Below are positions 1-64,000 of a DNA stretch of 64,000 bases, in pieces. Where the stretch lies: assembly GCA_017463155.1 (NCBI GenBank), contig JAFTPT010000042.1:62001-126000 (forward strand), read 5' to 3'. The translations under genes and the position numbers were made by a program. Positions within the stretch are counted from its first letter, which is position 1; each line of letters starts with the position of its first letter. The notes beneath the pieces were generated by a model, which saw nothing but the letters and a program-made list of their open reading frames with translations, did no database searches and was not told the origin of the DNA. The stretch is from Blautia sp. (lineage in GTDB: Bacteria; Bacillota; Clostridia; Lachnospirales; Lachnospiraceae).

Positions 1-1
1 C

Positions 2-61
2 TTCGACGACGACGTTACGAATGTGCGGAACGGCGGCTTCGGAAGTACGACAAGGTCATAA
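2..61 (+). CDS. C-terminal end of an unidentified protein (partial)
   Basis: One + strand frame is open from the left edge and stops at TAA 59-61. It would encode a short tail containing FDDDV and ending GFGSTTRS. The fragment is too small to identify. The stop abuts the perfect inverted repeat that begins at 61, as expected at the end of a transcription unit. Other frames are also open over so few codons, so this is only a plausible reading. Confidence 0.3.
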   Translation, partial: FDDDVTNVRNGGFGSTTRS

Positions 62-136
62 GAAAAAGACAGGGGACGGTTCTGTGTCTTGTTCGCTTTA
101 GCTAACAAGACACAGAACCGTCCCCTGTCTTTTTCT
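61..136. repeat. 33-bp perfect inverted repeat (REP/BIME-like or MITE-like palindrome)
   Basis: Arms 61-93 and 104-136 are exact reverse complements of 33 bp around a 10-nt spacer. The arms contain GGGGACGGTTCTGTGTC. From memory, GGGGACGGTTCT cores recur as dispersed palindromes in clostridial genomes, often near IS200/RAYT-type transposases; this was not searched. The element lies between the end of the left-edge frame and the 3' end of the minus-strand DUF1292 gene, so it may also act as a bidirectional terminator. Confidence 0.75.
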
Positions 137-142
137 GTCAGA

Positions 143-532
143 TCACTGTTCTACGCTGTCATCCGGGTCTGCGGAGGCGACCATCTGCGCGTTTTCGAGG
201 ATCTGGTTGAAGGCGTCGACGGCGCGGTCGTATTCATCGCTGTCCTCGATGTTGCTGAGCATGGGATTTCCGTCGATCTGCTGAAAACCGTACAGGTAAA
301 CTTCATTCCGGGTCCCCTGGCCGTTTTCGTCCATCGGCAGCAGCGCGATGTATTCCTTGTCCTCGATGGGGAACACGGTCAGGACCGCGCAGTGAACTTC
401 CGTATCATCATCCAGTGTCAGTGTGATCGTCGGCGGGATCTCGGACTTGCCGCCGGCAGAGGGGCATCCGGCGCTGCAGGATGCACATTCATTCGGGTCG
501 CAGCTAAAAAAGCCTTTGTTCTCGTCACTCAT
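143..532 (-). CDS. DUF1292 domain-containing protein
   Basis: This is a small acidic protein of 129 aa. Residues about 30-105 match the DUF1292 pattern common in Firmicutes (ITLTLDDDTEVHCAVL, then IEDKEYIALLPMDENG, then a VYLYGF segment). The N-terminus is unusual for the family: a Cys-rich stretch (C11, C16, C19, C23) that could bind a metal. The function of DUF1292 is unknown. The start has a GAGAGG ribosome binding site. The gene is transcribed away from exonuclease III from a back-to-back promoter and ends at the 61-136 palindrome. Confidence 0.85.
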   Translation of the reverse strand: MSDENKGFFSCDPNECASCSAGCPSAGGKSEIPPTITLTLDDDTEVHCAVLTVFPIEDKEYIALLPMDENGQGTRNEVYLYGFQQIDGNPMLSNIEDSDEYDRAVDAFNQILENAQMVASADPDDSVEQ

Positions 533-564
533 AAAAAGAACCTCTCTTTTGTATATTTCAGATT

Positions 565-616
565 AGTATAACACCGGTTTTTGGATAGTGCAAGTCCGCC
601 CAAAGTATGTTATACT
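565..616. promoter_or_regulatory. Symmetric divergent promoter pair sharing one -35 hexamer
   Basis: Reading +, GTGCAA (588-593), a 17-bp spacer and TATACT (611-616) precede exonuclease III. Reading -, the same hexamer is TTGCAC, followed by a 17-bp spacer and TATACT (complement of 565-570), ahead of the DUF1292 gene. The two promoters therefore share one -35 box and have identical -10 boxes and spacing. This is read from sequence only; start sites are not mapped. Confidence 0.6.
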
Positions 617-665
617 TGAAATTGACATATACAGGAAATGACAATGATGGTAAAAGGAGCTGCCC

Positions 666-1427
666 ATGAAACTGATATCCTGGAATGTAAACGGAATACG
701 AGCATGTCTTACCAAGGGTTTTGAAGAGAGCTTCCGGATGCTGGATGCGGATATCTTCTGCCTGCAGGAGACCAAATGCCAGAAGGGACAGGTGGAGCTT
801 TCCCTGCCCGGCTATCACCAGTACTGGAATTACGCCAACCGAAAAGGATATTCCGGGACGGCTCTTTTCTGCAGGGAGGAGCCTCTGTCCGTGTCCTGCG
901 GGATCGGGATCGAGGAGCATGACAAGGAAGGCCGGGTGATCACGGCGGAATTCGGGACATTTTATCTTGTGACCGTCTATACGCCCAATTCCCAGGAAGG
1001 ACTCAAACGGCTGGATTACCGGATGGAATGGGAACGCGATTTTCTGGCGTACCTGCTTTCCCTCCAGGAGAAGAAGCCGGTGATCTTCTGCGGCGACCTG
1101 AATGTGGCGCATCAGGAGATCGACCTCAAGAATCCGGGGACCAACCACATGAATGCCGGATTCACGGATCAGGAGAGAAACTGTTTCAGCCATGTGCTGG
1201 AGACCGGATTTATCGATACCTACCGGTACTTTTACCCGGAGCAGACCGGGGCCTATTCCTGGTGGTCGTACCGCTTTCACGCCAGGGAGAAGAACGCCGG
1301 CTGGCGCATCGATTATTTCGTTGTTTCCCCATCACTGCGGGAAAGACTCTCCGGAGCGGCGATCCATACGGAGATCATGGGATCGGACCATTGTCCGGTG
1401 GAGCTTACCATCGACCTGCAGCCATGA
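666..1427 (+). CDS. xth: Exodeoxyribonuclease III (AP endonuclease)
   Basis: This enzyme cleaves 5' of abasic sites in base-excision repair and has 3'-5' exonuclease activity on duplex DNA. At 253 aa it is normal for the bacterial ExoIII/APE1 family. Family signatures run in order: MKLISWNVNGIRA at the N-terminus, DIFCLQETKC with the metal-binding Glu, VYTPNS, FCGDLNVAHQEIDL, RIDYFVVS, and SDHCPVEL with the terminal catalytic His. The ATG is preceded by AAAGGAG. The GlgX-like gene follows after 64 nt and probably shares the transcript. Confidence 0.95.
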   Translation: MKLISWNVNGIRACLTKGFEESFRMLDADIFCLQETKCQKGQVELSLPGYHQYWNYANRKGYSGTALFCREEPLSVSCGIGIEEHDKEGRVITAEFGTFYLVTVYTPNSQEGLKRLDYRMEWERDFLAYLLSLQEKKPVIFCGDLNVAHQEIDLKNPGTNHMNAGFTDQERNCFSHVLETGFIDTYRYFYPEQTGAYSWWSYRFHAREKNAGWRIDYFVVSPSLRERLSGAAIHTEIMGSDHCPVELTIDLQP

Positions 1428-1491
1428 GCAGGGGCGGAGAGGAAACCCTTCCGGCATCAGATAGAAGCATTGGAACAAGGAGGACTGTCAG

Positions 1492-3411
1492 ATGAAGAAT
1501 CAGAAAGACCGGATCCAGGCTGAGCCCGGTTTTGCATTATTTCAGGGGGTTTATCCTCTGAACGGCGGTTTTCATTTTACGATCGACGTACCGGAGGATT
1601 CGGATGTATCACTGGTACTATATAAAAAGCACGCGAAGGAGCCATATATGGAGATCCCCCTCACGGAAAGGTTCCGTTCGGGCCGGATCCGGGCGGTCCT
1701 TGTGAAGGGGATCAGCGCCGGGGTTTATGAATACAACTACCGGATCAACGGAGAGATCAGGCAGGATCCCATGGCAGCCGAGATATCCGGAAGGGAAAGA
1801 TTCGGTATGCCTTTCCCGGAGGACAAGCACCAGATCCGGTGCGGTCTCCTGGGAAGTGCCTATGACTGGGAGGACGACCGTTCCCCGGAGGTCCCCTACG
1901 AGGACATGATCCTGTACAAGCTCCATGTACGAGGCTTTTCGAAGACGGCTCCCGGGCGCAGCTCCCGGAAGGGCACCTTCGCCGGTCTCATGGAGATGAT
2001 CCCGTACCTGCAGGCGCTGGGGATCAACGCGGTGGAACTGATGCCGGCTTATGAATTCCTGGAGGTGCAGGAGAAGGTGAGCACGTCCGGAATGGTCTCG
2101 CACCGGAAAGACCAGAGCCGGGTCAACTACTGGGGATATACTGACGCGTACTATTTTGCACCGAAGCGGGCTTATGCGAGCACAAAGGATCCGGAGCGGG
2201 AGTTCAAGGACCTTGTCAAGGCCCTGCATAAAGCCGGGATCCTTTGCATCATGGAGTTTTATTTCCCGGCGGATGTCTGTACCTTCAAGGCGGTCCGGGC
2301 CCTGCAGTTCTGGAAACTCTACTATCATGTGGACGGTTTCCACGCGCGGGGGGATGGCCTTCCCCGGAATACGGTCCTGCACGACGGGATCCTGAGCGGA
2401 ACCCGCCTCCTCGTAGACGGCGGGGATTTTTCGGGCGCCTACGCGAAAAACCGGCCGGAGGGGCGCACGGCGGCGGAATATACGGGGTCTTTCCAGCAGG
2501 ATATGCGCCGCTTCCTGAAGAGCGACGAGGACATGGTCGAAAGCGCGATCCGTCATATCCGCTGCAACTATCCGGATCATGCGGTCGTCAATTACATAGC
2601 CAGCCAGGACGGATTCACGCTGTCCGACATGGTAAGCTATAATTACAGGCACAACGAGGAGAACGGGCAGGACAACCAGGACGGAAGCAGCTACAACTAT
2701 TCCTGGAACTGCGGCGTGGAGGGACCGACCCGCAAGGCGGCTGTCCGCCGTATGCGGGAGAAACAGATGCGGAACGCCATCCTGCTGCTGATGCTGAGCC
2801 AGGGAGTCCCCATGCTGTACGCGGGGGATGAGTTCGGCAATTCCCAGAACGGAAACAACAATGCGTGGTGCCAGGACAGTCCGGTCGGATGGCTGGACTG
2901 GAAGAGCATCAAGAAGAACCAGGCGCTTTTTGATTTCGTGAAGGACGCCATCCGTTTCCGCAAGGAGTATCCGATCCTTCATATGCCTTCCGGTCTTACC
3001 GGGACCGACAGCCGGGCCCTGGGATTTCCGGATGTCTCCCTGCACGGGGAGAGGGCCTGGTATGTGAATTATGAAAACACGAGCCGGATGTTCGGGATCA
3101 TGTACAATGCGGCCTACGGTAGAAAAACATCTGCCCGGGAAGCTGACGAAGGCGAAAAAAAGAGTGATTACATCTATATCGCCTACAATTTCCACTGGGA
3201 GGAGCGTTCCTTTGCGCTGCCTGACCTTCCGGAGCCCTATGTGTGGACGAAGGCGGCCGATACAGCGGAGGGCTTTTATGCCCGGACAGGTACAGACGGC
3301 GGCGCCGTTCGGAAACAGATCGGGGTCGGGCCCCGGTCGATCGTGATCCTGACCGGAAAGGAGATGCATGATGAAGGCGTGGAATCACTTTCAGACGATC
3401 ACAAAGCATAA
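1492..3411 (+). CDS. GlgX/isoamylase-like GH13 protein lacking catalytic residues
   Basis: The 639-aa protein has the layout of a glycogen debranching enzyme or isoamylase: an N-terminal beta-sandwich (CBM48-like, about 10-100), a TIM-barrel domain from about 130 (LYKLHVRGFSK, YWGYTDAYYFAP) and a C-terminal beta domain. The GlgX region HNEENGQDNQDG followed by LSQGVPMLYAGDEFG is intact. The catalytic motifs are not. Where the family has GFRxD with the nucleophile Asp, this protein reads GFHARG (283-287), putting Arg286 at the Asp position. No region-III acid Glu is evident (LVDGGDF). The region-IV His-Asp is Gln372-Asp373. It is therefore probably a glucan-binding or regulatory pseudoenzyme. 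AAGGAGG precedes the ATG. Confidence 0.8.
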   Translation: MKNQKDRIQAEPGFALFQGVYPLNGGFHFTIDVPEDSDVSLVLYKKHAKEPYMEIPLTERFRSGRIRAVLVKGISAGVYEYNYRINGEIRQDPMAAEISGRERFGMPFPEDKHQIRCGLLGSAYDWEDDRSPEVPYEDMILYKLHVRGFSKTAPGRSSRKGTFAGLMEMIPYLQALGINAVELMPAYEFLEVQEKVSTSGMVSHRKDQSRVNYWGYTDAYYFAPKRAYASTKDPEREFKDLVKALHKAGILCIMEFYFPADVCTFKAVRALQFWKLYYHVDGFHARGDGLPRNTVLHDGILSGTRLLVDGGDFSGAYAKNRPEGRTAAEYTGSFQQDMRRFLKSDEDMVESAIRHIRCNYPDHAVVNYIASQDGFTLSDMVSYNYRHNEENGQDNQDGSSYNYSWNCGVEGPTRKAAVRRMREKQMRNAILLLMLSQGVPMLYAGDEFGNSQNGNNNAWCQDSPVGWLDWKSIKKNQALFDFVKDAIRFRKEYPILHMPSGLTGTDSRALGFPDVSLHGERAWYVNYENTSRMFGIMYNAAYGRKTSAREADEGEKKSDYIYIAYNFHWEERSFALPDLPEPYVWTKAADTAEGFYARTGTDGGAVRKQIGVGPRSIVILTGKEMHDEGVESLSDDHKA

Positions 3412-3904
3412 GCTGATGGTGATGAACTACTGCTTCCGGGTAGGACTGTACCGGCAGGGACTTCTGCATGATCTGTCCAAGTATTCTCCTTCGGAATTCC
3501 TGGTCGGCTGCCGGTATTACCAGGGAGACCGCAGCCCCAACAACGCCGAGCGGGAGGCGACCGGCGTCTCACGGGCCTGGCTTCATCACAAGGGACGCAA
3601 CAAGCATCATTTCGAGTACTGGGTCGACTACGCGCTGAATGACGAGCATATCATCAACGGCGCGAAAATGCCGAGAAAATACGTGGCCGAGATGGTGATG
3701 GACAGGATCAGCGCGAGCCGGACCTATATGGGGGACGCCTACACGGACCAGGCACCGCTTATGTATTTTCTGAAAGGAAAAGAAAAGCTGTGGTTCATCC
3801 ATCCGGAGACAAGCCGGGACCTGGAAGCGCTGCTCCGGATCCTGAGCGACCACGGTGAAGAAAAGATGCTTCGCTATGTCCGGAACGTCTATCTGAAAAA
3901 ATAA
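3368..3904 (+). CDS. DUF5662 family protein
   Basis: The 178-aa protein matches DUF5662 by its opening pattern (HFQTITKHKLMVMNYCF, GLLHDLSKYSP) and a later AWLHHKGRNKHHFEYW segment. The HDLSKYSPSEF and HH-KGRNKHHFEYW stretches resemble metal-binding histidines of HD-like helical proteins, but no enzymatic activity is established for this family. The start overlaps the end of the GlgX-like gene by 44 nt, implying translational coupling. ATG 3371 is an alternative start one codon downstream. Confidence 0.75.
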   Translation: MMKAWNHFQTITKHKLMVMNYCFRVGLYRQGLLHDLSKYSPSEFLVGCRYYQGDRSPNNAEREATGVSRAWLHHKGRNKHHFEYWVDYALNDEHIINGAKMPRKYVAEMVMDRISASRTYMGDAYTDQAPLMYFLKGKEKLWFIHPETSRDLEALLRILSDHGEEKMLRYVRNVYLKK

Positions 3905-3905
3905 G

Positions 3906-3934
3906 TTGAAATTCCTACGTTGATGTGGTAAAGT
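3906..3934 (+). promoter_or_regulatory. SigA-type promoter for the PutP-like symporter
   Basis: TTGAAA (3906-3911), a 17-bp spacer and TAAAGT (3929-3934) lie directly after the DUF5662 stop codon, about 35 nt upstream of the symporter start. Confidence 0.6.
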
Positions 3935-3969
3935 CTTAAATAATCACAGTAACATAGGAGGAAAGAGTT

Positions 3970-5508
3970 TTGAGTATTAGCAATGTGATCATTCTGGCTG
4001 CCTTCGCCGTATATCTGCTGATCATGATCGGCGTAGGTGTATTCTATCGTCATTCCACCAAAAGCTCCGCGGATTATTTCCTCGGCGGCCGTGGGCTGAA
4101 CGCGTGGGTGGCTGCCCTTTCGGCGCAGGCCTCCGACATGAGCGGCTGGCTGCTGATGGGACTCCCGGGCGCGATCTACGCCATGGGTACCGGGCAGGTC
4201 TGGATCGCGGTCGGTCTGTTCATCGGTACAGTCCTGAACTGGATCCTGGTGTCCGGACGGCTCCGCAGATACACCATCGAAGCAAACGATTCGCTGACGC
4301 TTCCCGCGTTCCTCTGCAACAGGCACAGGGACAAGAAAAAGATCCTGCTGCTGGTCTCCGCCATCATGATCGTGATCTTTTTCCTGGTCTATACGGCTTC
4401 GGCACTGGCGGCCGGCGGCAAGCTTTTCAACACCGTTTTCGGGCTTGACTATCACATGGCCCTTCTGGTGGGCGGACTGGTCATTCTGGTCTACACGCTG
4501 CTGGGCGGCTTTATGGCGGTCAGCGTGACGGACTTCATCCAGGGAACGCTGATGCTGATCGGACTGCTGATCGTTCCGATCGTGGCCTATTTCATGCTTC
4601 CGGGCAACCTGAGCGATCTGCTTGGCGAGGCCAAGGTGGCAGGCGGGGCGGCTTCGTTCCTGAATCCTCTCATGAACGGCGAAAGACCTTACACCTTCGT
4701 GGAGATCTTCTCGCAGCTGGCGTGGGGCTTCGGATACTGCGGCATGCCGCACATCCTGGTCCGCTTCATGGCGGTCAGGGATGAGAGAGAACTGAAAAAA
4801 TCCAAATACATTGCCATTATCTGGGATATCCTTTCCCTCGGCGCCGCCGTATTCATCGGCGTGGTCGGACGGGCATTCCTTCTTCCCGTGATCCTCGGGG
4901 AGGAAGGCGCGGCTTCTTCGGAGAGTGTCTTTATCGAAATGATCCGGAAGCTCTTCACCTCGGAGCTGGCACTGCCGTTCATCGGCGGCATCTTCCTGTG
5001 CGGGATCCTGGCGGCGATCATGTCCACGGCGGATTCCCAGCTGCTGGTCACAGCCTCCGCGGTCGCGGAAGACCTGTACCACAACTACGTCAACAAGAAA
5101 GCCGACAACAAGAAGATCGTGCAGGTCACACGGATCACCATCGTGGCGGTGGCCGTGCTTGCACTTCTGATCGCCTGGGATCCGGACAGCAGCATCATGG
5201 GACTGGTCTCGAATGCCTGGGCAGGCCTCGGCGCTTCCTTCGGACCGACAGTCGTCATGTCGCTGTTCTGGAGAAGAACGAATCTGCCGGGCGCCATCGC
5301 GGGCATCGTTTCCGGCGGCCTTACCGTCATCGTATGGGACTATATCCCGCTGGTCGGCGGCCAGACACCGGGGGCGGCTACGGGCCTTTATTCCCTGGCT
5401 GTGGGCTTCCTGCTCAGCATCGTGGTGATCGTGATCGTAAGCCTCGCGACCAAGGCACCGTCCAAGGAGATCACGGATGAATTTGACCGGGTCGCGGCGA
5501 TGAAATAA
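3970..5508 (+). CDS. putP: Sodium/proline symporter (SSS family)
   Basis: This integral membrane Na+/solute symporter has 512 aa, typical for PutP, with about 13 hydrophobic segments. Supporting motifs are DYFLGGRGLNAWVAALSAQASDMSGWLLMGLPGAIY near the N-terminus, GGFMAVSVTDFIQG in the middle, and CGILAAIMSTADSQLLV, the SSS signature around the Na+ site. Proline is the likely substrate by similarity, but pantothenate or other solutes cannot be excluded. Translation starts at TTG 3970, chosen because AGGAGG lies at the right distance upstream and no ATG fits. It appears to be a single-gene unit ending at the 5537-5575 hairpin. Confidence 0.9.
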   Translation: MSISNVIILAAFAVYLLIMIGVGVFYRHSTKSSADYFLGGRGLNAWVAALSAQASDMSGWLLMGLPGAIYAMGTGQVWIAVGLFIGTVLNWILVSGRLRRYTIEANDSLTLPAFLCNRHRDKKKILLLVSAIMIVIFFLVYTASALAAGGKLFNTVFGLDYHMALLVGGLVILVYTLLGGFMAVSVTDFIQGTLMLIGLLIVPIVAYFMLPGNLSDLLGEAKVAGGAASFLNPLMNGERPYTFVEIFSQLAWGFGYCGMPHILVRFMAVRDERELKKSKYIAIIWDILSLGAAVFIGVVGRAFLLPVILGEEGAASSESVFIEMIRKLFTSELALPFIGGIFLCGILAAIMSTADSQLLVTASAVAEDLYHNYVNKKADNKKIVQVTRITIVAVAVLALLIAWDPDSSIMGLVSNAWAGLGASFGPTVVMSLFWRRTNLPGAIAGIVSGGLTVIVWDYIPLVGGQTPGAATGLYSLAVGFLLSIVVIVIVSLATKAPSKEITDEFDRVAAMK

Positions 5509-5536
5509 CTACCATTTTGCATAAAACTGTGTTATG

Positions 5537-5575
5537 ATGATACCGGTACGGTTTTTTAAGCCGTACCGGTATCAT
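5537..5575. terminator. 15-bp perfect hairpin after putP
   Basis: Arms 5537-5551 and 5561-5575 are perfectly complementary around a T-rich 9-nt loop. There is no U-tract on the 3' side, so it may be a weak or factor-assisted terminator or a processing hairpin. Confidence 0.5.
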
Positions 5576-5609
5576 TGTATATAAGACATTCAGAATACAG
5601 GGGGACTAC

Positions 5610-6209
5610 ATGGATACACCGACGATCGCGGAATACTATCGTGAAACGAAACCCATGAAGCGCTTGGAACTGCTCGAGAAGTCCATCGCTGAAAATGAAG
5701 ATCCGGAAGGAAACGCCATCCGGAAGGAGCTGTGGGATATCCGGTACAGCAAGGCGTCCAATGCGGAGCCGGGCTCCAGGGCCGACGGCTTTCTCGGCCT
5801 GTGGATGAACATGGAGTTTAACAAGAACAATGCCGGCAAGCTTTTCGGCGCAGGCCGTGCGGCCAGGGGGATCCGCCGGGAAATGGAAAGGCTCAGGATC
5901 CCGGAATTCTTAAACGGGTCGGAGGTGCAGAAGGAGCTTATCTACAGGGAGATCTGCCACATGATCCGGACCTATATGCATCTGTGCAAGACGGACCGCT
6001 CATACAATACCGCCTTTGCCGGCCTGATCCATATCAAGGAGGAGAATTCCCGGCTGAAGCTCAAGAACGACATCTTTGAGACCGCCGTGGAGCTTCCGAA
6101 GCAGCTCAAGATGGAGGAAGAGCTCGCGGTGGTGACCCGGGCCGCGGCGGAGGTCTTCGAAGAATACTTCCCCGGGGAGGGCGGCCTTCCGACGGAAAGA
6201 CGCAAATAA
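5610..6209 (+). CDS. Conserved hypothetical protein (possibly DUF6553)
   Basis: The 199-aa protein is mostly helical and charged, with no signal peptide or membrane segment. Its features (an N-terminal YYRETKPMKRLELLEKSI, a central LWMNMEFNKN and a helical C-terminal half) resemble a Lachnospiraceae-restricted family that I associate, without certainty, with DUF6553. No function can be inferred. It ends 12 nt before the M16 peptidase start, so the two are probably one operon. Confidence 0.6.
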   Translation: MDTPTIAEYYRETKPMKRLELLEKSIAENEDPEGNAIRKELWDIRYSKASNAEPGSRADGFLGLWMNMEFNKNNAGKLFGAGRAARGIRREMERLRIPEFLNGSEVQKELIYREICHMIRTYMHLCKTDRSYNTAFAGLIHIKEENSRLKLKNDIFETAVELPKQLKMEEELAVVTRAAAEVFEEYFPGEGGLPTERRK

Positions 6210-6221
6210 GAGGAGGAACCA

Positions 6222-9161
6222 GTGAAGAATACAATCTTACAGGTATACGAGATCGTCCGGGAGGAAAGCCTCCCGGACATTCATTCGCAGGGAACGATCC
6301 TGCGGCACAAGAAGAGCGGCGCCCGTGTGATGCTGATTGCCAATGACGACGAGAACAAGGTATTCAGCATCGCGTTCCGGACACCGCCCTCCGACAGTAC
6401 GGGCGTGGCGCATATCCTGGAGCACAGCGTCCTGTGCGGATCCAGGAATTTTCCGCTCAAGGACCCCTTTGTGGAACTGGTAAAGGGCTCCATGAACACA
6501 TTCCTGAACGCGATGACCTACCCGGACAAGACCTGCTACCCGGTCGCCAGCTGCAATGACCAGGATTTCCAGAATCTGATGCACGTCTATCTGGACGCGG
6601 TCTTTTACCCGAACATCTACAAGCGGGAGGAGATATTCCGGCAGGAAGGCCATGATCTCCATCTGGAGGATCCGGAAGGACCGCTCACCATCAGCGGCGT
6701 CGTCTACAATGAGATGAAGGGCGCCTTTTCTTCTCCGGACGAGGTGTTGGAGCGGAACATTATGAACACGCTTTTCCCGGACACCTGCTACGGCCTTGAA
6801 TCCGGAGGCGATCCCGAGGTGATCCCGGAGCTTACGTACGAGCAGTTTCTCGATTTCCACCGGACCTATTACCATCCCTCCAACAGCTTCATCTACCTGT
6901 ACGGGAACATGGACATGGAGGAAAAGCTCGCCTTCATCGACAGGGAATACCTGTCGCATTTCGACAGCCTGGATGTGGATTCAAAGATCCCGCACCAGGC
7001 GCCCTTTACGCAGGTCGTAGAGAAGGAGATCCCGTATCCGGTCGCGGAGAACGAGAGCGAGGAGGAGAATACCTATCTGGCCTGGTGTATGACCACCGGC
7101 GGGGACGGGATGGACCCGGTGCGGAGCCTGGCCTTCGAGGTGCTGGACTACGCGCTGCTCAGCGTCTCCGGCGCACCGCTTGAAAAGGCTCTTCTGGACC
7201 ACCAGATCGGCAAGGACATCTACGGAAGCTTTGAGGACGGGATCTTACAGCCCTACTTTACCGTGATCGCCAAGGACGCCAGGAAGGACCAGAAGGAAGA
7301 ATTCTGCCGGATCATCCGGGAGGTCCTGACGGACGTCGCCGACAAGGGCGTTGACAAAAAGGCCGTCGAGGCCGGGATCAATTCGCTGGAATTCCGGTAC
7401 CGTGAGGCGGATTTCGCTTCATACCCGCGTGGACTTATCTACGGACTGGACCTTATGTCCGACTGGATCTACAGTGAGGAAAAGCCGTTTGCCGCGGTGC
7501 AGAAGCTGGAAGTCTTCGCGGCGCTGAAGGAGGCCGTGAAGGACGGCTACCTTGAAAAACTGATCCGGGAAAGCCTGCTTTCCAACACCCACGGCTGCAT
7601 CCTGACCCTGGTCCCGCAGAAGGGACTTGCTGTCGAACGAGATAAGCAGCTTGCCGACAGGCTGCAGGCACAGCTTACAGAGATGACGGCGGAGGAGAAA
7701 CAGCGTCAGATCGAACGGACCGCCGCCCTTGCGGCCTACCAGGAAGCTCCGGAGGAGCCGGAGGCACTCCGCTGCATTCCGATGCTGACAAGGCAGGATC
7801 TCGGAAAGAAAGCCCAGAAGCTTTTCAACCGGGAATATGACCTGGACGGAACATTGCTTCTGCATCATGATGTCTGCACGAACGGGATCGCCTATCTGGA
7901 CCTGATGTTCCGGACCCCGGACCTTACCAGGGAGGAGATCCATTATATGGCGCTTCTCAAGGGCGTGCTCGGCAGCATGGATACCGAAAATCATACCTAC
8001 GGCGAGCTGGCCAACGAGATCAATGCAGGCTCCGGCGGCATCCTGACGGGAATGGAGATCTTTGACGATCCGGCCTCCGAAAGAGGATATCAGGTCATGT
8101 TCTCACTGCGGGGAAAAGCCCTGTATGACGGACTCGGCTTCCTGTTCCGCATGTTCCGGGAGATCATCGAAAGGACCGATCTCTCCGACAATAAACGATT
8201 TCATGAGATCGTAGCCCGGGCCGTGGCAAGAGGGCAGGAATCACTCATGAGCGCAGGCCATCTGACCGCGGTGCTCCGTGCCTCCTCCTACGGGGCGGAG
8301 GAATCTCTCTTCCAGGATGAGATGGCGGGCATCGGCTTTTACCGGTTCATTGAAGAACTGGAGAAGAATTTTGACGAGAGGGCAGAGAAGACCCGCGAGG
8401 GGATCCTGCATGTGATGCACAGGATCCTCCGCCCGGAGAACCTGATCGTCAGCCTGACGGGGGAGAAGGAGATCCTGGAGGAAGTGAAGGAGCTTTCCCT
8501 TGCCCTTCGTAGCGGCCTTTATACAGAACCGGTTGAGCAGCATGCTTCCGATCTTAGCGTAACTGTTAAGAACGAAGGCTTCAAGACTCCCGGACAGGTA
8601 CAGTATGTGGCCCAGACCGGCAATTTTGTCAGGAAGGGACTAACCTACACCGGCGCGCTCAGCATCCTGAAGGTGATCCTCGGATATGATTACCTGTGGA
8701 CCAACGTCCGCGTGAAGGGCGGCGCCTACGGGTGCATGAACGGTTTCAAGAGAGACGGGCAGTCCTTCTTTGTGTCCTACAGGGATCCGCATCTCAAGAG
8801 AACGCTGGACGTCTTTGCCGGGATCCCGGATTACATCCGCAATTTTGAGGCGGACGAGCGGGAGATGACCAAATATATCATCGGCGCGATCAGCGCGAAG
8901 GATACGCCCAAGACGCCATCCGGGCTGGGCAGCTTTTCCAAGACCGCGTATTTCAGCAGGGTGACGGAGGAGATGCTGCAGAAGGAACGGGACGAGATCC
9001 TCTCTGCGACGCCGGAGGATATCCGCGCCCTGGCCCCCATCACGGAGGCCATCCTTTCGGACGGACATATCTGTGTGGTGGGAAGCGAGACGGCGGTACA
9101 GAATGCGTCGGACGTCCTGAAGGAGATCGGACCTCTGACGACCGGAGGCGGCTATGAATAA
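6222..9161 (+). CDS. M16C insulinase-family metallopeptidase (PreP-like)
   Basis: This zinc peptidase has 979 aa, the length of the PreP/falcilysin class made of two M16 halves in one chain. The inverted zinc motif HILEH is at residues 64-68. The distal Glu lies in VVYNEMKGAFSSPD further on. The C-terminal half keeps the R/Y-type pattern of inactive M16 repeats (VKGGAYGCMNGF). Members degrade peptides in a closed chamber; bacterial versions are thought to clear peptides, and no signal peptide is visible, so it is likely cytoplasmic. The GTG start at 6222 is chosen because AGGAGG (6211-6216) is well spaced. The 3' end overlaps era by 8 nt. Confidence 0.92.
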   Translation: MKNTILQVYEIVREESLPDIHSQGTILRHKKSGARVMLIANDDENKVFSIAFRTPPSDSTGVAHILEHSVLCGSRNFPLKDPFVELVKGSMNTFLNAMTYPDKTCYPVASCNDQDFQNLMHVYLDAVFYPNIYKREEIFRQEGHDLHLEDPEGPLTISGVVYNEMKGAFSSPDEVLERNIMNTLFPDTCYGLESGGDPEVIPELTYEQFLDFHRTYYHPSNSFIYLYGNMDMEEKLAFIDREYLSHFDSLDVDSKIPHQAPFTQVVEKEIPYPVAENESEEENTYLAWCMTTGGDGMDPVRSLAFEVLDYALLSVSGAPLEKALLDHQIGKDIYGSFEDGILQPYFTVIAKDARKDQKEEFCRIIREVLTDVADKGVDKKAVEAGINSLEFRYREADFASYPRGLIYGLDLMSDWIYSEEKPFAAVQKLEVFAALKEAVKDGYLEKLIRESLLSNTHGCILTLVPQKGLAVERDKQLADRLQAQLTEMTAEEKQRQIERTAALAAYQEAPEEPEALRCIPMLTRQDLGKKAQKLFNREYDLDGTLLLHHDVCTNGIAYLDLMFRTPDLTREEIHYMALLKGVLGSMDTENHTYGELANEINAGSGGILTGMEIFDDPASERGYQVMFSLRGKALYDGLGFLFRMFREIIERTDLSDNKRFHEIVARAVARGQESLMSAGHLTAVLRASSYGAEESLFQDEMAGIGFYRFIEELEKNFDERAEKTREGILHVMHRILRPENLIVSLTGEKEILEEVKELSLALRSGLYTEPVEQHASDLSVTVKNEGFKTPGQVQYVAQTGNFVRKGLTYTGALSILKVILGYDYLWTNVRVKGGAYGCMNGFKRDGQSFFVSYRDPHLKRTLDVFAGIPDYIRNFEADEREMTKYIIGAISAKDTPKTPSGLGSFSKTAYFSRVTEEMLQKERDEILSATPEDIRALAPITEAILSDGHICVVGSETAVQNASDVLKEIGPLTTGGGYE

Positions 9162-10074
9162 TCAACAGGAACAGAACAAAAGATCCGGGTTCGTGGCGAT
9201 CATCGGGCGGCCGAACGTGGGAAAATCCACCCTGATGAACCATCTGATCGGCCAGAAGATCGCGATCACCTCGAACAAACCGCAGACCACAAGGAACCGT
9301 ATCCAGACGGTCTACACGGATGAACGGGGACAGATCGTGTTCCTGGATACGCCCGGGATCCACAAGGCAAAGAACAAGCTGGGTGAGTACATGGTCCAGG
9401 TGGCACAGCGGACGATCCGGGATGTGGACGTCATCATGTGGCTGGTGGAGCCGGGAACGTTTATCGGTACCGGTGAAAAAAAGATCGCCGAGGAGCTGAA
9501 CGGCCTGGGCGTTCCCATCCTGCTGATCATCAACAAGATCGATACGGTCAAAAGGGAGGAGATCCTTCCGGCCATCGATACCTACCGGAAGATCTGCGAT
9601 TTTGCGGCGATCATCCCCTGCTCGGCTCTCCGGGAGCAGAATACGGAGGATATCATCCCTACGATCTTTGAGCTTCTCCCCTACGGCCCCATGTTTTATG
9701 ATGAGGACACCGTCACGGACCAGCCGAAACGGCAGATCGCGGCGGAGATCATCCGGGAGAAATCCCTGCACGCGCTGGACGAGGAGGTCCCGCACGGGAT
9801 CGCGGTCGCCATCGACCGGATGGAGGAGCGTCCGGGGAGGCGGAAGATGACCGACATCGACGCCACCATCATCTGTGAAAAGCCCTCCCACAAGGGGATC
9901 ATTATCGGAAAAGGCGGCTCCATGCTGAAGAAGATCGGCAGCACCTCCCGGTTCGAACTTGAGAGGATGCTGGAATCCCAGGTCAACCTGAAACTCTGGG
10001 TCAAGGTCAAGAAGGACTGGCGGGACAGTGATTTCCTTGTCAAGAACTTTGGATATGATAAAAAAGAGATATAA
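9154..10074 (+). CDS. era: GTPase Era
   Basis: Era binds 16S rRNA near its 3' end and promotes maturation of the 30S subunit. At 306 aa it has the standard layout: a G domain with GRPNVGKST (G1), LDTPGIH (G3) and NKID (G4), then a C-terminal KH RNA-binding domain with GIIIGKGGSMLKKIG. The ATG overlaps the peptidase stop by 8 nt, and recO follows closely, an arrangement common in Firmicutes. Confidence 0.96.
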   Translation: MNNQQEQNKRSGFVAIIGRPNVGKSTLMNHLIGQKIAITSNKPQTTRNRIQTVYTDERGQIVFLDTPGIHKAKNKLGEYMVQVAQRTIRDVDVIMWLVEPGTFIGTGEKKIAEELNGLGVPILLIINKIDTVKREEILPAIDTYRKICDFAAIIPCSALREQNTEDIIPTIFELLPYGPMFYDEDTVTDQPKRQIAAEIIREKSLHALDEEVPHGIAVAIDRMEERPGRRKMTDIDATIICEKPSHKGIIIGKGGSMLKKIGSTSRFELERMLESQVNLKLWVKVKKDWRDSDFLVKNFGYDKKEI

Positions 10075-10097
10075 TGATCTTGTAAAGGATCTGGTTT

Positions 10098-10856
10098 GTG
10101 ATGAGTGATCTGATCAGTGTACAGGGAGTCGTGATCTCTTCGACACCCGTAGGAGAATATGACCGGCGGATCGTCCTCCTGACGAAGGAGAGAGGGAAGA
10201 TCCCGGTGTTCGCGAAAGGGGCCAGGCGTCTGAACAGTCCGTTCATGGCTGCCTCCAACCCCTTTGTGTTCGGCACGTTTACCCTGTACGAGGGACGGAC
10301 GAGCTACAATCTGAATCAGGTCAGCATCCTGTACCAGTTTTCCGAACTGGCACAGCTGCAGCCGGGCGTATACTACGGCTATTACTTTCTGGAGCTGGCG
10401 GATTATTTCGGACACGAGGGAACGGACGAACGGGAGACCATGAATCTTCTGTACCTGACGGTGAAGGCGCTCCTGAAGCCGCAGATCGATGACCGGCTGA
10501 TCCGTTGCATCTACGAGCTGCGGCTGATGTGTGTACAGGGAATGATGCCGGATCTTCTGAACTGCAGCGTCAGCGGGAAGGCACCGGAGGAAGGCGACGG
10601 GGTCTGGTTTTCCTGGGAAGCCCACGGGATCTGCCTGGAGGAATACCGCGGGCAGCTGCCGGACGCGGCCAGGATCAGTTTCGGCACGCTCACGACCCTC
10701 CGGTACATTGCCTGGTCCCCGATGGAAAAGCTGTACACCTTCGCGGTGGGCGGGGACGTGCTTCCCCAGCTGGAGATGGTGTGCCACCGCTATACGGCCC
10801 GGAACACGGACCGGAAATTCAAAAGCCTGCAGATCCTGGAGATGATGAAGGGCTGA
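10098..10856 (+). CDS. recO: DNA repair protein RecO
   Basis: RecO loads RecA onto SSB-coated DNA together with RecR. At 252 aa it has an N-terminal OB fold (VQGVVISSTPVGEYDRRIVLLTKERGKIPVFAKGARR region) and a helical C-terminal domain (LRLMCVQGMMPDL). The zinc-finger cysteines of some RecO proteins are incomplete here. Translation may begin at GTG 10098 or ATG 10101; an AAGGA box upstream suits either. It lies directly after era and ends at the 10867-10891 terminator. Confidence 0.92.
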   Translation: MMSDLISVQGVVISSTPVGEYDRRIVLLTKERGKIPVFAKGARRLNSPFMAASNPFVFGTFTLYEGRTSYNLNQVSILYQFSELAQLQPGVYYGYYFLELADYFGHEGTDERETMNLLYLTVKALLKPQIDDRLIRCIYELRLMCVQGMMPDLLNCSVSGKAPEEGDGVWFSWEAHGICLEEYRGQLPDAARISFGTLTTLRYIAWSPMEKLYTFAVGGDVLPQLEMVCHRYTARNTDRKFKSLQILEMMKG

Positions 10857-10866
10857 AAACAGCCGG

Positions 10867-10891
10867 AAAAGCCACATTTTTGTGGCTTTTT
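10867..10891 (+). terminator. Rho-independent terminator after recO
   Basis: The perfect 10-bp stem 10867-10876 / 10881-10890 has a TTTT loop and a short 3' T-run. Confidence 0.85.
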
Positions 10892-10895
10892 GCGG

Positions 10896-10924
10896 TTGAA
10901 ACTTGCGTAGTCAGCCTGTATAAT
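10896..10924 (+). promoter_or_regulatory. SigA-type promoter for glyQS
   Basis: TTGAAA (10896-10901), a 17-bp spacer and a perfect TATAAT (10919-10924). The leader to the ATG is only about 35 nt, so there is no room for a T-box. Confidence 0.8.
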
Positions 10925-10965
10925 AGGATTGTTGTGAAAAAAACCAGCAGCGAGGAGAAATTGTT

Positions 10966-12360
10966 ATGGAAAAAACGATGGAAAAGATTGTAGCGCTTGC
11001 CAAGGCGAGAGGTTTTGTCTATCCGGGTTCCGAGATCTACGGAGGCCTGGCCAATACCTGGGATTACGGCAACCTCGGCGTAGAGCTGAAGAATAATGTC
11101 AAACGAGCCTGGTGGCAGAAATTTATCCAGGAGTCTCCCTACAATGTAGGCGTGGACTGCGCCATCCTGATGAATCCGCAGACCTGGGTAGCCTCCGGCC
11201 ATCTGGGCGGTTTCTCCGATCCGCTGATGGACTGCAAGGAGTGCCATGAACGTTTCCGCGCCGACAAGCTGATCGAAGACTTCTGCGCGGAGAACGGCAT
11301 CGCCCTCGAGGGCACGGTCGACGCATGGTCCCAGGAGGAGATGATGAGCTTCATCCGGGAGCACCAGGTCCCCTGTCCCACCTGCGGCAAGCATAACTTT
11401 ACCGACATCCGTCAGTTCAACCTGATGTTCAAGACCTTCCAGGGCGTCACCGAGGATGCCAAGAACACCGTATATCTCCGTCCGGAGACAGCGCAGGGCA
11501 TTTTCGTCAACTTCAAGAACGTCCAGCGTACCTCCCGCAAGAAGATCCCCTTCGGGATCGGTCAGGTCGGCAAGTCCTTCCGGAACGAGATCACGCCCGG
11601 AAACTTCACCTTCCGTACAAGAGAATTTGAGCAGATGGAGCTGGAGTTCTTCTGTGAGCCGGGGACGGACCTTGACTGGTTTGCCTACTGGAAGAAATTC
11701 TGCCTTGACTGGCTGAGCTCCCTCGGCCTCAAGGAGGACGAAGTCCGCTACCGTGACCATGAGCCGGAGGAGCTGGCCTTCTACAGCAAGGCCACGACGG
11801 ACGTGGAATTCCTGTTCCCCTTCGGCTGGGGCGAACTGTGGGGCATCGCGGATCGTACCGATTATGACCTGTCCCAGCACCAGGAGGTATCCGGACAGGA
11901 TATGAGCTACTTCGACGACGAGAAGAAAGAAAAGTACGTTCCCTACGTCATCGAGCCGTCCCTGGGCGCCGACCGCATGGTGCTGGCGTTCCTCTGCAGC
12001 GCCTACGATGAGGAGGTCCTGGACGCGGAGAAGAACGACGTTCGTACCGTGCTTCATTTCCATCCCGCCCTGGCCCCGGTCAAGATCGGCGTGCTGCCTC
12101 TTTCCAAGAAGCTTGCCGACGGCGCGGAGAAGATCTACCAGCAGCTGTCCAAAAAGTACAACTGCGAGTATGACGACAGAGGCAATATCGGCAAGAGATA
12201 CCGCAGACAGGACGAGATCGGCACACCGTTCTGCGTCACCTACGACTTCGACTCCGAAGAGGATCAGGCCGTGACGGTGCGCTTCCGCGACAGCATGGAG
12301 CAGGTACGTGTGAAGATCGATGAACTGGAGCAGTATTTTGCGGATAAGTTTACGTTCTAA
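10966..12360 (+). CDS. glyQS: Glycine--tRNA ligase (dimeric type)
   Basis: This class II aminoacyl-tRNA synthetase charges tRNA-Gly. At 464 aa it is the homodimeric form found in many Firmicutes and eukaryotes rather than the alpha2beta2 GlyQ/GlyS type. Family motifs are visible: [23 protein letters not shown] at the N-terminus, [33 protein letters not shown] (motif 2 region), [10 protein letters not shown]-like segment near 225, and a C-terminal anticodon-binding domain (IGVLPLSKK). A GAGGAG box lies ahead of the ATG. It is a monocistronic unit with its own promoter. Confidence 0.97.
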
Positions 12361-12362
12361 TC

Positions 12363-12391
12363 TTGACGAATACGATCGAACTTGTTAAAAT
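12363..12391 (+). promoter_or_regulatory. SigA-type promoter for pfp
   Basis: TTGACG (12363-12368), a 17-bp spacer and TAAAAT (12386-12391). Confidence 0.75.
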
Positions 12392-12429
12392 ATCTCGGAA
12401 TTTAAGCGAGGTTTAGGAGGTTTTTTATT

Positions 12430-13716
12430 ATGGCTAAAAAGAGAAACATTATCGTTGGACAGTCCGGCGGTCCTACATCCGTCATCAATTCCAGTCTTGC
12501 CGGCGTGTACAAGAACGCCATCGAGAGAGGATTTGACAAGGTGTACGGCATGCTTCACGGTGTGCAGGGACTTCTTGATGAGCAGTATATCGACCTTTCC
12601 ACACAGATCCACACCGAGCTGGACATCGAGCTCCTGAAAAGGACCCCGTCCGCGTTCCTCGGCTCCTGCCGTTACAAACTGCCGGAGATCCATGAGGAGA
12701 AGGAGATCTATGAGAAGATTTTTGAGATCCTGAACAAGCTGGATATCGAAGCTTTCATCTACATCGGCGGAAATGATTCCATGGATACCATCAAGAAGCT
12801 GTCCGATTATGCGATCCTTACCGGCCAAACCCAGAAGTTCCTGGGCGTTCCGAAGACCATCGACAACGACCTGGCCCTGACCGACCACACGCCCGGCTTC
12901 GGCAGCGCCGCCAAGTATATCGGAGCTTCCACCAAGGAAGTGATCCGCGATGCGGAAGGCCTTACCTACAAGAAGAACATGATCACCATCATGGAGATCA
13001 TGGGCCGTAACGCAGGCTGGCTTACCGGCGCGACCGCACTGGCGAAGCAGGAGGACTGCGAAGGTCCGGATCTGATCTACCTTCCGGAGATCCCCTTCGA
13101 TATCGACAAATTCCTTGCCAAGGTCAAGGAACTTCTGAAGAAGAAACCCTCCATCGTGATCGCTGTCTCCGAGGGCATCAAGCTCGAGGACGGCCGTTAT
13201 GTGTGCGAGCTTGGAAGCGTTGGCGACTATGTCGACGCGTTCGGCCACAAGCAGCTGCAGGGAACCGCCACGTACCTTGCCAACTTCCTAGCCGGCGAGA
13301 TCGGCTGCAAGACCAGGGCCGTTGAGCTTTCCACCCTGCAGAGAAGCGCTTCCCATATGGCTTCCCGTGTGGATATCGACGAAGCATTCATGGTCGGCGG
13401 CGCGGCTGTCAAGGCTGCGGACGAAGGCGACACCGGCAAGATGATCGTCATCGACCGTGTCTCCGACGATCCTTACATGGCTGCCACCGGCATCTACGAT
13501 GTGCACCGCATCGCCAACGAGGAGAAGCTTGTTCCGAGGAACTGGGTCAACAAGGAAGGCAACTATGTGACCGAGGACTTCATCGATTACATCCGCCCGC
13601 TGATCCAGGGACACTATCAGCCGATCATGGTGAACGGTCTTCCGAGACATCTGATGCTGAACACAGGCGCCAAAGCACCGAAGAGACGCGGCAGAAAAGC
13701 AAAGACCGAGGAGTAA
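12430..13716 (+). CDS. pfp: Pyrophosphate-type 6-phosphofructokinase
   Basis: The 428-aa enzyme phosphorylates fructose 6-phosphate in glycolysis. The residues that set the phosphoryl donor point to PPi: the GGNDS motif puts Asp116 where ATP enzymes have Gly, and PKTIDND supplies Lys142 where ATP enzymes have Gly. Bulky Asp and Lys at these sites exclude ATP in characterised PPi-PFKs. The PPi reaction is reversible and so would also serve gluconeogenesis. AGGAGG precedes the ATG. The next gene is PPDK, another PPi-linked enzyme. Confidence 0.9.
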   Translation: MAKKRNIIVGQSGGPTSVINSSLAGVYKNAIERGFDKVYGMLHGVQGLLDEQYIDLSTQIHTELDIELLKRTPSAFLGSCRYKLPEIHEEKEIYEKIFEILNKLDIEAFIYIGGNDSMDTIKKLSDYAILTGQTQKFLGVPKTIDNDLALTDHTPGFGSAAKYIGASTKEVIRDAEGLTYKKNMITIMEIMGRNAGWLTGATALAKQEDCEGPDLIYLPEIPFDIDKFLAKVKELLKKKPSIVIAVSEGIKLEDGRYVCELGSVGDYVDAFGHKQLQGTATYLANFLAGEIGCKTRAVELSTLQRSASHMASRVDIDEAFMVGGAAVKAADEGDTGKMIVIDRVSDDPYMAATGIYDVHRIANEEKLVPRNWVNKEGNYVTEDFIDYIRPLIQGHYQPIMVNGLPRHLMLNTGAKAPKRRGRKAKTEE

Positions 13717-13722
13717 TCGCTC

Positions 13723-13751
13723 TTGACTATTCCGGGCTTAGAATTTACAAT
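13723..13751 (+). promoter_or_regulatory. SigA-type promoter for ppdK
   Basis: TTGACT (13723-13728), a 17-bp spacer and TACAAT (13746-13751). Confidence 0.75.
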
Positions 13752-13805
13752 AAATGTGTGTATGTATCTCAGTAACTAAACAATTATGTAGGAGGAAAAT
13801 GTAAT

Positions 13806-16430
13806 ATGGCAAAATGGGTGTACATGTTTACCGAGGGCAATGCCGATATGCGGAATCTCCTGGGCGGCAAGGGTGCCAACCTGGCAGAGATGACCAATCT
13901 GGGCCTTCCGGTACCGCAGGGCTTTACCATCACGACGGAAGCCTGCACACAGTACTATGAAGACGGCCGTGAGATCAACGATGAGATCATGGGTCAGGTG
14001 CAGGAAGCCATCGTAAAGATGGAAGGCATTACCGGCAAAAAGTTCGGTGACAAGGAGAATCCTCTGCTCGTTTCCGTTCGTTCCGGTGCAAGAGCCTCCA
14101 TGCCCGGCATGATGGATACCATCCTGAACCTGGGCCTCAACGAGGACGTTGTACAGGTCCTCGCGGACAAATCCGGCAATCCCCGCTGGGCGTGGGACTG
14201 CTACAGAAGATTCATCCAGATGTACTCCGACGTTGTTATGGAAGTCGGCAAAAAGTACTTCGAGGTCCTCATCGATGAGATGAAGGAGAAGAAGGGCGTC
14301 AAGCTGGATGTCGAGCTGGATGCTGATGATCTGAAGGAACTGGCCAACCAGTTCAAGGCTGAGTACAAGGAAAAGATCGGCCAGGATTTCCCCAGCGATC
14401 CCAAGGAGCAGCTGGTGGGCGCCATCAAGGCCGTGTTCCGTTCCTGGGACAACCCGAGAGCAAACGTATACCGTCGTGACAACGACATCCCCTATTCCTG
14501 GGGTACCGCTGTCAACGTACAGATGATGGCCTTCGGCAACATGGGCGATGACTGTGGTACGGGCGTTGCCTTTACCCGTGATCCGGCAACCGGTTCCAAG
14601 GGTCTGTTCGGTGAGTTCCTGACCAATGCACAGGGTGAAGACGTCGTGGCCGGCGTCCGTACGCCGATGCATATCACCGAGATGAAGGATAAGTTCCCGG
14701 GCGCGTTCGCGCAGTTCCAGGATGTCTGCAAGATCCTTGAGGATCATTACCGCGATATGCAGGATATGGAGTTCACCGTCGAAGGCGGCAAGCTGTACAT
14801 GCTGCAGACCCGTAACGGCAAGAGGACCGCACAGGCCGCTCTGAAGATCGCCTGCGATCTGGTCGACGAGGGTATGAGGACCGAGGAAGAGGCAGTTGCC
14901 ATGATCGATCCGCGTAACCTGGATACACTTCTTCATCCGCAGTTTGATGCCAAGGCACTTAAAGAGAGCGAGCCGATCGGCAAGGGCCTCGGCGCTTCTC
15001 CGGGAGCTGCCTGCGGTAAGATCGTTTTCTCCGCCGAGGATGCCGTTGAATGGGCAGCCAGAGGTGAAAAGGTCGTCCTGGTCCGTCTGGAGACTTCTCC
15101 GGAGGATATCACCGGTATGAAGAGCGCGCAGGGTATCCTGACCGTCCGCGGCGGCATGACCTCTCATGCGGCTGTCGTTGCCCGTGGTATGGGTGAGTGC
15201 TGTGTTTCCGGATGCGGCGACATCACCATGGATGAGGAAAACAAGAGATTTACGCTTGGCGGCAAGGAATTCCACGAAGGAGATTACATCTCTCTGGATG
15301 GTTCCACCGGCAAGATCTACGATGGTATCATCCCGACCGTGGATGCTTCCATCGCCGGTGAGTTCGGCCGCATCATGGGCTGGGCTGACAAGTACAGAAA
15401 GCTCAAAGTCCGCACCAACGCGGATACGCCGACCGACGCGAAGAAAGCCCGCGAGCTGGGTGCCGAGGGTATCGGCCTGTGCCGTACCGAGCATATGTTC
15501 TTCGAAGGAAACCGTATCGATGCGTTCCGTGAGATGATCTGCTCCGAGACCATGGAAGAGAGAGAAGCTGCTCTCGAGAAGATCCTTCCCGAGCAGCAGG
15601 GCGACTTCGAGGCTCTCTACGAAGCTCTCGAAGGCAACCCCGTCACCATCCGTTTCCTGGATCCGCCGCTTCATGAGTTTGTTCCGACCACCGAGGAGGA
15701 GATCAAAAAGCTGGCTGACGCGCAGGGCAAGAGCGTGGAGACCATCAAGGCCATCATCGATTCCCTGCATGAGTTCAACCCGATGATGGGCCATCGTGGC
15801 TGCCGTCTGACCGTCACCTATCCGGAGATCGCGAAGATGCAGACCAAGGCTGTCATCCGTGCAGCGATCAATGTCAAGAAGGCTCATGCCGACTGGAACG
15901 TCTGCCCCGAGATCATGATCCCGCTGGTAGGCGATGTCAAAGAGCTGAAATTCGTCAAGAAGATCGTCGTTGAGACGGCTGACGCCGAGATCGCGGCGGC
16001 AGGCATCGACCTCAAGTACGAAGTCGGTACCATGATCGAGATCCCGCGTGCGGCCCTGACGGCTGACGAGATCGCGAAGGAAGCTGATTTCTTCTGCTTC
16101 GGTACCAACGACCTGACGCAGATGACCTTTGGTTTCTCCCGTGACGATGCAGGCAAGTTCCTGAACGCGTACTATGACACCAAGATCTTCGAGAATGATC
16201 CGTTCGCAAAGCTTGACCAGACAGGTGTTGGCAAGTTGATGGATATGACCATCAAGCTCGGCAAGCCGGTCAATCCGAACCTTCATATCGGTATCTGCGG
16301 CGAGCACGGCGGAGATCCGACATCTGTCGAGTTCTGCCACAAGATCGGTCTGGACTATGTGTCCTGCTCACCGTTCCGTGTTCCGATCGCCCGTCTGGCA
16401 GCCGCACAGGCAGCGATCAACAACAAATAA
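13806..16430 (+). CDS. ppdK: Pyruvate, phosphate dikinase
   Basis: PPDK interconverts PEP + AMP + PPi with pyruvate + ATP + Pi. The 874-aa length is standard. An N-terminal ATP-grasp domain (LGGKGANLAEMTNLGLPVPQGF, SVRSGARASMPGMMDT) is followed by the swivelling phospho-His domain with GGMTSHAAVVARGMG, whose His is phosphorylated, and a C-terminal PEP/pyruvate TIM barrel (GLCRTEHMFF, FGTNDLTQM, ICGEHGG with the catalytic Cys). Codon use is strongly biased, suggesting high expression. AGGAGG precedes the ATG, and the gene ends at a strong terminator. Confidence 0.97.
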   Translation: MAKWVYMFTEGNADMRNLLGGKGANLAEMTNLGLPVPQGFTITTEACTQYYEDGREINDEIMGQVQEAIVKMEGITGKKFGDKENPLLVSVRSGARASMPGMMDTILNLGLNEDVVQVLADKSGNPRWAWDCYRRFIQMYSDVVMEVGKKYFEVLIDEMKEKKGVKLDVELDADDLKELANQFKAEYKEKIGQDFPSDPKEQLVGAIKAVFRSWDNPRANVYRRDNDIPYSWGTAVNVQMMAFGNMGDDCGTGVAFTRDPATGSKGLFGEFLTNAQGEDVVAGVRTPMHITEMKDKFPGAFAQFQDVCKILEDHYRDMQDMEFTVEGGKLYMLQTRNGKRTAQAALKIACDLVDEGMRTEEEAVAMIDPRNLDTLLHPQFDAKALKESEPIGKGLGASPGAACGKIVFSAEDAVEWAARGEKVVLVRLETSPEDITGMKSAQGILTVRGGMTSHAAVVARGMGECCVSGCGDITMDEENKRFTLGGKEFHEGDYISLDGSTGKIYDGIIPTVDASIAGEFGRIMGWADKYRKLKVRTNADTPTDAKKARELGAEGIGLCRTEHMFFEGNRIDAFREMICSETMEEREAALEKILPEQQGDFEALYEALEGNPVTIRFLDPPLHEFVPTTEEEIKKLADAQGKSVETIKAIIDSLHEFNPMMGHRGCRLTVTYPEIAKMQTKAVIRAAINVKKAHADWNVCPEIMIPLVGDVKELKFVKKIVVETADAEIAAAGIDLKYEVGTMIEIPRAALTADEIAKEADFFCFGTNDLTQMTFGFSRDDAGKFLNAYYDTKIFENDPFAKLDQTGVGKLMDMTIKLGKPVNPNLHIGICGEHGGDPTSVEFCHKIGLDYVSCSPFRVPIARLAAAQAAINNK

Positions 16431-16446
16431 AGCTTGTGACTGGCAG

Positions 16447-16479
16447 CAGCCCTCCGCGTAACGGCGGGGGGCTGTTTTT
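16447..16479 (+). terminator. Rho-independent terminator after ppdK
   Basis: An 11-bp stem (16447-16457 / 16464-16474, one G:U pair) with a 6-nt loop is followed by TTTTT. Confidence 0.88.
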
Positions 16480-16592
16480 AGTAAGCCGCTCGCAGTTGGA
16501 TGGCAGAGGATTGAGGAAGGACGCTGCCTGCAGATGAAGATCTCTCCGTAAAACTGTGAGCGATACTATATTATACGAAGGAGGTGATCGCT

Positions 16593-18758
16593 GTGGCAGA
16601 TCGTTTTAAGGAGAAGATCCGGAGACAGGCACAGCAGGTAGTGGACATCCGGAGAGTGATCGATAAGGACACGGCGGGGCTTGCGGCTTTTCTGGAGCAA
16701 TACAGGGCCCGGCGGAGGTACCGGATCCCCGAGGAACGGTTGAAGAAGATCTGCCGGTACGAGGTGGAGATCCTGGCCGGACGTCCCTGCATCATGCTGC
16801 GGCCGACTGGCCGTGAACCGGAAAGAGCGGTCCTGTTTTTCTATGGGAGCGGGTACTTTCAGACGCCGGACAAGGATGATTTTCTCTTTGCGGCGGAAAC
16901 GGCAGACAGGACCTGCTCCGAGGTGTGGTTTCCGCTGTACCCGCTGGCACCGGAAGCGGATATATCCGTGATCATGAAGCATGCGGAAGAGCTGTACCGT
17001 GAAATGCTGGGAAGATGGGGCAGCGAACGCATCGTATGGCAGGGCAATTCATCGGGCGGCACCACCTGCCTGTACCTGTGCCTGAAGATCCGTCATGACG
17101 GCGATGCGCTTCCTTATCCGGCCAGGATCCTGCTGGTATCGCCGGCCGTGCAGATGCCGCCGTCGGATGAACAGGCCGAAAAGATGAAAAGCATCGAAGA
17201 AAAGGATCATCTGCTGCCGGTGAGCTACTGCTTCGGCATTTCAGAGATCCTGTCACATCCGGAGTATGAATACCTGAAGGACCTCTTCGCGATGGACTGG
17301 ACCGGCTTTCCGCGGATGATGGTGGTGTACGGGACGGACGAGATCTTTTATGCTTTTCTGGATGAGCTTCGGGCGAAGGCCAGGGAAAGCCATGTGCCGA
17401 TGCGCGGGATCACGGGAAAGCAGAAAGAACACTGCTGGCCGTACAAAGGGAGTTCGGAGGACGCCCTGAGAGCCCGTAAAAAGCTGCAGGACTATGTCCG
17501 GGACGACGAGTGGCGCATCGAAGAAGAGACATCCGTAGAGATCCCCATCGTCCATGTCTACACGGCCGGAGACGACCTGGAAGCCCGCATGGTGATGAAA
17601 AGTCTGGAGGAAAATGACATTCCCTGTTTCCGGAAAGAGGAGGGCAGCGGAGGATTCATGGCGCTGTACGGCGGACATGCGAGCGTGACCGTCTATATCT
17701 ATGTGGCCCAAAGAGACGCGGAAAAAACCGAAGCACTGCTGAACGGGATCGGACGCCTGGCAGAGTGGGAGGAACCTGTGGAAGAACTGCGGGAAGAAGA
17801 CCGCCGGCAGGCCGGAGCGAAGGCAGAAGCAGAGAAATCAAAGCCGGAGGCGGAACAGGACGAGACAGGATCGGAAAAGCCGGAGCCGGAGAAGGCGGAA
17901 CCGGGAGAGGCCGAAGCACAGAAAACGAAGTCCGGCGAGGAGAAAAGGGAGGGGTGCGAGCTCAGCGTGGCCCGCTGCAGAACCTTCTACCAGCAGTACC
18001 TGCAGGGGTTCGACACCTCCGACGACAAGATCCGCCTGAAGATCGTGCACACCGAGGGCGTGATCCGTTTCGCAAAGGAGATCGCGGAACGGGAAGGACT
18101 GTCCGAGGAGGACAGGAAGCTGGCGGAGATCATTGCCATGCTCCACGACATCGGAAGGTATGAACAGATCCGGCGCTATGACAGCTTTGAGCCTTCTACG
18201 ATGGATCACGCGTCCTTCGGCGCGGAGCTTCTGTTTGAGCCGAAGGACGGTGCGGAGCCCTGGATCCGTTCTTTCATCGGGACGGATGCCTATGATGAGA
18301 TCATCCGGACCGCCATCGCCCTTCACAGTGATTACGAGCTCCCGGCGATCGAAGATCCGCAGGTGCGTCTGCATGCACAGCTGATCCGCGATGCGGACAA
18401 GCTTGACAACTGCAGGGTGAAGCTGGTGGAGAGCGTGGAACTGCTTCTGGGGCTTTCCGCGGAAGAGGTGGGAAGGCAGAAGATTTCGGACAAGGTCTGG
18501 CAGGCTTGTCTGGAGAGAAGATCCGTCTACTCGCCGGACCGGGTCACCCGGATGGATTACTGGGTTTCCTATGTGGCCTATCTGTTCGACCTGTTTTTTG
18601 TGTCTTCCAGAAAGATCGTGATGGAAAAAGACTTTGTAGACCGGACCATTGACCGGATCCCCTACTCGGATCCGGATACAAAGGAAAAGATGGAAGAGCT
18701 GCGTGAAATGGTGAAGGAAGCACTCGCCGGTGAAGCAAAGATAGAAGAGAAGAGCTGA
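16593..18758 (+). CDS. Three-domain fusion: alpha/beta hydrolase, DUF2007-like, HD phosphohydrolase
   Basis: GTG 16593 is the best start: AAGGAGG (16578-16584) sits 8 nt upstream, whereas the in-frame GTG at 16584 overlaps that box. The product is 721 aa. Residues about 40-300 form an esterase-type alpha/beta hydrolase with FFYGSGYF, YPLAPE, the nucleophile elbow GNSSG (Ser153), an Asp in YGTDE (Asp249) and a His in KEHCWPY (His280). Residues about 315-390 resemble DUF2007 (putative signal-transducing domain). A Glu/Lys/Ala/Pro-rich linker (about 395-455) leads to an HD domain: His486, His518-Asp519 in MLHDIGRYEQ, His578, and Asp600 in RDADKLDN. The substrates are unknown. It stands alone between terminators. 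Confidence 0.8.
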   Translation: MADRFKEKIRRQAQQVVDIRRVIDKDTAGLAAFLEQYRARRRYRIPEERLKKICRYEVEILAGRPCIMLRPTGREPERAVLFFYGSGYFQTPDKDDFLFAAETADRTCSEVWFPLYPLAPEADISVIMKHAEELYREMLGRWGSERIVWQGNSSGGTTCLYLCLKIRHDGDALPYPARILLVSPAVQMPPSDEQAEKMKSIEEKDHLLPVSYCFGISEILSHPEYEYLKDLFAMDWTGFPRMMVVYGTDEIFYAFLDELRAKARESHVPMRGITGKQKEHCWPYKGSSEDALRARKKLQDYVRDDEWRIEEETSVEIPIVHVYTAGDDLEARMVMKSLEENDIPCFRKEEGSGGFMALYGGHASVTVYIYVAQRDAEKTEALLNGIGRLAEWEEPVEELREEDRRQAGAKAEAEKSKPEAEQDETGSEKPEPEKAEPGEAEAQKTKSGEEKREGCELSVARCRTFYQQYLQGFDTSDDKIRLKIVHTEGVIRFAKEIAEREGLSEEDRKLAEIIAMLHDIGRYEQIRRYDSFEPSTMDHASFGAELLFEPKDGAEPWIRSFIGTDAYDEIIRTAIALHSDYELPAIEDPQVRLHAQLIRDADKLDNCRVKLVESVELLLGLSAEEVGRQKISDKVWQACLERRSVYSPDRVTRMDYWVSYVAYLFDLFFVSSRKIVMEKDFVDRTIDRIPYSDPDTKEKMEELREMVKEALAGEAKIEEKS

Positions 18759-18814
18759 AGGACCGCGCATCAAAAATGCAAAGGAACAAAGGATTCCAAA
18801 GGACGGATCATAGA

Positions 18815-18865
18815 AAAAAGGCCGGAGCCTGATGAGTGAAATATACTCACCGGGCTCCGGCTTTT
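18815..18865. terminator. Bidirectional terminator between convergent genes
   Basis: The stem GCCGGAGCC (18821-18829) / 18853-18861 has an inner GAGT/ACTC helix. It is flanked by an A-run on the left and a T-run on the right, so it can end both the hydrolase/HD gene (+) and the phosphorylase gene (-). Confidence 0.75.
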
Positions 18866-18920
18866 CTGCCGGAAAGGCAGTAAACGATCTGATCTTTTTA
18901 TTGTCCGGGACTTGCTCTTG

Positions 18921-21356
18921 TCAGCCCATGCAGACCGTCACGTGGTATTCTTTCTTTCCTTCTTCCATCGGGATGCAGCAGCCTTCGTATTCCGTGCCGT
19001 CCACGATGATCTTTTTGACGCCCTTCTGTACATGATCCGGGTTCTTCACATCAATGTAATACATGGCGCCGCGGTACAGCCTGGTCAGCGAGAAGTCGCC
19101 GAAATCCTCCGGCACGCAGGGATCGATGCAGAGCCCGTTGTAGGAGGGCTGCACGCCCAGGATCGCCTGGGAAAGATTCCAGAAGGTCCAGGCGGCCGTT
19201 CCGGTCAGCCAGCTGTTCTTGGCTTCGCCGTGGAACTTGGCATCCGCGCCGGCGATCATCTGTGAATAGACGTAAGGCTCGGTCCGGTGGATCTCGCTGA
19301 TCTCCTCGGTGTAGGAGGGACAGGTCTTCCGGTAGATCTCAAACGCACGGTTGCCGCGTCCGATAACGGTCTCCGCGATGGAGATCCAGGGATTGTTGTG
19401 GCAGAAGATACCTGCGTTCTCCTTGTATCCCGGCGGGTAGGAGGAAATCTCACCGAGATTCAGATAATACTTTGTGTAGGCGGGCTGCAGGATCATGATG
19501 CCGTATTTGGAATCAAGACGTTCCTTGACGGAATCCAGAGCCTTTTCGGCAAGGCCTTCCTTGACGCCGATGCCGGCGATCACGCAGAAGCCCTGCGGTT
19601 CGATAAAGATCTGGCCTTCCTCGCAGTCCTTGGATCCGACCTTGTTGGATTCGGCATCATAGGCGCGGAGGAACCATCCTCCGTCCCAACCGGCATCAAG
19701 GACCGCCTGGTACATATCCGCGACAGCCTTGTCGGCCAGCTCAGCCTCGGCGTGGTTTCCGCGGATGCGGCTGATCTCGGCAAATTCGGTTCCGTACTTG
19801 ACAAACATGCCGGCGATGAACACGGATTCGGCGACAGGTCCCTCGGAGGGTCCGGTGGTCTGGAAGGACTCGCCCGGCTCCTCGGAGAAGCAGTTGAGGT
19901 TCAGGCAGTCATTCCAGTCCGCACGGCCGATCAGCGGGAGCTTGTGCGGGCCCAGATGGGTGCGGATATAGTTGAAGGAACGGTTCAGGTGTTCGTACAG
20001 CGGCTGTGCCAGTTCCACCTTGTTGTCGAAGGGGACGCTCTCCTCGAGGATCGAGAAATCGCCGGTCTCCTTCAGATAGGCGGCGGTCGCCGCGATCAGC
20101 CAGAGCGGATCATCGTTGAAGCCGCTTCCGATATCCAGGTTGCCCTTCTTGGTAAGGGGCTGGTACTGATGATAGGCGGAGCCATCCTCGAATTGGGTCG
20201 CCGCGATATCCAGGATACGCTCGCGCGCACGCTCGGGGATCAGATGGACAAAGCCGAGAAGATCCTGGCAGGAATCACGGAAGCCCATGCCGCGCCCGGT
20301 ACCGGACTCGTAGTAGGAAGCGGAGCGGGACATGTTGAAGGTGATCATGCACTGGTACTGGTTCCAGATGTTGGCCATGCGGTTCACATGCTCGTTTTCA
20401 CTCTTGACGCCGTAGCGGGAGAGAAGACGGTTCCAGTCGGCACACAGCGCGTCAAAGGCTTCGGCGACCTGCGCGGAGGTGCTGAACTTTTTGATGATCT
20501 CGTGGGCGGGATCCTTCCGGATCACATTCGGGGCCACAAACTTCTGATCCTTCGGGTTCTCACAGTAGCCGAGGATGAAGACCAGCTCTTTTTCCTCGCC
20601 GGGCTTCAGCGTGATGTTGAACTGATGGCTGGCGATGGGGTACCATCCGCTGGCCACGGAATTGCGTGCTTTGTTCTCGACGACGGCAACCGGGAAGGCG
20701 TTTCCGTTGTTGAGTCCCAGAAATTCGTCCCGGCTGGTATCGTAACCGTCGGCCTCGGCGTTCACGGTAAAGAAGCTGTAGTGATTCCGGCGTTCACGGT
20801 ACTCGGTCTTATGGTAGATCGTGCTTCCCTCGATCTCGACTTCTCCGATGCTCAGGTTCCGCTGGAAGTTGGTGGAATCATCTACCGCGTTCCACAGACA
20901 GAATTCGACGTAGGAGAAGAGGGAGAAGCTCTTGTCGTGATCGGAGTTGTTGCGGAGGGTCAGGCGGTTGATCTCGCACGGAGTCCCCAGGGGGACAAAA
21001 GCGAGAAGATCGGCGGAAAGGCCGTTCTTTGCACCGTGGAAGCGGCTGTAGCCCAGCCCGTGGCGGCATTCATACTCGTCTAAAGGAGTCTTGGACGGCA
21101 TGGTTCCGGGATTCCAGATATCCTCGCCGTCATGGATATAGTAGTATTTACCGTTGGAATCGACGGGGATATTATTGTAGCGATACCGGGTGATGCGGAG
21201 AAGCTTTGCATCTTTATAGAAGCTGTATCCTCCGCAGGTATTCGAGATCAGCGAAAAAAAGTCCTGCGATCCCAGGTAATTGATCCAGGGAAGCGGCGTA
21301 TCCGGTGTTGTTATGACATATTCTTTGGATATATCATCAAAATAGCCGAATTTCAT
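18921..21356 (-). CDS. cbp: Cellobiose phosphorylase (GH94)
   Basis: This enzyme phosphorolyses cellobiose to glucose 1-phosphate and glucose, saving ATP. At 811 aa it matches GH94 cellobiose phosphorylases throughout: [15 protein letters not shown] at the N-terminus, the beta-sandwich, and an (alpha/alpha)6 barrel with [15 protein letters not shown] and [13 protein letters not shown]. Asp483 in WND is the expected general acid. Substrate assignment (cellobiose rather than laminaribiose or chitobiose) is by overall similarity. No signal peptide is present, so it is cytoplasmic. The start has AAGGAGG. It diverges from lacI, and the lacI/ABC operon next door presumably imports its substrate. 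Confidence 0.93.
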
Positions 21357-21386
21357 GGTGACCCTCCTTAAATTATGAGATTATTT

Positions 21387-21400
21387 GGCTACGAAAACGA
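21387..21400. promoter_or_regulatory. Putative LacI-family operator in the cbp leader
   Basis: GGCTACGAAAACGA lies 31-44 nt upstream of the cbp start codon. It matches the sites at 22797 and 26242 (complement) over GGCTACGWAAAC. Confidence 0.5.
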
Positions 21401-21578
21401 ATAAGTACTGATAACAGACGCATAATATGCAGAAACAAATGCTCTGTTTCCTATGTAGAATAGCAGAAAACATGCGTAAAATCAACAGTTTTTAGAGGAA
21501 TATCGCGGTTTCGCACACGTTTTCGGGATCTGGAGGCGACGGCCCGGGCGGGGAAAGAGAGTGTTTGAAAACCGTTTG

Positions 21579-21600
21579 CGAAAACATTTCGATGTTTTCG
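21579..21600. promoter_or_regulatory. Inverted repeat, candidate operator
   Basis: CGAAAACAT (21579-21587) and ATGTTTTCG (21592-21600) are perfect complements around TTCG, centrally placed between the divergent genes. Confidence 0.4.
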
Positions 21601-21705
21601 ATAAACTTCCATAAAAAACCACCAAACGATGGTGCATTTGCAGGCATCTGATTTAATGCTATTTACTAAAAATGGACGAAATCACCAAAAACACGAAAAA
21701 AAGGC

Positions 21706-21734
21706 TTGCGTTTTAGGGTAAATCGCGCTAAGAT
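21706..21734 (+). promoter_or_regulatory. SigA-type promoter for lacI
   Basis: TTGCGT (21706-21711), a 17-bp spacer and TAAGAT (21729-21734), followed at once by an ACGAAAACGA operator-like site. Confidence 0.65.
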
Positions 21735-21740
21735 AAAACC

Positions 21741-21750
21741 ACGAAAACGA
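21741..21750. promoter_or_regulatory. Putative operator overlapping the lacI start region
   Basis: ACGAAAACGA repeats exactly the core of the 21387 site and lies about 7 nt after the -10 box, a position expected to give autorepression. Confidence 0.45.
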
Positions 21751-21783
21751 TTAAGGAGCCAACAGGAAGGATTGAGGCACGCT

Positions 21784-22797
21784 ATGGTTTCCATGAAAGA
21801 AATCGCAAAGAGATGCAATGTCTCAATCGCCACAGTCAGTAAAGCCATCAATGACTATTCGGATATCGGCGAAGAGACAAAGAACTACATACTTAAAACC
21901 GCTTCCGAAATGGGCTATCTGCCGAATTCATCTGCAAGAGCCTTGAAAACGAAACGCAGCTACAATTTGGGCGTTCTCTTCGTGGATGAAGGGATGAGCG
22001 GACTGACGCATGACTATTTCAATCACGTTCTTGAGAGTTTTCGGAAGACAGCGCAGGAGAAGGGCTACGACATCACCTTCGCGATCGGCAAGGATTCCGG
22101 CAGGAAGATGAACTACTATGAACACTGCCGGTACCGCGGGGTCGACGGAGTCGTGATGGCCTGTGTGGACTTCTACACGGAGGAAGCACAGGAACTGGTC
22201 CGGTCCAATCTCCCGGTGGTCACCATCGACCACGTGTTTGACGGAAGGATCTCGGTCGTCTCCAATAATTCGCAGGGCATGGAAAAGCTTGTGGATTATG
22301 TATATGAGAAGGGACACCGCAAGATCGCCTACATTCACGGGGAGGATACCTCGGTGACAAGAGCGCGTCTGACAAGCTTCTTCAGGACGACACAGGGACT
22401 CGGCCTCGACATTCCGGAGGAGTACATCCGCACCGCCCCCTACAGGGACGCGGACGCGGCGGCGGAAGTGACCGGAGAGCTTTTGAATCTCCCGGATCCG
22501 CCGACCTGCATCTTCTACCCTGACGATTATGCCGCCTTCGGCGGATTCAACGAGATCAGGGAGAGGGGACTCAGGGTTCCGGACAATGTATCGATCGTCG
22601 GGTATGACGGCATCACCGCTACCAGGATCCTCGAGCCGAAACTGACCACCATGTGTCAGGATACGGAGGCCATCGGAAGGATCGCAGCCGAGAAACTCAT
22701 CGAGCTGATCGAAAATCCAAGGACAGCCCTGGTCGACAAATTCACGGTCAACGGGTCACTGTTCAAGGGAGCGTCGGTCAGGACACTGAACGCATAG
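21784..22797 (+). CDS. LacI family transcriptional regulator
   Basis: The start at ATG 21784 is chosen over an upstream in-frame ATG because it opens directly into the helix-turn-helix and has GAGG 6 nt upstream. The 337-aa product has the LacI DNA-binding head (MKEIAKRCNVSIATVSKAIN, then NSSARALKTKRS hinge) and a periplasmic-binding-protein-like sensor domain (TIDHVFDG, HRKIAYIHGE, SIVGYDG, TTMCQDTEAIG). It probably represses cbp and the downstream ABC genes and releases on a cello-oligosaccharide or phosphorylated intermediate; the ligand is inferred only from context. Operator-like sites flank it on both sides. Confidence 0.92.
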   Translation: MVSMKEIAKRCNVSIATVSKAINDYSDIGEETKNYILKTASEMGYLPNSSARALKTKRSYNLGVLFVDEGMSGLTHDYFNHVLESFRKTAQEKGYDITFAIGKDSGRKMNYYEHCRYRGVDGVVMACVDFYTEEAQELVRSNLPVVTIDHVFDGRISVVSNNSQGMEKLVDYVYEKGHRKIAYIHGEDTSVTRARLTSFFRTTQGLGLDIPEEYIRTAPYRDADAAAEVTGELLNLPDPPTCIFYPDDYAAFGGFNEIRERGLRVPDNVSIVGYDGITATRILEPKLTTMCQDTEAIGRIAAEKLIELIENPRTALVDKFTVNGSLFKGASVRTLNA

Positions 22798-22825
22798 GCT
22801 ACGTAAACGGCGAAGGCCGTTTGCA
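22797..22825 (+). promoter_or_regulatory. Operator-like site and small hairpin between lacI and the binding-protein gene
   Basis: GGCTACGTAAACG (22797-22809) begins on the last base of the lacI stop. It runs into a 7-bp inverted repeat, AAACGGC (22805-22811) / GCCGTTT (22816-22822). There is no T-run and no clear -35/-10 pair nearby. It may be a roadblock operator, an attenuating hairpin, or both. Confidence 0.45.
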
Positions 22826-22867
22826 GATATAGCAACAAAAACAATTTTTTATCAGGAGGGTAACAAA

Positions 22868-24199
22868 ATGAAGAAAAAAGTTATCAGCGGACTTCTTGTA
22901 GCTTCCATGCTGGCAGGCATGACCATCGCTGCAGCACCGGTTATGGCAGAAGACGCAGAGGGTTCCGTACTGAACATCTACTGCTGGAATGAAGAGTTCA
23001 AATCCCGTCTGACCGACCACTATCCGGGATATGAGGAAGTGGATGCGACCACAGGCAAGATCGGCGATGTCACCGTAAACTGGAACATCACCCCGAACCA
23101 GGACAATGCTTATCAGAACAACCTGGATGAGAACCTGCTGAAGCAGGCTGATGCAGCTGCTGATGACAAGATCGACCTGTTCCTTGTAGAAGCTGACTAT
23201 GCTCTGAAATATGTTGACACCGAGTTCACCGCTCCCGTTACCGACCTTGGCCTTACTGAGGACGAGCTGGCTGACCAGTATCAGTATACCAAAGATATCG
23301 TTACCGACGGCAACGGCGTTCTGAAGGGCGTTTCATGGCAGGGCTGCCCGGGCGTTCTGATCTACAACCGTGCGGCTGCTACCGAAGTTTTCGGTTCCGA
23401 TGATCCCGCAACCGTACAGGAGAAGGTTAAAGACTGGGATACCTTCAAGGCTACCGCAGCTGAACTCAAAGAGGCCGGCTATCAGGTTGCTGCTTCCGCA
23501 AACGATATGTTCCGCGTATTCTCCGACAACTCCTCCAGCAAGCTGGTCGAGGATGGCAAGATCGTTGTCAGCCCCGAGATCCAGCAGTGGATCGACCTTT
23601 CCAAGGAACTGGTAGACGCTGGCGAAGTCGGTACCTTTGATCTGTGGTCCGATGACTGGAACAAGGGATTCTATCCGGATGGAAAGGTATTTGCTTACTT
23701 TGGACCGGCATGGCTGATCGACTTCTGTATGGCAGCTGATACCGAAGGCTCCATCGCTCATGACGGCGGCTGGGCAGCTACCGAAGGCCCGCAGGGCTTC
23801 TCCTGGGGCGGCACCTGGATCTGCGGCGCAGCTGGCACCGACAACCCGACTCTGGTAGCAGACATCATGCGTCAGCTGACCACCAACCCCGAGATCATGA
23901 AAGACATCGTTACCGCTGACAACGACTTTGTAAACAACAAGACCGTCATGGAAGAGATGGCTGCTGACGAGTCCTATGGCGATGCTGTTCTTGGCGGACA
24001 GAACGCACTGGCTATGTTCTGCGCAGGCGCTGACAAGATCGACAGAAGCACCATGTCCAGCTATGATCAGGGTTACACCGAGGAACTCCAGAAGGCTATG
24101 AAGGACTACTTCGAAGGCAATGCTACCTACGAAGATGCTCTGCAGATGTTCTATGACAACCTGATGGTGAAATATCCGGAGCTGACTGTTGCCGAATAA
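22868..24199 (+). CDS. Sugar ABC transporter substrate-binding protein
   Basis: The 443-aa protein is an extracytoplasmic solute-binding protein of the carbohydrate (CUT1) group. It has a signal peptide (residues about 1-27, ending VMA before EDAEG) and a binding-protein body with LNIYCWNEEFKSR and later YNRAAATEVFG and WGGTWICGAAG segments. The signal peptide has no lipobox Cys, unusual for a Gram-positive binding protein, which is normally lipid-anchored. Rich use of common codons suggests high expression. It is followed by two permeases, with no ATPase gene in the locus, so a shared MsmK/MalK-type ATPase elsewhere is likely. AGGAGGG precedes the ATG. Confidence 0.9.
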   Translation: MKKKVISGLLVASMLAGMTIAAAPVMAEDAEGSVLNIYCWNEEFKSRLTDHYPGYEEVDATTGKIGDVTVNWNITPNQDNAYQNNLDENLLKQADAAADDKIDLFLVEADYALKYVDTEFTAPVTDLGLTEDELADQYQYTKDIVTDGNGVLKGVSWQGCPGVLIYNRAAATEVFGSDDPATVQEKVKDWDTFKATAAELKEAGYQVAASANDMFRVFSDNSSSKLVEDGKIVVSPEIQQWIDLSKELVDAGEVGTFDLWSDDWNKGFYPDGKVFAYFGPAWLIDFCMAADTEGSIAHDGGWAATEGPQGFSWGGTWICGAAGTDNPTLVADIMRQLTTNPEIMKDIVTADNDFVNNKTVMEEMAADESYGDAVLGGQNALAMFCAGADKIDRSTMSSYDQGYTEELQKAMKDYFEGNATYEDALQMFYDNLMVKYPELTVAE

Positions 24200-24238
24200 T
24201 TCAGAACTGACAGTTCACATGAATAAGTAACCTAAAGG

Positions 24239-24270
24239 ACATGCCTGCCTGGTACGCCGGGCAGGCATGT
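24239..24270 (+). other. Intercistronic hairpin between binding-protein and permease genes
   Basis: An 11-bp perfect stem (24239-24249 / 24260-24270) without a T-run lies 16 nt before the first permease start. Such hairpins often stabilise upstream binding-protein mRNA and lower permease expression. Confidence 0.6.
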
Positions 24271-24286
24271 GTTGTAAGGAGGCTGT

Positions 24287-25198
24287 ATGAACAACTCAAA
24301 GGGAAAGGTGGTACGCTACAATAAATGGGGCTACATTTTTCTGATCCCCTTTATTGTTGTATATGTTGTCTTCCAGCTGATCCCGCTGGTCAGTACCATT
24401 TACAATAGTTTTTTTGAAAATTACCGGTCCGGTCTGACGCAGGTGGGACCAAACTTTGTGGGACTTGCCAACTACGCAGCACTTTTCAGTGGCGGTAAGA
24501 TCTGGATCTATCTGAAAAACACGATGATCATGTGGATCATGGGCTTCATCCCGCAGATCGTTATCTCGCTTCTGCTGGGCGCCTGGTTCTCCGATCCGAG
24601 CCTTCGTCTGAAGGGACAGAGGTTCTTTAAGACCGTAATCTATCTGCCGAACCTGATCATGGCATCTGCCTTCGCCATGCTGTTCTTCACATTATTTGCC
24701 GACACGGGCCCCATCAACTCGATCCTGATGAATCTGGGGATCCTCTCGAGCCCGTTCAAGTTCATGTCGAATGTCTGGAGTGTGCGCTCTCTGGTGGCGT
24801 TTATGAACCTCCTGATGTGGTTCGGTAATACGACCATCCTTCTGATGGCCGGCATGATGGGTATCGATACCTCGCTGTTCGAAGCGGCGCAGGTGGACGG
24901 TGCCACCTCCACGCAGATCTTCTGGCGGATCACGCTGCCGCTGCTGCGTCCGATCCTGCTGTACGTGATGATCACGTCCCTGATCGGCGGCCTGCAGATG
25001 TTCGATGTTCCGCAGATCCTGACCAACGGTACGGGTCAGCCTGCTGAGACCAGCATGACGCTGATCATGTTCCTGAATAAGCACCTGTTCAGCAAGAACT
25101 TTGGTATGGGCGGTGCGCTGTCCGTATTCCTGTTCATTGTCACAGGTATCCTGTCACTCATCGTATTCCGCATCAACAGTGTGGGCAATAAGGACTGA
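24287..25198 (+). CDS. Sugar ABC transporter permease (MalF/UgpA type)
   Basis: The 303-aa inner-membrane protein has about six hydrophobic segments. The ABC-transporter EAA loop reads EAAQVDGATSTQIFWRITLPLL, which docks to the ATPase. The N-terminal segment (YIFLIPFIVVYVVFQLIP) is the first membrane helix. It pairs with the next gene as the heterodimeric channel of the cellodextrin importer. It is translated from an AAGGAGG site. Confidence 0.93.
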   Translation: MNNSKGKVVRYNKWGYIFLIPFIVVYVVFQLIPLVSTIYNSFFENYRSGLTQVGPNFVGLANYAALFSGGKIWIYLKNTMIMWIMGFIPQIVISLLLGAWFSDPSLRLKGQRFFKTVIYLPNLIMASAFAMLFFTLFADTGPINSILMNLGILSSPFKFMSNVWSVRSLVAFMNLLMWFGNTTILLMAGMMGIDTSLFEAAQVDGATSTQIFWRITLPLLRPILLYVMITSLIGGLQMFDVPQILTNGTGQPAETSMTLIMFLNKHLFSKNFGMGGALSVFLFIVTGILSLIVFRINSVGNKD

Positions 25199-25213
25199 AA
25201 GGAGGAGTGAAGC

Positions 25214-26080
25214 ATGTCGAATGATGTCGTCAAAGGCCCGGACAAGGGCATGGGAGTTCACGGCAGAAGGGCAGTATCCTATATCGTGCTGATCCTGATC
25301 AGCTTCCTCTGCCTGTTCTGGTTCTATGTACTGTTTATCAACGCGACCAGGTCCCACGCGGAGCTGACAAAGGGCTTTACCCCGGTTCCGAGCTCGTTCC
25401 TGATCACGAATCTTAAGAACGTATTTACCGGTACGCTGCCGGTGGTCCGCGGTATGCTGAACAGCTTGCTGATTGCAGCGTGCAGTGCGGTGCTCTGCAC
25501 CTATTTTTCCACGATGACCGCATATGCCATCCACGCCTATGACTTTAAGCTGAAGAAATTCATGTCGACCTTTATCCTGGCCGTCATGATGATCCCGGCC
25601 CAGGTCACCGCGCTTGGTTTCCTGCAGTTGATCGGAAAGATGGGGCTGGATGACAGCTTTATCCCGCTGATCGTTCCGTCCATCGCGGCTCCCGTTACCT
25701 ACTTCTATATGAAGCAGTATATGGAGAGCGCTCTGCCGCTGTCCCTGATCGAGGCCGCTCGTATCGATGGCTCCGGTGAGTTCCGTACCTTCAACAACAT
25801 CGTGCTTCCGCTGATGAAGCCGGCTATCGCGGTACAGGCGATCTTCACTTTTGTATCAAGCTGGAATAATTACTTTACTCCGGCCCTGGTTCTTCATACA
25901 GATACAAAGAAGACCCTCCCGATTTTGATCGCCCAGCTGCGAAGCGCGGACTTCCTGAAGTTCGATATGGGCCAGGTGTATGCCATGATCGCATTCTCGA
26001 TCTTCCCGGTCATCGTGGTCTATCTGCTTCTATCCAAGTACATCGTCGGCGGTGTGGCCGTCGGTGCCGTGAAGGGCTGA
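25214..26080 (+). CDS. Sugar ABC transporter permease (MalG/UgpE type)
   Basis: This is the second membrane subunit of the importer, 288 aa with six predicted helices. The EAA loop reads IEAARIDGSGEFRTFNNIVLPLMKPA. The N-terminal cytoplasmic stretch and the C-terminal VYLLLSKYIVGGVAVGAVKG are typical of MalG-type permeases. It starts 15 nt after the MalF-like gene with AGGAGG, and the operon ends at a strong terminator. Confidence 0.93.
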   Translation: MSNDVVKGPDKGMGVHGRRAVSYIVLILISFLCLFWFYVLFINATRSHAELTKGFTPVPSSFLITNLKNVFTGTLPVVRGMLNSLLIAACSAVLCTYFSTMTAYAIHAYDFKLKKFMSTFILAVMMIPAQVTALGFLQLIGKMGLDDSFIPLIVPSIAAPVTYFYMKQYMESALPLSLIEAARIDGSGEFRTFNNIVLPLMKPAIAVQAIFTFVSSWNNYFTPALVLHTDTKKTLPILIAQLRSADFLKFDMGQVYAMIAFSIFPVIVVYLLLSKYIVGGVAVGAVKG

Positions 26081-26123
26081 TTTTGAAAAGAACCTTTTGG
26101 GGTTCCTGTTTATGATGAAGGAG

Positions 26124-26160
26124 AGACCCGTACAGATCCTGTGCGGGTCTTTCTTTTTTA
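26124..26160 (+). terminator. Rho-independent terminator of the lacI/ABC operon
   Basis: An 11-bp stem with one G:U pair (26124-26134 / 26140-26150) is followed by a T-rich run to 26159. Confidence 0.88.
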
Positions 26161-26203
26161 AGTTACAATCTGTAACATGTGAGGAGAGTTTCCGTAAAAG
26201 GTC

Positions 26204-26233
26204 TTGACAAAAACGGTATTCTTCGTGCATAAT
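26204..26233 (+). promoter_or_regulatory. SigA-type promoter for the HPr-like gene
   Basis: TTGACA (26204-26209), an 18-bp spacer and CATAAT (26228-26233). Confidence 0.65.
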
Positions 26234-26241
26234 GCTTGAAA

Positions 26242-26255
26242 GGTTTTACGTAGCC
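26242..26255. promoter_or_regulatory. Putative LacI-type operator downstream of the HPr-like promoter
   Basis: GGTTTTACGTAGCC, whose complement is GGCTACGTAAAACC, starts 8 nt after the -10 box. It shares GGCTACGWAAAC with the cbp and binding-protein sites, linking this gene to the sugar regulon. Confidence 0.5.
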
Positions 26256-26319
26256 ACGATGCTGTCTGCGATCAGGCGGCATGAACGATCACACTTATGC
26301 AGAAAGCGAGGATGGAAGA

Positions 26320-26544
26320 ATGACCCGAAAGATCAGATTTCAGGATCCGGAAGAGGTACGTGAGTTTGTTCGCGCAGCCAGCAAATGTGATTTTGATATC
26401 GATGTAAGCTACAACCGCATCGTAGTCGACGCAAAATCCTATTTGGGCATCCTGGGAATGGACCTCTCCAACAACCTGACAGTCACCTGTCATGGTGAAG
26501 ACAAAGAATTTGAGAAATTGCTTCAGAAGTTTACCGTAGCATAA
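26320..26544 (+). CDS. HPr-like protein lacking the active-site histidine
   Basis: ATG 26320 (GAGGA 7 nt upstream) is preferred over the in-frame ATG 26281, giving 74 aa. The chain follows the HPr fold: RAASKCDFDIDVSYN corresponds to the first helix and second strand of HPr, and AKSYLGILGMD to the regulatory-serine segment, with Ser40 at the Ser46 position. The His15 loop (normally GIHARPA) is replaced by a shorter FQDPEEV, so PTS phosphotransfer cannot occur. This recalls Crh of Bacillus, which lacks His15 but acts with CcpA when phosphorylated on Ser46. A regulatory role is inferred. It has its own promoter and terminator. Confidence 0.75.
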   Translation: MTRKIRFQDPEEVREFVRAASKCDFDIDVSYNRIVVDAKSYLGILGMDLSNNLTVTCHGEDKEFEKLLQKFTVA

Positions 26545-26562
26545 GACCTGAGAAGTTATGAA

Positions 26563-26604
26563 TACGCCGGAGATGGCCTGGTGCCGCTTCCGGCGTAATT
26601 TTTT
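26563..26604 (+). terminator. Rho-independent terminator after the HPr-like gene
   Basis: The 9-bp stem TACGCCGGA (26563-26571) / 26589-26597 is followed by ATTTTTT. Confidence 0.82.
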
Positions 26605-26704
26605 GCCCTGCCATTGACAGAAACGGAAAAATGTGTAACTATTCAGATAGTTCAAAACAGCTTCCGAGGAAGATGTATGAGAGTAAAAAGAAAGTCAGGC
26701 TGAG

Positions 26705-27766
26705 ATGAAATTCGGAAAAGTACGGATCGAAAACGGATCCTTTATTTATTTGAGACATATGATGCCCAACAGCATTCCCTGCACGGATATCCTGTGGGCG
26801 TATATACAGCGGGGCGACGACCTGGAAGGCCGTGCCCGGTTCGGAAGGCAGCTGCTGCAGCATTATCTCGTGATCCATACCCGCCGGGGCAAGAGATACC
26901 GGTTTGAGATGAAGGAGGAGGAAGCGGAAAACTGTATCCGGCTTCTCAGGGTCCTTCACCCGGAGATGGCGTACGGGTTCCCCGAGGGAGGCAGGGTCGA
27001 GCTTCTGCAGACCTCCAACACCAGGGATCTGGGCGGCCTTCGGACGACGGATGACCGGCACATCCTGCCGCACCGGCTGCTCCGGAGCGATGCGCTGTAC
27101 CATCTGGCCGGGGCTGACCAGAAGAAGCTGGCCGAGGAGTACAGGCTTCGGAGAGTGGTGGATTTCCGGGCCAGCGTGGAGGTGGCCAGAAAGCCGGATA
27201 CCATGATCCCCGGCGTTGAGTATTATCATATCCCCCTGCTGGATGAAGAGATGGCGGGGGTGAGTCCCATGAGCAGCATGGAACAGGCGATGAAGAGCTT
27301 CTCGGGCGATACCTCGGAGCGGATGGAGACCTTCTATGAAGCGATGATGAGTGATCAGTATACGGTCAAGCAGCTGGCAAGATTTGTGGATCTTCTTCTG
27401 CAGCCTGTGGACGGAGCTATTCTGTGGCACTGCAGCGCCGGAAAGGACAGGACCGGGATCGCGACGGCGCTCGTCCTCACGATCCTTGGCGTACCGAGGA
27501 GAACCATCCGGGAGGATTACGTGCGCAGCAACGCGTTTCTGGAGCCGGACCTTCAGTACATGACCAGACTCATGGACAGCCGTCCCGGCAGCGATGAAGC
27601 GGAGAAGGAGGCGCTGACGGCGGCATTCCGCGTGGAGGAGAGTTATCTGAATAAAGTGTTCTACAGCATCGACCGGAATTACGGATCCATGCAGAACTTT
27701 CTGAGGAAAGGCCTCTACCTCTCTCCGAAAGCGATCGACAGGCTGAGGGAGAAATATCTTCTGTGA
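26705..27766 (+). CDS. Tyrosine-protein phosphatase with N-terminal extension
   Basis: The 353-aa protein has a C-terminal two-thirds matching bacterial DSP/LipA-like tyrosine phosphatases (Y_phosphatase3): NTRDLGGLRT (105-114), a DFRAS turn, and the P-loop HCSAGKDRTG with nucleophile Cys243 and Arg249. Residues 1-90 form a separate beta-rich domain (SFIYLRHMMP, YLVIHTRRGKRYRFEM) that looks like a small PH-like module rather than a signal peptide. Targets may be phosphotyrosine proteins or phosphoinositide-like lipids. The start has no strong ribosome binding site. A TTGACA at 26614 lacks a good -10 partner. Confidence 0.82.
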   Translation: MKFGKVRIENGSFIYLRHMMPNSIPCTDILWAYIQRGDDLEGRARFGRQLLQHYLVIHTRRGKRYRFEMKEEEAENCIRLLRVLHPEMAYGFPEGGRVELLQTSNTRDLGGLRTTDDRHILPHRLLRSDALYHLAGADQKKLAEEYRLRRVVDFRASVEVARKPDTMIPGVEYYHIPLLDEEMAGVSPMSSMEQAMKSFSGDTSERMETFYEAMMSDQYTVKQLARFVDLLLQPVDGAILWHCSAGKDRTGIATALVLTILGVPRRTIREDYVRSNAFLEPDLQYMTRLMDSRPGSDEAEKEALTAAFRVEESYLNKVFYSIDRNYGSMQNFLRKGLYLSPKAIDRLREKYLL

Positions 27767-27773
27767 CGTTTAC

Positions 27774-27801
27774 TTGACAAAACCGTACCAATTGCTATAA
27801 T
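27774..27801 (+). promoter_or_regulatory. Strong extended -10 promoter for ilvN
   Basis: TTGACA (27774-27779), a 16-bp spacer and TGC-TATAAT (27796-27801). The leader is about 27 nt, too short for a T-box or leader peptide. Confidence 0.8.
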
Positions 27802-27834
27802 TGTGAAATATACAACGTTGAAAGCAGGTGCACT

Positions 27835-28332
27835 ATGCAGAAAAGAATCATTTCCTTGCTCGTTGACAACACAGCGGGCGTTCTGAGCCGGATCGCCGGC
27901 CTTTTCAGCCGCAGAGGATACAACATTGACAGCCTGACAGTCGGCGAGACCGCAGATGACCGGTTCTCCAGGATGACCGTTGTCTGCAGCGGGGATGTCA
28001 TGATCCTGGAGCAGATCACCAAACAGCTGGCCAAGCTTGTGGACGTCCGGGACATCAAGATCCTGGAGCCGGAGGAGAGTGTCAGCCGTGAGCTGGTCCT
28101 TGTCAAGGTGGCAGCGACGCCGGAGCAGAGGCAGGGGATCATCTCTGTAGCCAATATCTTCAGGGCCAAGATCGTCGATGTGAGCCAGGATTCCCTGGTG
28201 GTGGAGATGACCGGATCCGCCAGCAAGCTGGCGGCCTTCATCGACCTGATGGGCAGCTATGAGATCCTGGAGCTGGCACGCACGGGCGTGACCGGTCTTT
28301 CAAGAGGCGCGAAGGACGTCAAGTTCTTCTAA
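27835..28332 (+). CDS. ilvN: Acetolactate synthase small (regulatory) subunit
   Basis: This ACT-domain subunit stimulates the catalytic subunit and confers valine feedback inhibition. At 165 aa it is the short IlvN/IlvH form. The N-terminal ACT domain is clear (LVDNTAGVLSRIAGLFSRRGYNIDSLTVG), followed by VSRELVLVKVA and a C-terminal domain ending with SRGAKDVKFF. No large-subunit gene (ilvB) is adjacent, so the partner is encoded elsewhere. ilvC follows after 37 nt with a strong AGGAGG, making a two-gene operon. Confidence 0.94.
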   Translation: MQKRIISLLVDNTAGVLSRIAGLFSRRGYNIDSLTVGETADDRFSRMTVVCSGDVMILEQITKQLAKLVDVRDIKILEPEESVSRELVLVKVAATPEQRQGIISVANIFRAKIVDVSQDSLVVEMTGSASKLAAFIDLMGSYEILELARTGVTGLSRGAKDVKFF

Positions 28333-28363
28333 TAGTATATGTAAGTTTTCATGCAGGAGGTAA

Positions 28364-29389
<1,026 letters not shown>

Positions 29390-29416
29390 GGACTTTGCTG
29401 CGAAGCAGCAAAGTCC
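29390..29416. repeat. 12-bp perfect hairpin after ilvC
   Basis: Arms 29390-29401 and 29405-29416 are exact complements around a GAA loop, immediately after the ilvC stop and just before two larger structured repeat units. Confidence 0.7.
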
Positions 29417-29419
29417 GAT

Positions 29420-29508
29420 ATCCAAACGTAGCTGTGCGAGTGCACAGCGGAGTTCGGATTTCCCGAGATGCCCAAACGGAGCACGGCAGAGCCGCGCGGA
29501 GTTCGGGC
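29420..29508. repeat. Tandem structured repeat, two units with covarying stems
   Basis: Unit A (29420-29459) and unit B (29470-29508) share one architecture. An outer 4-bp stem is followed by AAAC facing GTTC, an internal loop with 3' GGA, and an inner 7-bp stem with a 3-4-nt loop. The outer stems are ATCC/GGAT in A and GCCC/GGGC in B, so the changes are compensatory. The inner stems also differ but still pair, with one mismatch in B. Both are followed by TTCCCG-like sequence. The unit type is unidentified. Confidence 0.6.
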
Positions 29509-29520
29509 TTCCCGTATATC

Positions 29521-29551
29521 AGCCCGTCCGGTTTTCCGGGCGGGCTTTTAT
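29521..29551 (+). terminator. Rho-independent terminator of the ilvN-ilvC unit
   Basis: The GC-rich stem AGCCCGTCCGG / CCGGGCGGGCT (one G:U) is followed by TTTTA. Confidence 0.82.
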
Positions 29552-29579
29552 CAGATTTCAGCAGACACAGGAGATAACG

Positions 29580-30110
29580 ATGGATTTTTCCAGATTGGAA
29601 ACAAACATTATGGAGACGATCAAGGAGGAGCAGATCAAGCTCGGCTACCGCCGCGAGGTCATACGGCTGTACTATCCGCTGAAATCCCTGAACCGTTTTC
29701 TGGGCACGCGGCTTCACAGGGAAGAGATGCAGGCACTCCTTGATGAGTTTAAAGAACAGGTGCGGGATACGCTCGGCCGTATCGGCGTTGACGTTGACGG
29801 TAAACGGTTCTGCTTCCTGATCCCGGAGGAGGGCGTCGCCTACGTGCATGAGCACACCGAACCCTCGGATTTTCTGTATGACCTGATCCACACCGTCTCC
29901 CGGCATGGCATCACGATCCAGGACGTGCTGGATCAGTTTTACCGTCACTCCGAGCATGTGCATGTGCAGAAGATGGAGCATGACGATTATGATTATCTGG
30001 TTTATTTTGAAGACGGAGTCCCGGATGATTTCCGGTATTGCCTGACCGACGAGGGCCCGCATATCATCTATCACCGGTTTACCAGGGAGGACTACCAGGA
30101 TTTCCTGTAA
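29580..30110 (+). CDS. DUF3877 family protein
   Basis: The 176-aa protein matches DUF3877 of Clostridia: an N-terminal helical part (IKLGYRREVIRLYYPLKSLN) and a C-terminal part rich in His/Asp/Tyr (HSEHVHVQKMEHDDYDYLVYF, GPHIIYHRFTREDYQDFL). It has no signal peptide or membrane segment, and its role is unknown. CAGGAG precedes the ATG. It stands alone between the ilvC terminator and tRNA-Pro. Confidence 0.78.
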   Translation: MDFSRLETNIMETIKEEQIKLGYRREVIRLYYPLKSLNRFLGTRLHREEMQALLDEFKEQVRDTLGRIGVDVDGKRFCFLIPEEGVAYVHEHTEPSDFLYDLIHTVSRHGITIQDVLDQFYRHSEHVHVQKMEHDDYDYLVYFEDGVPDDFRYCLTDEGPHIIYHRFTREDYQDFL

Positions 30111-30150
30111 CTGGAAAAGGCTGCACCGGGAAAGCCTGCGATGATCGGGG

Positions 30151-30179
30151 TTTCTTAATGGATGGGAATGTGTTATACT
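30151..30179 (+). promoter_or_regulatory. Possible promoter reading toward leuA through antisense tRNA-Pro
   Basis: TTTCTT (30151-30156), a 17-bp spacer and TATACT (30174-30179). A transcript from here would contain the complement of tRNA-Pro before reaching leuA at 30396. Confidence 0.45.
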
Positions 30180-30191
30180 AAAAAAGAACGA

Positions 30192-30207
30192 AGTACTTTC
30201 CCGTGAA
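30192..30207. repeat. 16-bp copy of the palindromic repeat found at 39000
   Basis: AGTACTTTCCCGTGAA is the exact complement of 39000-39015. It appears to be one arm of an intergenic palindrome that is nearly complete at 39000-39033. Confidence 0.55.
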
Positions 30208-30241
30208 ATAAAAAACCGCATGCGGATCTCTCCACATGCGG
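30208..30241 (-). terminator. Terminator of the tRNA-Pro transcript
   Basis: On the minus strand the stem CCGCATG/CATGCGG (30216-30222 / 30235-30241) is followed by a U-run (A-run at 30210-30215 on +). Confidence 0.75.
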
Positions 30242-30245
30242 ATCA

Positions 30246-30319
30246 TCGGGGCAACAGGATTTGAACCTGCGACCTCTCGGCCCCCAGCCGAGCGCGCTAC
30301 CAAGCTACGCCATACCCCG
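30246..30319 (-). tRNA. tRNA-Pro (anticodon GGG)
   Basis: The 74-nt cloverleaf is complete on the minus strand. The acceptor stem is CGGGGTA/TGCCCCG with discriminator A; the D arm contains AGCTTGGTAGC; the anticodon stem is CTCGG/CCGAG around loop CTGGGGG (anticodon GGG); the T arm contains GCAGGTTCAAATCCTG. The 3' CCA is not encoded. It has its own promoter and terminator. Confidence 0.96.
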
Positions 30320-30330
30320 TAACGATAGCT

Positions 30331-30359
30331 ATTATACATCGGATGTAAGCAGAAATCAA
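30331..30359 (-). promoter_or_regulatory. Promoter of tRNA-Pro
   Basis: On the minus strand TTGATT (30354-30359), a 17-bp spacer and a perfect TATAAT (30331-30336) lie 12 nt upstream of the mature tRNA 5' end. Confidence 0.8.
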
Positions 30360-30395
30360 CCATTTTTTTTCGACAAGAGAAACCAGTTTTTCGTT

Positions 30396-32051
30396 ATGAT
30401 GAACCCTGGAAAATACGGTAGACAATATTTCATGCCGCCGGTCCGGTGCACGGACTGGACGCAAAAAGAATACATCGATCACGCACCCGCCTGGTGCTCG
30501 GTGGACCTGCGGGACGGAAACCAGGCATTGGTCATCCCCATGACGCTTAAGGAAAAGCTCCGGTTCTTCCGCCTGCTGGTGAGCATCGGGTTTAAGGAGA
30601 TCGAGGTCGGCTTTCCGGCCGCCTCGGAGACGGAATTCAAATTTGTCAGGACACTGATCGAACAGGACCTGGTGCCGGAGGATGTGACCATCCAGGTGCT
30701 GACCCAGGCGAGGGAGCACATCATCCGGCGGACCTTTGAGGCTGTAAAGGGTGCCGGAAACGCCATTATCCATCTGTATAACCCGACCTCCGCAACCCAG
30801 CGGCAGCAGGTGTTCCGCAAATCAAAGGAGGAGATCCTCTCCATTGCCGTAGAAGGGGCGGAACTGATTCAAAAACTGTCAGAAGAAACACCCGGGAACT
30901 ACCGTTTTGAGTACAGCCCGGAGAGCTTCAGCAGTACGGAGCCGGAATATGCTCTGGAGGTCTGCAACGCCGTTCTTGACGTATGGAAGCCGGTGCCTGA
31001 GCATCCATGCATCATCAATCTTCCGGTCACCGTGGAGTACGCCATGCCGCACGTGTATGCGAGCCAGGTGGAGTATATACACCGGAACCTGGCTTTCAGG
31101 GACAGTGTGATCCTGTCCCTGCATCCCCACAATGACCGTGGCTGCAGCATTGCGGACGCGGAGATGGGGCTTCTCGCCGGGGCACAGCGGATCGAGGGGA
31201 CCCTTTTCGGGAACGGGGAGAGGACCGGGAACGTGGATATTGTCACCCTGGCCATGAACCTGTATTCCCAGGGCGTGGATCCGGCGCTCGACCTGTCCGA
31301 CATGACGCATATCTGCGAGGTCTACGAGGCCTGCACGGGCATGACGATCGACGAGCGGAGTCCCTACAGCGGCGCCCTCGTCTTTGCAGCTTTTTCGGGA
31401 TCGCACCAGGACGCCATCGCCAAGGGGTTCCAGTACCGGGAGGAGCACGGCCGTCAGAAATGGAATATCCCGTATCTGCCGATCGATCCGGCGGATGTCG
31501 GCCGCAGCTATGACGCGGACGTGATCCGGATCAACAGCCAGTCCGGCAAGGGCGGCGTCGGCTATATCCTGGAGAACAAGTACGGCCTCAACCTGCCGCC
31601 GAAGATGCGGGAGGCCATGGGATATATCGCCAAGGCTGTCTCGGACCAGCAGCATAAGGAGCTGTATCCGGACGAAGTGTTCGGACTGTTCAAGAGGACC
31701 TTCGAGAACGTGGTGGAGCCCTACAGCATGGAGGAGTTCCACTTCTGGCAGAAGGACAGCGGCTTTATCGCACAGGTGACCGCCTGCTTCCGCGGAAAGC
31801 TGAAGAGAACGGAAGCCTACGGAAACGGCCGGCTGGACGCCGTCAGCAATGCGCTGAAAAAAGCGTATGAGCTCCGGTATGAGCTTTCCACCTACCAGGT
31901 GCATGCGCTCGAGAACAGCTCCAGCGCCCGGGCGATCGCCTACGTGGGGATCAAAAAGCCGGACGGCAGTATGGCCTGGGGTGCAGGCGTTCACGAAGAT
32001 ATCATCCGCGCGTCCGTCGACGCGCTGGTCACAGCTATCAATAATCGCTAA
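30396..32051 (+). CDS. leuA: 2-isopropylmalate synthase (type 2, LeuA2-like)
   Basis: This enzyme condenses acetyl-CoA with 2-oxoisovalerate, the first step of leucine synthesis. The chosen start (tandem ATGs at 30396/30399) avoids an upstream frame that would read through tRNA-Pro; it gives 551 aa, the length of the longer actinobacterial/yeast-like class. Early motifs are APAWCSVDLRDGNQALVIPM with metal-binding Asp and GFKEIEVGFPAASETEF; SLHPHNDRGCS carries further metal-binding His; a C-terminal allosteric domain (ENSSSARAIAYVGI) is present. The ribosome binding site is weak. Valine/leucine genes ilvN-ilvC lie just upstream. Confidence 0.93.
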   Translation: MMNPGKYGRQYFMPPVRCTDWTQKEYIDHAPAWCSVDLRDGNQALVIPMTLKEKLRFFRLLVSIGFKEIEVGFPAASETEFKFVRTLIEQDLVPEDVTIQVLTQAREHIIRRTFEAVKGAGNAIIHLYNPTSATQRQQVFRKSKEEILSIAVEGAELIQKLSEETPGNYRFEYSPESFSSTEPEYALEVCNAVLDVWKPVPEHPCIINLPVTVEYAMPHVYASQVEYIHRNLAFRDSVILSLHPHNDRGCSIADAEMGLLAGAQRIEGTLFGNGERTGNVDIVTLAMNLYSQGVDPALDLSDMTHICEVYEACTGMTIDERSPYSGALVFAAFSGSHQDAIAKGFQYREEHGRQKWNIPYLPIDPADVGRSYDADVIRINSQSGKGGVGYILENKYGLNLPPKMREAMGYIAKAVSDQQHKELYPDEVFGLFKRTFENVVEPYSMEEFHFWQKDSGFIAQVTACFRGKLKRTEAYGNGRLDAVSNALKKAYELRYELSTYQVHALENSSSARAIAYVGIKKPDGSMAWGAGVHEDIIRASVDALVTAINNR

Positions 32052-32073
32052 GCAAAAAGGAAAGGATACGATC

Positions 32074-32850
32074 ATGAAGAGAAGAACCGGAAAACATATA
32101 CTGACGGCACTGCTGTTCGGCCTTATGCTGCTCGCGATGACTCTGCCGGCACAGGCTGCGGCCAAAAAGTGCGTATGGGTAAAATCGGGCGGCTACTATT
32201 ACTATTACAACACCCAGGGCAAGAAGTTTACGGGCTTTCACACGATCGGCAAAAAGCAGTACGACTTTGATTCCAAGGGACGGCAGCTGACGGGCTGGCG
32301 GAAGGTCGGCAGTAAATATCGCTATTTTACGATCGCGAACGGTAAGAACGGCAGCATGGTGACCGGGAAGAAGGTCAACGGGATCACCCTGGACAAGACC
32401 GGGGAGGCCGTGGTGACCTCCGCCAACAAGGCAAAGCTGAATCTGCTGGTGCAGGCCCAGAAGAAGGTGGATTCCCTGGCAAAGCCGACGGCCTCAACCT
32501 CTGCAAAGCTATTCGCGTGTTATAATTACGCGAAGAACAAGAGGGAGAAGCAGCTGGGCAAATTCCGTAAATCGAACAAGACCTGGGATGTGTACTATGC
32601 CAAATACGGCCTTGACAACACCTCCGCCGACTGCTACACGAGGGGCTGCCTGTTTGCGTATCTGGCAAACGCGGTCGGAATGACCAAGGTGAAATCCATC
32701 TCGTCGGGGCAGCACGGCTGGTGCGAGATCAACGGTAAGATCTATGATCCGAGCTTTGAAAAAGCAAAAGGTACATCCAAAAACTATTACGGAAAAACAT
32801 ATAAGCAGCTTCCGGCCTGGAACTGCCGGTTCTATGTGATCGCCGTATAA
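32074..32850 (+). CDS. Secreted transglutaminase-like protein with cell-wall-binding repeats
   Basis: ATG 32074 has AAGGAAAGGA upstream and opens a signal peptide (residues 1-28, ending AQA). The mature part of the 258-aa precursor begins with glucan/choline-binding-like repeats (GGYYYYYNTQGKKFTGF, then KKQYDFDSKGRQLTGW). The C-terminal half resembles a transglutaminase/protease core: Cys187 in SADCYTRGCLFAYLANAVGM, His214 in GQHGWCEI and Asp225 in YDPSF form a plausible catalytic triad. Such proteins are exported and tied to the cell wall; the substrate is unknown. It starts 22 nt after leuA and probably shares its transcript. Confidence 0.75.
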   Translation: MKRRTGKHILTALLFGLMLLAMTLPAQAAAKKCVWVKSGGYYYYYNTQGKKFTGFHTIGKKQYDFDSKGRQLTGWRKVGSKYRYFTIANGKNGSMVTGKKVNGITLDKTGEAVVTSANKAKLNLLVQAQKKVDSLAKPTASTSAKLFACYNYAKNKREKQLGKFRKSNKTWDVYYAKYGLDNTSADCYTRGCLFAYLANAVGMTKVKSISSGQHGWCEINGKIYDPSFEKAKGTSKNYYGKTYKQLPAWNCRFYVIAV

Positions 32851-32862
32851 ATACACGTATAA

Positions 32863-32913
32863 GAAAGCAGAACAAAGAGCCGCAGAGAGGCTCTTTGTTC
32901 TGCTTTCTGCCGT
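32863..32913 (+). terminator. Long hairpin terminator
   Basis: A 19-bp perfect stem (32863-32881 / 32889-32907) with a 7-nt loop contains T-runs in its right arm; a further T-run follows near 32913-32918. Confidence 0.75.
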
Positions 32914-32984
32914 TTTTTACAATCGTTCTGCCGGCTTTTTTCACCATATCCTGTGAAATAAAACGAAAATATAGAAAAAATCTC

Positions 32985-33013
32985 TTGACAATCCCGAGTC
33001 ATATACATATAAT
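32985..33013 (+). promoter_or_regulatory. Perfect-consensus SigA promoter
   Basis: TTGACA (32985-32990), a 17-bp spacer and TATAAT (33008-33013), ahead of the SleB-like gene. Confidence 0.88.
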
Positions 33014-33089
33014 TTGCTTATAAGTTACAGAAATGTTACAATTATTAAGATTTTATGTAAACTTATTAAAAGCAAGGATGTATAGGATC

Positions 33090-33980
33090 ATGAATGCAAA
33101 AGTGGACAAGAGAAAACGGATAAAACCTGGAAGAAAGGGGAAAGGATCTCTTGAGACCGTTCTGATCATTTCGATCTGTGCCATCATGGTACTGGCGGGA
33201 GCGATCGGGATCGGTTTTCTGAAGAGAGGCAGCCGCGGCAATGTCTATGCGGCCGCGGGACAGGAAGCGCTTTCCTCCGGGGTATTGCCGAGCGGCATGG
33301 AGGGGATCATCACCAGCGTGGATGACGCTCATGCACCCGGCAGCAAGGTGGGGCGGATCGGAACCTCCTGCGAGAACGTACTCGTCGGGCAGAGACTGTC
33401 TCCGGCGGAATATACGACGCGGGTCGATCTGGCGGGAACCATGTCCAATTCGGTCAACGGTCTTGCCTATACGGCGGACAGCCTGGTCAAAAACGCGAAG
33501 CTGATGTCCGATCAGGACTATGAGACGCTGCTTCGGATCGTGGAGGCGGAAGCCGGCGAAGACGACGTCAAGGGACGTGTCCTCGTCGCCAACGTCATCA
33601 TGAACAGGGTGAAACGGGACGACTTCCCGAACTCGGTATATGACGTGGTCTTCCAGTATGTGAACGGCGTTCCGCAGTTTTCACCTACCTACGACGGAAG
33701 CATCTACGACGTGACGGTCACGGATGATACAAAGGAAGCCGTCAAGATGGCTCTTGAGGGAACCGATTATTCGGACGGCGCGCTCTTCTTTATCCAGAAG
33801 TCCGCGGCGGAGGAGCACAATGTCTCCTGGTTCGAGACGGACCTGAAAAAGCTCTTCAAGTACGGCGTGCATGAGTTCTATACGTATCCCGAGGATATCG
33901 ATATGGTAGATACGAGGGCCGCACAGGCCGACACGGCCGAAGAGTCCGAGGAAGACCAGAAGCTTGCAAAAAATGATTGA
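33090..33980 (+). CDS. Cell wall hydrolase, SleB-like
   Basis: The protein is anchored by one N-terminal membrane segment (VLIISICAIMVLAGAIGIGFL), with the catalytic part outside. The C-terminal domain matches Hydrolase_2/SleB, a peptidoglycan lytic enzyme: YETLLRIVEAEAGEDDVKGR with the expected catalytic Glu, VANVIMNRV, VPQFSPTYDG and ALFF. SleB acts in spore germination in Bacillus, but clostridial relatives with a vegetative promoter are probably general wall hydrolases. The start is uncertain: ATG 33090 is chosen (AAGGA upstream, 296 aa); ATG 33078 and 33033 are in frame but lack a good ribosome site. Confidence 0.82.
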   Translation: MNAKVDKRKRIKPGRKGKGSLETVLIISICAIMVLAGAIGIGFLKRGSRGNVYAAAGQEALSSGVLPSGMEGIITSVDDAHAPGSKVGRIGTSCENVLVGQRLSPAEYTTRVDLAGTMSNSVNGLAYTADSLVKNAKLMSDQDYETLLRIVEAEAGEDDVKGRVLVANVIMNRVKRDDFPNSVYDVVFQYVNGVPQFSPTYDGSIYDVTVTDDTKEAVKMALEGTDYSDGALFFIQKSAAEEHNVSWFETDLKKLFKYGVHEFYTYPEDIDMVDTRAAQADTAEESEEDQKLAKND

Positions 33981-33995
33981 TGAACAATGAAAAAG

Positions 33996-34055
33996 AGGGC
34001 TGCTGTGCAGACAAAGCGGACATACTCCGCAAAAAGCTGCACGGTGGTCCTTTTT
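33996..34055 (+). terminator. Branched terminator after the SleB-like gene
   Basis: A long stem with several G:U pairs (about 33997-34010 with 34037-34050) encloses a GCGGA/TCCGC hairpin and is followed by TTTTT. Confidence 0.65.
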
Positions 34056-34221
34056 GGTTCACAGGAGATCCCGCTGCATGATCTGCTTTACAACATCCCG
34101 AAAGCATATGGCTTTTTTCAGCGGGGCATGGTATGATGGTACGTGAAATTGCTGCACAGGAAGTCCATGTATGGCCTTGTACAGGGGCAGAAAACATCAT
34201 TCAGAAAGAAGGAGTATATCT

Positions 34222-35718
34222 ATGCAGGTACTTTATAAGAGCACCAGAGGTAACGGACAGGAGGTAACCGCGTCCCAGGCGATCCTGAAGGGACTGGCGG
34301 CCGATGGAGGCCTGTATGTACCCACCAGTATCCCGAAGCTCGATATTTCCCTGGAGGAGCTGGCAAAGCTTGACTACAAAGGCGTGGCCTACGAGGTGAT
34401 GAGCCGGTTCCTTACGGATTTTACGGAGGAGGAGCTGAAGGGCTGCATCGACAAGGCCTATGACGCCAAATTTGATACGGAGGAGATCGCGCCGCTCCAT
34501 AAGACGGCGGACAACGTGTGGTATCTGGAACTTTTCCACGGCGCCACCATCGCCTTCAAGGATATGGCTCTCTCGATCCTGCCGCACCTGATGACGACGG
34601 CCGCGGCCAGGAACAAGGAAGAGCATGAGATCGTGATCCTGACGGCTACCTCCGGCGATACCGGCAAGGCAGCCCTGGCCGGCTTTGCGGACGTGCCCGG
34701 TATCCGGATCATCGTTTTTTATCCGAAATACGGCGTCAGCGCGATCCAGGAAAAGCAGATGGTCACCCAGAAGGGCGGCAATACCTTCGTGGTCGGGATC
34801 ACCGGGAACTTTGACGACGCGCAGACGGGCGTCAAAAAGATGTTCAACGACGCGGTGATGACGGAGGAACTGTCCCGGGTCGGCTTCCGGTTCTCCTCGG
34901 CCAACTCCATCAATATCGGGCGGCTGGTTCCCCAGATCGCCTACTATGTATATGCCTACACAAGGCTTCTTTCGAAGGGAGCCGTGAAGAGCGGTGAAGA
35001 GATCGATTTCTGCGTGCCTACGGGCAATTTCGGAAATATCCTGGCCGGCTATTACGCAAAGCTGATGGGACTTCCGGTGCACCGCCTGCTGTGCGCGTCC
35101 AATGAGAACAAGGTCCTGTTCGACTTTTTTGCGAACGGCGTGTATGACAGAAAGAGGGACTTTATCCTCACGTCGTCCCCGTCCATGGACATCCTGATCT
35201 CCAGCAACCTGGAGCGCCTGCTCTACCGGATCTGCGGGGAGGATGCCGAAGCCTGCCGCGGTAAGATGGAGAGTCTTTCCGGGGACGGCGAGTACGCGAT
35301 CACCGACGCCATGCGGGACGGCCTTCGGGACTTCTACGGCAATTATATGACAGAACAGGAGACCGCAGGCGAGATCAAAAAGGTCTTTACGGACTATGGC
35401 TATGTCCTTGACCCTCATACCGCGGTCGCATCCGGCGTGTACCGGAAATACAAAGAGGAGACCGCAGACGGCAGGCAGGTCGTGATCGTCTCCACAGCGA
35501 GCCCGTACAAGTTTGCCAGAAGCGTGATGGATGCACTGGGTGAAAAGACGGAGCAGCTGGATGATTTTACACTGGTGGACGAGCTGTCCCGGAAATCGGG
35601 CGTAAAGGTCCCGGCCGCCGTTGAAGAGATCCGCACCGCACCGGTGCTTCATGACCGGGTCGTGGACGCGGCCGATATGCCGGATACGGTCAGGGAGATT
35701 TTGGGAATTCTGGTATGA
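34222..35718 (+). CDS. thrC: Threonine synthase
   Basis: ThrC converts O-phosphohomoserine to threonine with PLP. ATG 34222 has AAGGAG at 34208-34213 and gives 498 aa, the long class with an N-terminal extension (LYKSTRGNGQEVTASQAILKGLAADGGLYVP). The PLP lysine lies in HGATIAFKDMA, and the phosphate-binding loop in TATSGDTGKAALAGF. Upstream is an extended -10 box (TGG-TATGAT, 34132-34137) with a weak -35. The stop overlaps the dgt start by 4 nt. Confidence 0.95.
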   Translation: MQVLYKSTRGNGQEVTASQAILKGLAADGGLYVPTSIPKLDISLEELAKLDYKGVAYEVMSRFLTDFTEEELKGCIDKAYDAKFDTEEIAPLHKTADNVWYLELFHGATIAFKDMALSILPHLMTTAAARNKEEHEIVILTATSGDTGKAALAGFADVPGIRIIVFYPKYGVSAIQEKQMVTQKGGNTFVVGITGNFDDAQTGVKKMFNDAVMTEELSRVGFRFSSANSINIGRLVPQIAYYVYAYTRLLSKGAVKSGEEIDFCVPTGNFGNILAGYYAKLMGLPVHRLLCASNENKVLFDFFANGVYDRKRDFILTSSPSMDILISSNLERLLYRICGEDAEACRGKMESLSGDGEYAITDAMRDGLRDFYGNYMTEQETAGEIKKVFTDYGYVLDPHTAVASGVYRKYKEETADGRQVVIVSTASPYKFARSVMDALGEKTEQLDDFTLVDELSRKSGVKVPAAVEEIRTAPVLHDRVVDAADMPDTVREILGILV

Positions 35719-37148
35719 GCATGAACTGGAAGCAGCTTCTGTCCCCGAAAAGAATCAGGAGCTATGAAAACACCGCTTCGGCGGGAAGGGGCGGGAGTGA
35801 CCTCCGGAGCGAGTTCGAAAAGGACTACCACCGGATCATCGGGAGCTCCTCCTTCCGGAGGCTGCAGGACAAAACACAGGTTTTTGCCCTGGACAAGAGC
35901 GATTTTATCAGGACAAGACTGACCCATTCGCTGGAGGTTTCCTCCTTCGCAAAGTCGCTTGGACAGAACATCGCCCAGTATATCCTGGACAACCGGCTGG
36001 ATCCGGATTTTACCCAGCAGACAAAGTCCGATATCTGTGACATCCTGCAGTGCGCCGGGCTGATCCATGATATCGGAAATCCCCCCTTCGGGCACTTCGG
36101 GGAGGAGGCGATCCGGGACTGGTTCGTCCGGAACATGGCGGGCCTCACCTACAAGGGCCGCCCCGTGACCGAGATCTTTACCGGGCAGATGCTGCAGGAT
36201 TTCTATCATTTTGAAGGAAACGCACAGGCGTTCCGCCAGGTGACCAAGCTCCATTTCCTGGTCAACGAGAACGGGATGAACCTGACGTACGCGCTCCTCA
36301 ACACGATCGTCAAATATCCGGTGGCTTCCACGCGGATCCGGCCGGACAGCGGCAATGTCAAGGACAAAAAGATGGGCTTTTTCCATGCGGAGCAGGATCT
36401 CTATGAAGAGATCGCATCCGAGACAGGGACCTTGGGAGTCCGGCATCCGCTGACCTATATCCTGGAGGCGGCGGATGACATCGCCTACCGGACAGCGGAC
36501 ATTGAGGACGCCTTCAAAAAAGGCTTCCTGAATTATGACCAGCTCCGGAGCGAACTCGTAAAGGCAAAGGAGAGGGCCAGGTATGCCCTGGACCTTCTGG
36601 ATCCGGTGGAGATGCTGGACCATCAGATGGACACGGCGCTTCGCCGGCACATGGAAAACCCTGCCCAGTACGCGGTCCAGAATTTCCTGGTACGGCTCCA
36701 GAGCCGGCTTTTGTACTGCGCGACCTTCGGGTTCACCTCGAATTACCAGAAGATCATGGACGGGACCTACGGATCGGACCTGTTCCACGGGACCTACGGG
36801 GACTGGGTCATCCGGGCGCTGGGCGACATCGCCTACCGGTACGCGTTCCTCTCCCGGCAGATCCTGCAGATGGAGATCTCGGCGGGCACCATCCTGGACG
36901 ACATGATGAACCGGTTCATCCCCGCGGTCATGTACTATGACACGGAGGTTCCCCTGCAGATGATGGAAAAGAAGCTGGTCCGGCTGATCTCGGAAAACTA
37001 CCGGCAGGTCTACCATATCTACAGCGCCAGGGCCCGGCAGGAGAACGAGCGGCTGTATCTCAGGTTCCTGCTGGCGACGGATTTTATCAGCGGCATGACC
37101 GACAGCTATGCCAAGGACCTGTACCAGCGGATGAACGGGATCGTGTAA
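35715..37148 (+). CDS. dgt: Deoxyguanosinetriphosphate triphosphohydrolase-like protein
   Basis: This HD-domain enzyme of 477 aa cleaves dNTPs to nucleoside and triphosphate. The dGTPase pattern is full: DYHRIIGSSSFRRLQDKTQVF, RTRLTHSLEVSSFAKSLG with the first metal His, LIHDIGNPPFGHFGE with the HD pair, and AADDIAYRTADIEDAF with the distal Asp. The substrate may be dGTP or several dNTPs. It is translationally coupled to thrC by an ATGA overlap; a functional link to threonine synthesis is not obvious. Confidence 0.93.
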   Translation: MSMNWKQLLSPKRIRSYENTASAGRGGSDLRSEFEKDYHRIIGSSSFRRLQDKTQVFALDKSDFIRTRLTHSLEVSSFAKSLGQNIAQYILDNRLDPDFTQQTKSDICDILQCAGLIHDIGNPPFGHFGEEAIRDWFVRNMAGLTYKGRPVTEIFTGQMLQDFYHFEGNAQAFRQVTKLHFLVNENGMNLTYALLNTIVKYPVASTRIRPDSGNVKDKKMGFFHAEQDLYEEIASETGTLGVRHPLTYILEAADDIAYRTADIEDAFKKGFLNYDQLRSELVKAKERARYALDLLDPVEMLDHQMDTALRRHMENPAQYAVQNFLVRLQSRLLYCATFGFTSNYQKIMDGTYGSDLFHGTYGDWVIRALGDIAYRYAFLSRQILQMEISAGTILDDMMNRFIPAVMYYDTEVPLQMMEKKLVRLISENYRQVYHIYSARARQENERLYLRFLLATDFISGMTDSYAKDLYQRMNGIV

Positions 37149-37219
37149 GAGGGGATCCCGGGTTTACGAAAAGTATTGTGCGTACAGGAACAGACATATG
37201 TTAAGAGTTTGTGAAATGG

Positions 37220-37248
37220 TTGACATTTACAGCGGAAAATGCGATAAT
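37220..37248 (+). promoter_or_regulatory. SigA-type promoter for pckA
   Basis: TTGACA (37220-37225), a 17-bp spacer and GATAAT (37243-37248). The leader is about 75 nt and ends in AAAGGAGG. Confidence 0.78.
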
Positions 37249-37328
37249 ATCCCTGATTTGCCACAGATTACTTATCAGGCGGTGCAGACTGTCTGTGAGG
37301 GTTTTTATTTTAAAGGAGGTCATAGTAC

Positions 37329-38945
37329 ATGGCAGCAATCGATTTAAGCAAGTATGGCATCACCGGTACCACAGAGATCGTACGGAATCCTTCCTACGAG
37401 CTCCTGTTTGACGAGGAGACCAAGCCGGGTCTGGAAGGCTTCGAAAAGGGCCAGGTCAGTGAGCTCGGTGCAGTCAACGTTATGACCGGCGTTTACACCG
37501 GACGTTCCCCCAAAGATAAATTCATCGTCATGGATGAGAACTCCAAGGACACCGTATGGTGGACGACCGATGAGTACAAGAACGACAACCACATCGCGAC
37601 CGAGGAGACCTGGAAGGCCGTCAAGGATATCGCCATCAAGGAACTCTCCGACAAGAAGCTGTTCGTCGTGGATGCTTTCTGCGGTGCCAACAAGGATACC
37701 CGCATGGCTGTCCGCTTCATCATGGAAGTAGCCTGGCAGGCACATTTCATCAAGAACATGTTCATCCAGCCGACCGAGGAAGAGCTTGCCTCCTTCGAGC
37801 CGGACTTCGTCGTGTACAATGCTTCCAAGGCAAAGGTCGAGAACTACAAGGAACTGGGCCTCAACTCCGAGACCGCGGTCGTCTTCAACATCACCAGCCG
37901 TGAGCAGGTCATCATCAACACCTGGTACGGCGGCGAGATGAAGAAGGGTATGTTCTCCATGATGAACTACTATCTGCCGCTGAAGGGCATTGCCGCCATG
38001 CACTGCTCCGCCAACACCGATATGGAAGGCAAGAACACCGCCATCTTCTTCGGACTTTCCGGCACCGGCAAGACCACGCTGTCCACAGACCCGAAGCGTC
38101 TGCTGATCGGCGATGACGAGCACGGCTGGGACGACAACGGCGTCTTCAACTTCGAGGGCGGCTGCTATGCAAAGGTCATCAACCTCGACAAGGATTCCGA
38201 GCCGGATATCTACAACGCCATCAAGAGAAACGCTCTGCTTGAGAACGTGACCCTGGATGCGGAGGGCAAGATCGATTTCGCCGACAAGAGCGTGACCGAG
38301 AACACCCGTGTTTCCTACCCGATCGAGCACATCGAGAAGATCGTCAAGAACGTGAGCCCTGTTTCCGCAGGCCCCGCTGCCGACAACGTGATCTTCCTTT
38401 CCGCCGATGCGTTCGGCGTACTGCCGCCGGTCTCCATCCTGACTCCGGAGCAGACCCAGTACTACTTCCTGTCCGGCTTCACCGCAAAGCTGGCCGGCAC
38501 CGAGCGCGGCATCACCGAGCCGACCCCGACCTTCTCCGCCTGCTTCGGCCAGGCCTTCCTGGAGCTGCATCCGACCAAGTATGCAGAAGAGCTCGTCAAG
38601 AGAATGGAAAAGAGCGGCGCCAAGGCTTACCTTGTGAACACCGGCTGGAACGGAACCGGCAAGCGTATCTCCATCAAGGATACCAGAGGCATCATCGACG
38701 CGATCCTGAACGGCGACGTCCTGAAGGCTCCGACCAAGAAGATCCCGCTGTTTGATTTTGAAGTTCCGACCGAGCTTCCGGGCGTGGATCCCGCGATCCT
38801 CGATCCGCGTGACACCTACGCTTCCGCTTCCGAGTGGGAAGAGAAGGCAAAGGATCTTGCACAGAGATTTATCAAGAACTTCGCGAAGTACGAAGGAAAC
38901 GCAGCCGGCAAGGCTCTCGTTTCCGCAGGCCCCAAGCTTGCCTGA
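37329..38945 (+). CDS. pckA: Phosphoenolpyruvate carboxykinase (ATP)
   Basis: PckA interconverts oxaloacetate + ATP with PEP + CO2 + ADP. The 538-aa chain has the ATP-type signatures: [11 protein letters not shown] near the N-terminus, [18 protein letters not shown], the P-loop [11 protein letters not shown], the GDDEHGWDD metal/kinase-2 segment and [10 protein letters not shown]. In anaerobes it often works toward oxaloacetate, fixing CO2. Highly biased codons and a consensus promoter suggest strong expression. It complements PPDK at the PEP/pyruvate/oxaloacetate node. Confidence 0.97.
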
Positions 38946-38967
38946 TCAAAAACGACATAAAAATATG

Positions 38968-38997
38968 CAGGGCTGCCTTATAAGGCAGCCCTGTTTT
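38968..38997 (+). terminator. Rho-independent terminator after pckA
   Basis: A 26-bp perfect palindrome (38968-38993) is followed by TTTT. Confidence 0.85.
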
Positions 38998-38999
38998 GC

Positions 39000-39033
39000 T
39001 TCACGGGAAAGTACTCTGTACTATTCCCGTGAA
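39000..39033. repeat. Near-perfect intergenic palindrome
   Basis: The left arm 39000-39014 and right arm 39018-39033 are complementary except for one unpaired base. The first 16 nt recur inverted at 30192-30207. This looks like a dispersed hairpin repeat. Confidence 0.6.
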
Positions 39034-39079
39034 ACAAGAAAAAATCACGACTTTTCGGCAAAGTAAACATAATTTTCTG

Positions 39080-39108
39080 TTGAAATAGACAGCCGCTTCA
39101 TGTATAAT
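39080..39108 (+). promoter_or_regulatory. SigA-type promoter of the 6S RNA gene
   Basis: TTGAAA (39080-39085), a 17-bp spacer and a perfect TATAAT (39103-39108). Confidence 0.82.
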
Positions 39109-39114
39109 AGAAGC

Positions 39115-39306
39115 AAATCAAGGAGCAAGTATCCTGGGATGTGCGAAGCCCCTTCTTATTTTGAACCTACATCGACATTACGGGAATCCTATATCGCAGT
39201 CTGGATGTCAGGCCTCTCGTCGTGGAAGGCAGAAGGTCTGCTGCGGACACCCACCTGGCTTCGGCTAGGCGTCAAAAAAAGGGAACGGCATTCCGGGATC
39301 TAGATA
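39115..39306 (+). ncRNA. ssrS: 6S RNA
   Basis: This stretch has a strong promoter and terminator but no convincing open frame. Its ends pair: ATCCTGGGATG (39131-39141) with CATTCCGGGAT (39289-39299), 11 bp with two G:U pairs, the closing stem of 6S RNA. The 5' part (CCTGGGATGTGCGAAG) and the 3' part (CACCCACCTGG hairpin, then CGGCATTCCGGGAT) line up by eye with the ends of the E. coli molecule, and the size of about 190 nt fits. 6S RNA mimics an open promoter and sequesters SigA RNA polymerase. The exact 5' and 3' ends are estimates. Confidence 0.8.
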
Positions 39307-39310
39307 GAAG

Positions 39311-39335
39311 GAGCCCATATAAGGGCTCTTTTTTT
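39311..39335 (+). terminator. Rho-independent terminator after 6S RNA
   Basis: The stem GAGCCC (39311-39316) / GGGCTC (39323-39328) is followed by seven T. Confidence 0.85.
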
Positions 39336-39358
39336 CCGTACAGTAAAGGAGAAAGATC

Positions 39359-40417
39359 ATGGGTGTATCGACCAGAAAATTCGGAGAACTGACAGGAGCA
39401 GATGAGATTACGGCCTACAGGCTGGAGAACAGGAACGGAGCGTTTGCGGAGGTGATCGATTTCGGCGCCATCCTCGTAAAGCTCTGCGTGCCGGACAGGA
39501 ACGGTGTCCTTACGGATGTGGTCCTCGGCTACGATGATCTTCAGCAGTATGAGGTGAACAGCTGCTTCTTCGGCGCGACGATCGGCCGGAACGGGAACCG
39601 GATCGCGAACGGCCGGTTCATGCTGAATGGAAAAGAGGTCGTTCTCGCGCAGAATGAGAACGAAAACAACCTGCACAGCGGACCGGACGGCTTTGAAAAG
39701 AAGATCTGGAAGGCGGAGATCTCGCAGGACAAAAACAGCGTGACGTTCCAGCGGGTCAGCCCGGAGGGGGAGAACGGTTTCCCGGGCGAATTCAAGATCT
39801 CCGTGCGCTACGAGATGACGGAGGAGAACGAGCTCCGCATCGTCTATGACGGCATCAGCACAAAGGACACGGTCGCCAACCTGACCAATCACAGCTACTT
39901 TAACCTGGCGGGCGAGGGCAGTGGAGATGTGCTTAAACAGATCCTGAAGCTGAATGCATCTCTTTATACGCCCGTAAAGGACAGCCATGCCATTCCGGTG
40001 GGAGAGAATGTCACGGTCAAAGGAACGCCCATGGACTTTACAGAGCCGAAGGCGATCGGCCGCGATATCGAGGCGGATTTCGACCAGCTGATCTATACGG
40101 GCGGCTTCGATCACAACTTTGTGACCGACAATTATGCACCCGGTAACGTGCGCACCATCGCGGAAGCCTGCTGCGAGGAGACGGGGATCGTCATGACCGT
40201 GTCCTCCGACCAGCCCTGCGTACAGTTCTATGCGGGCAATTTTGTCTCAAAGCAGACCGGCAAGAACGGCCATACCTATGACAAACGTCATGGCTTCTGC
40301 CTGGAGACGCAGGTGGAACCGGATGCGGTCAACCAGGAGAATTTCCACTCTCCGGTCCTCGCGGCCGGCGACCATTATCGCACACAGACGGGGTATCGTT
40401 TCTCCGTGATGAAATAA
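39359..40417 (+). CDS. galM: Aldose 1-epimerase (galactose mutarotase)
   Basis: GalM interconverts alpha and beta anomers of hexoses. The 352-aa length is standard. Motifs include FFGATIGRNGNRIANGRF, NNLHSGPDGF, NLTNHSYFNLAGEG with the catalytic His, and GFDHNF; the catalytic Glu lies in the GFCLETQVEPDAVN segment. AAAGGAG precedes the ATG. It may receive read-through from the 6S RNA promoter. The BrkB-family gene follows after 12 nt. Confidence 0.95.
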   Translation: MGVSTRKFGELTGADEITAYRLENRNGAFAEVIDFGAILVKLCVPDRNGVLTDVVLGYDDLQQYEVNSCFFGATIGRNGNRIANGRFMLNGKEVVLAQNENENNLHSGPDGFEKKIWKAEISQDKNSVTFQRVSPEGENGFPGEFKISVRYEMTEENELRIVYDGISTKDTVANLTNHSYFNLAGEGSGDVLKQILKLNASLYTPVKDSHAIPVGENVTVKGTPMDFTEPKAIGRDIEADFDQLIYTGGFDHNFVTDNYAPGNVRTIAEACCEETGIVMTVSSDQPCVQFYAGNFVSKQTGKNGHTYDKRHGFCLETQVEPDAVNQENFHSPVLAAGDHYRTQTGYRFSVMK

Positions 40418-40429
40418 AAAAGGAGCACC

Positions 40430-41407
40430 ATGGAAGAACGGCAGGAAAGACCAGGATTCAAAAAGCGCCTGTTCGGCTTTATAGATCGTACGTATGCGGA
40501 TCATGTCGGGGCCTACGCGGCACAGGCTGCCTATTTCCTGATCCTGGCCTTCATTCCGTTCATCCTTTTTCTGACGACCCTTTTAAGGTACACGCCCCTT
40601 ACGTACAATGACATGCGCACGGCGATCGTGAGCGTCATGCCGCAGAGCTTTCAGAGCTTTGTGCTGCAGATCGTGGTGGATGTGTACCGCCGGAGCGACG
40701 CCATCCTTCCCATCGCGGCTCTGGCGGCGCTGTGGTCCGCGGGCAAGGGCCTGCAGGCGATCACCAACGGGCTGAATACGATCTACCACATCAAGGAGAC
40801 GAGAGGATGGCTGATCATCCGGATCTATTCCGTGGCATACACGCTTCTGTTCAGCGTGGCCGTCATCCTGACGCTCCTGCTTCTGGTGCTTGGCAGGCAG
40901 ATCCAGCTGCTGGTGATGGAATACAATGAATTTCTCAGCAATCTGATCAGCACGCTTCTGGGGCTCCGGCTGCTGCTGGTGTTCGGGATCCTGTTCCTGG
41001 TCTTCCTGATCCTGTTCCGGTATCTTCCGAACAGACGGGCGACCTTCAAGAGCCAGGTGCCGGGCGCTTTCCTGACGGCGGTCGCATGGATGATCTTTTC
41101 CTACTTCTTTTCATTGTATTTTGAAGTGTTCCCGGCGTTTACCAATATGTACGGGAACCTGACTGCACTGATTCTGATCATGCTCTGGGTCTACTTCTGC
41201 ATGATGATCATGCTGTTCGGGGCCGAGATCAACAGTTATTTTGAAAGCGACCTGCGTAAAGCCAGGGTCGCCATGAAAAAGATGCTGCGTGTGGAGAAAA
41301 AGAATGAGCGTATTGCAAAAAAACGGGCGGAAAAAGAAGCAAAAGCAAAAGACCTGGGAGTTCAGCCTGGGGAACAGAAGAGCGGTGATCACGGCACAGG
41401 TGTCTGA
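40430..41407 (+). CDS. YihY/BrkB family membrane protein
   Basis: The 325-aa membrane protein has about six transmembrane helices. The family pattern is clear: AAQAAYFLILAFIPFILFL, LWSAGKGLQAITNGLNTIYH, and FKSQVPGAFLTAVAWMIFSYFFSLY, ending with LWVYFCMMIMLFGAEINSYF. The C-terminal tail is strongly basic and Lys-rich. The old name ribonuclease BN is a misassignment; the true role of the family is unsettled, with transport or envelope integrity suggested. No partner can be named. Confidence 0.9.
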   Translation: MEERQERPGFKKRLFGFIDRTYADHVGAYAAQAAYFLILAFIPFILFLTTLLRYTPLTYNDMRTAIVSVMPQSFQSFVLQIVVDVYRRSDAILPIAALAALWSAGKGLQAITNGLNTIYHIKETRGWLIIRIYSVAYTLLFSVAVILTLLLLVLGRQIQLLVMEYNEFLSNLISTLLGLRLLLVFGILFLVFLILFRYLPNRRATFKSQVPGAFLTAVAWMIFSYFFSLYFEVFPAFTNMYGNLTALILIMLWVYFCMMIMLFGAEINSYFESDLRKARVAMKKMLRVEKKNERIAKKRAEKEAKAKDLGVQPGEQKSGDHGTGV

Positions 41408-41605
41408 AAGGACGTCAAAAAAACGGACGCTCGGCCGGCGGGTAGGTGCCTCCCTGTGGGGCGTGGCGAAGAACCTCATCAAAAAGGAATTCCTGAAGCC
41501 CTATGACAGGAAGTTCCCCGGCAGGTCATGAACGAACGGATATTACAGAACAGTGAATTTGTTATGATAAGATAAAGTAACTATATCATGTACGGGAGGC
41601 GAAGT

Positions 41606-43237
41606 ATGGGGAAAAAAATCACGAATCTGCTGCTGTTCCTGCTGGTGACAGCGGCCCTCGTCTGCATGACGCTGTACATCGGACGGGGACAGACAAATGT
41701 TATGATCTATAACTTCTGTTTCATGGGAGTCATGGTCATCCTGTATCTTGCAGGCATGTTCGGAGGCATGTTCCGGATGGATGATCTTGCCGGCGCGCTG
41801 GGGAGAGCGGCGGAGGAGGTCACCTCGATCTTCAAGATTCCCGGCAAGGTCAAGGCCGACGATCTGAACGTGCTGGAGGGTGTTTTTGACAACCGGTACC
41901 TGGACAAGAAGCTCCGTGATTTCACGGATGATATCAGCAAGACCCAGGAAGGCATCGGGGATATCGAGGACTATATCAACGAAGACGAGCTGGACATTCA
42001 TGTCCACAAGCGCCTGATGGAGATGGTTCCGGATATCTTTACCAGCCTTGGTATCCTGGGTACCTTCGTGGGCCTGGTATGGGGCCTTAAGAACTTTTCT
42101 CCCAACGATTACGCGGCGATGACCAGCTCGGTCGCATCGCTCGTGGACGGCATCAAGGTGGCGTTCCTGACCTCCATCTACGGTATTGCCTTCTCGATCG
42201 TCTATTCCTACGGGGCCAAGAGCGAATACTCCGCCATGGCGGAAAAGCTGCAGATGTTCCTGAACCGTTTCCACAGCTACGTCATGCCGAACGCCGAGAA
42301 CGATTCACGGAACCTCCTGGTATCCAGCCAGAAGGTGCAGACGGACGCCATGAACAAGATGGCGGAGCAGTTTTCGGAGCAGATGGCGGACAGCTTTGAA
42401 AAGGTCATCACACCGACCTTTGTCAAGATGAACGACTCTCTGGACCTTCTCGCGTCTTCCGTCACACGGTGCCAGACCGACGCGATCCAGGAGATCGTGG
42501 ACGGCTTCATGAAGCAGATGCGGGATTCCTTCCAGCTGCAGTTCGACGACTTCAACGTCGCGCTGGACGAGATGACGAATTCCATGAAGCAGACCACCGA
42601 ATACAACGCAAAGCTGTACCAGTCCCTGAGCCGGCAGCTGTCCGACAGCTACCAGCAGCAGGACAAGGCGATGCGCGAATCCGTGACGCAGATCGGCAAT
42701 CTGCAGAACCGCTACATGCAGACCGCGACCAAGATCACCCAGGACAACCAGGCGATCCAGCGGGCGCAGCAGCAGGACTACGAGCATGTGATGCAGTACA
42801 TGAAGGAGGCGGAATCCTCCGCCGCCAAGTTCTGGGTCGCCTGCAACCAGACCATGAAGCGCTACGTGGAAGCTGCGACGGCGGGCATGGAAAGCGTCAG
42901 CACCACCAACCAGGCCGGCATGCAGGTCGTGGACACGAACAAACGGCTGGTGGCCGATTTTACGCAGAAGATGCAGGAGTTCGAGCGCTACCAGAAGCTC
43001 TCCTACGAGACCATGGACGAGGTGCGCCGCCTTCTTACGGATATCTCCGCCAACAGTACCGGCGATGTGTATCTCGGCAGCGGGCGCAACAGCAGTCTCG
43101 CCCAGCAGCAGACCCTCGACCGGATCGAGCAGCTGCTTGAGACCCAGAACGAGAGCCAGCAGGAGATGGCCAGGAACGTGCGTGATCTCAAAAAGGAATC
43201 CGCACAGAAAGGAAAATTCAATCTGTTTAAATCATAA
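41606..43237 (+). CDS. MotA/TolQ/ExbB-type proton channel protein, ZorA-like
   Basis: ATG 41606 (GGGAGG 6 nt upstream) is preferred over the in-frame ATG 41588, giving 543 aa. Two N-terminal membrane segments (about 5-25 and 33-55) are followed by a cytoplasmic region and two more helices, the first carrying the MotA/TolQ/ExbB-type segment FTSLGILGTFVGLVWG (145-160) and the second AFLTSIYGIAFSIVYSYG. From about 230 to the end the chain is polar and coiled-coil-like, rich in Gln/Met/Lys, as in the long tail of ZorA. With the next gene it should form an ion-driven stator in the membrane. The role is unknown; no Zorya effector gene is adjacent. Confidence 0.8.
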   Translation: MGKKITNLLLFLLVTAALVCMTLYIGRGQTNVMIYNFCFMGVMVILYLAGMFGGMFRMDDLAGALGRAAEEVTSIFKIPGKVKADDLNVLEGVFDNRYLDKKLRDFTDDISKTQEGIGDIEDYINEDELDIHVHKRLMEMVPDIFTSLGILGTFVGLVWGLKNFSPNDYAAMTSSVASLVDGIKVAFLTSIYGIAFSIVYSYGAKSEYSAMAEKLQMFLNRFHSYVMPNAENDSRNLLVSSQKVQTDAMNKMAEQFSEQMADSFEKVITPTFVKMNDSLDLLASSVTRCQTDAIQEIVDGFMKQMRDSFQLQFDDFNVALDEMTNSMKQTTEYNAKLYQSLSRQLSDSYQQQDKAMRESVTQIGNLQNRYMQTATKITQDNQAIQRAQQQDYEHVMQYMKEAESSAAKFWVACNQTMKRYVEAATAGMESVSTTNQAGMQVVDTNKRLVADFTQKMQEFERYQKLSYETMDEVRRLLTDISANSTGDVYLGSGRNSSLAQQQTLDRIEQLLETQNESQQEMARNVRDLKKESAQKGKFNLFKS

Positions 43238-43246
43238 GGAGAATAC

Positions 43247-44221
43247 ATGCGCAGAAAGAAAAAATCAGAGGAAAGCGGGTTCAGTATCTGGCGTTCCTAT
43301 TCCGATATGATGGCAGGCGTTCTGCTTCTTTTCGTTCTGATCATGTGTGTGACCCTGTTTCAGGCACAGAAGAATTATGATGACAGCATAAAAGAACGGG
43401 ATGAGAAGATCGCGCTGCAGGAGCAGTACACGGTCGAGCTTCTCGCCAAGCAGAACGCGCTGGATGAGAAGGAAGGCCAGCTGTACGCCCAGAACGAGCA
43501 GCTGAAGGACCAGGATGAACAGCTTGCGACCCAGGAAAAGCTGCTGGCCGAATACGCGGCCCAGCTGAAGGAACAGGAGGAGAAGCTTGCCGCCCAGGAA
43601 AAGACCCTGGGAGAACAGCAGGTCGCGCTGGATGAAAAAACGGCTCTTCTGGCCGACCAGCAGAAGAAGATCGACAAGATCATCGGCGTCAAGGCCGAGG
43701 TGGTCGAAAACCTCAAGAACGAGTTCGCAAAGAACAATGTGAACGTGGATATCGATTCCCAGACGGGCGCGCTGACGCTGGATGCCAACGTCATGTTCGA
43801 TTATGATGAGACCGAACTGACGGAGGAAGGCGAGGAGGCGCTCCGCAAGGTCCTTCCGATCTACTGCAAGGTGCTGCTGGAAAAAGAGACCCAGCCATAT
43901 CTTGCGGAGATCATCATCGTCGGTTACACGGACGATGACGGCGACTATACCTACAACCTGGAGCTTTCGCAGCAGAGAGCCTTCGCGGTTGCCCAGTACC
44001 TGCTGGATATCCAGTATGAATTCCTCGACGAGGACCAGCAGCTGGATCTGCAGGAGTACCTGACGGTCAACGGCCATTCCAAGGCGAACCTGGTGACGGA
44101 TGCCGAGGGCAATGTCGACAAAGATGCCTCCCGCCGTGTGGAGGTCAAATTCCGGCTGAAGGACGAAGAGATGATCGACGAGCTGAACACGATCATGTCC
44201 GACGTGGAAAAAACAGAATAA
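43247..44221 (+). CDS. MotB/OmpA-like stator protein, ZorB-like
   Basis: The 324-aa protein has one N-terminal membrane helix (about 21-39) preceded by SYSDMMAG, placing Asp20 at the helix entrance like the essential proton-carrying Asp of MotB/ZorB. Residues about 45-150 form a long coiled coil of repeated QLKEQEEKLAAQEK-type units. Residues about 165-315 are an OmpA-like peptidoglycan-binding domain (VMFDYDETELTEEGEEAL, IIVGYTDDDGDYTYN, LSQQRAFAVAQYLL, NVDKDASRRVEVKF). It starts 9 nt after the channel gene, so the two are co-translated. The map gene follows 20 nt later. Confidence 0.82.
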   Translation: MRRKKKSEESGFSIWRSYSDMMAGVLLLFVLIMCVTLFQAQKNYDDSIKERDEKIALQEQYTVELLAKQNALDEKEGQLYAQNEQLKDQDEQLATQEKLLAEYAAQLKEQEEKLAAQEKTLGEQQVALDEKTALLADQQKKIDKIIGVKAEVVENLKNEFAKNNVNVDIDSQTGALTLDANVMFDYDETELTEEGEEALRKVLPIYCKVLLEKETQPYLAEIIIVGYTDDDGDYTYNLELSQQRAFAVAQYLLDIQYEFLDEDQQLDLQEYLTVNGHSKANLVTDAEGNVDKDASRRVEVKFRLKDEEMIDELNTIMSDVEKTE

Positions 44222-44241
44222 CAAAGGAGATTGGATGCAAG

Positions 44242-45117
44242 ATGGCTGTTAAGATCGGCAGAAATGATCCCTGCTGGTGCGGGAGCGGACAGAAATACAA
44301 GAAGTGCCACGAAGCTTTTGACGAGAAACTGACCCTGCTTGAACAGAAAGGACATCCGGTCCTGGAGCACAGACTGTACAAGACACCGGCGCAGATCGAA
44401 AAGATTAAGGAAAGCTGCCAGATCAACATGGCGGTCCTGGACTATGTGGGAGAACACATAAAGGCCGGCGTGACGACACAGCAGATCGACGACTGGGTCC
44501 ATGAGATGACCGTCAGGCAGGGAGGGATCCCCGCACCGCTTCATTTTCAGGGATATCCGAAGAGCGTCTGCACCTCCATCAACGAGGTGGTCTGCCACGG
44601 GATCCCTTCCGACCAGGAGGTCCTGAAGGAGGGAGACATCATCAACGTGGACGTCTCCACCATCTACAACGGGTATTTTTCCGACTCTTCCCGGATGTAC
44701 TGTATCGGGCAGGTGAGCCCCGAAAAAGAGGCCCTTGTCCGCTGCGTCAAGGAATGTGTGGAGAAGGGTGTGGCCGAGGTGAAGCCCTGGACCCCCATCG
44801 GAAATATGGGCGCTGCGGTCCATGAACATGCCATGGCCGGCGGCTACAGTGTCGTCCGGAGTATCGGCGGACACGGCGTCGGGCTTGAATTCCACGAGGA
44901 TCCGTGGGTCAGCTACACCTCGGAGAGAGGCAGCGGCGTGATCATGGCTCCCGGGATGATCTTCACCATCGAGCCGATGGTCAACATGGGCTCGGAGGAC
45001 ATCTGGACGGACGAAAAGGACGGCTGGACCGTACGGACCAGTGACGGACTGCCCTCGGCCCAGTGGGAGGTCATGGTCCTCGTGACGGAGACCGGATGCG
45101 AGGTCCTCTGCTGGTAA
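44242..45117 (+). CDS. map: Methionine aminopeptidase with N-terminal SEC-C motif
   Basis: Type I methionine aminopeptidase removes the initiator Met. The 291-aa protein carries an N-terminal SEC-C zinc motif (NDPCWCGSGQKYKKCH), found in a subset of Firmicutes Map proteins and likely a ribosome contact. The catalytic pita-bread domain shows VCHGIPSD, INVDVSTIYNGYFSDSSRMY with two metal Asp, GHGVGLEFHEDP with a metal His and IFTIEPM with a metal Glu. It follows the ZorB-like gene closely, so at least some transcripts may link them. Confidence 0.95.
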   Translation: MAVKIGRNDPCWCGSGQKYKKCHEAFDEKLTLLEQKGHPVLEHRLYKTPAQIEKIKESCQINMAVLDYVGEHIKAGVTTQQIDDWVHEMTVRQGGIPAPLHFQGYPKSVCTSINEVVCHGIPSDQEVLKEGDIINVDVSTIYNGYFSDSSRMYCIGQVSPEKEALVRCVKECVEKGVAEVKPWTPIGNMGAAVHEHAMAGGYSVVRSIGGHGVGLEFHEDPWVSYTSERGSGVIMAPGMIFTIEPMVNMGSEDIWTDEKDGWTVRTSDGLPSAQWEVMVLVTETGCEVLCW

Positions 45118-45153
45118 ATGCGCACCGCAGCCTTCTGTTTTGAAAAAAAAATC

Positions 45154-45182
45154 TTGCATATACGGATGATCTGTTGTATAAT
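45154..45182 (+). promoter_or_regulatory. SigA-type promoter for rplS
   Basis: TTGCAT (45154-45159), a 17-bp spacer and a perfect TATAAT (45177-45182). Confidence 0.8.
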
Positions 45183-45189
45183 TCATTCG

Positions 45190-45262
45190 TTGTCTAAAAA
45201 GATGGTCCGCTGTTACCGGTCATGGCCGTTTCCTTTACTGGTCATGGGTAAGTAAGAACATC
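45190..45262 (+). promoter_or_regulatory. Candidate L19 autoregulatory mRNA leader
   Basis: The leader between promoter and rplS is about 95 nt. It contains the near-direct repeat CCGGTCATGG / CTGGTCATGG and potential TTAC/GTAA closing pairs. Position and composition fit the ribosomal protein L19 leader family described in Firmicutes, but the match was made by memory and not by a covariance model. Confidence 0.4.
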
Positions 45263-45283
45263 CACATGAAAAGGAGAGAAACC

Positions 45284-45631
45284 ATGAACGAAATCATCAA
45301 AAACATCGAAGCCGCTCAGCTGAAGGCGGAAGTGCCGCAGTTCCGGGTGGGAGACACCGTACGAGTACATGCCATGATCAAAGAAGGCAACCGCGAGAGA
45401 GTCCAGGTCTTCGAAGGTACCGTTCTCAAGAGACAGGGCGGAAGCAACCGTGAGACCTTCACGGTCCGTAAGAATTCCAACGGCGTAGGCGTCGAAAAGA
45501 CCTGGCCGCTGCATTCTCCGCATGTCGTCAAGGTTGAGGTCGTCCGTTACGGTAAGGTTCGTCGTGCGAAGCTGTTCTACCTGAGAGACCGTGTCGGTAA
45601 AGCTGCCAAGGTCAAAGAGCGCATGAGATAA
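45284..45631 (+). CDS. rplS: 50S ribosomal protein L19
   Basis: L19 sits at the subunit interface of the ribosome. ATG 45284 is the true start: an earlier in-frame ATG (45266) overlaps the AAGGAG ribosome binding site. The 115-aa product shows the L19 pattern [48 protein letters not shown] and the C-terminal [22 protein letters not shown]. It ends at a terminator but is followed by lepB and rbgA, an order conserved in Firmicutes. Confidence 0.97.
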
Positions 45632-45656
45632 GCAGATAATTGCATAATCGGAAAAC

Positions 45657-45697
45657 AAAAGGGACAATAACAATATTGCTATTGTCCCTCTTTTCCT
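45657..45697 (+). terminator. Rho-independent terminator after rplS
   Basis: The stem GGGACAATA (45661-45669) / 45680-45688 is flanked by an A-run and a T-rich run. Confidence 0.82.
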
Positions 45698-45713
45698 TAT
45701 GAGGGCATGTTCG

Positions 45714-46310
45714 ATGAGTATCAGACGTAAGTCCTGGAGGGACAACCTGGCGGCCGGCGCCAGGGAAAAGCTGGAAGACAAACAGGTGCGGAGCCGCCTT
45801 CTGCTGCTTTTTGAGATCGCGGTGACGCTGATCTTCGCGGCGCTCGTGGCGATCACGTTCTTTCAGTCGGTCACCATGCAGGAAAGCTCCATGGAACCGA
45901 CGATCTCCGTGGGAGAGCGCTTTTTTATGAACCGGCTCGTCTACAGGGTGATGGATCCGAAACGCGGGGACATCATCGTATTCAAGACCAACGGAAGTGA
46001 CGACGCGGCCCTGCATATCCGCAGGATCGTAGGCATTCCGGGAGATACGGTCCAGATCGTGGACGGACGCGTCCTGGTCAACGGCGGGACCCTGAAGGAA
46101 AAAGGCGATTTTCCGTCCATCTCCAATCCCGGCCTCGCGGCCAGTCCGGTGACGCTCCAGTCCGGAGAATATTTTGTGCTGGGCGACAACCGGAACAACA
46201 GCGAGGACAGCCGGTACGGGGATATCGGGACCGTCAACAAGAAGTATATCGTCGGAAAACTGTGGTTCCAGATCGGCCCCATGACAAAAATGGGCTTTAT
46301 GGGCTCCTGA
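45714..46310 (+). CDS. lepB: Signal peptidase I, atypical catalytic dyad
   Basis: ATG 45714 has GAGGG 8 nt upstream; the in-frame ATG 45699 lacks a site. The 198-aa protein has one N-terminal membrane helix (about 30-50) and the S26 boxes: SSMEPT with nucleophile Ser59, RGDIIVF, HIRRIVGIPGD and LGDNRNNSEDSR. Where the family normally has Lys-Arg in the third box (catalytic Lys), this sequence reads Arg103-Arg104. This may reduce or change activity, or the alignment may hide another lysine. Signal peptidase cleaves exported precursors at the membrane. It is followed by rbgA. Confidence 0.85.
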   Translation: MSIRRKSWRDNLAAGAREKLEDKQVRSRLLLLFEIAVTLIFAALVAITFFQSVTMQESSMEPTISVGERFFMNRLVYRVMDPKRGDIIVFKTNGSDDAALHIRRIVGIPGDTVQIVDGRVLVNGGTLKEKGDFPSISNPGLAASPVTLQSGEYFVLGDNRNNSEDSRYGDIGTVNKKYIVGKLWFQIGPMTKMGFMGS

Positions 46311-46359
46311 CGCAGGAAAGCCGGAACGGAGGCAGCCGCAGACGAAAGGAATGTGACAC

Positions 46360-47205
46360 ATGAACGTACAATGGTATCCAGGCCATATGACAAAGGCCAG
46401 AAGGCAGATGCAGGAGGATATAAGTCTGATCGACCTGATCATCGAGATCGTCGATGCCCGCGTCCCGCAATCAAGCCGGAATCCGGATATCGATGAGATG
46501 GGCAGAAACAAGGCAAGGCTTATCATCCTGAACAAGGCGGATCTGGCGGACCCAAGGGAAAACGACGCCTGGATGCGCCATTTTAAGGACAAGGGCTATT
46601 TTGTGGTGCAGGCGGATTCCCGGAACAGCAGGGATATGAAGGCGATCCAGAACGTGATCCGGGAGGCCAGCCGCGAAAAAAAAGAACGGGACCTGAAGCG
46701 GGGAATCCGGAACAGGCCCGTGCGGGCGATGGTGGCGGGGATCCCGAATGTCGGAAAATCCACCTTCATCAACACCTTCGCCGGAAAGGCCTGCACGAAG
46801 ACCGGCAACAAGCCGGGCGTTACCAAGGGAAAGCAGTGGATCCGCCTGAATAAAGAGGTGGAACTATTGGATACGCCGGGGATCCTCTGGCCGAAATTCG
46901 ATGACCAGCAGGTGGGCATCCGGCTTGCTTTTATCGGCTCTATCCGCGATGAGATCCTGAATACGGAGGAGCTTTCCCTGTTGCTGATCCGTCTCCTCAG
47001 GGACAGGTACGCCGGAAATATAAGCGCCAGATACCAGATCCCGGAGGAAGGGACGGACGCGGAGCTCCTCGGAGAGATCGCAAAGGCGAGAGGCTGCATC
47101 AAGAAGGGTGAGGAGCTGGATTATGCCAAGGCAGCCGCCCTGTTCCTGGACGATTTCAGGAGCGGCAGGCTCGGCAGGATCACCTGCGAAAGCCCCGGAG
47201 AGTAA
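46360..47205 (+). CDS. rbgA: Ribosome biogenesis GTPase YlqF (RbgA)
   Basis: RbgA is needed for late 50S assembly. The 281-aa protein has the circularly permuted G domain of this family: NKADL (G4) comes before GIPNVGKSTFINTFAGK (G1), then PGVTKG and LDTPGILWP (G3). The N-terminus MNVQWYPGHMTKARRQM is diagnostic. A C-terminal helical RNA-binding part follows. AAAGGA lies upstream of the ATG. rnhB follows after 6 nt. Confidence 0.96.
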   Translation: MNVQWYPGHMTKARRQMQEDISLIDLIIEIVDARVPQSSRNPDIDEMGRNKARLIILNKADLADPRENDAWMRHFKDKGYFVVQADSRNSRDMKAIQNVIREASREKKERDLKRGIRNRPVRAMVAGIPNVGKSTFINTFAGKACTKTGNKPGVTKGKQWIRLNKEVELLDTPGILWPKFDDQQVGIRLAFIGSIRDEILNTEELSLLLIRLLRDRYAGNISARYQIPEEGTDAELLGEIAKARGCIKKGEELDYAKAAALFLDDFRSGRLGRITCESPGE

Positions 47206-47211
47206 AGAAAA

Positions 47212-47967
47212 ATGAAAACGATCACCGAGATTAAAAAGGAATTCGAGACGTTGTCGGAGTCGGATGCCGCGGCCTTTCTCGACATGTACGCATCCGATGA
47301 GAGGAGCGGGGTCCGGGCACTCTGTGAACGCATCCGCAAAAAACAGACGGCGCTCGAAAAAGAGATCCGGCGGACGGAGAGCCTGAAGGTCTTCGAAAAA
47401 AAATACGAACATCTGGGATATGTGTGCGGGATCGACGAGGTCGGCCGCGGGCCGCTGGCCGGTCCCGTCCTGGCCTGCGCCGTCATTCTGCCGAAGGACA
47501 GCCATATCCTGTATCTCAACGATTCCAAAAAGCTGTCCGCGGCAAAGCGGGAGGAGCTTTATGAGGTCATCCTGCGGGAGGCCGTGGCGGTCGGGACCGG
47601 CATGGCAAGTCCGCAGCGGATCGATGAGATCAACATCCTGCAGGCCACCTACGAGGCCATGCGGCAGGCGGTGGATGCCCTGCCTGTTGCGCCCCAGGTG
47701 CTAGTAAACGACGCGGTGACCATTCCGGGAATCCTTCTTCCCCAGGTACCGATCATCAAGGGCGATGCGAGATCCGTCTCCATCGCGGCGGCCAGTATCG
47801 TAGCCAAGGTGACCCGGGACCGGATGATGGATGAATATGATAAGCTGATGCCGGAATACGGCTTCGCTTCCAACAAGGGGTACGGGACGCAGGAGCATAT
47901 CGATGCCCTCAAAAAGTACGGCCCGTCTCCGATACACAGACAGACCTTCATCACGCATTTCGTATGA
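47212..47967 (+). CDS. rnhB: Ribonuclease HII
   Basis: RNase HII cleaves RNA in RNA/DNA hybrids, including single ribonucleotides in DNA. The 251-aa protein has an N-terminal extension of about 65 residues, as in Bacillus, and then VCGIDEVGRGPLAGPVLACAVIL with catalytic Asp-Glu, LNDSKKLSAAKRE, and the distal Asp region IIKGDARSVSIAAASIVAKV. It lies in the rbgA-rnhB-yraN order typical of Firmicutes. Confidence 0.96.
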   Translation: MKTITEIKKEFETLSESDAAAFLDMYASDERSGVRALCERIRKKQTALEKEIRRTESLKVFEKKYEHLGYVCGIDEVGRGPLAGPVLACAVILPKDSHILYLNDSKKLSAAKREELYEVILREAVAVGTGMASPQRIDEINILQATYEAMRQAVDALPVAPQVLVNDAVTIPGILLPQVPIIKGDARSVSIAAASIVAKVTRDRMMDEYDKLMPEYGFASNKGYGTQEHIDALKKYGPSPIHRQTFITHFV

Positions 47968-48021
47968 CGAAGGACCTGTACCAAGGATACCGACACTGCA
48001 AATGAAGGAGTGACGCCTGCG

Positions 48022-48375
48022 GTGAACAAGCGCAGGACAGGCAGCCTCTACGAGCAGACGGCTGCCGACTTTCTGAAGAGCAAAGGCCTTCGTATCCTGC
48101 AGAAGAATTTCCGCTGCAGGAGCGGGGAGATCGATCTGGTGGCCCGGGACGGCCGCTATCTGGTGTTCGTGGAGGTCAAGTACCGGCGCACAAAGCATCA
48201 GGGAGAGGCAGTCTGTGCCGTGGATCTTCGAAAGCAGCAGAAGATCCTGGATACGGCCGGGTATTATCTGCTTGTCAGGCACCTTTCGGCTGATACGCCC
48301 TGCCGTTTTGACGTGGTGGGGATCGACGGGCAGAAGATCCACTGGATCCGGAACGCTTTTATGGGACAACGTTGA
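48022..48375 (+). CDS. YraN/UPF0102 endonuclease-like protein
   Basis: The 117-aa protein matches UPF0102 with the PD-(D/E)xK nuclease-like core: GSLYEQTAADFLKSKG, ILQKNFRCRSGEIDLVARDG with a candidate Glu-x-Asp, and VFVEVKYRR with the Glu-x-Lys pair. The activity is unproven; a Holliday-junction-resolvase-like fold is known for the family. The start GTG 48022 is chosen because the alternative GTG 48010 overlaps the AAGGAG box. It sits between rnhB and pgeF. Confidence 0.88.
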   Translation: MNKRRTGSLYEQTAADFLKSKGLRILQKNFRCRSGEIDLVARDGRYLVFVEVKYRRTKHQGEAVCAVDLRKQQKILDTAGYYLLVRHLSADTPCRFDVVGIDGQKIHWIRNAFMGQR

Positions 48376-48387
48376 CAGGGGACAGAC

Positions 48388-49248
48388 ATGAAGATACGAT
48401 GGAAAAACGATCATAAGACCGGGATGGAGCTGCGTGAGAGGGAGGGTGTTCCCTACCTCGTATTCCCGAAGCTTGACGGGATGTCCTGGCTGTGCCATGG
48501 CTTCAGCACGCGGCTCGGAGGCGTGAGCCGGGAGCACTTGTCTTCGATGAATCTGAGCTTTTCAAGAGGCGACGAGGAAGCGAATGTGCGGGAAAATTTC
48601 CGGCGCTTCGGCAGAGCGGCCGGGTTCTCACCGGAGGATCTGGTCATGTCCGACCAGACCCACACGACCAACGTGCGGGTGGTCACGGAAGCCGAACGCG
48701 GAAACGGGTATTCGTATCCGAAGACCTGGCGGGATGTGGACGGCATGATCACCGACGTCCCCGGCCTTGTGCTCATCACTTTTTACGCGGACTGTGTGCC
48801 GCTTTATATCGTGGATCCGGTGCACAGGGCGGTCGGGCTTTCCCATTCGGGATGGCGCGGAACGGCCGGACGGATCGGGGAAGTGACGGTCCAAAGGATG
48901 CATGATACCTACGGAAGCAGGCCGTCCGACCTGCTGGTCGGGATCGGTCCTTCGATCTGCCGGGACTGCTACGAGGTGAACGGCGAGGTGATCGAAGCGT
49001 TCCGGGATGCTTTTCCGGCAGAGGTACACGGGAAGCTGTATGAAAAGACCGACGAGATCCATTACAGACTGGATCTGTGGGAGGCAAACCGGGAGATCTT
49101 CCTGGAAGCCGGCGTGCCTGAGAAGAACATCTTTCTGCCGGAGATCTGCACCTGCTGCAATCCGGAGTTTCTTTTCTCCCACAGGGCTTCACACGGAAAA
49201 CGCGGAAACCTGGCGGCGGTGCTGGGGATCCGGAAGTCATATGAATAA
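48388..49248 (+). CDS. pgeF: Peptidoglycan editing factor PgeF (laccase-domain protein)
   Basis: PgeF (formerly YfiH, multi-copper polyphenol oxidase-like) removes misincorporated residues from peptidoglycan precursors; some homologues act on purine nucleosides. The 286-aa chain has FSTRLGGVSREHLSSMNLSF, DQTHTTNVRVV with a His of the zinc site, TFYADCVPLYIVDP with the Cys ligand, and LSHSGWRGTAGRIGE with the second His. It closes the rplS-pgeF gene block at a strong bidirectional terminator. Confidence 0.93.
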   Translation: MKIRWKNDHKTGMELREREGVPYLVFPKLDGMSWLCHGFSTRLGGVSREHLSSMNLSFSRGDEEANVRENFRRFGRAAGFSPEDLVMSDQTHTTNVRVVTEAERGNGYSYPKTWRDVDGMITDVPGLVLITFYADCVPLYIVDPVHRAVGLSHSGWRGTAGRIGEVTVQRMHDTYGSRPSDLLVGIGPSICRDCYEVNGEVIEAFRDAFPAEVHGKLYEKTDEIHYRLDLWEANREIFLEAGVPEKNIFLPEICTCCNPEFLFSHRASHGKRGNLAAVLGIRKSYE

Positions 49249-49276
49249 AAAAAGAGCCGATTGCGGCTCTTTTTTT
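49247..49276. terminator. Bidirectional terminator between pgeF and prs
   Basis: A 13-bp stem with a 7-A arm (49247-49259) and a 7-T arm (49264-49276) has a 4-nt loop; it can stop both convergent transcripts. Confidence 0.9.
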
Positions 49277-49289
49277 GCGGGTCTGTGTG

Positions 49290-50471
49290 TCAGACAGATT
49301 GTTTTTTGCTGATCTTTTTCATAAGGCCCATGATCTTGTCGTTGCTCGAACGGACCTTATCCACGGAGACATCGTGGTTGATGATGTCCATGATGCTTGC
49401 CAGGTATTTGCTCATGTTGGCCTCGATGTAGTAGGGCTTCGTGAGCAGTTCCGGCGGACGATAGTTCAGGTTGGTGGTGATCAGCTTGTCCAGCCACCCT
49501 TCCTTGTAATACTCGTCGAATTTGGAAAGACCGTCCGTAAACAGCCCGTAGGTCGTACAGATGAATACACGGTTCGCCTTGCGCGCCTTGATCTGCCGGG
49601 CGACATCCAGCATGCTCTCGCCGGAGGAGATCATGTCGTCGATGATGATGACGTCCTTTCCCTCGACGGAATCGCCCAGGAATTCATGGGCGACGATGGG
49701 ATTCTTGCCGTTGACGATGGTGGAGTAATCCCTGCGCTTGTAGAACATGCCCATGTCCACGCCAAGGATGTTGGAAAAATAGACGGCCCGGGACATGGCA
49801 CCTTCATCCGGACTGATGATCATCAGGTGATCATTGTCAAACCGGAAGCCCGGCACATTTTTGACCAGCGCCTTCAGGAACTGGTACGTGGGAAAGAAGT
49901 TGTCAAAGCCGCTTAAGGGGATGGAATTCTGCACGCGCGGGTCATGTGCGTCAAAGGTGATGATGTTGGACACGCCCATGTCGCTGAGCTCCTTCAGGGC
50001 CAGCGCGCAGTCCAGGGATTCCCGCTTGGAACGGCGGTGCTGACGCCCCTCGTAGAGGAACGGCATGACGACGTTGATGCGGTGTGCCTTGCCTGTGGCG
50101 GCGGAGATGATCCGCTTGAGATCCTGATAATGATTATCCGGGGACATGTGATTCTCATGCCCGCAGACGGTGTAGGTCAGGCTGTAGTTGGTGATATCCA
50201 CCATGATAAACAGATCGACACCGCGGACCGATTCCTTGATGTAGCCTTTGCCCTCGCCGGTGCCGAACCGCGGGCATTCGCAGTCGACAAGGAAGGATTT
50301 TTCGTAGTAGCCCTGTGGGATGGTGCCGATATTCTTGCGCGTCAGTAGTTCCTTGCGGTATTTGACCAGCTTTTTGTCGACCTCGTGGGCCAGCTCCCGG
50401 CAGCCATCCAGGGCGGCAATGCGGATCGGGGCAACAGGTGCGGACTTCTCAAGCAATTCGATGTTTGACAT
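49290..50471 (-). CDS. prs: Ribose-phosphate pyrophosphokinase, long clostridial form
   Basis: This enzyme makes PRPP from ribose 5-phosphate and ATP for nucleotide, His and Trp synthesis. The minus-strand start at 50471 follows GGAGGAAG and gives 393 aa, longer than the usual 310-320 aa. The PRPP-binding loop VIIIDDMISSGESMLDVARQIKA is intact, as are HENHMSPDNHYQDLKRI and MPFLYEGRQHRRSKRESLD. The extra length comes from an N-terminal segment and an insertion with a Cys-containing VDCECPRFG stretch. The promoter lies at 50538-50566. Confidence 0.92.
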   Translation of the reverse strand: MSNIELLEKSAPVAPIRIAALDGCRELAHEVDKKLVKYRKELLTRKNIGTIPQGYYEKSFLVDCECPRFGTGEGKGYIKESVRGVDLFIMVDITNYSLTYTVCGHENHMSPDNHYQDLKRIISAATGKAHRINVVMPFLYEGRQHRRSKRESLDCALALKELSDMGVSNIITFDAHDPRVQNSIPLSGFDNFFPTYQFLKALVKNVPGFRFDNDHLMIISPDEGAMSRAVYFSNILGVDMGMFYKRRDYSTIVNGKNPIVAHEFLGDSVEGKDVIIIDDMISSGESMLDVARQIKARKANRVFICTTYGLFTDGLSKFDEYYKEGWLDKLITTNLNYRPPELLTKPYYIEANMSKYLASIMDIINHDVSVDKVRSSNDKIMGLMKKISKKQSV

Positions 50472-50537
50472 TGATCTTCCTCCTGCTTTGGTATTCGTGA
50501 TCATCAGAAATGATAATGCACATAGACAGACACCCTA

Positions 50538-50566
50538 ATCATAGCATCCCCCAAAAACATCGTCAA
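50538..50566 (-). promoter_or_regulatory. SigA-type promoter for prs
   Basis: On the minus strand TTGACG (50561-50566), a 17-bp spacer and TATGAT (50538-50543). Confidence 0.78.
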
Positions 50567-50642
50567 GGAGAATACGAAGAAAACACCCTGCCGGATCATG
50601 GCCTCCTCTGGCCCCGCAAAGATCCGCAGTGGTTTTCCGCCC

Positions 50643-50671
50643 TTGCAAACTTTGAGTGAAATTGGTATGAT
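50643..50671 (+). promoter_or_regulatory. Extended -10 promoter for the DUF512-der unit
   Basis: TTGCAA (50643-50648), a 17-bp spacer and TGG-TATGAT (50666-50671). Confidence 0.72.
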
Positions 50672-50717
50672 AAGGAGAATGCAGCAGCGAGTAAAGGACA
50701 GGAGGCAGGGACCACAT

Positions 50718-52103
50718 ATGGCGAAGTCCAGAAAGCATGTGATCGAAAAGATACTGCCCGGAAGCATCGCCGAGGAGCTTGAGCTTCAAAAGGGGGATGC
50801 GATCGTACAGATCAACGGGCAGGATGTGGAGGATGTATTTGACTACCGGTATCTGCTGAATGACGAGTATGTGGAAATACTGGTCGAGAAGGCGGACGGC
50901 GAGCTCTGGGAGCTCGAAGTGGAAAAAGAATACTCCGAGGATCTGGGCGTCGAATTTGAAAACAGCCTGATGGACGACTACCGTTCCTGCTCCAATCACT
51001 GCGTTTTCTGTTTTATCGACCAGATGCCGCCGGGGATGCGGCCGACGCTTTATTTCAAGGATGATGATTCGCGGCTTTCGTTTCTCCAGGGTAACTATGT
51101 GACACTGACCAACATGTCGGAGCACGACATCGACCGGATCATCCATTACCGGCTTGAGCCGATCAATATCTCGTTTCAGGTCATGGATCCGGAGCTTCGG
51201 TGCCGGATGCTTCACAACCGCTTTGCGGGGGAAGCCCTGAAGAAAGCCGAGCGCCTTTTTAAGGCCGGCATACTGATGAACGGACAGATCGTTCTGTGTA
51301 AGGGCCTGAACGACGGTGAAAAGCTGGAAGAGAGCCTGCGCATCCTTTCGGAGTACGCGCCGGTCCTGCAGAGCGTGTCCGTCGTTCCGGTCGGCCTTTC
51401 AAGGTTCCGTGAAGGCCTGTATCCGCTCGAAGCATTTACAGGGGAGGACGCGAAGAAGGTTCTTTGCTGTATTCACGGATGGCAGGACAGGATGATGAAG
51501 AAGCACGGGATCCATTTTGTCCATGCATCCGACGAATGGTATATCCTCGCGGGAATGCCGCTTCCGGAGGAGGAAAGCTACGACGGATACCTGCAGCTGG
51601 AGAACGGCGTTGGTATGCTCCGGCTTCTGCAGGTAGAAACGGAGGAGGCGCTCCGGAACCGTACCGGGGATGACCGGAGGATCTCCGGCACCATCGCGAC
51701 AGGGGCGCTGGCGGCGCCGTTCCTGAAGGATCATATGGAACGCATCCGGAAAAAGTTTCCCAATGTGGACTACCGGGTGAAGGCGATCCGCAATGATTTT
51801 TTCGGAGAAAGCATCACGGTCTCGGGACTTGTCACGGGGCAGGACCTGATCCGGCAGCTGAAAGGGCAGGAGCTCGGGGAGAGACTTCTGATCCCCTGCA
51901 ACATGCTGCGGGACGGGGAGGATGTATTTCTCGATGATATAACTGTACAACAGGTGATCGAAGAGACGGGGGTTCCCCTGGTGGTCGTGGACGAGGGCGG
52001 CGGCGAGCTGGTCCGCTGCGTGCTGGAACCGGAGGACCCGCATGTGAGAAAAAGGAGACAAAGTTATGAGCAGACCGGTAGTAGCCATCGTGGGGAGACC
52101 TAA
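50718..52103 (+). CDS. DUF512 protein with PDZ and radical-SAM-like domains
   Basis: ATG 50718 follows a GGAGG-type site and gives 461 aa. An N-terminal PDZ-like domain (about 8-60, VIEKILPGSIAEELELQKGDAI) precedes a radical-SAM-like barrel with the cluster motif CSNHCVFCFIDQMP (Cys-x3-Cys-x2-Cys) and a C-terminal DUF512 domain (GLVTGQDLIRQLKGQELGERLLIPCNMLRDGEDVFLDD). The family is conserved in Clostridia and cyanobacteria beside der; its reaction is unknown. The 3' end overlaps der by 38 nt, so the two are coupled. Confidence 0.88.
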   Translation: MAKSRKHVIEKILPGSIAEELELQKGDAIVQINGQDVEDVFDYRYLLNDEYVEILVEKADGELWELEVEKEYSEDLGVEFENSLMDDYRSCSNHCVFCFIDQMPPGMRPTLYFKDDDSRLSFLQGNYVTLTNMSEHDIDRIIHYRLEPINISFQVMDPELRCRMLHNRFAGEALKKAERLFKAGILMNGQIVLCKGLNDGEKLEESLRILSEYAPVLQSVSVVPVGLSRFREGLYPLEAFTGEDAKKVLCCIHGWQDRMMKKHGIHFVHASDEWYILAGMPLPEEESYDGYLQLENGVGMLRLLQVETEEALRNRTGDDRRISGTIATGALAAPFLKDHMERIRKKFPNVDYRVKAIRNDFFGESITVSGLVTGQDLIRQLKGQELGERLLIPCNMLRDGEDVFLDDITVQQVIEETGVPLVVVDEGGGELVRCVLEPEDPHVRKRRQSYEQTGSSHRGET

Positions 52104-53391
52104 CGTCGGAAAATCCACCTTGTTCAATGCGCTGGCCGGAGAGAAGATTTCCATCGTCAAAGATACGCCCGGGGTGACACGTGACCGGATCTACGCGGAC
52201 GTGACCTGGCTGGACAAAAAATTCACGCTGATCGACACGGGAGGGATCGAACCGGAGAGCAGCGACGTGATCCTGTCCCAGATGAGGGAGCAGGCGCAGA
52301 TCGCCATGGATACCGCGGACGTGATCATCTTTATCACGGACGTCCGGCAGGGGCTGGTGGATTCGGATTCCAAGGTGGCGGATATGCTCCGCCGCAGCCA
52401 GAAGTCTGTGGTGCTGGTGGTCAATAAGGTGGACAGCTTCGAAAAATACCAGATGGATGTGTATGAGTTTTACAATCTGGGCATCGGGGAACCTGTCCCG
52501 ATCTCGGCGGCCAACATGCAGGGGCTGGGTGATATGCTAGACATCGTGACCAGCTATTTTCCCGCGGACACAGCGGAAGAGGAAGAGGATGACACGCCCC
52601 GCATCGCCATCGTCGGAAAGCCGAACGTCGGCAAATCCTCCCTGGTCAACAAGCTTGTGGGCGAGGACCGGATCATCGTGTCCGACATCGCCGGGACGAC
52701 CCGCGACGCCATCGACACGCGCGTGCGCTGGCAGGGAAGGGAATATGTGTTTATCGATACCGCCGGCCTCCGGCGGAAAAGCAAGGTCAAGGAGGACATT
52801 GAGCGCTACAGCGTGATCCGGACGGTGACCGCCGTGGAGAGGGCCAGCATCGTCGTCGTGATGATCGACGCGACGGAGGGCGTCACGGAGCAGGACGCCA
52901 AGGTCGCCGGCATCGCCCACGACAGGGGCAAGGGCGTGATCATCGCGGTCAATAAATGGGACGCGGTGGAGAAAAACGACAAGACGATCTATGAGCACAC
53001 GAACCGGATCCGGGAAGTCCTGTCCTACATGCCTTACGCAAAGCTTGTGTTCATCTCGGCGAAGACCGGCCAGAGGATCCACAGGCTGTACGAGGCGATC
53101 GATATCGTGATCCAGAATCAGAACATGCGGATCCAGACCGGCGTGCTGAACGAGATCCTGACAGAGGCCGTGGCGCTGCAGCAGCCGCCCTCGGATAAGG
53201 GAAAACGCCTGAAGATCTTCTACATGACGCAGGTGAGCGTCAAGCCGCCGACGTTCGTGGTATTTGTCAACGATAAGGAACTGATGCATTTTTCATATTT
53301 ACGTTATCTGGAAAACCGGATCAGGGATACCTTCGGATTTGAGGGAACGCCGCTCCGGTTCATCGTCCGGGAACGGGGAGAGAAGGGTTGA
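52066..53391 (+). CDS. der: Ribosome biogenesis GTPase Der (EngA)
   Basis: Der has two G domains in tandem and a C-terminal KH-like domain and is essential for 50S assembly. The 441-aa length is standard. The first P-loop is GRPNVGKSTLFN with DTGGIEP and NKVD; the second is GKPNVGKSSLVN with DTAGLRRKSKV and NKWD. The KH-like part (FYMTQVSVKPPTFVVFVND) ends with NRIRDTFGFEGTPLRFIVRER. It starts inside the DUF512 gene with AAAGGAG upstream. Confidence 0.97.
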   Translation: MSRPVVAIVGRPNVGKSTLFNALAGEKISIVKDTPGVTRDRIYADVTWLDKKFTLIDTGGIEPESSDVILSQMREQAQIAMDTADVIIFITDVRQGLVDSDSKVADMLRRSQKSVVLVVNKVDSFEKYQMDVYEFYNLGIGEPVPISAANMQGLGDMLDIVTSYFPADTAEEEEDDTPRIAIVGKPNVGKSSLVNKLVGEDRIIVSDIAGTTRDAIDTRVRWQGREYVFIDTAGLRRKSKVKEDIERYSVIRTVTAVERASIVVVMIDATEGVTEQDAKVAGIAHDRGKGVIIAVNKWDAVEKNDKTIYEHTNRIREVLSYMPYAKLVFISAKTGQRIHRLYEAIDIVIQNQNMRIQTGVLNEILTEAVALQQPPSDKGKRLKIFYMTQVSVKPPTFVVFVNDKELMHFSYLRYLENRIRDTFGFEGTPLRFIVRERGEKG

Positions 53392-53394
53392 TCT

Positions 53395-54036
53395 ATGTAC
53401 AGACTGGGGTGTCTTCTGCTGGGATATCTGTTTGGCCTGATCCAGACAGGGTATCTGATCGGAAAGATCAGGCATAAGGATATCCGGCAGTATGGAAGTG
53501 GAAATACCGGTGCGACCAACACACTGCGGACCTTCGGCAAGAAGGCCGGTGCCCTCGCGCTGCTCGGTGACTGCCTGAAATGTGTCCTGGCCATGTCCGC
53601 GGCTGTCATGCTTTTCAGGAATGTCGGCGGGGCCGAGCCGGGACTGGTACAGCTGTACGCGGCCGCGGGGTGCATACTTGGGCATAATTTCCCGTTCTAC
53701 ATGAATTTCAAGGGAGGGAAAGGCGTGGCGGCCTCTCTCGGTTTTGTGGCTGCCTATGACTGGCACCTTGTGATCCCGATCCTGCTCGCGTTCGTGCTGG
53801 TCGTGGCGGTGACGCGGTATGTTTCCCTGGGGTCCCTTACGGCCTATACGGTGGGGATCACACTCGCGGTCATCTTCACGATCCGGGGAAACTATGGAAT
53901 GAATACGGCGGGGCGGGTGGAAAGCTGCATCCTGTTTGTGCTGCTTCTCTGCCTGGCCTTCTGGCAGCACAGGGAAAACATCCAAAGACTCAAAAACGGT
54001 ACCGAGAATAAGCTTGGACAGAAGAAAGGCGGGTGA
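53395..54036 (+). CDS. plsY: Glycerol-3-phosphate acyltransferase PlsY
   Basis: PlsY transfers acyl groups from acyl-phosphate to glycerol 3-phosphate, the first step of phospholipid synthesis. The 213-aa membrane protein has about five helices and the three family motifs: DIRQYGSGNTGATNTLRTFG, GHNFPFYMNFKGGKGVAAS, and a later weaker NYGMNTAGRVES segment. It starts 3 nt after the der stop and is followed by gpsA, which supplies its substrate. Confidence 0.94.
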   Translation: MYRLGCLLLGYLFGLIQTGYLIGKIRHKDIRQYGSGNTGATNTLRTFGKKAGALALLGDCLKCVLAMSAAVMLFRNVGGAEPGLVQLYAAAGCILGHNFPFYMNFKGGKGVAASLGFVAAYDWHLVIPILLAFVLVVAVTRYVSLGSLTAYTVGITLAVIFTIRGNYGMNTAGRVESCILFVLLLCLAFWQHRENIQRLKNGTENKLGQKKGG

Positions 54037-54041
54037 CCGAT

Positions 54042-55052
54042 ATGGCAAAGATCAGTGTTCTTGGAGCGGGAAGCTGGGGAACGGCTCTGTCGCTGCTCCT
54101 GTATCACAACGGGCACCAGGTGACATTGTGGTCCGTGATCGAAGAAGAAGTGGAGATGCTTCGGAAAAAGAGAGAGCATGAGGCGAAGCTTCCCGGCGTG
54201 AAGCTTCCGGAGGATATGGAGATCACGACGGATCTTCAGGCCTGCCTTCGTGATCCGGACGTGGCTGTTCTTGCCGTCCCGTCACCCTTTACCCGGAGCA
54301 CGGCACGTTCCATGAAGGAATTCACAAGGGACGGGCAGATCATCGTCAATGTAGCCAAGGGAATCGAAGAGACGACGCTCATGACCCTCAGCGATATCAT
54401 CGAGGAGGAGATCCCGCAGGCGAACGTCTGCGTGCTTTCCGGGCCGAGCCATGCGGAGGAAGTAGGCCGGGGCCTCCCGACGACCTGCGTGGTCAGTTCC
54501 CATGACCGGAAGACGGCCGAGTATCTGCAGGGGATCTTTATGAGCCCGGTCTTCCGGGTCTACACGACGCCGGATATGCTCGGGGTGGAGCTTGGCGGCT
54601 CCTTAAAGAACGTCATCGCCCTGGCGGCCGGCACGGCGGACGGCCTGGGATACGGCGACAATACCAAGGCGGCCCTGATCACAAGGGGGATCGCCGAGAT
54701 CACACGTCTCGGCGTCAAAATGGGCGCCTCCGCCGAGACCTTCTACGGCCTGTCCGGGATCGGCGACCTGATCGTCACGTGTGCCAGCGTTCATTCCCGG
54801 AACAGAAAGGCCGGCTATCTGATGGGGCAGGGGCTCACCATGGAGGAAGCCATGAAGGAAGTGAAGATGGTCGTCGAGGGCGTCTATTCCGCAAAAGCGG
54901 CACGGCAGCTGGCCGCCAGATATGAGGTGGAGATGCCGATCATCGACGAGGTCTGTAAGGTCCTCTTTGAGGATAAGAAAGCCTCGGATGCCGTCTATGA
55001 CCTGATGGTCCGCGACAAAAAGGTCGAAGCTCCGATGCTTCCCTGGGAATAA
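54042..55052 (+). CDS. gpsA: Glycerol-3-phosphate dehydrogenase (NAD(P)+)
   Basis: GpsA reduces dihydroxyacetone phosphate to glycerol 3-phosphate. ATG 54042 (336 aa) is preferred; GTG 54033 is in frame but overlaps plsY. The Rossmann motif SVLGAGSWGTALSLLL opens the chain, followed by CVLSGPSHAEEVGRGLPT, LGGSLKNVIALAAGTADGLGYGDN with the catalytic Lys, and the LSGIGDLIVTC and SRNRKAGYLMGQG segments. It is functionally paired with PlsY in one operon. Confidence 0.96.
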   Translation: MAKISVLGAGSWGTALSLLLYHNGHQVTLWSVIEEEVEMLRKKREHEAKLPGVKLPEDMEITTDLQACLRDPDVAVLAVPSPFTRSTARSMKEFTRDGQIIVNVAKGIEETTLMTLSDIIEEEIPQANVCVLSGPSHAEEVGRGLPTTCVVSSHDRKTAEYLQGIFMSPVFRVYTTPDMLGVELGGSLKNVIALAAGTADGLGYGDNTKAALITRGIAEITRLGVKMGASAETFYGLSGIGDLIVTCASVHSRNRKAGYLMGQGLTMEEAMKEVKMVVEGVYSAKAARQLAARYEVEMPIIDEVCKVLFEDKKASDAVYDLMVRDKKVEAPMLPWE

Positions 55053-55072
55053 GAAAAAAAGAACGGAAACAG

Positions 55073-55117
55073 AAAACCTCTCCCGCGTCCGCGTGAAACG
55101 GAACGGGAGAGGTTTTT
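55073..55117. terminator. Bidirectional terminator between gpsA and the aldo/keto reductase
   Basis: A 13-bp perfect stem (55073-55085 / 55104-55116) begins with AAAA and ends with a T-run. Confidence 0.85.
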
Positions 55118-55135
55118 GTACGCTGTTATGCTATA

Positions 55136-55960
55136 TCAGAACTGTATATCCCGGAGATCCTCGGGAATGCTGGCGGCCCGGTAATTCTGGTTCAACGTAT
55201 CGATGATCGCCATATCCTCGTCTTCGATCTCGAAATCAAAGATCCTCGCATTGCCGCGGATCCGCTCCGGATCCTGCGACTTGGGGATCACGCACAGCCC
55301 CTTCTGCACGGCCCACCGGAGACCGACCTGGGCGGGCGTGTGGGCATATTTGGTACCCAGGACACACATGACATCGTTGTCGAGATAGGCGCCGCGGGCC
55401 AGAGGGGCGTAGGCCTGTACCTGGATGCCGTTGTCCCGGCAGTATTCGATCAGCTCCTGCTGGTACCAAAGAGGATGGTTCTCGATCTGGTTGACCGCCG
55501 GGACGATGCCGGAGACCTTGCGAAGTTCCTCCAGGTGCCGGATCTCGAAATTGCTGACGCCGATGGCCTTGGCGCGGCCGTCCGCGAGGAACCGTTCAAG
55601 GGCACGCCAGGTGCCGGCATAGCAGCCGGGGACCGGCCAGTGGATCAGGTAAAGATCCACATAGTCAAGGCGGAGACGTTCAAGACTCCGGGAGAAGGCC
55701 CCTTCGATATCGCCGAGACGCTGCGCGTTGTTCCAGACCTTGGTCGTGATGAAGAGTTCCTCACGTGGGACCGAAAGCCTTGCGATGGCTTTGCCCACGA
55801 GTTCTTCATTCTTGTAGGCGGATGCTGTATCGAACAGACGGTAGCCCGCATTGGCAGCAGCGCTGATGGCGGTGATGGTCGCCGCCTCATCGGTGAGCTT
55901 ATATAGGCCGAGCCCGAGAACGGGCATCTCTTTTCCGTTATTCAGTGTTACTTTTTGCAT
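55136..55960 (-). CDS. Aldo/keto reductase
   Basis: This NADPH-dependent oxidoreductase of 274 aa is in the 2,5-diketo-gluconate reductase/prostaglandin synthase-like subgroup. The catalytic tetrad is visible: Asp in YRLFDTASAYKNEE, Tyr in the same segment, Lys in LFITTKVW and His in LYLIHWPVPG. The nucleotide-binding end reads VIPKSQDPERIRGNARIFDFE. The natural substrate cannot be predicted. It faces gpsA convergently and diverges from the His-rich gene. Confidence 0.92.
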   Translation of the reverse strand: MQKVTLNNGKEMPVLGLGLYKLTDEAATITAISAAANAGYRLFDTASAYKNEELVGKAIARLSVPREELFITTKVWNNAQRLGDIEGAFSRSLERLRLDYVDLYLIHWPVPGCYAGTWRALERFLADGRAKAIGVSNFEIRHLEELRKVSGIVPAVNQIENHPLWYQQELIEYCRDNGIQVQAYAPLARGAYLDNDVMCVLGTKYAHTPAQVGLRWAVQKGLCVIPKSQDPERIRGNARIFDFEIEDEDMAIIDTLNQNYRAASIPEDLRDIQF

Positions 55961-56276
55961 AAAACGTACTGCCTCCCGGTGTTACCTGATGATCTTTTTT
56001 CTTGTGCAAGTATAACACACAAATATGAAAGAATCGCATCATTTGTATTAAATCTTTGCTACAGCGGCGGATGGGGGTGGCAGGACGGCTGCAGGAGGGC
56101 AAAAACATACAAGCACAATGGAAAAATCTGTACGTTTTGACCGTCACATTGTACGATTATGACCTTGCGAAAACCCGTGTATGGTTGTATAATACCAATA
56201 TATTGACAAATTCTTGTCACAGGTCTGCCCTTTTTAGGGAATCTGTGTGCGGACGATGAAAAAAGGAGTACAAGCA
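55961..56276. promoter_or_regulatory. Divergent intergenic region ahead of the Wood-Ljungdahl cluster
   Basis: In these 316 nt I see a minus-strand TATACT (56009-56014) for the aldo/keto reductase without a good -35, and a + strand promoter at 56165-56193. An A/T-poor middle (56060-56100) shows no recognisable structure. A second TTGACA near 56199 has no -10 partner. No gene or RNA is evident. Confidence 0.5.
56165..56193 (+). promoter_or_regulatory. SigA-type promoter for the His-rich gene
   Basis: TTGCGA (56165-56170), a 17-bp spacer and a perfect TATAAT (56188-56193). Confidence 0.7.
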
Positions 56277-56663
56277 ATGCACATCATCAAGGACGAAAAC
56301 GGTAACCTGATCCCTCATGGGGCTCATCATGATCATGAGCACGAGGGACATCATCATGACCATGACCATGAGCATGAGCATGAGGGGCACCATCATGATC
56401 ATGGCTGCGAGCAGGGACACTGCGGCAGCTGTGAAGGCGGAGACTGCCGGAATGAGACGGTTGCGCTTCTGACCTATATGCTGCAGCACAACGAGCATCA
56501 TGCGCAGGAACTGGACCAGATGGCGGATAACCTGGACAAGCTGGGAATGACGGCTGCGGCCAAGACGATCCGCGAAGGCGTTTCCGATTTCCAGAAGGGA
56601 AATATGCGCCTCGGCCTGGCCCTGACGCTTGTCAAGGAAGAACTTGCGGACAAAAAAGACTGA
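56277..56663 (+). CDS. His/Cys-rich metal-binding protein beside the CODH cluster
   Basis: ATG 56277 follows AAAGGAG and gives 128 aa. Residues 14-48 hold 17 histidines in HHDH, EHEGHHHDHDHEH-like runs, then Cys44, Cys49, Cys52 and Cys57 form a Cys-rich patch. The C-terminal half (60-125) is helical (LLTYMLQHNEHHAQELDQMA) and has no membrane segment. Such tails bind Ni2+, Co2+ or Zn2+. Placement directly before a CooT-like gene and a CODH cluster suggests nickel storage or delivery, like the His-rich CooJ or HypB proteins, but no sequence family is recognised with confidence. Confidence 0.72.
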   Translation: MHIIKDENGNLIPHGAHHDHEHEGHHHDHDHEHEHEGHHHDHGCEQGHCGSCEGGDCRNETVALLTYMLQHNEHHAQELDQMADNLDKLGMTAAAKTIREGVSDFQKGNMRLGLALTLVKEELADKKD

Positions 56664-56691
56664 CAGCTGCGACGAAAGGGGGGCGATCCCA

Positions 56692-56877
56692 ATGTGCCTG
56701 GCAACGGTTTACAAAGAACAGGACAACTCCGTGATCTTCAAAAATGTCAGCCGCATCGATGTGGATGGCAGCACCATCACTCTGCGGGATATCATGGGTG
56801 ACGAGCGGAAGCTGAACGGAAAGATCCTGATGGTGGATCTGGCAAACAGCATTGTGAAACTGGATATTGACGAGTGA
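56692..56877 (+). CDS. cooT: CooT-like nickel-binding protein
   Basis: The 61-aa protein begins MCLATVY, the hallmark of CooT, where Cys2 is the nickel ligand in a small homodimer. The rest (VIFKNVSRIDVDGSTITLRD, then MVDLANSIVKLDI) fits the short beta-barrel fold of the family (Pfam CooT, formerly DUF2097-like annotations). A GGGGGG-type site lies upstream. In Rhodospirillum rubrum CooT is one of the accessory proteins for nickel insertion into CODH. It sits 28 nt after the His-rich gene and 56 nt before metF. Confidence 0.82.
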   Translation: MCLATVYKEQDNSVIFKNVSRIDVDGSTITLRDIMGDERKLNGKILMVDLANSIVKLDIDE

Positions 56878-56933
56878 TCTCTAAAGACCTGCAAAGGTTT
56901 GTGGGATAAATAAACATGGAGGTACTGAACAAC

Positions 56934-57851
56934 ATGAAGCTTTCAGAGGCTATGAAGGAGAGAATGCTTCTGTCCTTCGAACTGTTCCCGCCAAAAACAG
57001 ACAAGGGAATGGCAAATCTTCCGGGCACGATCGAGCATCTGTGCAAGTACAGACCGGAATACATTTCCTGCACGTACGGGGCCGGCGGGACCAACGTAGG
57101 CAAAAACATGGATGTCTGTCAGATGATCAAGGAGGCGGGGACCATTCCGGTCACGCATTTCACATGTATCGGGAATACGGCGGATGGCATCAAGGAACAG
57201 CTGCAGAAATATCTTGATAACGGGATCGATCATATGCTGGCACTTCGCGGTGATCTTCCCTTCGGATGGGAAGGAACCGGCGGTGATTTTTCCTATGCGA
57301 CAGATCTGGTAGCTTTTGTTCGCAAAACCTTCGGCGACAAGATCGAGATCGCTGTCGCCGGATCTCCGGAAGGCCATATCTCCTGCCGCAGCCTGGACGC
57401 GGACATCGCGGTCCTCAAGCAGAAGCAGGACAATGGCGCCGATTATATCATGACGCAGCTCTGCTGGGATATGGAGCAGTTCAAGCGCTGGCTTGACAAG
57501 ATCCGTCAGGCGGGCGTGACCATGCCGGTGGATGTGGGCATCATGCCGATCCTGGATCAGGCGGCCACGATCAACATGGCACTGTCCCGGAACGCATGCG
57601 TGATGCCGCGGGCACTTTCCGAGATCATCTCGCGCAACTGGATCTTCCCGAACCCCTTCGACAAGGAGCCGTTCGACGCCGACGTCGAGGGCAAAAAACA
57701 GCGGTTCAGGGAAGAAGGAATGGAATATACGATCCGCCAGATCGACGAATACCGGGCGCTCGGTATCAACGGCATTCATCTCTACGCACTGAACAAGTGG
57801 AAGGATGTGTCGGAGATCATCGACCGTTCCGGCATCCGGACATTGGTATAA
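56934..57851 (+). CDS. metF: Methylenetetrahydrofolate reductase
   Basis: MetF reduces methylene-THF to methyl-THF, the last methyl-branch step of the Wood-Ljungdahl pathway. ATG 56934 has GGAGGT 10 nt upstream and is preferred to ATG 56916, giving 305 aa. Motifs are LSFELFPPKTDKG, EYISCTYGAGGT, NGIDHMLALRGDLP with the flavin-binding region, DADIAVLKQKQDNGADYIMTQ and IHLYALNKW. No adjacent metV-like zinc/corrinoid subunit gene is present, so it is either a stand-alone MetF or has a partner elsewhere. Confidence 0.93.
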   Translation: MKLSEAMKERMLLSFELFPPKTDKGMANLPGTIEHLCKYRPEYISCTYGAGGTNVGKNMDVCQMIKEAGTIPVTHFTCIGNTADGIKEQLQKYLDNGIDHMLALRGDLPFGWEGTGGDFSYATDLVAFVRKTFGDKIEIAVAGSPEGHISCRSLDADIAVLKQKQDNGADYIMTQLCWDMEQFKRWLDKIRQAGVTMPVDVGIMPILDQAATINMALSRNACVMPRALSEIISRNWIFPNPFDKEPFDADVEGKKQRFREEGMEYTIRQIDEYRALGINGIHLYALNKWKDVSEIIDRSGIRTLV

Positions 57852-57881
57852 GCGGACAGGTAACAGGAGGTTTTTGATCTT

Positions 57882-58652
57882 ATGGCACATGTGATCGCCG
57901 TTGCCGGCAAAGGCGGCGTTGGAAAGACGACTCTTTGCGGAATGCTGATCCAGTATCTCTGCGAACAGGGGAAAGGTCCGGTCCTTGCGGTGGACGCGGA
58001 CGCCAATTCCAATCTGAACGAGGTCCTGGGAGTAAAGGTCGAGACAACACTGGGGGATGTGCGTGAGGAGATCGCACGCGCCGAGCTCTCTGCCGAGAAC
58101 CCGATCCCCGCGGGCGTTTCAAAGGCAGATTATGCGGAGATGCGCTTCGAGGATGCACTGACCGAGGATGATGATTTTGATCTTCTGGTTATGGGCAGGA
58201 CCCAGGGGAAGGGATGCTACTGTTACGTGAACGGACTGCTGCAGACGCAGCTGGCCAGGTACCAAAACAGTTATCCTTACTTCGTGGTCGACAACGAAGC
58301 CGGCATGGAGCATATCAGCAGGGGAGTCCTTCCGACCATGCAGACAGCCATTCTGGTGAGCGACTGCTCCAGACGCGGGATCCAGGCCGTCGGGCGTATC
58401 GCCCGCCTGATCGATGAATGCGAGATGCATCCCGATACGGTGGGACTGATCGTCAACCGTGCCCCAAAAGGGGAACTGAACCCCGGGATCCTGGAGGAGA
58501 TCGAACTTCAGGGCCTTCATCTGCTGGGCGTGCTACCGCAGGATGAAATGGTCTATGAGTTCGACTGCGAGGGGAGGCCGACGGTGGAACTGCCGGCGGA
58601 CAATCCCGTCAAGACGGCAATCAGGGGGATCGTGGACAAGCTGGGATTGTAA
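57882..58652 (+). CDS. cooC: CooC-type nickel-insertion ATPase
   Basis: CooC is a dimeric P-loop ATPase that matures the Ni-Fe-S C-cluster of CODH. The 256-aa protein has the deviant Walker A AGKGGVGKTT, DADANSN, and the Cys-x-Cys metal site at Cys112 and Cys114 (GKGCYCYVNG), the same spacing as in CooC of R. rubrum. VDNEAGMEHISRG is the Walker B/switch region. AGGAGG precedes the ATG, 30 nt after metF. A second CooC-like gene follows CODH; the pair may serve CODH and ACS separately. Confidence 0.92.
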   Translation: MAHVIAVAGKGGVGKTTLCGMLIQYLCEQGKGPVLAVDADANSNLNEVLGVKVETTLGDVREEIARAELSAENPIPAGVSKADYAEMRFEDALTEDDDFDLLVMGRTQGKGCYCYVNGLLQTQLARYQNSYPYFVVDNEAGMEHISRGVLPTMQTAILVSDCSRRGIQAVGRIARLIDECEMHPDTVGLIVNRAPKGELNPGILEEIELQGLHLLGVLPQDEMVYEFDCEGRPTVELPADNPVKTAIRGIVDKLGL

Positions 58653-58951
58653 AAAAGCTTGTTGTATACGAGACTTAATAAAGCCGGATCGCTCCGCACA
58701 GAGTGCTCCCGCGATCCTGAAACGATGATTCGGAATTCGTTACGCTCGCAAGGCTTCGCGTAACTGTATTCCTCATATCGCTTAGGTCGTCACGTGCACA
58801 ATCGTGACTGCCTGCAAGCAGGCGTTCCGATGTTCACGGACGACACTTTATTCATTATAATATCCCATGGGTGGGGATGGGTTCCTGTCGTGGGTATTTA
58901 TATGTAACCAAAAACAAGTACCTAAAGTACTTACATTTAAGGAGGTCTAAA
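58653..58951. promoter_or_regulatory. Hairpin-rich leader region of acsA with promoter
   Basis: The 299-nt gap holds four small hairpins: GGATCGC/GCGATCC (58685-58717), a nested GGAAT...GTTACGC/GCGTAAC...ATTCC unit (58732-58772), GTCACG/CGTGAC (58789-58808) and GCCTGC/GCAGGC (58810-58823). A promoter (TTCACG, 17 bp, TATAAT; 58833-58861) follows, then a leader with AAGTAC/GTACTT before AAGGAGGT. No coding frame is convincing. Confidence 0.6.
58833..58861 (+). promoter_or_regulatory. Promoter for acsA
   Basis: TTCACG (58833-58838), a 17-bp spacer and a perfect TATAAT (58856-58861). Confidence 0.6.
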
Positions 58952-60844
58952 ATGAGTGAATTCAAACTGACACCGATTGAGGATATGGAGGCCGCTACTC
59001 AAAGACTGCTTGAAACCGGCGCAAAGGTCGGAGCAGATTCCTGGCAGATGCGCGTGAAGAACCAGACTCCTCACTGTAAATTCGGCGAGCAGGGTATCTG
59101 CTGCCGGATCTGCGCCATGGGCCCGTGCCGTATCACCCCGAAGGCACCCCGCGGAATCTGTGGCTGCGATGCCCATGGTATCGTAGGCCGTAACTATCTT
59201 AAGTTTACTGCCGGCGGCGGTGCGACGCATTCCGATCATGGACGTGAGATCTGCAACACCCTGTATCATTCCGAGCCGGGCGGCGCATATCAGGTCAAAG
59301 ATCCCGAAAAGCTGAAAAAGCTGGCGAAGGAGTGGGGCGTTGAGACCGAAGGCAAGGATATCTATGATCTGGCTCATGAGATGGCTCTCCTTGGTCTGGA
59401 AGAGTATGGTAAGGTTTTCGGATACCAGAGATTCCTCGACAGAATGCCGGAAGGCCAGAAGGAAAAGCTGATCGAGCTGGAACTGGCACCCCGCGCCATC
59501 GACCGTGAGGTTTCCGCTTCCCTGCATACCACACATATGGGATGTTCCTCCCTTCCGGAGCAGCTGGTCCGCCAGTCCATCCGTATGGGTATGGCAGACG
59601 GCTGGGGCGGTTCCATGGCAGGTACCGAATTCTCAGATGTTATGTTTGGAACCCCGAAACCCGTTGATACCGAAGCAAACCTTGGCGTCATGGTCGCCGA
59701 GAACGTAAATATCATCGTACATGGACATGATCCGAGCCTTTCCGAGAAGGTCTGCGACTGGGCAGAGGATCCCGAAATGCTTGCTCTGGCCAAGTCTGTC
59801 GGCGCCAAGGGCATCACCGTATCCGGTGTCTGCTGTACCTCCAACGAGGTCGCGATGCGCCGCGGTATCCCGATGGCCGGCAACTTCCTGTCCCAGGAGA
59901 ACGTCGTTCTGACCGGTGCCTGCGAAGCCATCGTCGTCGACGTGCAGTGTATCTTCCCGGCTCTTGGACCGCTTTCCAAGTGCTTCCACACCAAGTTCAT
60001 CACCACCTCCCCGATCGCGAGAATGCCAGATTCCGAGTTCATCCGCTTTGACGCCGGTACGGCCAACGAGAAGGCAAAACAGATCGTCGAGATGGCTGTC
60101 ATGAACTTCAAGAACAGAAAGCCCGAGCTGGTTCACATTCCGCAGCTGAAGCAGAAAGCAACCGTCGGCTACTCCGTTGAAGCCATCGTCAAGACCCTTG
60201 ACGGCGTTACCAACAGCCAGGTCGACGAGACCGGAACCACCAAGCCGCTCCTCGAGTGCATCACCTCCGGTGTTATCCGTGGTGCTGTCGCCATGGTCGG
60301 CTGCAACAACCCGAAGGTCCGCCCGGACTACGCACACATCGAACTGATGAAGAAGCTGATCGCCAACGACATCATCGTCATCTCCTCCGGCTGCGCTTCC
60401 CAGGCAGCTGCCAAGGCAGGCCTGATGGACAAGAGAGCCAAGGATCTGTGCGGCGCCGGCCTCAAGAGAGTCTGCGAGCTGGCTGACATCCCGCCTGTCC
60501 TGCACATGGGCTCCTGCGTGGATATCTCCCGTATGATGGTCCTGGCCGCTACGCTTGCCAAGGATTCCGGCCTGCAGATCAATCAGCTTCCGGTCGTCGG
60601 ATGTGCTCCCGAGTGGATGTCCGAGAAGGCTGTCTCCATCGGTAACTATGTCGTAGGTACCGGACTTGACACCTTCCTTGGCGTTGATCCTTATGTGGAG
60701 GGCTCCAGCGAGATGCAGTGGTGGCTGACCGAGGGCGTACGTCAGTGGACCGGTTCTGCTTACACTGTCGAGAAGGATATCGAGAAGCTGACCGATCTCA
60801 TGATCGAGCGGATCGAGGAAAAGAGAGCAGCTCTCGGCATCTAA
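58952..60844 (+). CDS. acsA: Carbon monoxide dehydrogenase catalytic subunit
   Basis: This Ni-Fe-S enzyme interconverts CO and CO2 and feeds CO to acetyl-CoA synthase. ATG 58952 follows AAGGAGGT and gives 630 aa, normal for CooS/AcsA. The N-terminal cysteines for the D- and B-clusters are in CKFGEQGICCRICAMGPCRI and GICGCDAHG. HTTHMGCSSLPEQL carries conserved His and Cys residues; GCASQAAAKAGLM and GSCVDISRM hold C-cluster ligands. The codon bias is very high-expression-like. The adjacent CooC genes and acsB identify it as the CODH of a CODH/ACS complex rather than a stand-alone CooS. Confidence 0.96.
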   Translation: MSEFKLTPIEDMEAATQRLLETGAKVGADSWQMRVKNQTPHCKFGEQGICCRICAMGPCRITPKAPRGICGCDAHGIVGRNYLKFTAGGGATHSDHGREICNTLYHSEPGGAYQVKDPEKLKKLAKEWGVETEGKDIYDLAHEMALLGLEEYGKVFGYQRFLDRMPEGQKEKLIELELAPRAIDREVSASLHTTHMGCSSLPEQLVRQSIRMGMADGWGGSMAGTEFSDVMFGTPKPVDTEANLGVMVAENVNIIVHGHDPSLSEKVCDWAEDPEMLALAKSVGAKGITVSGVCCTSNEVAMRRGIPMAGNFLSQENVVLTGACEAIVVDVQCIFPALGPLSKCFHTKFITTSPIARMPDSEFIRFDAGTANEKAKQIVEMAVMNFKNRKPELVHIPQLKQKATVGYSVEAIVKTLDGVTNSQVDETGTTKPLLECITSGVIRGAVAMVGCNNPKVRPDYAHIELMKKLIANDIIVISSGCASQAAAKAGLMDKRAKDLCGAGLKRVCELADIPPVLHMGSCVDISRMMVLAATLAKDSGLQINQLPVVGCAPEWMSEKAVSIGNYVVGTGLDTFLGVDPYVEGSSEMQWWLTEGVRQWTGSAYTVEKDIEKLTDLMIERIEEKRAALGI

Positions 60845-60886
60845 AGAGAACTATATCTGTATAATCAAAAGTAAGGTGGATAAGAC

Positions 60887-61663
60887 ATGAAGATAGCGAT
60901 TACCGGCAAGGGCGGCGTCGGAAAGACGACCTTTGCCGCGACACTGGCCCGGCTCTATGCCGACGAAGGACATCACGTCCTGGCGGCTGACGTGGATCCG
61001 GACGCGAATCTGGGCCTGGCCCTTGGATTCACGGAGGAGGAGCTGGACAAGATCGTACCCATCAGCAAGATGCGTCAGCTGATCGAGGAGCGTACGGGCG
61101 CAGGTCCCGGAAACCAGTTTTACAAGCTGAACCCCAAGGTGGATGACATTCCGGATGCTTACGGGCAGGTGAAGAACGGCGTCAAGCTGCTTCTTCTCGG
61201 CACCGTGGAGACCGGAGGCGCCGGCTGTGTCTGCCCGGAGCACGTGATGCTCCGCCGGCTGATCAGCAACCTGGTGCTGCACCGGGGGGATGTGGTGATC
61301 CTCGACATGGAGGCGGGACTTGAACATCTGGGACGCGGCACGACGGAGGGCATGGATCAGTTCATCGTCGTGATCGAACCGGGGGCCAGAAGCGTGCAGA
61401 CGTACAAGAACGTAAAGCGGCTCGCATCCGACCTGGGCGTACGGCAGGTTCACGTAGTCGCGAACAAGGTCCGGGATGAGAAGGATGAAGAATTTGTCCG
61501 GTCACATATCCCGGCCGAAGATCTTCTCGGTTTTATTCACTATAACACGGAGATCATGGACGCGGACCGGCAGGGTCAGTCACCCTACGACTACAGCCGG
61601 ACCGCCGTCGAGGAGATCCGTAAGATTAAGCAGACCATCGACCAGATCGATGAGAGAAATTGA
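60887..61663 (+). CDS. acsF: CooC/AcsF-type nickel-insertion ATPase (second copy)
   Basis: The 258-aa P-loop ATPase has Walker A TGKGGVGKTT, DVDPDANLG and a Cys-x-Cys metal site at Cys114 and Cys116 (GAGCVCPEH). LDMEAGLEHLGRG is the Walker B/switch region. In Moorella, AcsF of this family is encoded in the acs cluster and activates acetyl-CoA synthase, so this copy between CODH and acsB is named acsF on context. It differs clearly from the first CooC gene (57882). The start lies 42 nt after acsA. Confidence 0.88.
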   Translation: MKIAITGKGGVGKTTFAATLARLYADEGHHVLAADVDPDANLGLALGFTEEELDKIVPISKMRQLIEERTGAGPGNQFYKLNPKVDDIPDAYGQVKNGVKLLLLGTVETGGAGCVCPEHVMLRRLISNLVLHRGDVVILDMEAGLEHLGRGTTEGMDQFIVVIEPGARSVQTYKNVKRLASDLGVRQVHVVANKVRDEKDEEFVRSHIPAEDLLGFIHYNTEIMDADRQGQSPYDYSRTAVEEIRKIKQTIDQIDERN

Positions 61664-61679
61664 ATAGGAGGACAAAGCA

Positions 61680-63809
61680 TTGACACTTTTTGAGAGAGTA
61701 TTTAATGGTAACGACGCTGTATATGGACTTACCGAGCAGGCCATCGACGGTGCGATCGCACAGTACGGCGAAGAGAAGGCTGTCAGCTTTCCGGATACCG
61801 CGTACTGCCTTCCCTGCTACTATGCAGTAACGGGCGTAAAGGTAACGACTCTGAAGGAACTGAAAGAGGCCCTTGGCGTTGTCAAGACTCTGATGACCAG
61901 GAACAACCGCCTGAACGACGCGTTCATGTCCGGTGTCGCCACCGCTCTTTGCGCCGAGTTTATCGAGGCCCTGAAGTACATCGACGGACAGACTCCGTAT
62001 GAGATGCCGCTGTACGGCCATCTTGCCGACGCTGTCATCCGTAACCTCGGTGTTCCGCTTGTTACCGGCGATATCCCCGGCGTTGCCGTTATCCTCGGCG
62101 CCGCACCGACCGTTGAGGAAGGTGTTGCTCTTGTTAAATCCTATCAGGCACAGGGTATCCTGGTCACACTGGTAGGCGGTATCTGCGATCAGGTCGCAGA
62201 GGGCGGCATGACCACCGGTGACGCAGTCCGCGTGATCCCGCTGGGCAAGGATGTTACCTCTGTTATCCATGTTGTTTCTGTTGCAGTCCGTGCAGCCCTG
62301 ATCTTCGGTAATGTAAAGCCCGGCGATGCGGCAGCACTGATGGAGTACACCTTCAAGCGTGTACCGGCCTTCGTAAACGCATTTGCACCGCTTGACGATG
62401 TGATCGTGGCATGTGGCGCAGGCGCGATCGCCCTTGGCTTCCCGGTCATCACCAACGAGACCGAGAACATCTTCCGCGTACCGAAGAGCCTGATCGTACA
62501 GGAAGACGTCAGCAAGTTCAACGCTACCTCTCTTGAGGCCCGCGACATCAAGATCAAGATCACCAACGTTGACATTCCGGTCGCATTCGCATCCGCATTC
62601 GAAGGTGAGATCATCCGTCGTAAAGAGATGCAGGTCGAGTTCGACGGCTCCCGTGTGGACTGTGCAGAGCTTGTGCATACCGTGGAAGCTTCCGAGATCG
62701 AAGACCACAAGATCACCGTGGTCGGACCGGAAGTCGATGAGATGGAGCTTGGCTCCAAGAATTCCATCGCTTACGTCGTCAAGGTCGCCGGCAAGAACAT
62801 GCAGCCCGACTTTGAGCCCGTTATCGAGCGTAAGTTCCATAACTACATTAACTGTATCGAGGGTGTGTACCATACCGGTCAGAGAGATATGCAGCGTATC
62901 CGTATCTCCATCAACGCCTTCAACGCAGGCTTCCGTATCAAACACATCGGCGAAGTCCTGTACACGCAGGTCAAGAACGAATTCGACGCCGTTGTTGACA
63001 AGTGCGAAGTTGTGATCTACACCGATCCGGCCGAGTGCACCAGGATCCGTCATGAGGTTGCTATCCCGATCTTCAACAAGCGTGATGACCGTCTTGCGAA
63101 CCTGACTGACGAGTCCGTTGACGTATACTACAGCTGCATCCTTTGCCAGGCATTCTCCCCGAGCCACGTATGCGTGGTCACTCCGGAAAGACTTGGCCTC
63201 TGCGGTGCCGTTTCATGGCTTGACGCCAAGGCGACCAACGAGCTGGATCCCACCGGTCCGTGCCAGGTGATCACCAAAGAGCGTCCGATCGACGAAGAGC
63301 TCGGCTCCTACGAGGATGTTGATGAAGCCGTCAACAAATTCTCCCAGGGTGCTCTTGAGCATGTTACCCTGTACTCCATCATGCAGGATCCGATGACCTC
63401 CTGCGGATGCTTCGAGTGTATCTGCGGTATCGAGCCGTTCTCCAACGGTGTTGTTATCGCGAACCGTGAATATGCAGGCATGACTCCTCTTGGAATGACC
63501 TTCCCGGAGATGGCTTCCATGACCGGCGGCGGTGTGCAGACTCCCGGCTTCATGGGCCATGGCAAACACTTCATCGCTTCCAAGAAGTTCATGAAGGCTG
63601 AGGGCGGTATCGAGCGTATCGTCTGGATGCCGAAGGAACTGAAAGAGTTCATCGCAGACCGTCTCAACAAGTCCGCACAGGAACTGTACGGAATCGAGAA
63701 CTTCAGCGACATGATCGGTGACGAGACCATCGCGACCGATCCCGAAGAGCTGGTCGCATTCCTTACCGAAAAAGGACATCCGGCACTCGGCCTGGATCCC
63801 ATGATGTAA
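61680..63809 (+). CDS. acsB: CO-methylating acetyl-CoA synthase (alpha subunit)
   Basis: AcsB joins CO, a methyl group from the corrinoid protein and CoA into acetyl-CoA. The start is TTG 61680 with AGGAGG well spaced upstream and no better ATG. The 709-aa protein has the A-cluster ligands: Cys486, Cys489, Cys498 and Cys508 for the Fe4S4 cube (YYSCILCQAFSPSHVC then LGLCGA) and the Cys575-Gly-Cys577 nickel site (SCGCFEC). The spacing matches the Moorella enzyme. Codon use is biased to highly expressed genes. The corrinoid protein (acsC/acsD) and methyltransferase (acsE) genes are expected to the right. Confidence 0.96.
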   Translation: MTLFERVFNGNDAVYGLTEQAIDGAIAQYGEEKAVSFPDTAYCLPCYYAVTGVKVTTLKELKEALGVVKTLMTRNNRLNDAFMSGVATALCAEFIEALKYIDGQTPYEMPLYGHLADAVIRNLGVPLVTGDIPGVAVILGAAPTVEEGVALVKSYQAQGILVTLVGGICDQVAEGGMTTGDAVRVIPLGKDVTSVIHVVSVAVRAALIFGNVKPGDAAALMEYTFKRVPAFVNAFAPLDDVIVACGAGAIALGFPVITNETENIFRVPKSLIVQEDVSKFNATSLEARDIKIKITNVDIPVAFASAFEGEIIRRKEMQVEFDGSRVDCAELVHTVEASEIEDHKITVVGPEVDEMELGSKNSIAYVVKVAGKNMQPDFEPVIERKFHNYINCIEGVYHTGQRDMQRIRISINAFNAGFRIKHIGEVLYTQVKNEFDAVVDKCEVVIYTDPAECTRIRHEVAIPIFNKRDDRLANLTDESVDVYYSCILCQAFSPSHVCVVTPERLGLCGAVSWLDAKATNELDPTGPCQVITKERPIDEELGSYEDVDEAVNKFSQGALEHVTLYSIMQDPMTSCGCFECICGIEPFSNGVVIANREYAGMTPLGMTFPEMASMTGGGVQTPGFMGHGKHFIASKKFMKAEGGIERIVWMPKELKEFIADRLNKSAQELYGIENFSDMIGDETIATDPEELVAFLTEKGHPALGLDPMM

Positions 63810-63832
63810 GCGTATAAGCTCCTGCACGGCGG

Positions 63833-63869
63833 GAGCCCACGATGCAAGCTCGCTTGCAATCGTGGGCTC
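63833..63869. repeat. 17-bp hairpin after acsB
   Basis: Left arm 63833-63849 and right arm 63852-63869 pair with one bulged A and a 2-nt loop. There is no T-run, so it is more like an mRNA-stabilising or repeat hairpin than a terminator. Confidence 0.65.
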
Positions 63870-63900
63870 ACATCGGGCAGGGCAACGGATATGAGTATGA

Positions 63901-63967
63901 AGGACCGTAGGTCCGGAATACGAATAATCCGTTGGAATTGCGAGAGTTGCGAAGCAACGGAGCAATT
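63901..63967. repeat. Nested hairpin repeat at the right edge
   Basis: GGACC/GGTCC (63902-63914) is followed by a nested unit: AATTGC (63936-63941) pairs with GCAATT (63962-63967) and encloses GTTGC/GCAAC with a GAA loop and a 3' GGA internal loop. The architecture recalls the units at 29420-29508 and the nested hairpin at 58732-58772. It may belong to the same mosaic intergenic repeat family. Confidence 0.5.
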
Positions 63968-64000
63968 CGAAAGCTTAAGGCTCCGTCCGTACGGAAGGCG

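Follow-up and report, generated by a model that had tools for sequence, protein, structure and literature searches.

ZorAB motors have been described, in the literature examined, from phage defence only. In ZorB of Zorya type I, residue H186 is required both for wall binding and for defence (PMC11890865). ZorAB is omitted from the phylogeny of another study in the portion available (PMC12505986), such pairs receive no mention in the passages covered of PMC12204202 and of the preprint PMC13192584, and among the top-ranked literature matches, as far as their text was accessible, no description of an orphan (effector-less) or Lachnospiraceae ZorAB was found. Here, a pair of genes, zA and zB, is described from a window of 64,000 nucleotides that is part of a contig of 126 kb in a Blautia sp. 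assembly (3.07 Mb, 92% complete). The pair is almost certainly an effector-less ZorAB motor, and the reading that we favour, by a modest degree of confidence, is that of a vertically inherited, stand-alone rotary motor of the ZorAB type rather than a Zorya defence system.

The two open reading frames are separated by 9 nt (Table 1), and an alternative start of zA is offered by an ATG at 41588, six codons further 5'. The arrangement, the flanking genes, the character of the locus and the Lachnospiraceae host had all been anticipated correctly by the original prediction, which placed the pair in a core locus between BrkB and map. BrkB (PF03631, 2.8e-53) lies directly 5' of zA, on a side that also carries an HD-domain (dgt-like) protein, PEPCK and an aldose epimerase, while a map-type M24 aminopeptidase with a SEC-C motif, ribosomal protein L19, a signal peptidase and a GTPase are found on the 3' side; these flanking genes are of the housekeeping type. 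A scan for promoters and terminators gave no signal clearly exceeding chance, and no second MotA/ExbB-family protein was found besides zA in the 92% complete genome at E<=0.001. Elsewhere in the window (57882-63809), genes resemble CooC-type ATPases and subunits of CO dehydrogenase and acetyl-CoA synthase, which presumably fits an acetogen.

Table 1. Features of the zA-zB pair, in window positions.
Feature	Position	Strand	Size and basis
zA, ZorA-like channel/rotor subunit	41606..43237	+	543 aa; profiles, model, alignment
MotA/TolQ/ExbB core of zA, residues 111-201	41936..42208	+	profile, alignment
Cytoplasmic tail of zA, residues ~226-543	42281..43234	+	predicted model
Basic-aromatic tip, final nine residues of zA	43208..43234	+	comparison of C-termini
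zB, ZorB-like subunit	43247..44221	+	324 aa; profiles, predicted model
Codon for D20, the membrane-entry Asp of zB	43304..43306	+	profile comparison, alignment
Coiled-coil spacer of zB, residues 45-145	43379..43681	+	model, alignment; part of helix 14-162
OmpA-type domain of zB, residues 183-293	43793..44125	+	PF00691, predicted fold

Compared with profiles of ZorA/ZorB, MotAB and ExbBD, both proteins matched ZorA and ZorB best, with PADLOC E-values of 5.5e-23 for zA (ZorA1) and 8.7e-66 for zB (ZorB1); comparison of the predicted folds likewise ranked ZorA/ZorB nearest, before MotAB and ExbBD/TolQR. The ZorA and ZorB models also ranked top in NCBIfam, with scores below the curated cut-offs for zA (ZorA_2 74.8 of 100 bits, ZorA_3 54.3 of 250, ZorA1 46.1 of 750) and for zB (ZorB1 87.9 of 400, ZorB2 41.7 of 400). 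Together with the membrane Asp and the Ser/Thr channel residues, these matches uphold the prediction of a ZorAB-like pair, and neither a best match to MotAB or ExbBD/TolQR nor a missing Asp, the outcomes set beforehand against it, was found. The subunit families, the membrane Asp, the Ser/Thr residues, the OmpA-type fold, the conservation in the genus and the lack of ZorC, ZorD and ZorE profile matches in the own genome are shown computationally.

zA matches MotA_ExbB (PF01618) with 7.3e-8 and 32.7 bits (cut-off 22.9), and its hydrophobic stretches (residues 1-28, 30-58, 140-162 and 182-201) are followed by a long tail, which is almost entirely helical in a monomer model of low to medium confidence. 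The Ser/Thr channel residues T153, T189 and S190 are invariant in 40/40 aligned rows. The tail ends in a basic-aromatic tip, a pattern that was defined post hoc from inspected C-termini and then counted in related rows and overlapping sets: it is present in 78/79 of the relatives examined and in 31/31 loci of the genus, and in none of the ZorA of effector-bearing Zorya I (0/9) or of the short-tailed (0/5), SpaA-type (0/7), other (0/7), Drm-associated (0/1) and VWA-associated (0/1) rows. The rows closest to Blautia also retain another motif of the tail, around W410-Y420. The idea that the tip binds the sliding clamp was considered and dropped, and no claim is made for the calcium site (E86/E89, after the title of PDB 8QYH), as the window counterparts D105 and D108 stand in poorly acidic columns (acidic in 17/40 and 13/40 relatives, respectively, with positions read off the printed alignment).

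In zB, the OmpA profile (PF00691) is matched with 3e-13 and MotB_plug with 0.025, which is under the Pfam cut-off. D20 is conserved in 34/34 aligned relatives, and a looser motif search placed a membrane Asp in 109/109 zB relatives, a set that overlaps the 34. The predicted model has a single helix from residue 14 to 162 with the OmpA-type domain after it, and this helix would extend ~120 residues, or ~18 nm, beyond the membrane. This reach is roughly as large as the inner wall zone of Gram-positives is deep. Measured from the Asp to L156, an endpoint just ahead of the wall domain, the spacer comprises 136 residues in the window and 115-185 (median 144.5) in 26 orphan rows, about three times the length in nine effector-bearing clostridial ZorB of Zorya I (L061, L174-L177, L179, L180, L184 and L205; 41-62, median 45); values of 111-125 were obtained for five short-tailed rows and of 74-136 (median 91) for ten flagellar rows. 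Binding of zB to the wall is likely, because the predicted fold is of the OmpA type. The domain holds D229 and R244, with R296 and R297 just past its end, and all four are conserved in 34/34 zB relatives. The position of ZorB I H186 is occupied by Y227, a Tyr in 34/34 zB relatives, and the equivalent column holds His in 7/9 Zorya I rows.

zorC, zorD and zorE had been predicted to be missing beside the pair, rightly so, as its neighbours belong to other families. In the wider genome, the single ZorC model used found nothing in the 19 genomes of the genus that were searched (own and 18 others) and matched 5/6 Zorya-bearing controls, and the ZorE model PDLC00643 found nothing in the own genome, its E. 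coli control being positive. The own genome (92% complete) was negative with the single ZorD model too, which matched 12/18 other genomes of the genus, mostly in the helicase part only, and 6/6 controls; this is a weak test, because the model also matches 10/14 named control genomes. A search with PF15611 was uninformative, as its controls were negative. ZorC and ZorD of the effector-bearing locus L061 (identified with 7.5e-17 and 2.4e-299, respectively) found no match among the called ORFs of 80 loci (best 80 of at least 541 relatives), although the L061 ZorC query missed 3/8 Zorya-like loci, and hence its missing matches mean little. The 92% completeness of the own genome leaves room for an effector that was not assembled. 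A hidden 5' effector was also considered in the ~4.5 kb that separate brkB and zA in many relatives of the genus, and was rejected, as in the four loci inspected (L022, L028, L038 and L048) the genes of this interval read as pheS, pheT and phosphoglycerate mutase.

Within the genus, 35/37 genomes match, one of them (G022, where rplS was not found) only via a distant paralogue, so that orthologues are present in 34/37, including partial ones in G006 and G026; an occurrence of the pair by chance is thereby excluded. G007 and G036 have no pair at the rplS locus or elsewhere in the genome, and the pair is therefore dispensable. Of the 31 loci fetched, 30 have one or more flank markers in common with the galM-brkB...map/rplS locus (L051 has none), and in all 31 the zA frame is open (540-557 aa) and the motor residues are invariant in both subunits. 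Pairwise distances of zA correlate with those of the flanks with r of 0.86 downstream (16 loci) and 0.78 upstream (20 loci), and those of zB with r of 0.77 and 0.64, respectively; none of 2000 permutations was as high in any of these cases, and housekeeping controls gave r of 0.64-0.91. The mean distances of zA and zB are 0.40 and 0.39, compared with 0.36 and 0.37 for the flanking lepB and brkB. The pair is vertically inherited within the genus. Among plasmid records, a tblastn search at 1e-10 with a single query, which reaches near relatives only, gave no zB match; one phage record matches zB by tblastn with 51% coverage and 9e-7, and 45 pattern matches on viral contigs included no confirmed one.

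Outside Blautia, the distribution is patchy, as for accessory genes. With one genome per genus, matches at E<=1e-20 were obtained in 12/200 genomes of the family (the own one among them), spread over several subgroups, and the zB profile matches 16/398 phylum genomes (own included); among 14 other phylum loci (G533 left out), a ZorD match adjoins in eight, five of which also have a ZorC match. From a collection scan, the best 80 of at least 541 confirmed relatives were kept for comparison, and zB directly follows zA in 78 of them, the other two reaching contig ends; genes in overlapping frames that the ORF caller lost (e.g., in L096 and L097) were recovered by profile. In the survey of neighbourhoods for a third partner, as proposed earlier, neighbours of the same size recur inside clades (e.g., L104-L106), and no conserved third gene is visible across clades, unlabelled neighbours having been compared by size and reading. 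Depending on the locus, the 3' neighbour is a ZIP-, MATE- or ThiT-like gene, map, rplS, or a small membrane coiled-coil gene. The latter, without a Pfam match, lies directly 3' of zB in one Blautia subclade (L031:11325-12164; also L032, L035 and L071) and is a possible clade-specific third partner. In L104 (9905-11386), the locus tested, zB is followed after 29 nt by the gene of a secreted-type wall protein that combines choline-binding repeats with a CAP domain, and then by genes that read as topoisomerase subunits; L105 and L106 have ORFs of similar size at this place. Genes near L198 read as an ATP synthase operon.

Several further motor-like loci were encountered. L187 (7071-18327, genome G875) encodes ZorA and ZorB, then a protein with a weak match to ZorC (2.9e-4), a UvrD/GajB-like helicase, DrmA (2.2e-225) and DrmB (1.9e-81), and has the appearance of a DISARM core to which a Zorya motor is coupled. 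In L053 (2563-14779, genome G029), a ZorAB-like pair apparently shares an operon with genes for a VWA protein and for an ATPase of the HerA/FtsK-like type (DUF87, 8.7e-11), and this locus is a candidate system of defence or of the envelope. In L054 (3450-8190), a second MotA-like gene is paired with a B subunit in which the membrane Asp is present and SpaA prealbumin-like repeats (1.5e-23) replace OmpA; the locus adjoins a Wzz/BcsQ-like gene and may encode a motor linked to exopolysaccharide or capsule, and A subunits similar to its own are found in L055-L060. Lachnospiraceae pairs with an A subunit of 368-410 aa, a coiled-coil ZorB and no recognised effectors (L188, L189, L190, L203 and L204) apparently represent a second stand-alone lineage, two genomes of which (G788 and G818) additionally encode a flagellar-sized MotA. 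Finally, a 1737-aa B-like subunit with a sub-threshold OmpA match at residues 1593-1670 lies beside a 531-aa A subunit in L206 (4125-9335).

In the zB tree, 23 orphans and L053 form one group (100/100), which is nested in a Lachnospiraceae group; this larger group comprises 33 rows and has a support of 99/96 (82/77 in the reduced tree). The Drm-associated L187 is its basal branch, and in view of the weak ZorC, helicase, DrmA and DrmB of L187, a defence motor may be the ancestor of the lineage. With all rows included, the zB tree places the effector-bearing ZorB as a ladder beneath the Lachnospiraceae group, a topology that suggests an origin from Zorya I; this suggestion loses its support in the reduced tree, where a single Zorya I clade has an AU p of 0.44 after six rows were dropped (Zorya I L179, L184 and L205, plus L182, L183 and L185), as opposed to 0.049 with all rows. 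Zorya I is a group of its own (96/98) in the zA tree, where the orphan label requires four changes; the stand-alone L199-L201 cluster with the short-tailed set, whereas the remaining orphans are not one resolved clade, the main orphan rows standing in an unresolved fork and the root lying on very long branches. By these trees, the orphans appear to group beside the effector-bearing clostridial Zorya I.

With respect to function, two options had been put forward at the outset, a stand-alone motor and a defence module with a remote effector, of which the former is now favoured by vertical inheritance and by the lack of ZorC, ZorD and ZorE matches in the own genome, while positive evidence for the latter was not obtained. 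A defence module would have its motor sense a phage-induced disturbance of the envelope, upon which the tail would activate an unlinked chromosomal nuclease or helicase. That the closest characterised relatives are defence motors, that the long tail, the membrane Asp and most of the Zorya wall-binding residues (PMC11890865) are kept, that a defence-like relative (L187) branches close by and that the pair is patchy across the family would all agree with this, as would the matches of the ZorD profile, that of a generic helicase, in 12/18 other genomes of the genus. Set against these points are the constancy of the locus in most of the genus, with vertical transmission there, the lack of plasmid-borne or viral copies at the search sensitivity applied, the ZorC, ZorD and ZorE profiles without a match in the own genome, and the finding that no neighbour called in the best 80 of at least 541 relatives matches ZorC or ZorD of L061; we consider remote-effector defence unlikely, albeit the strongest of the competing readings.

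Far less room is left for a decayed Zorya I remnant that lost zorC and zorD and whose motor is drifting: the ladder of effector-bearing ZorB in the full zB tree would fit such a history, but it loses its support once the six rows are dropped, the zA frames are open in every fetched locus with invariant motor residues, and divergence is only slightly over that of lepB and brkB; we regard this reading as very improbable. A wall-linked force motor, which moves a load in gliding, secretion or polymer positioning instead of sensing, is somewhat less remote, though still improbable; 5:2 motors drive gliding and type 9 secretion elsewhere (PMC11890865), and Blautia has another motor-like pair, with SpaA domains, that adjoins a Wzz/BcsQ-like gene, yet none of the neighbours read, many of them unlabelled, was recognisable as a rotor, track or secretion gene. 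Y227 and the choline-binding neighbour pull in opposite directions as regards function and have no bearing on identity.

For the stand-alone motor, its transmission by descent within the genus speaks for an envelope task, and such a role is judged somewhat more probable than one in defence. We infer a ring in which five zA would surround two zB (zA5:zB2), with zB gripping the wall via the OmpA domain at the tip of its long helical spacer; ion flow past D20 would then make the ring of zA rotate, together with its long tail, relative to zB, which would be held by the wall. As no effector is linked, it is proposed that the motor may report or answer wall tension or membrane damage, that its output would reach something encoded elsewhere, and that the basic-aromatic tip of the rotating tail could dock on a remotely encoded partner, or on membrane or nucleic acid. 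The motor thus probably senses or maintains the envelope via an unlinked partner. More tentatively, and with slightly less than even confidence, ZorAB could be regarded as not intrinsically a part of defence: a family of wall-anchored, ion-driven mechanotransducers would serve everyday envelope physiology in Lachnospiraceae, and Zorya defence and housekeeping would be two uses of one motor; it is an equally tentative part of the same reading that the long helical spacer bridges the wall gap and that the tail tip is a docking code. The position of the pair amid housekeeping genes, with no Zorya effectors beside it, suggests that motors of this type also have an everyday envelope job, and a stand-alone core ZorAB would tie defence to ordinary cell-wall physiology. 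A core ZorAB without known effectors in a gut genus could also allow motor sensing to be studied free of toxic effectors, and annotation by zorA and zorB profiles alone may overcall Zorya in Lachnospiraceae.

Compared with known systems, the pair shares the channel core with ExbBD/TolQR, whose B subunit is short and without an OmpA domain, unlike zB with its 324 aa and OmpA domain. Flagellar MotAB has the stator superfamily, the Asp and the OmpA-type domain in common with the pair, but zA, with 543 aa and ~33 bits to PF01618, is unlike flagellar MotA; the best MotA/ExbB proteins of 20 relatives reach 99.6-121.7 bits. In the clostridial Zorya I loci L061, L174, L175 and L180, the ZorB model PDLC00609 is the best match, as in the orphans tested, whereas ZorB of the nine clostridial Zorya I loci is short (226-248 aa, compared with 324 aa in zB), and a ZorD match adjoins in 9/9 and a ZorC match in 6/9 of them. 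The described system closest to the pair is Zorya I (PDB 8QYD and related; Shewanella ANA-3 8VVN), with its ZorA as the best profile and fold match of zA and its ZorB as the best profile match of zB. Both have a subunit pair, the membrane Asp, the Ser/Thr residues, the OmpA-type domain and a long cytoplasmic tail in common, whereas the pair differs in having no ZorC or ZorD match, a long zB spacer, Tyr instead of His at position 227, a basic-aromatic tip of the zA tail and a vertically inherited core locus in the genus.
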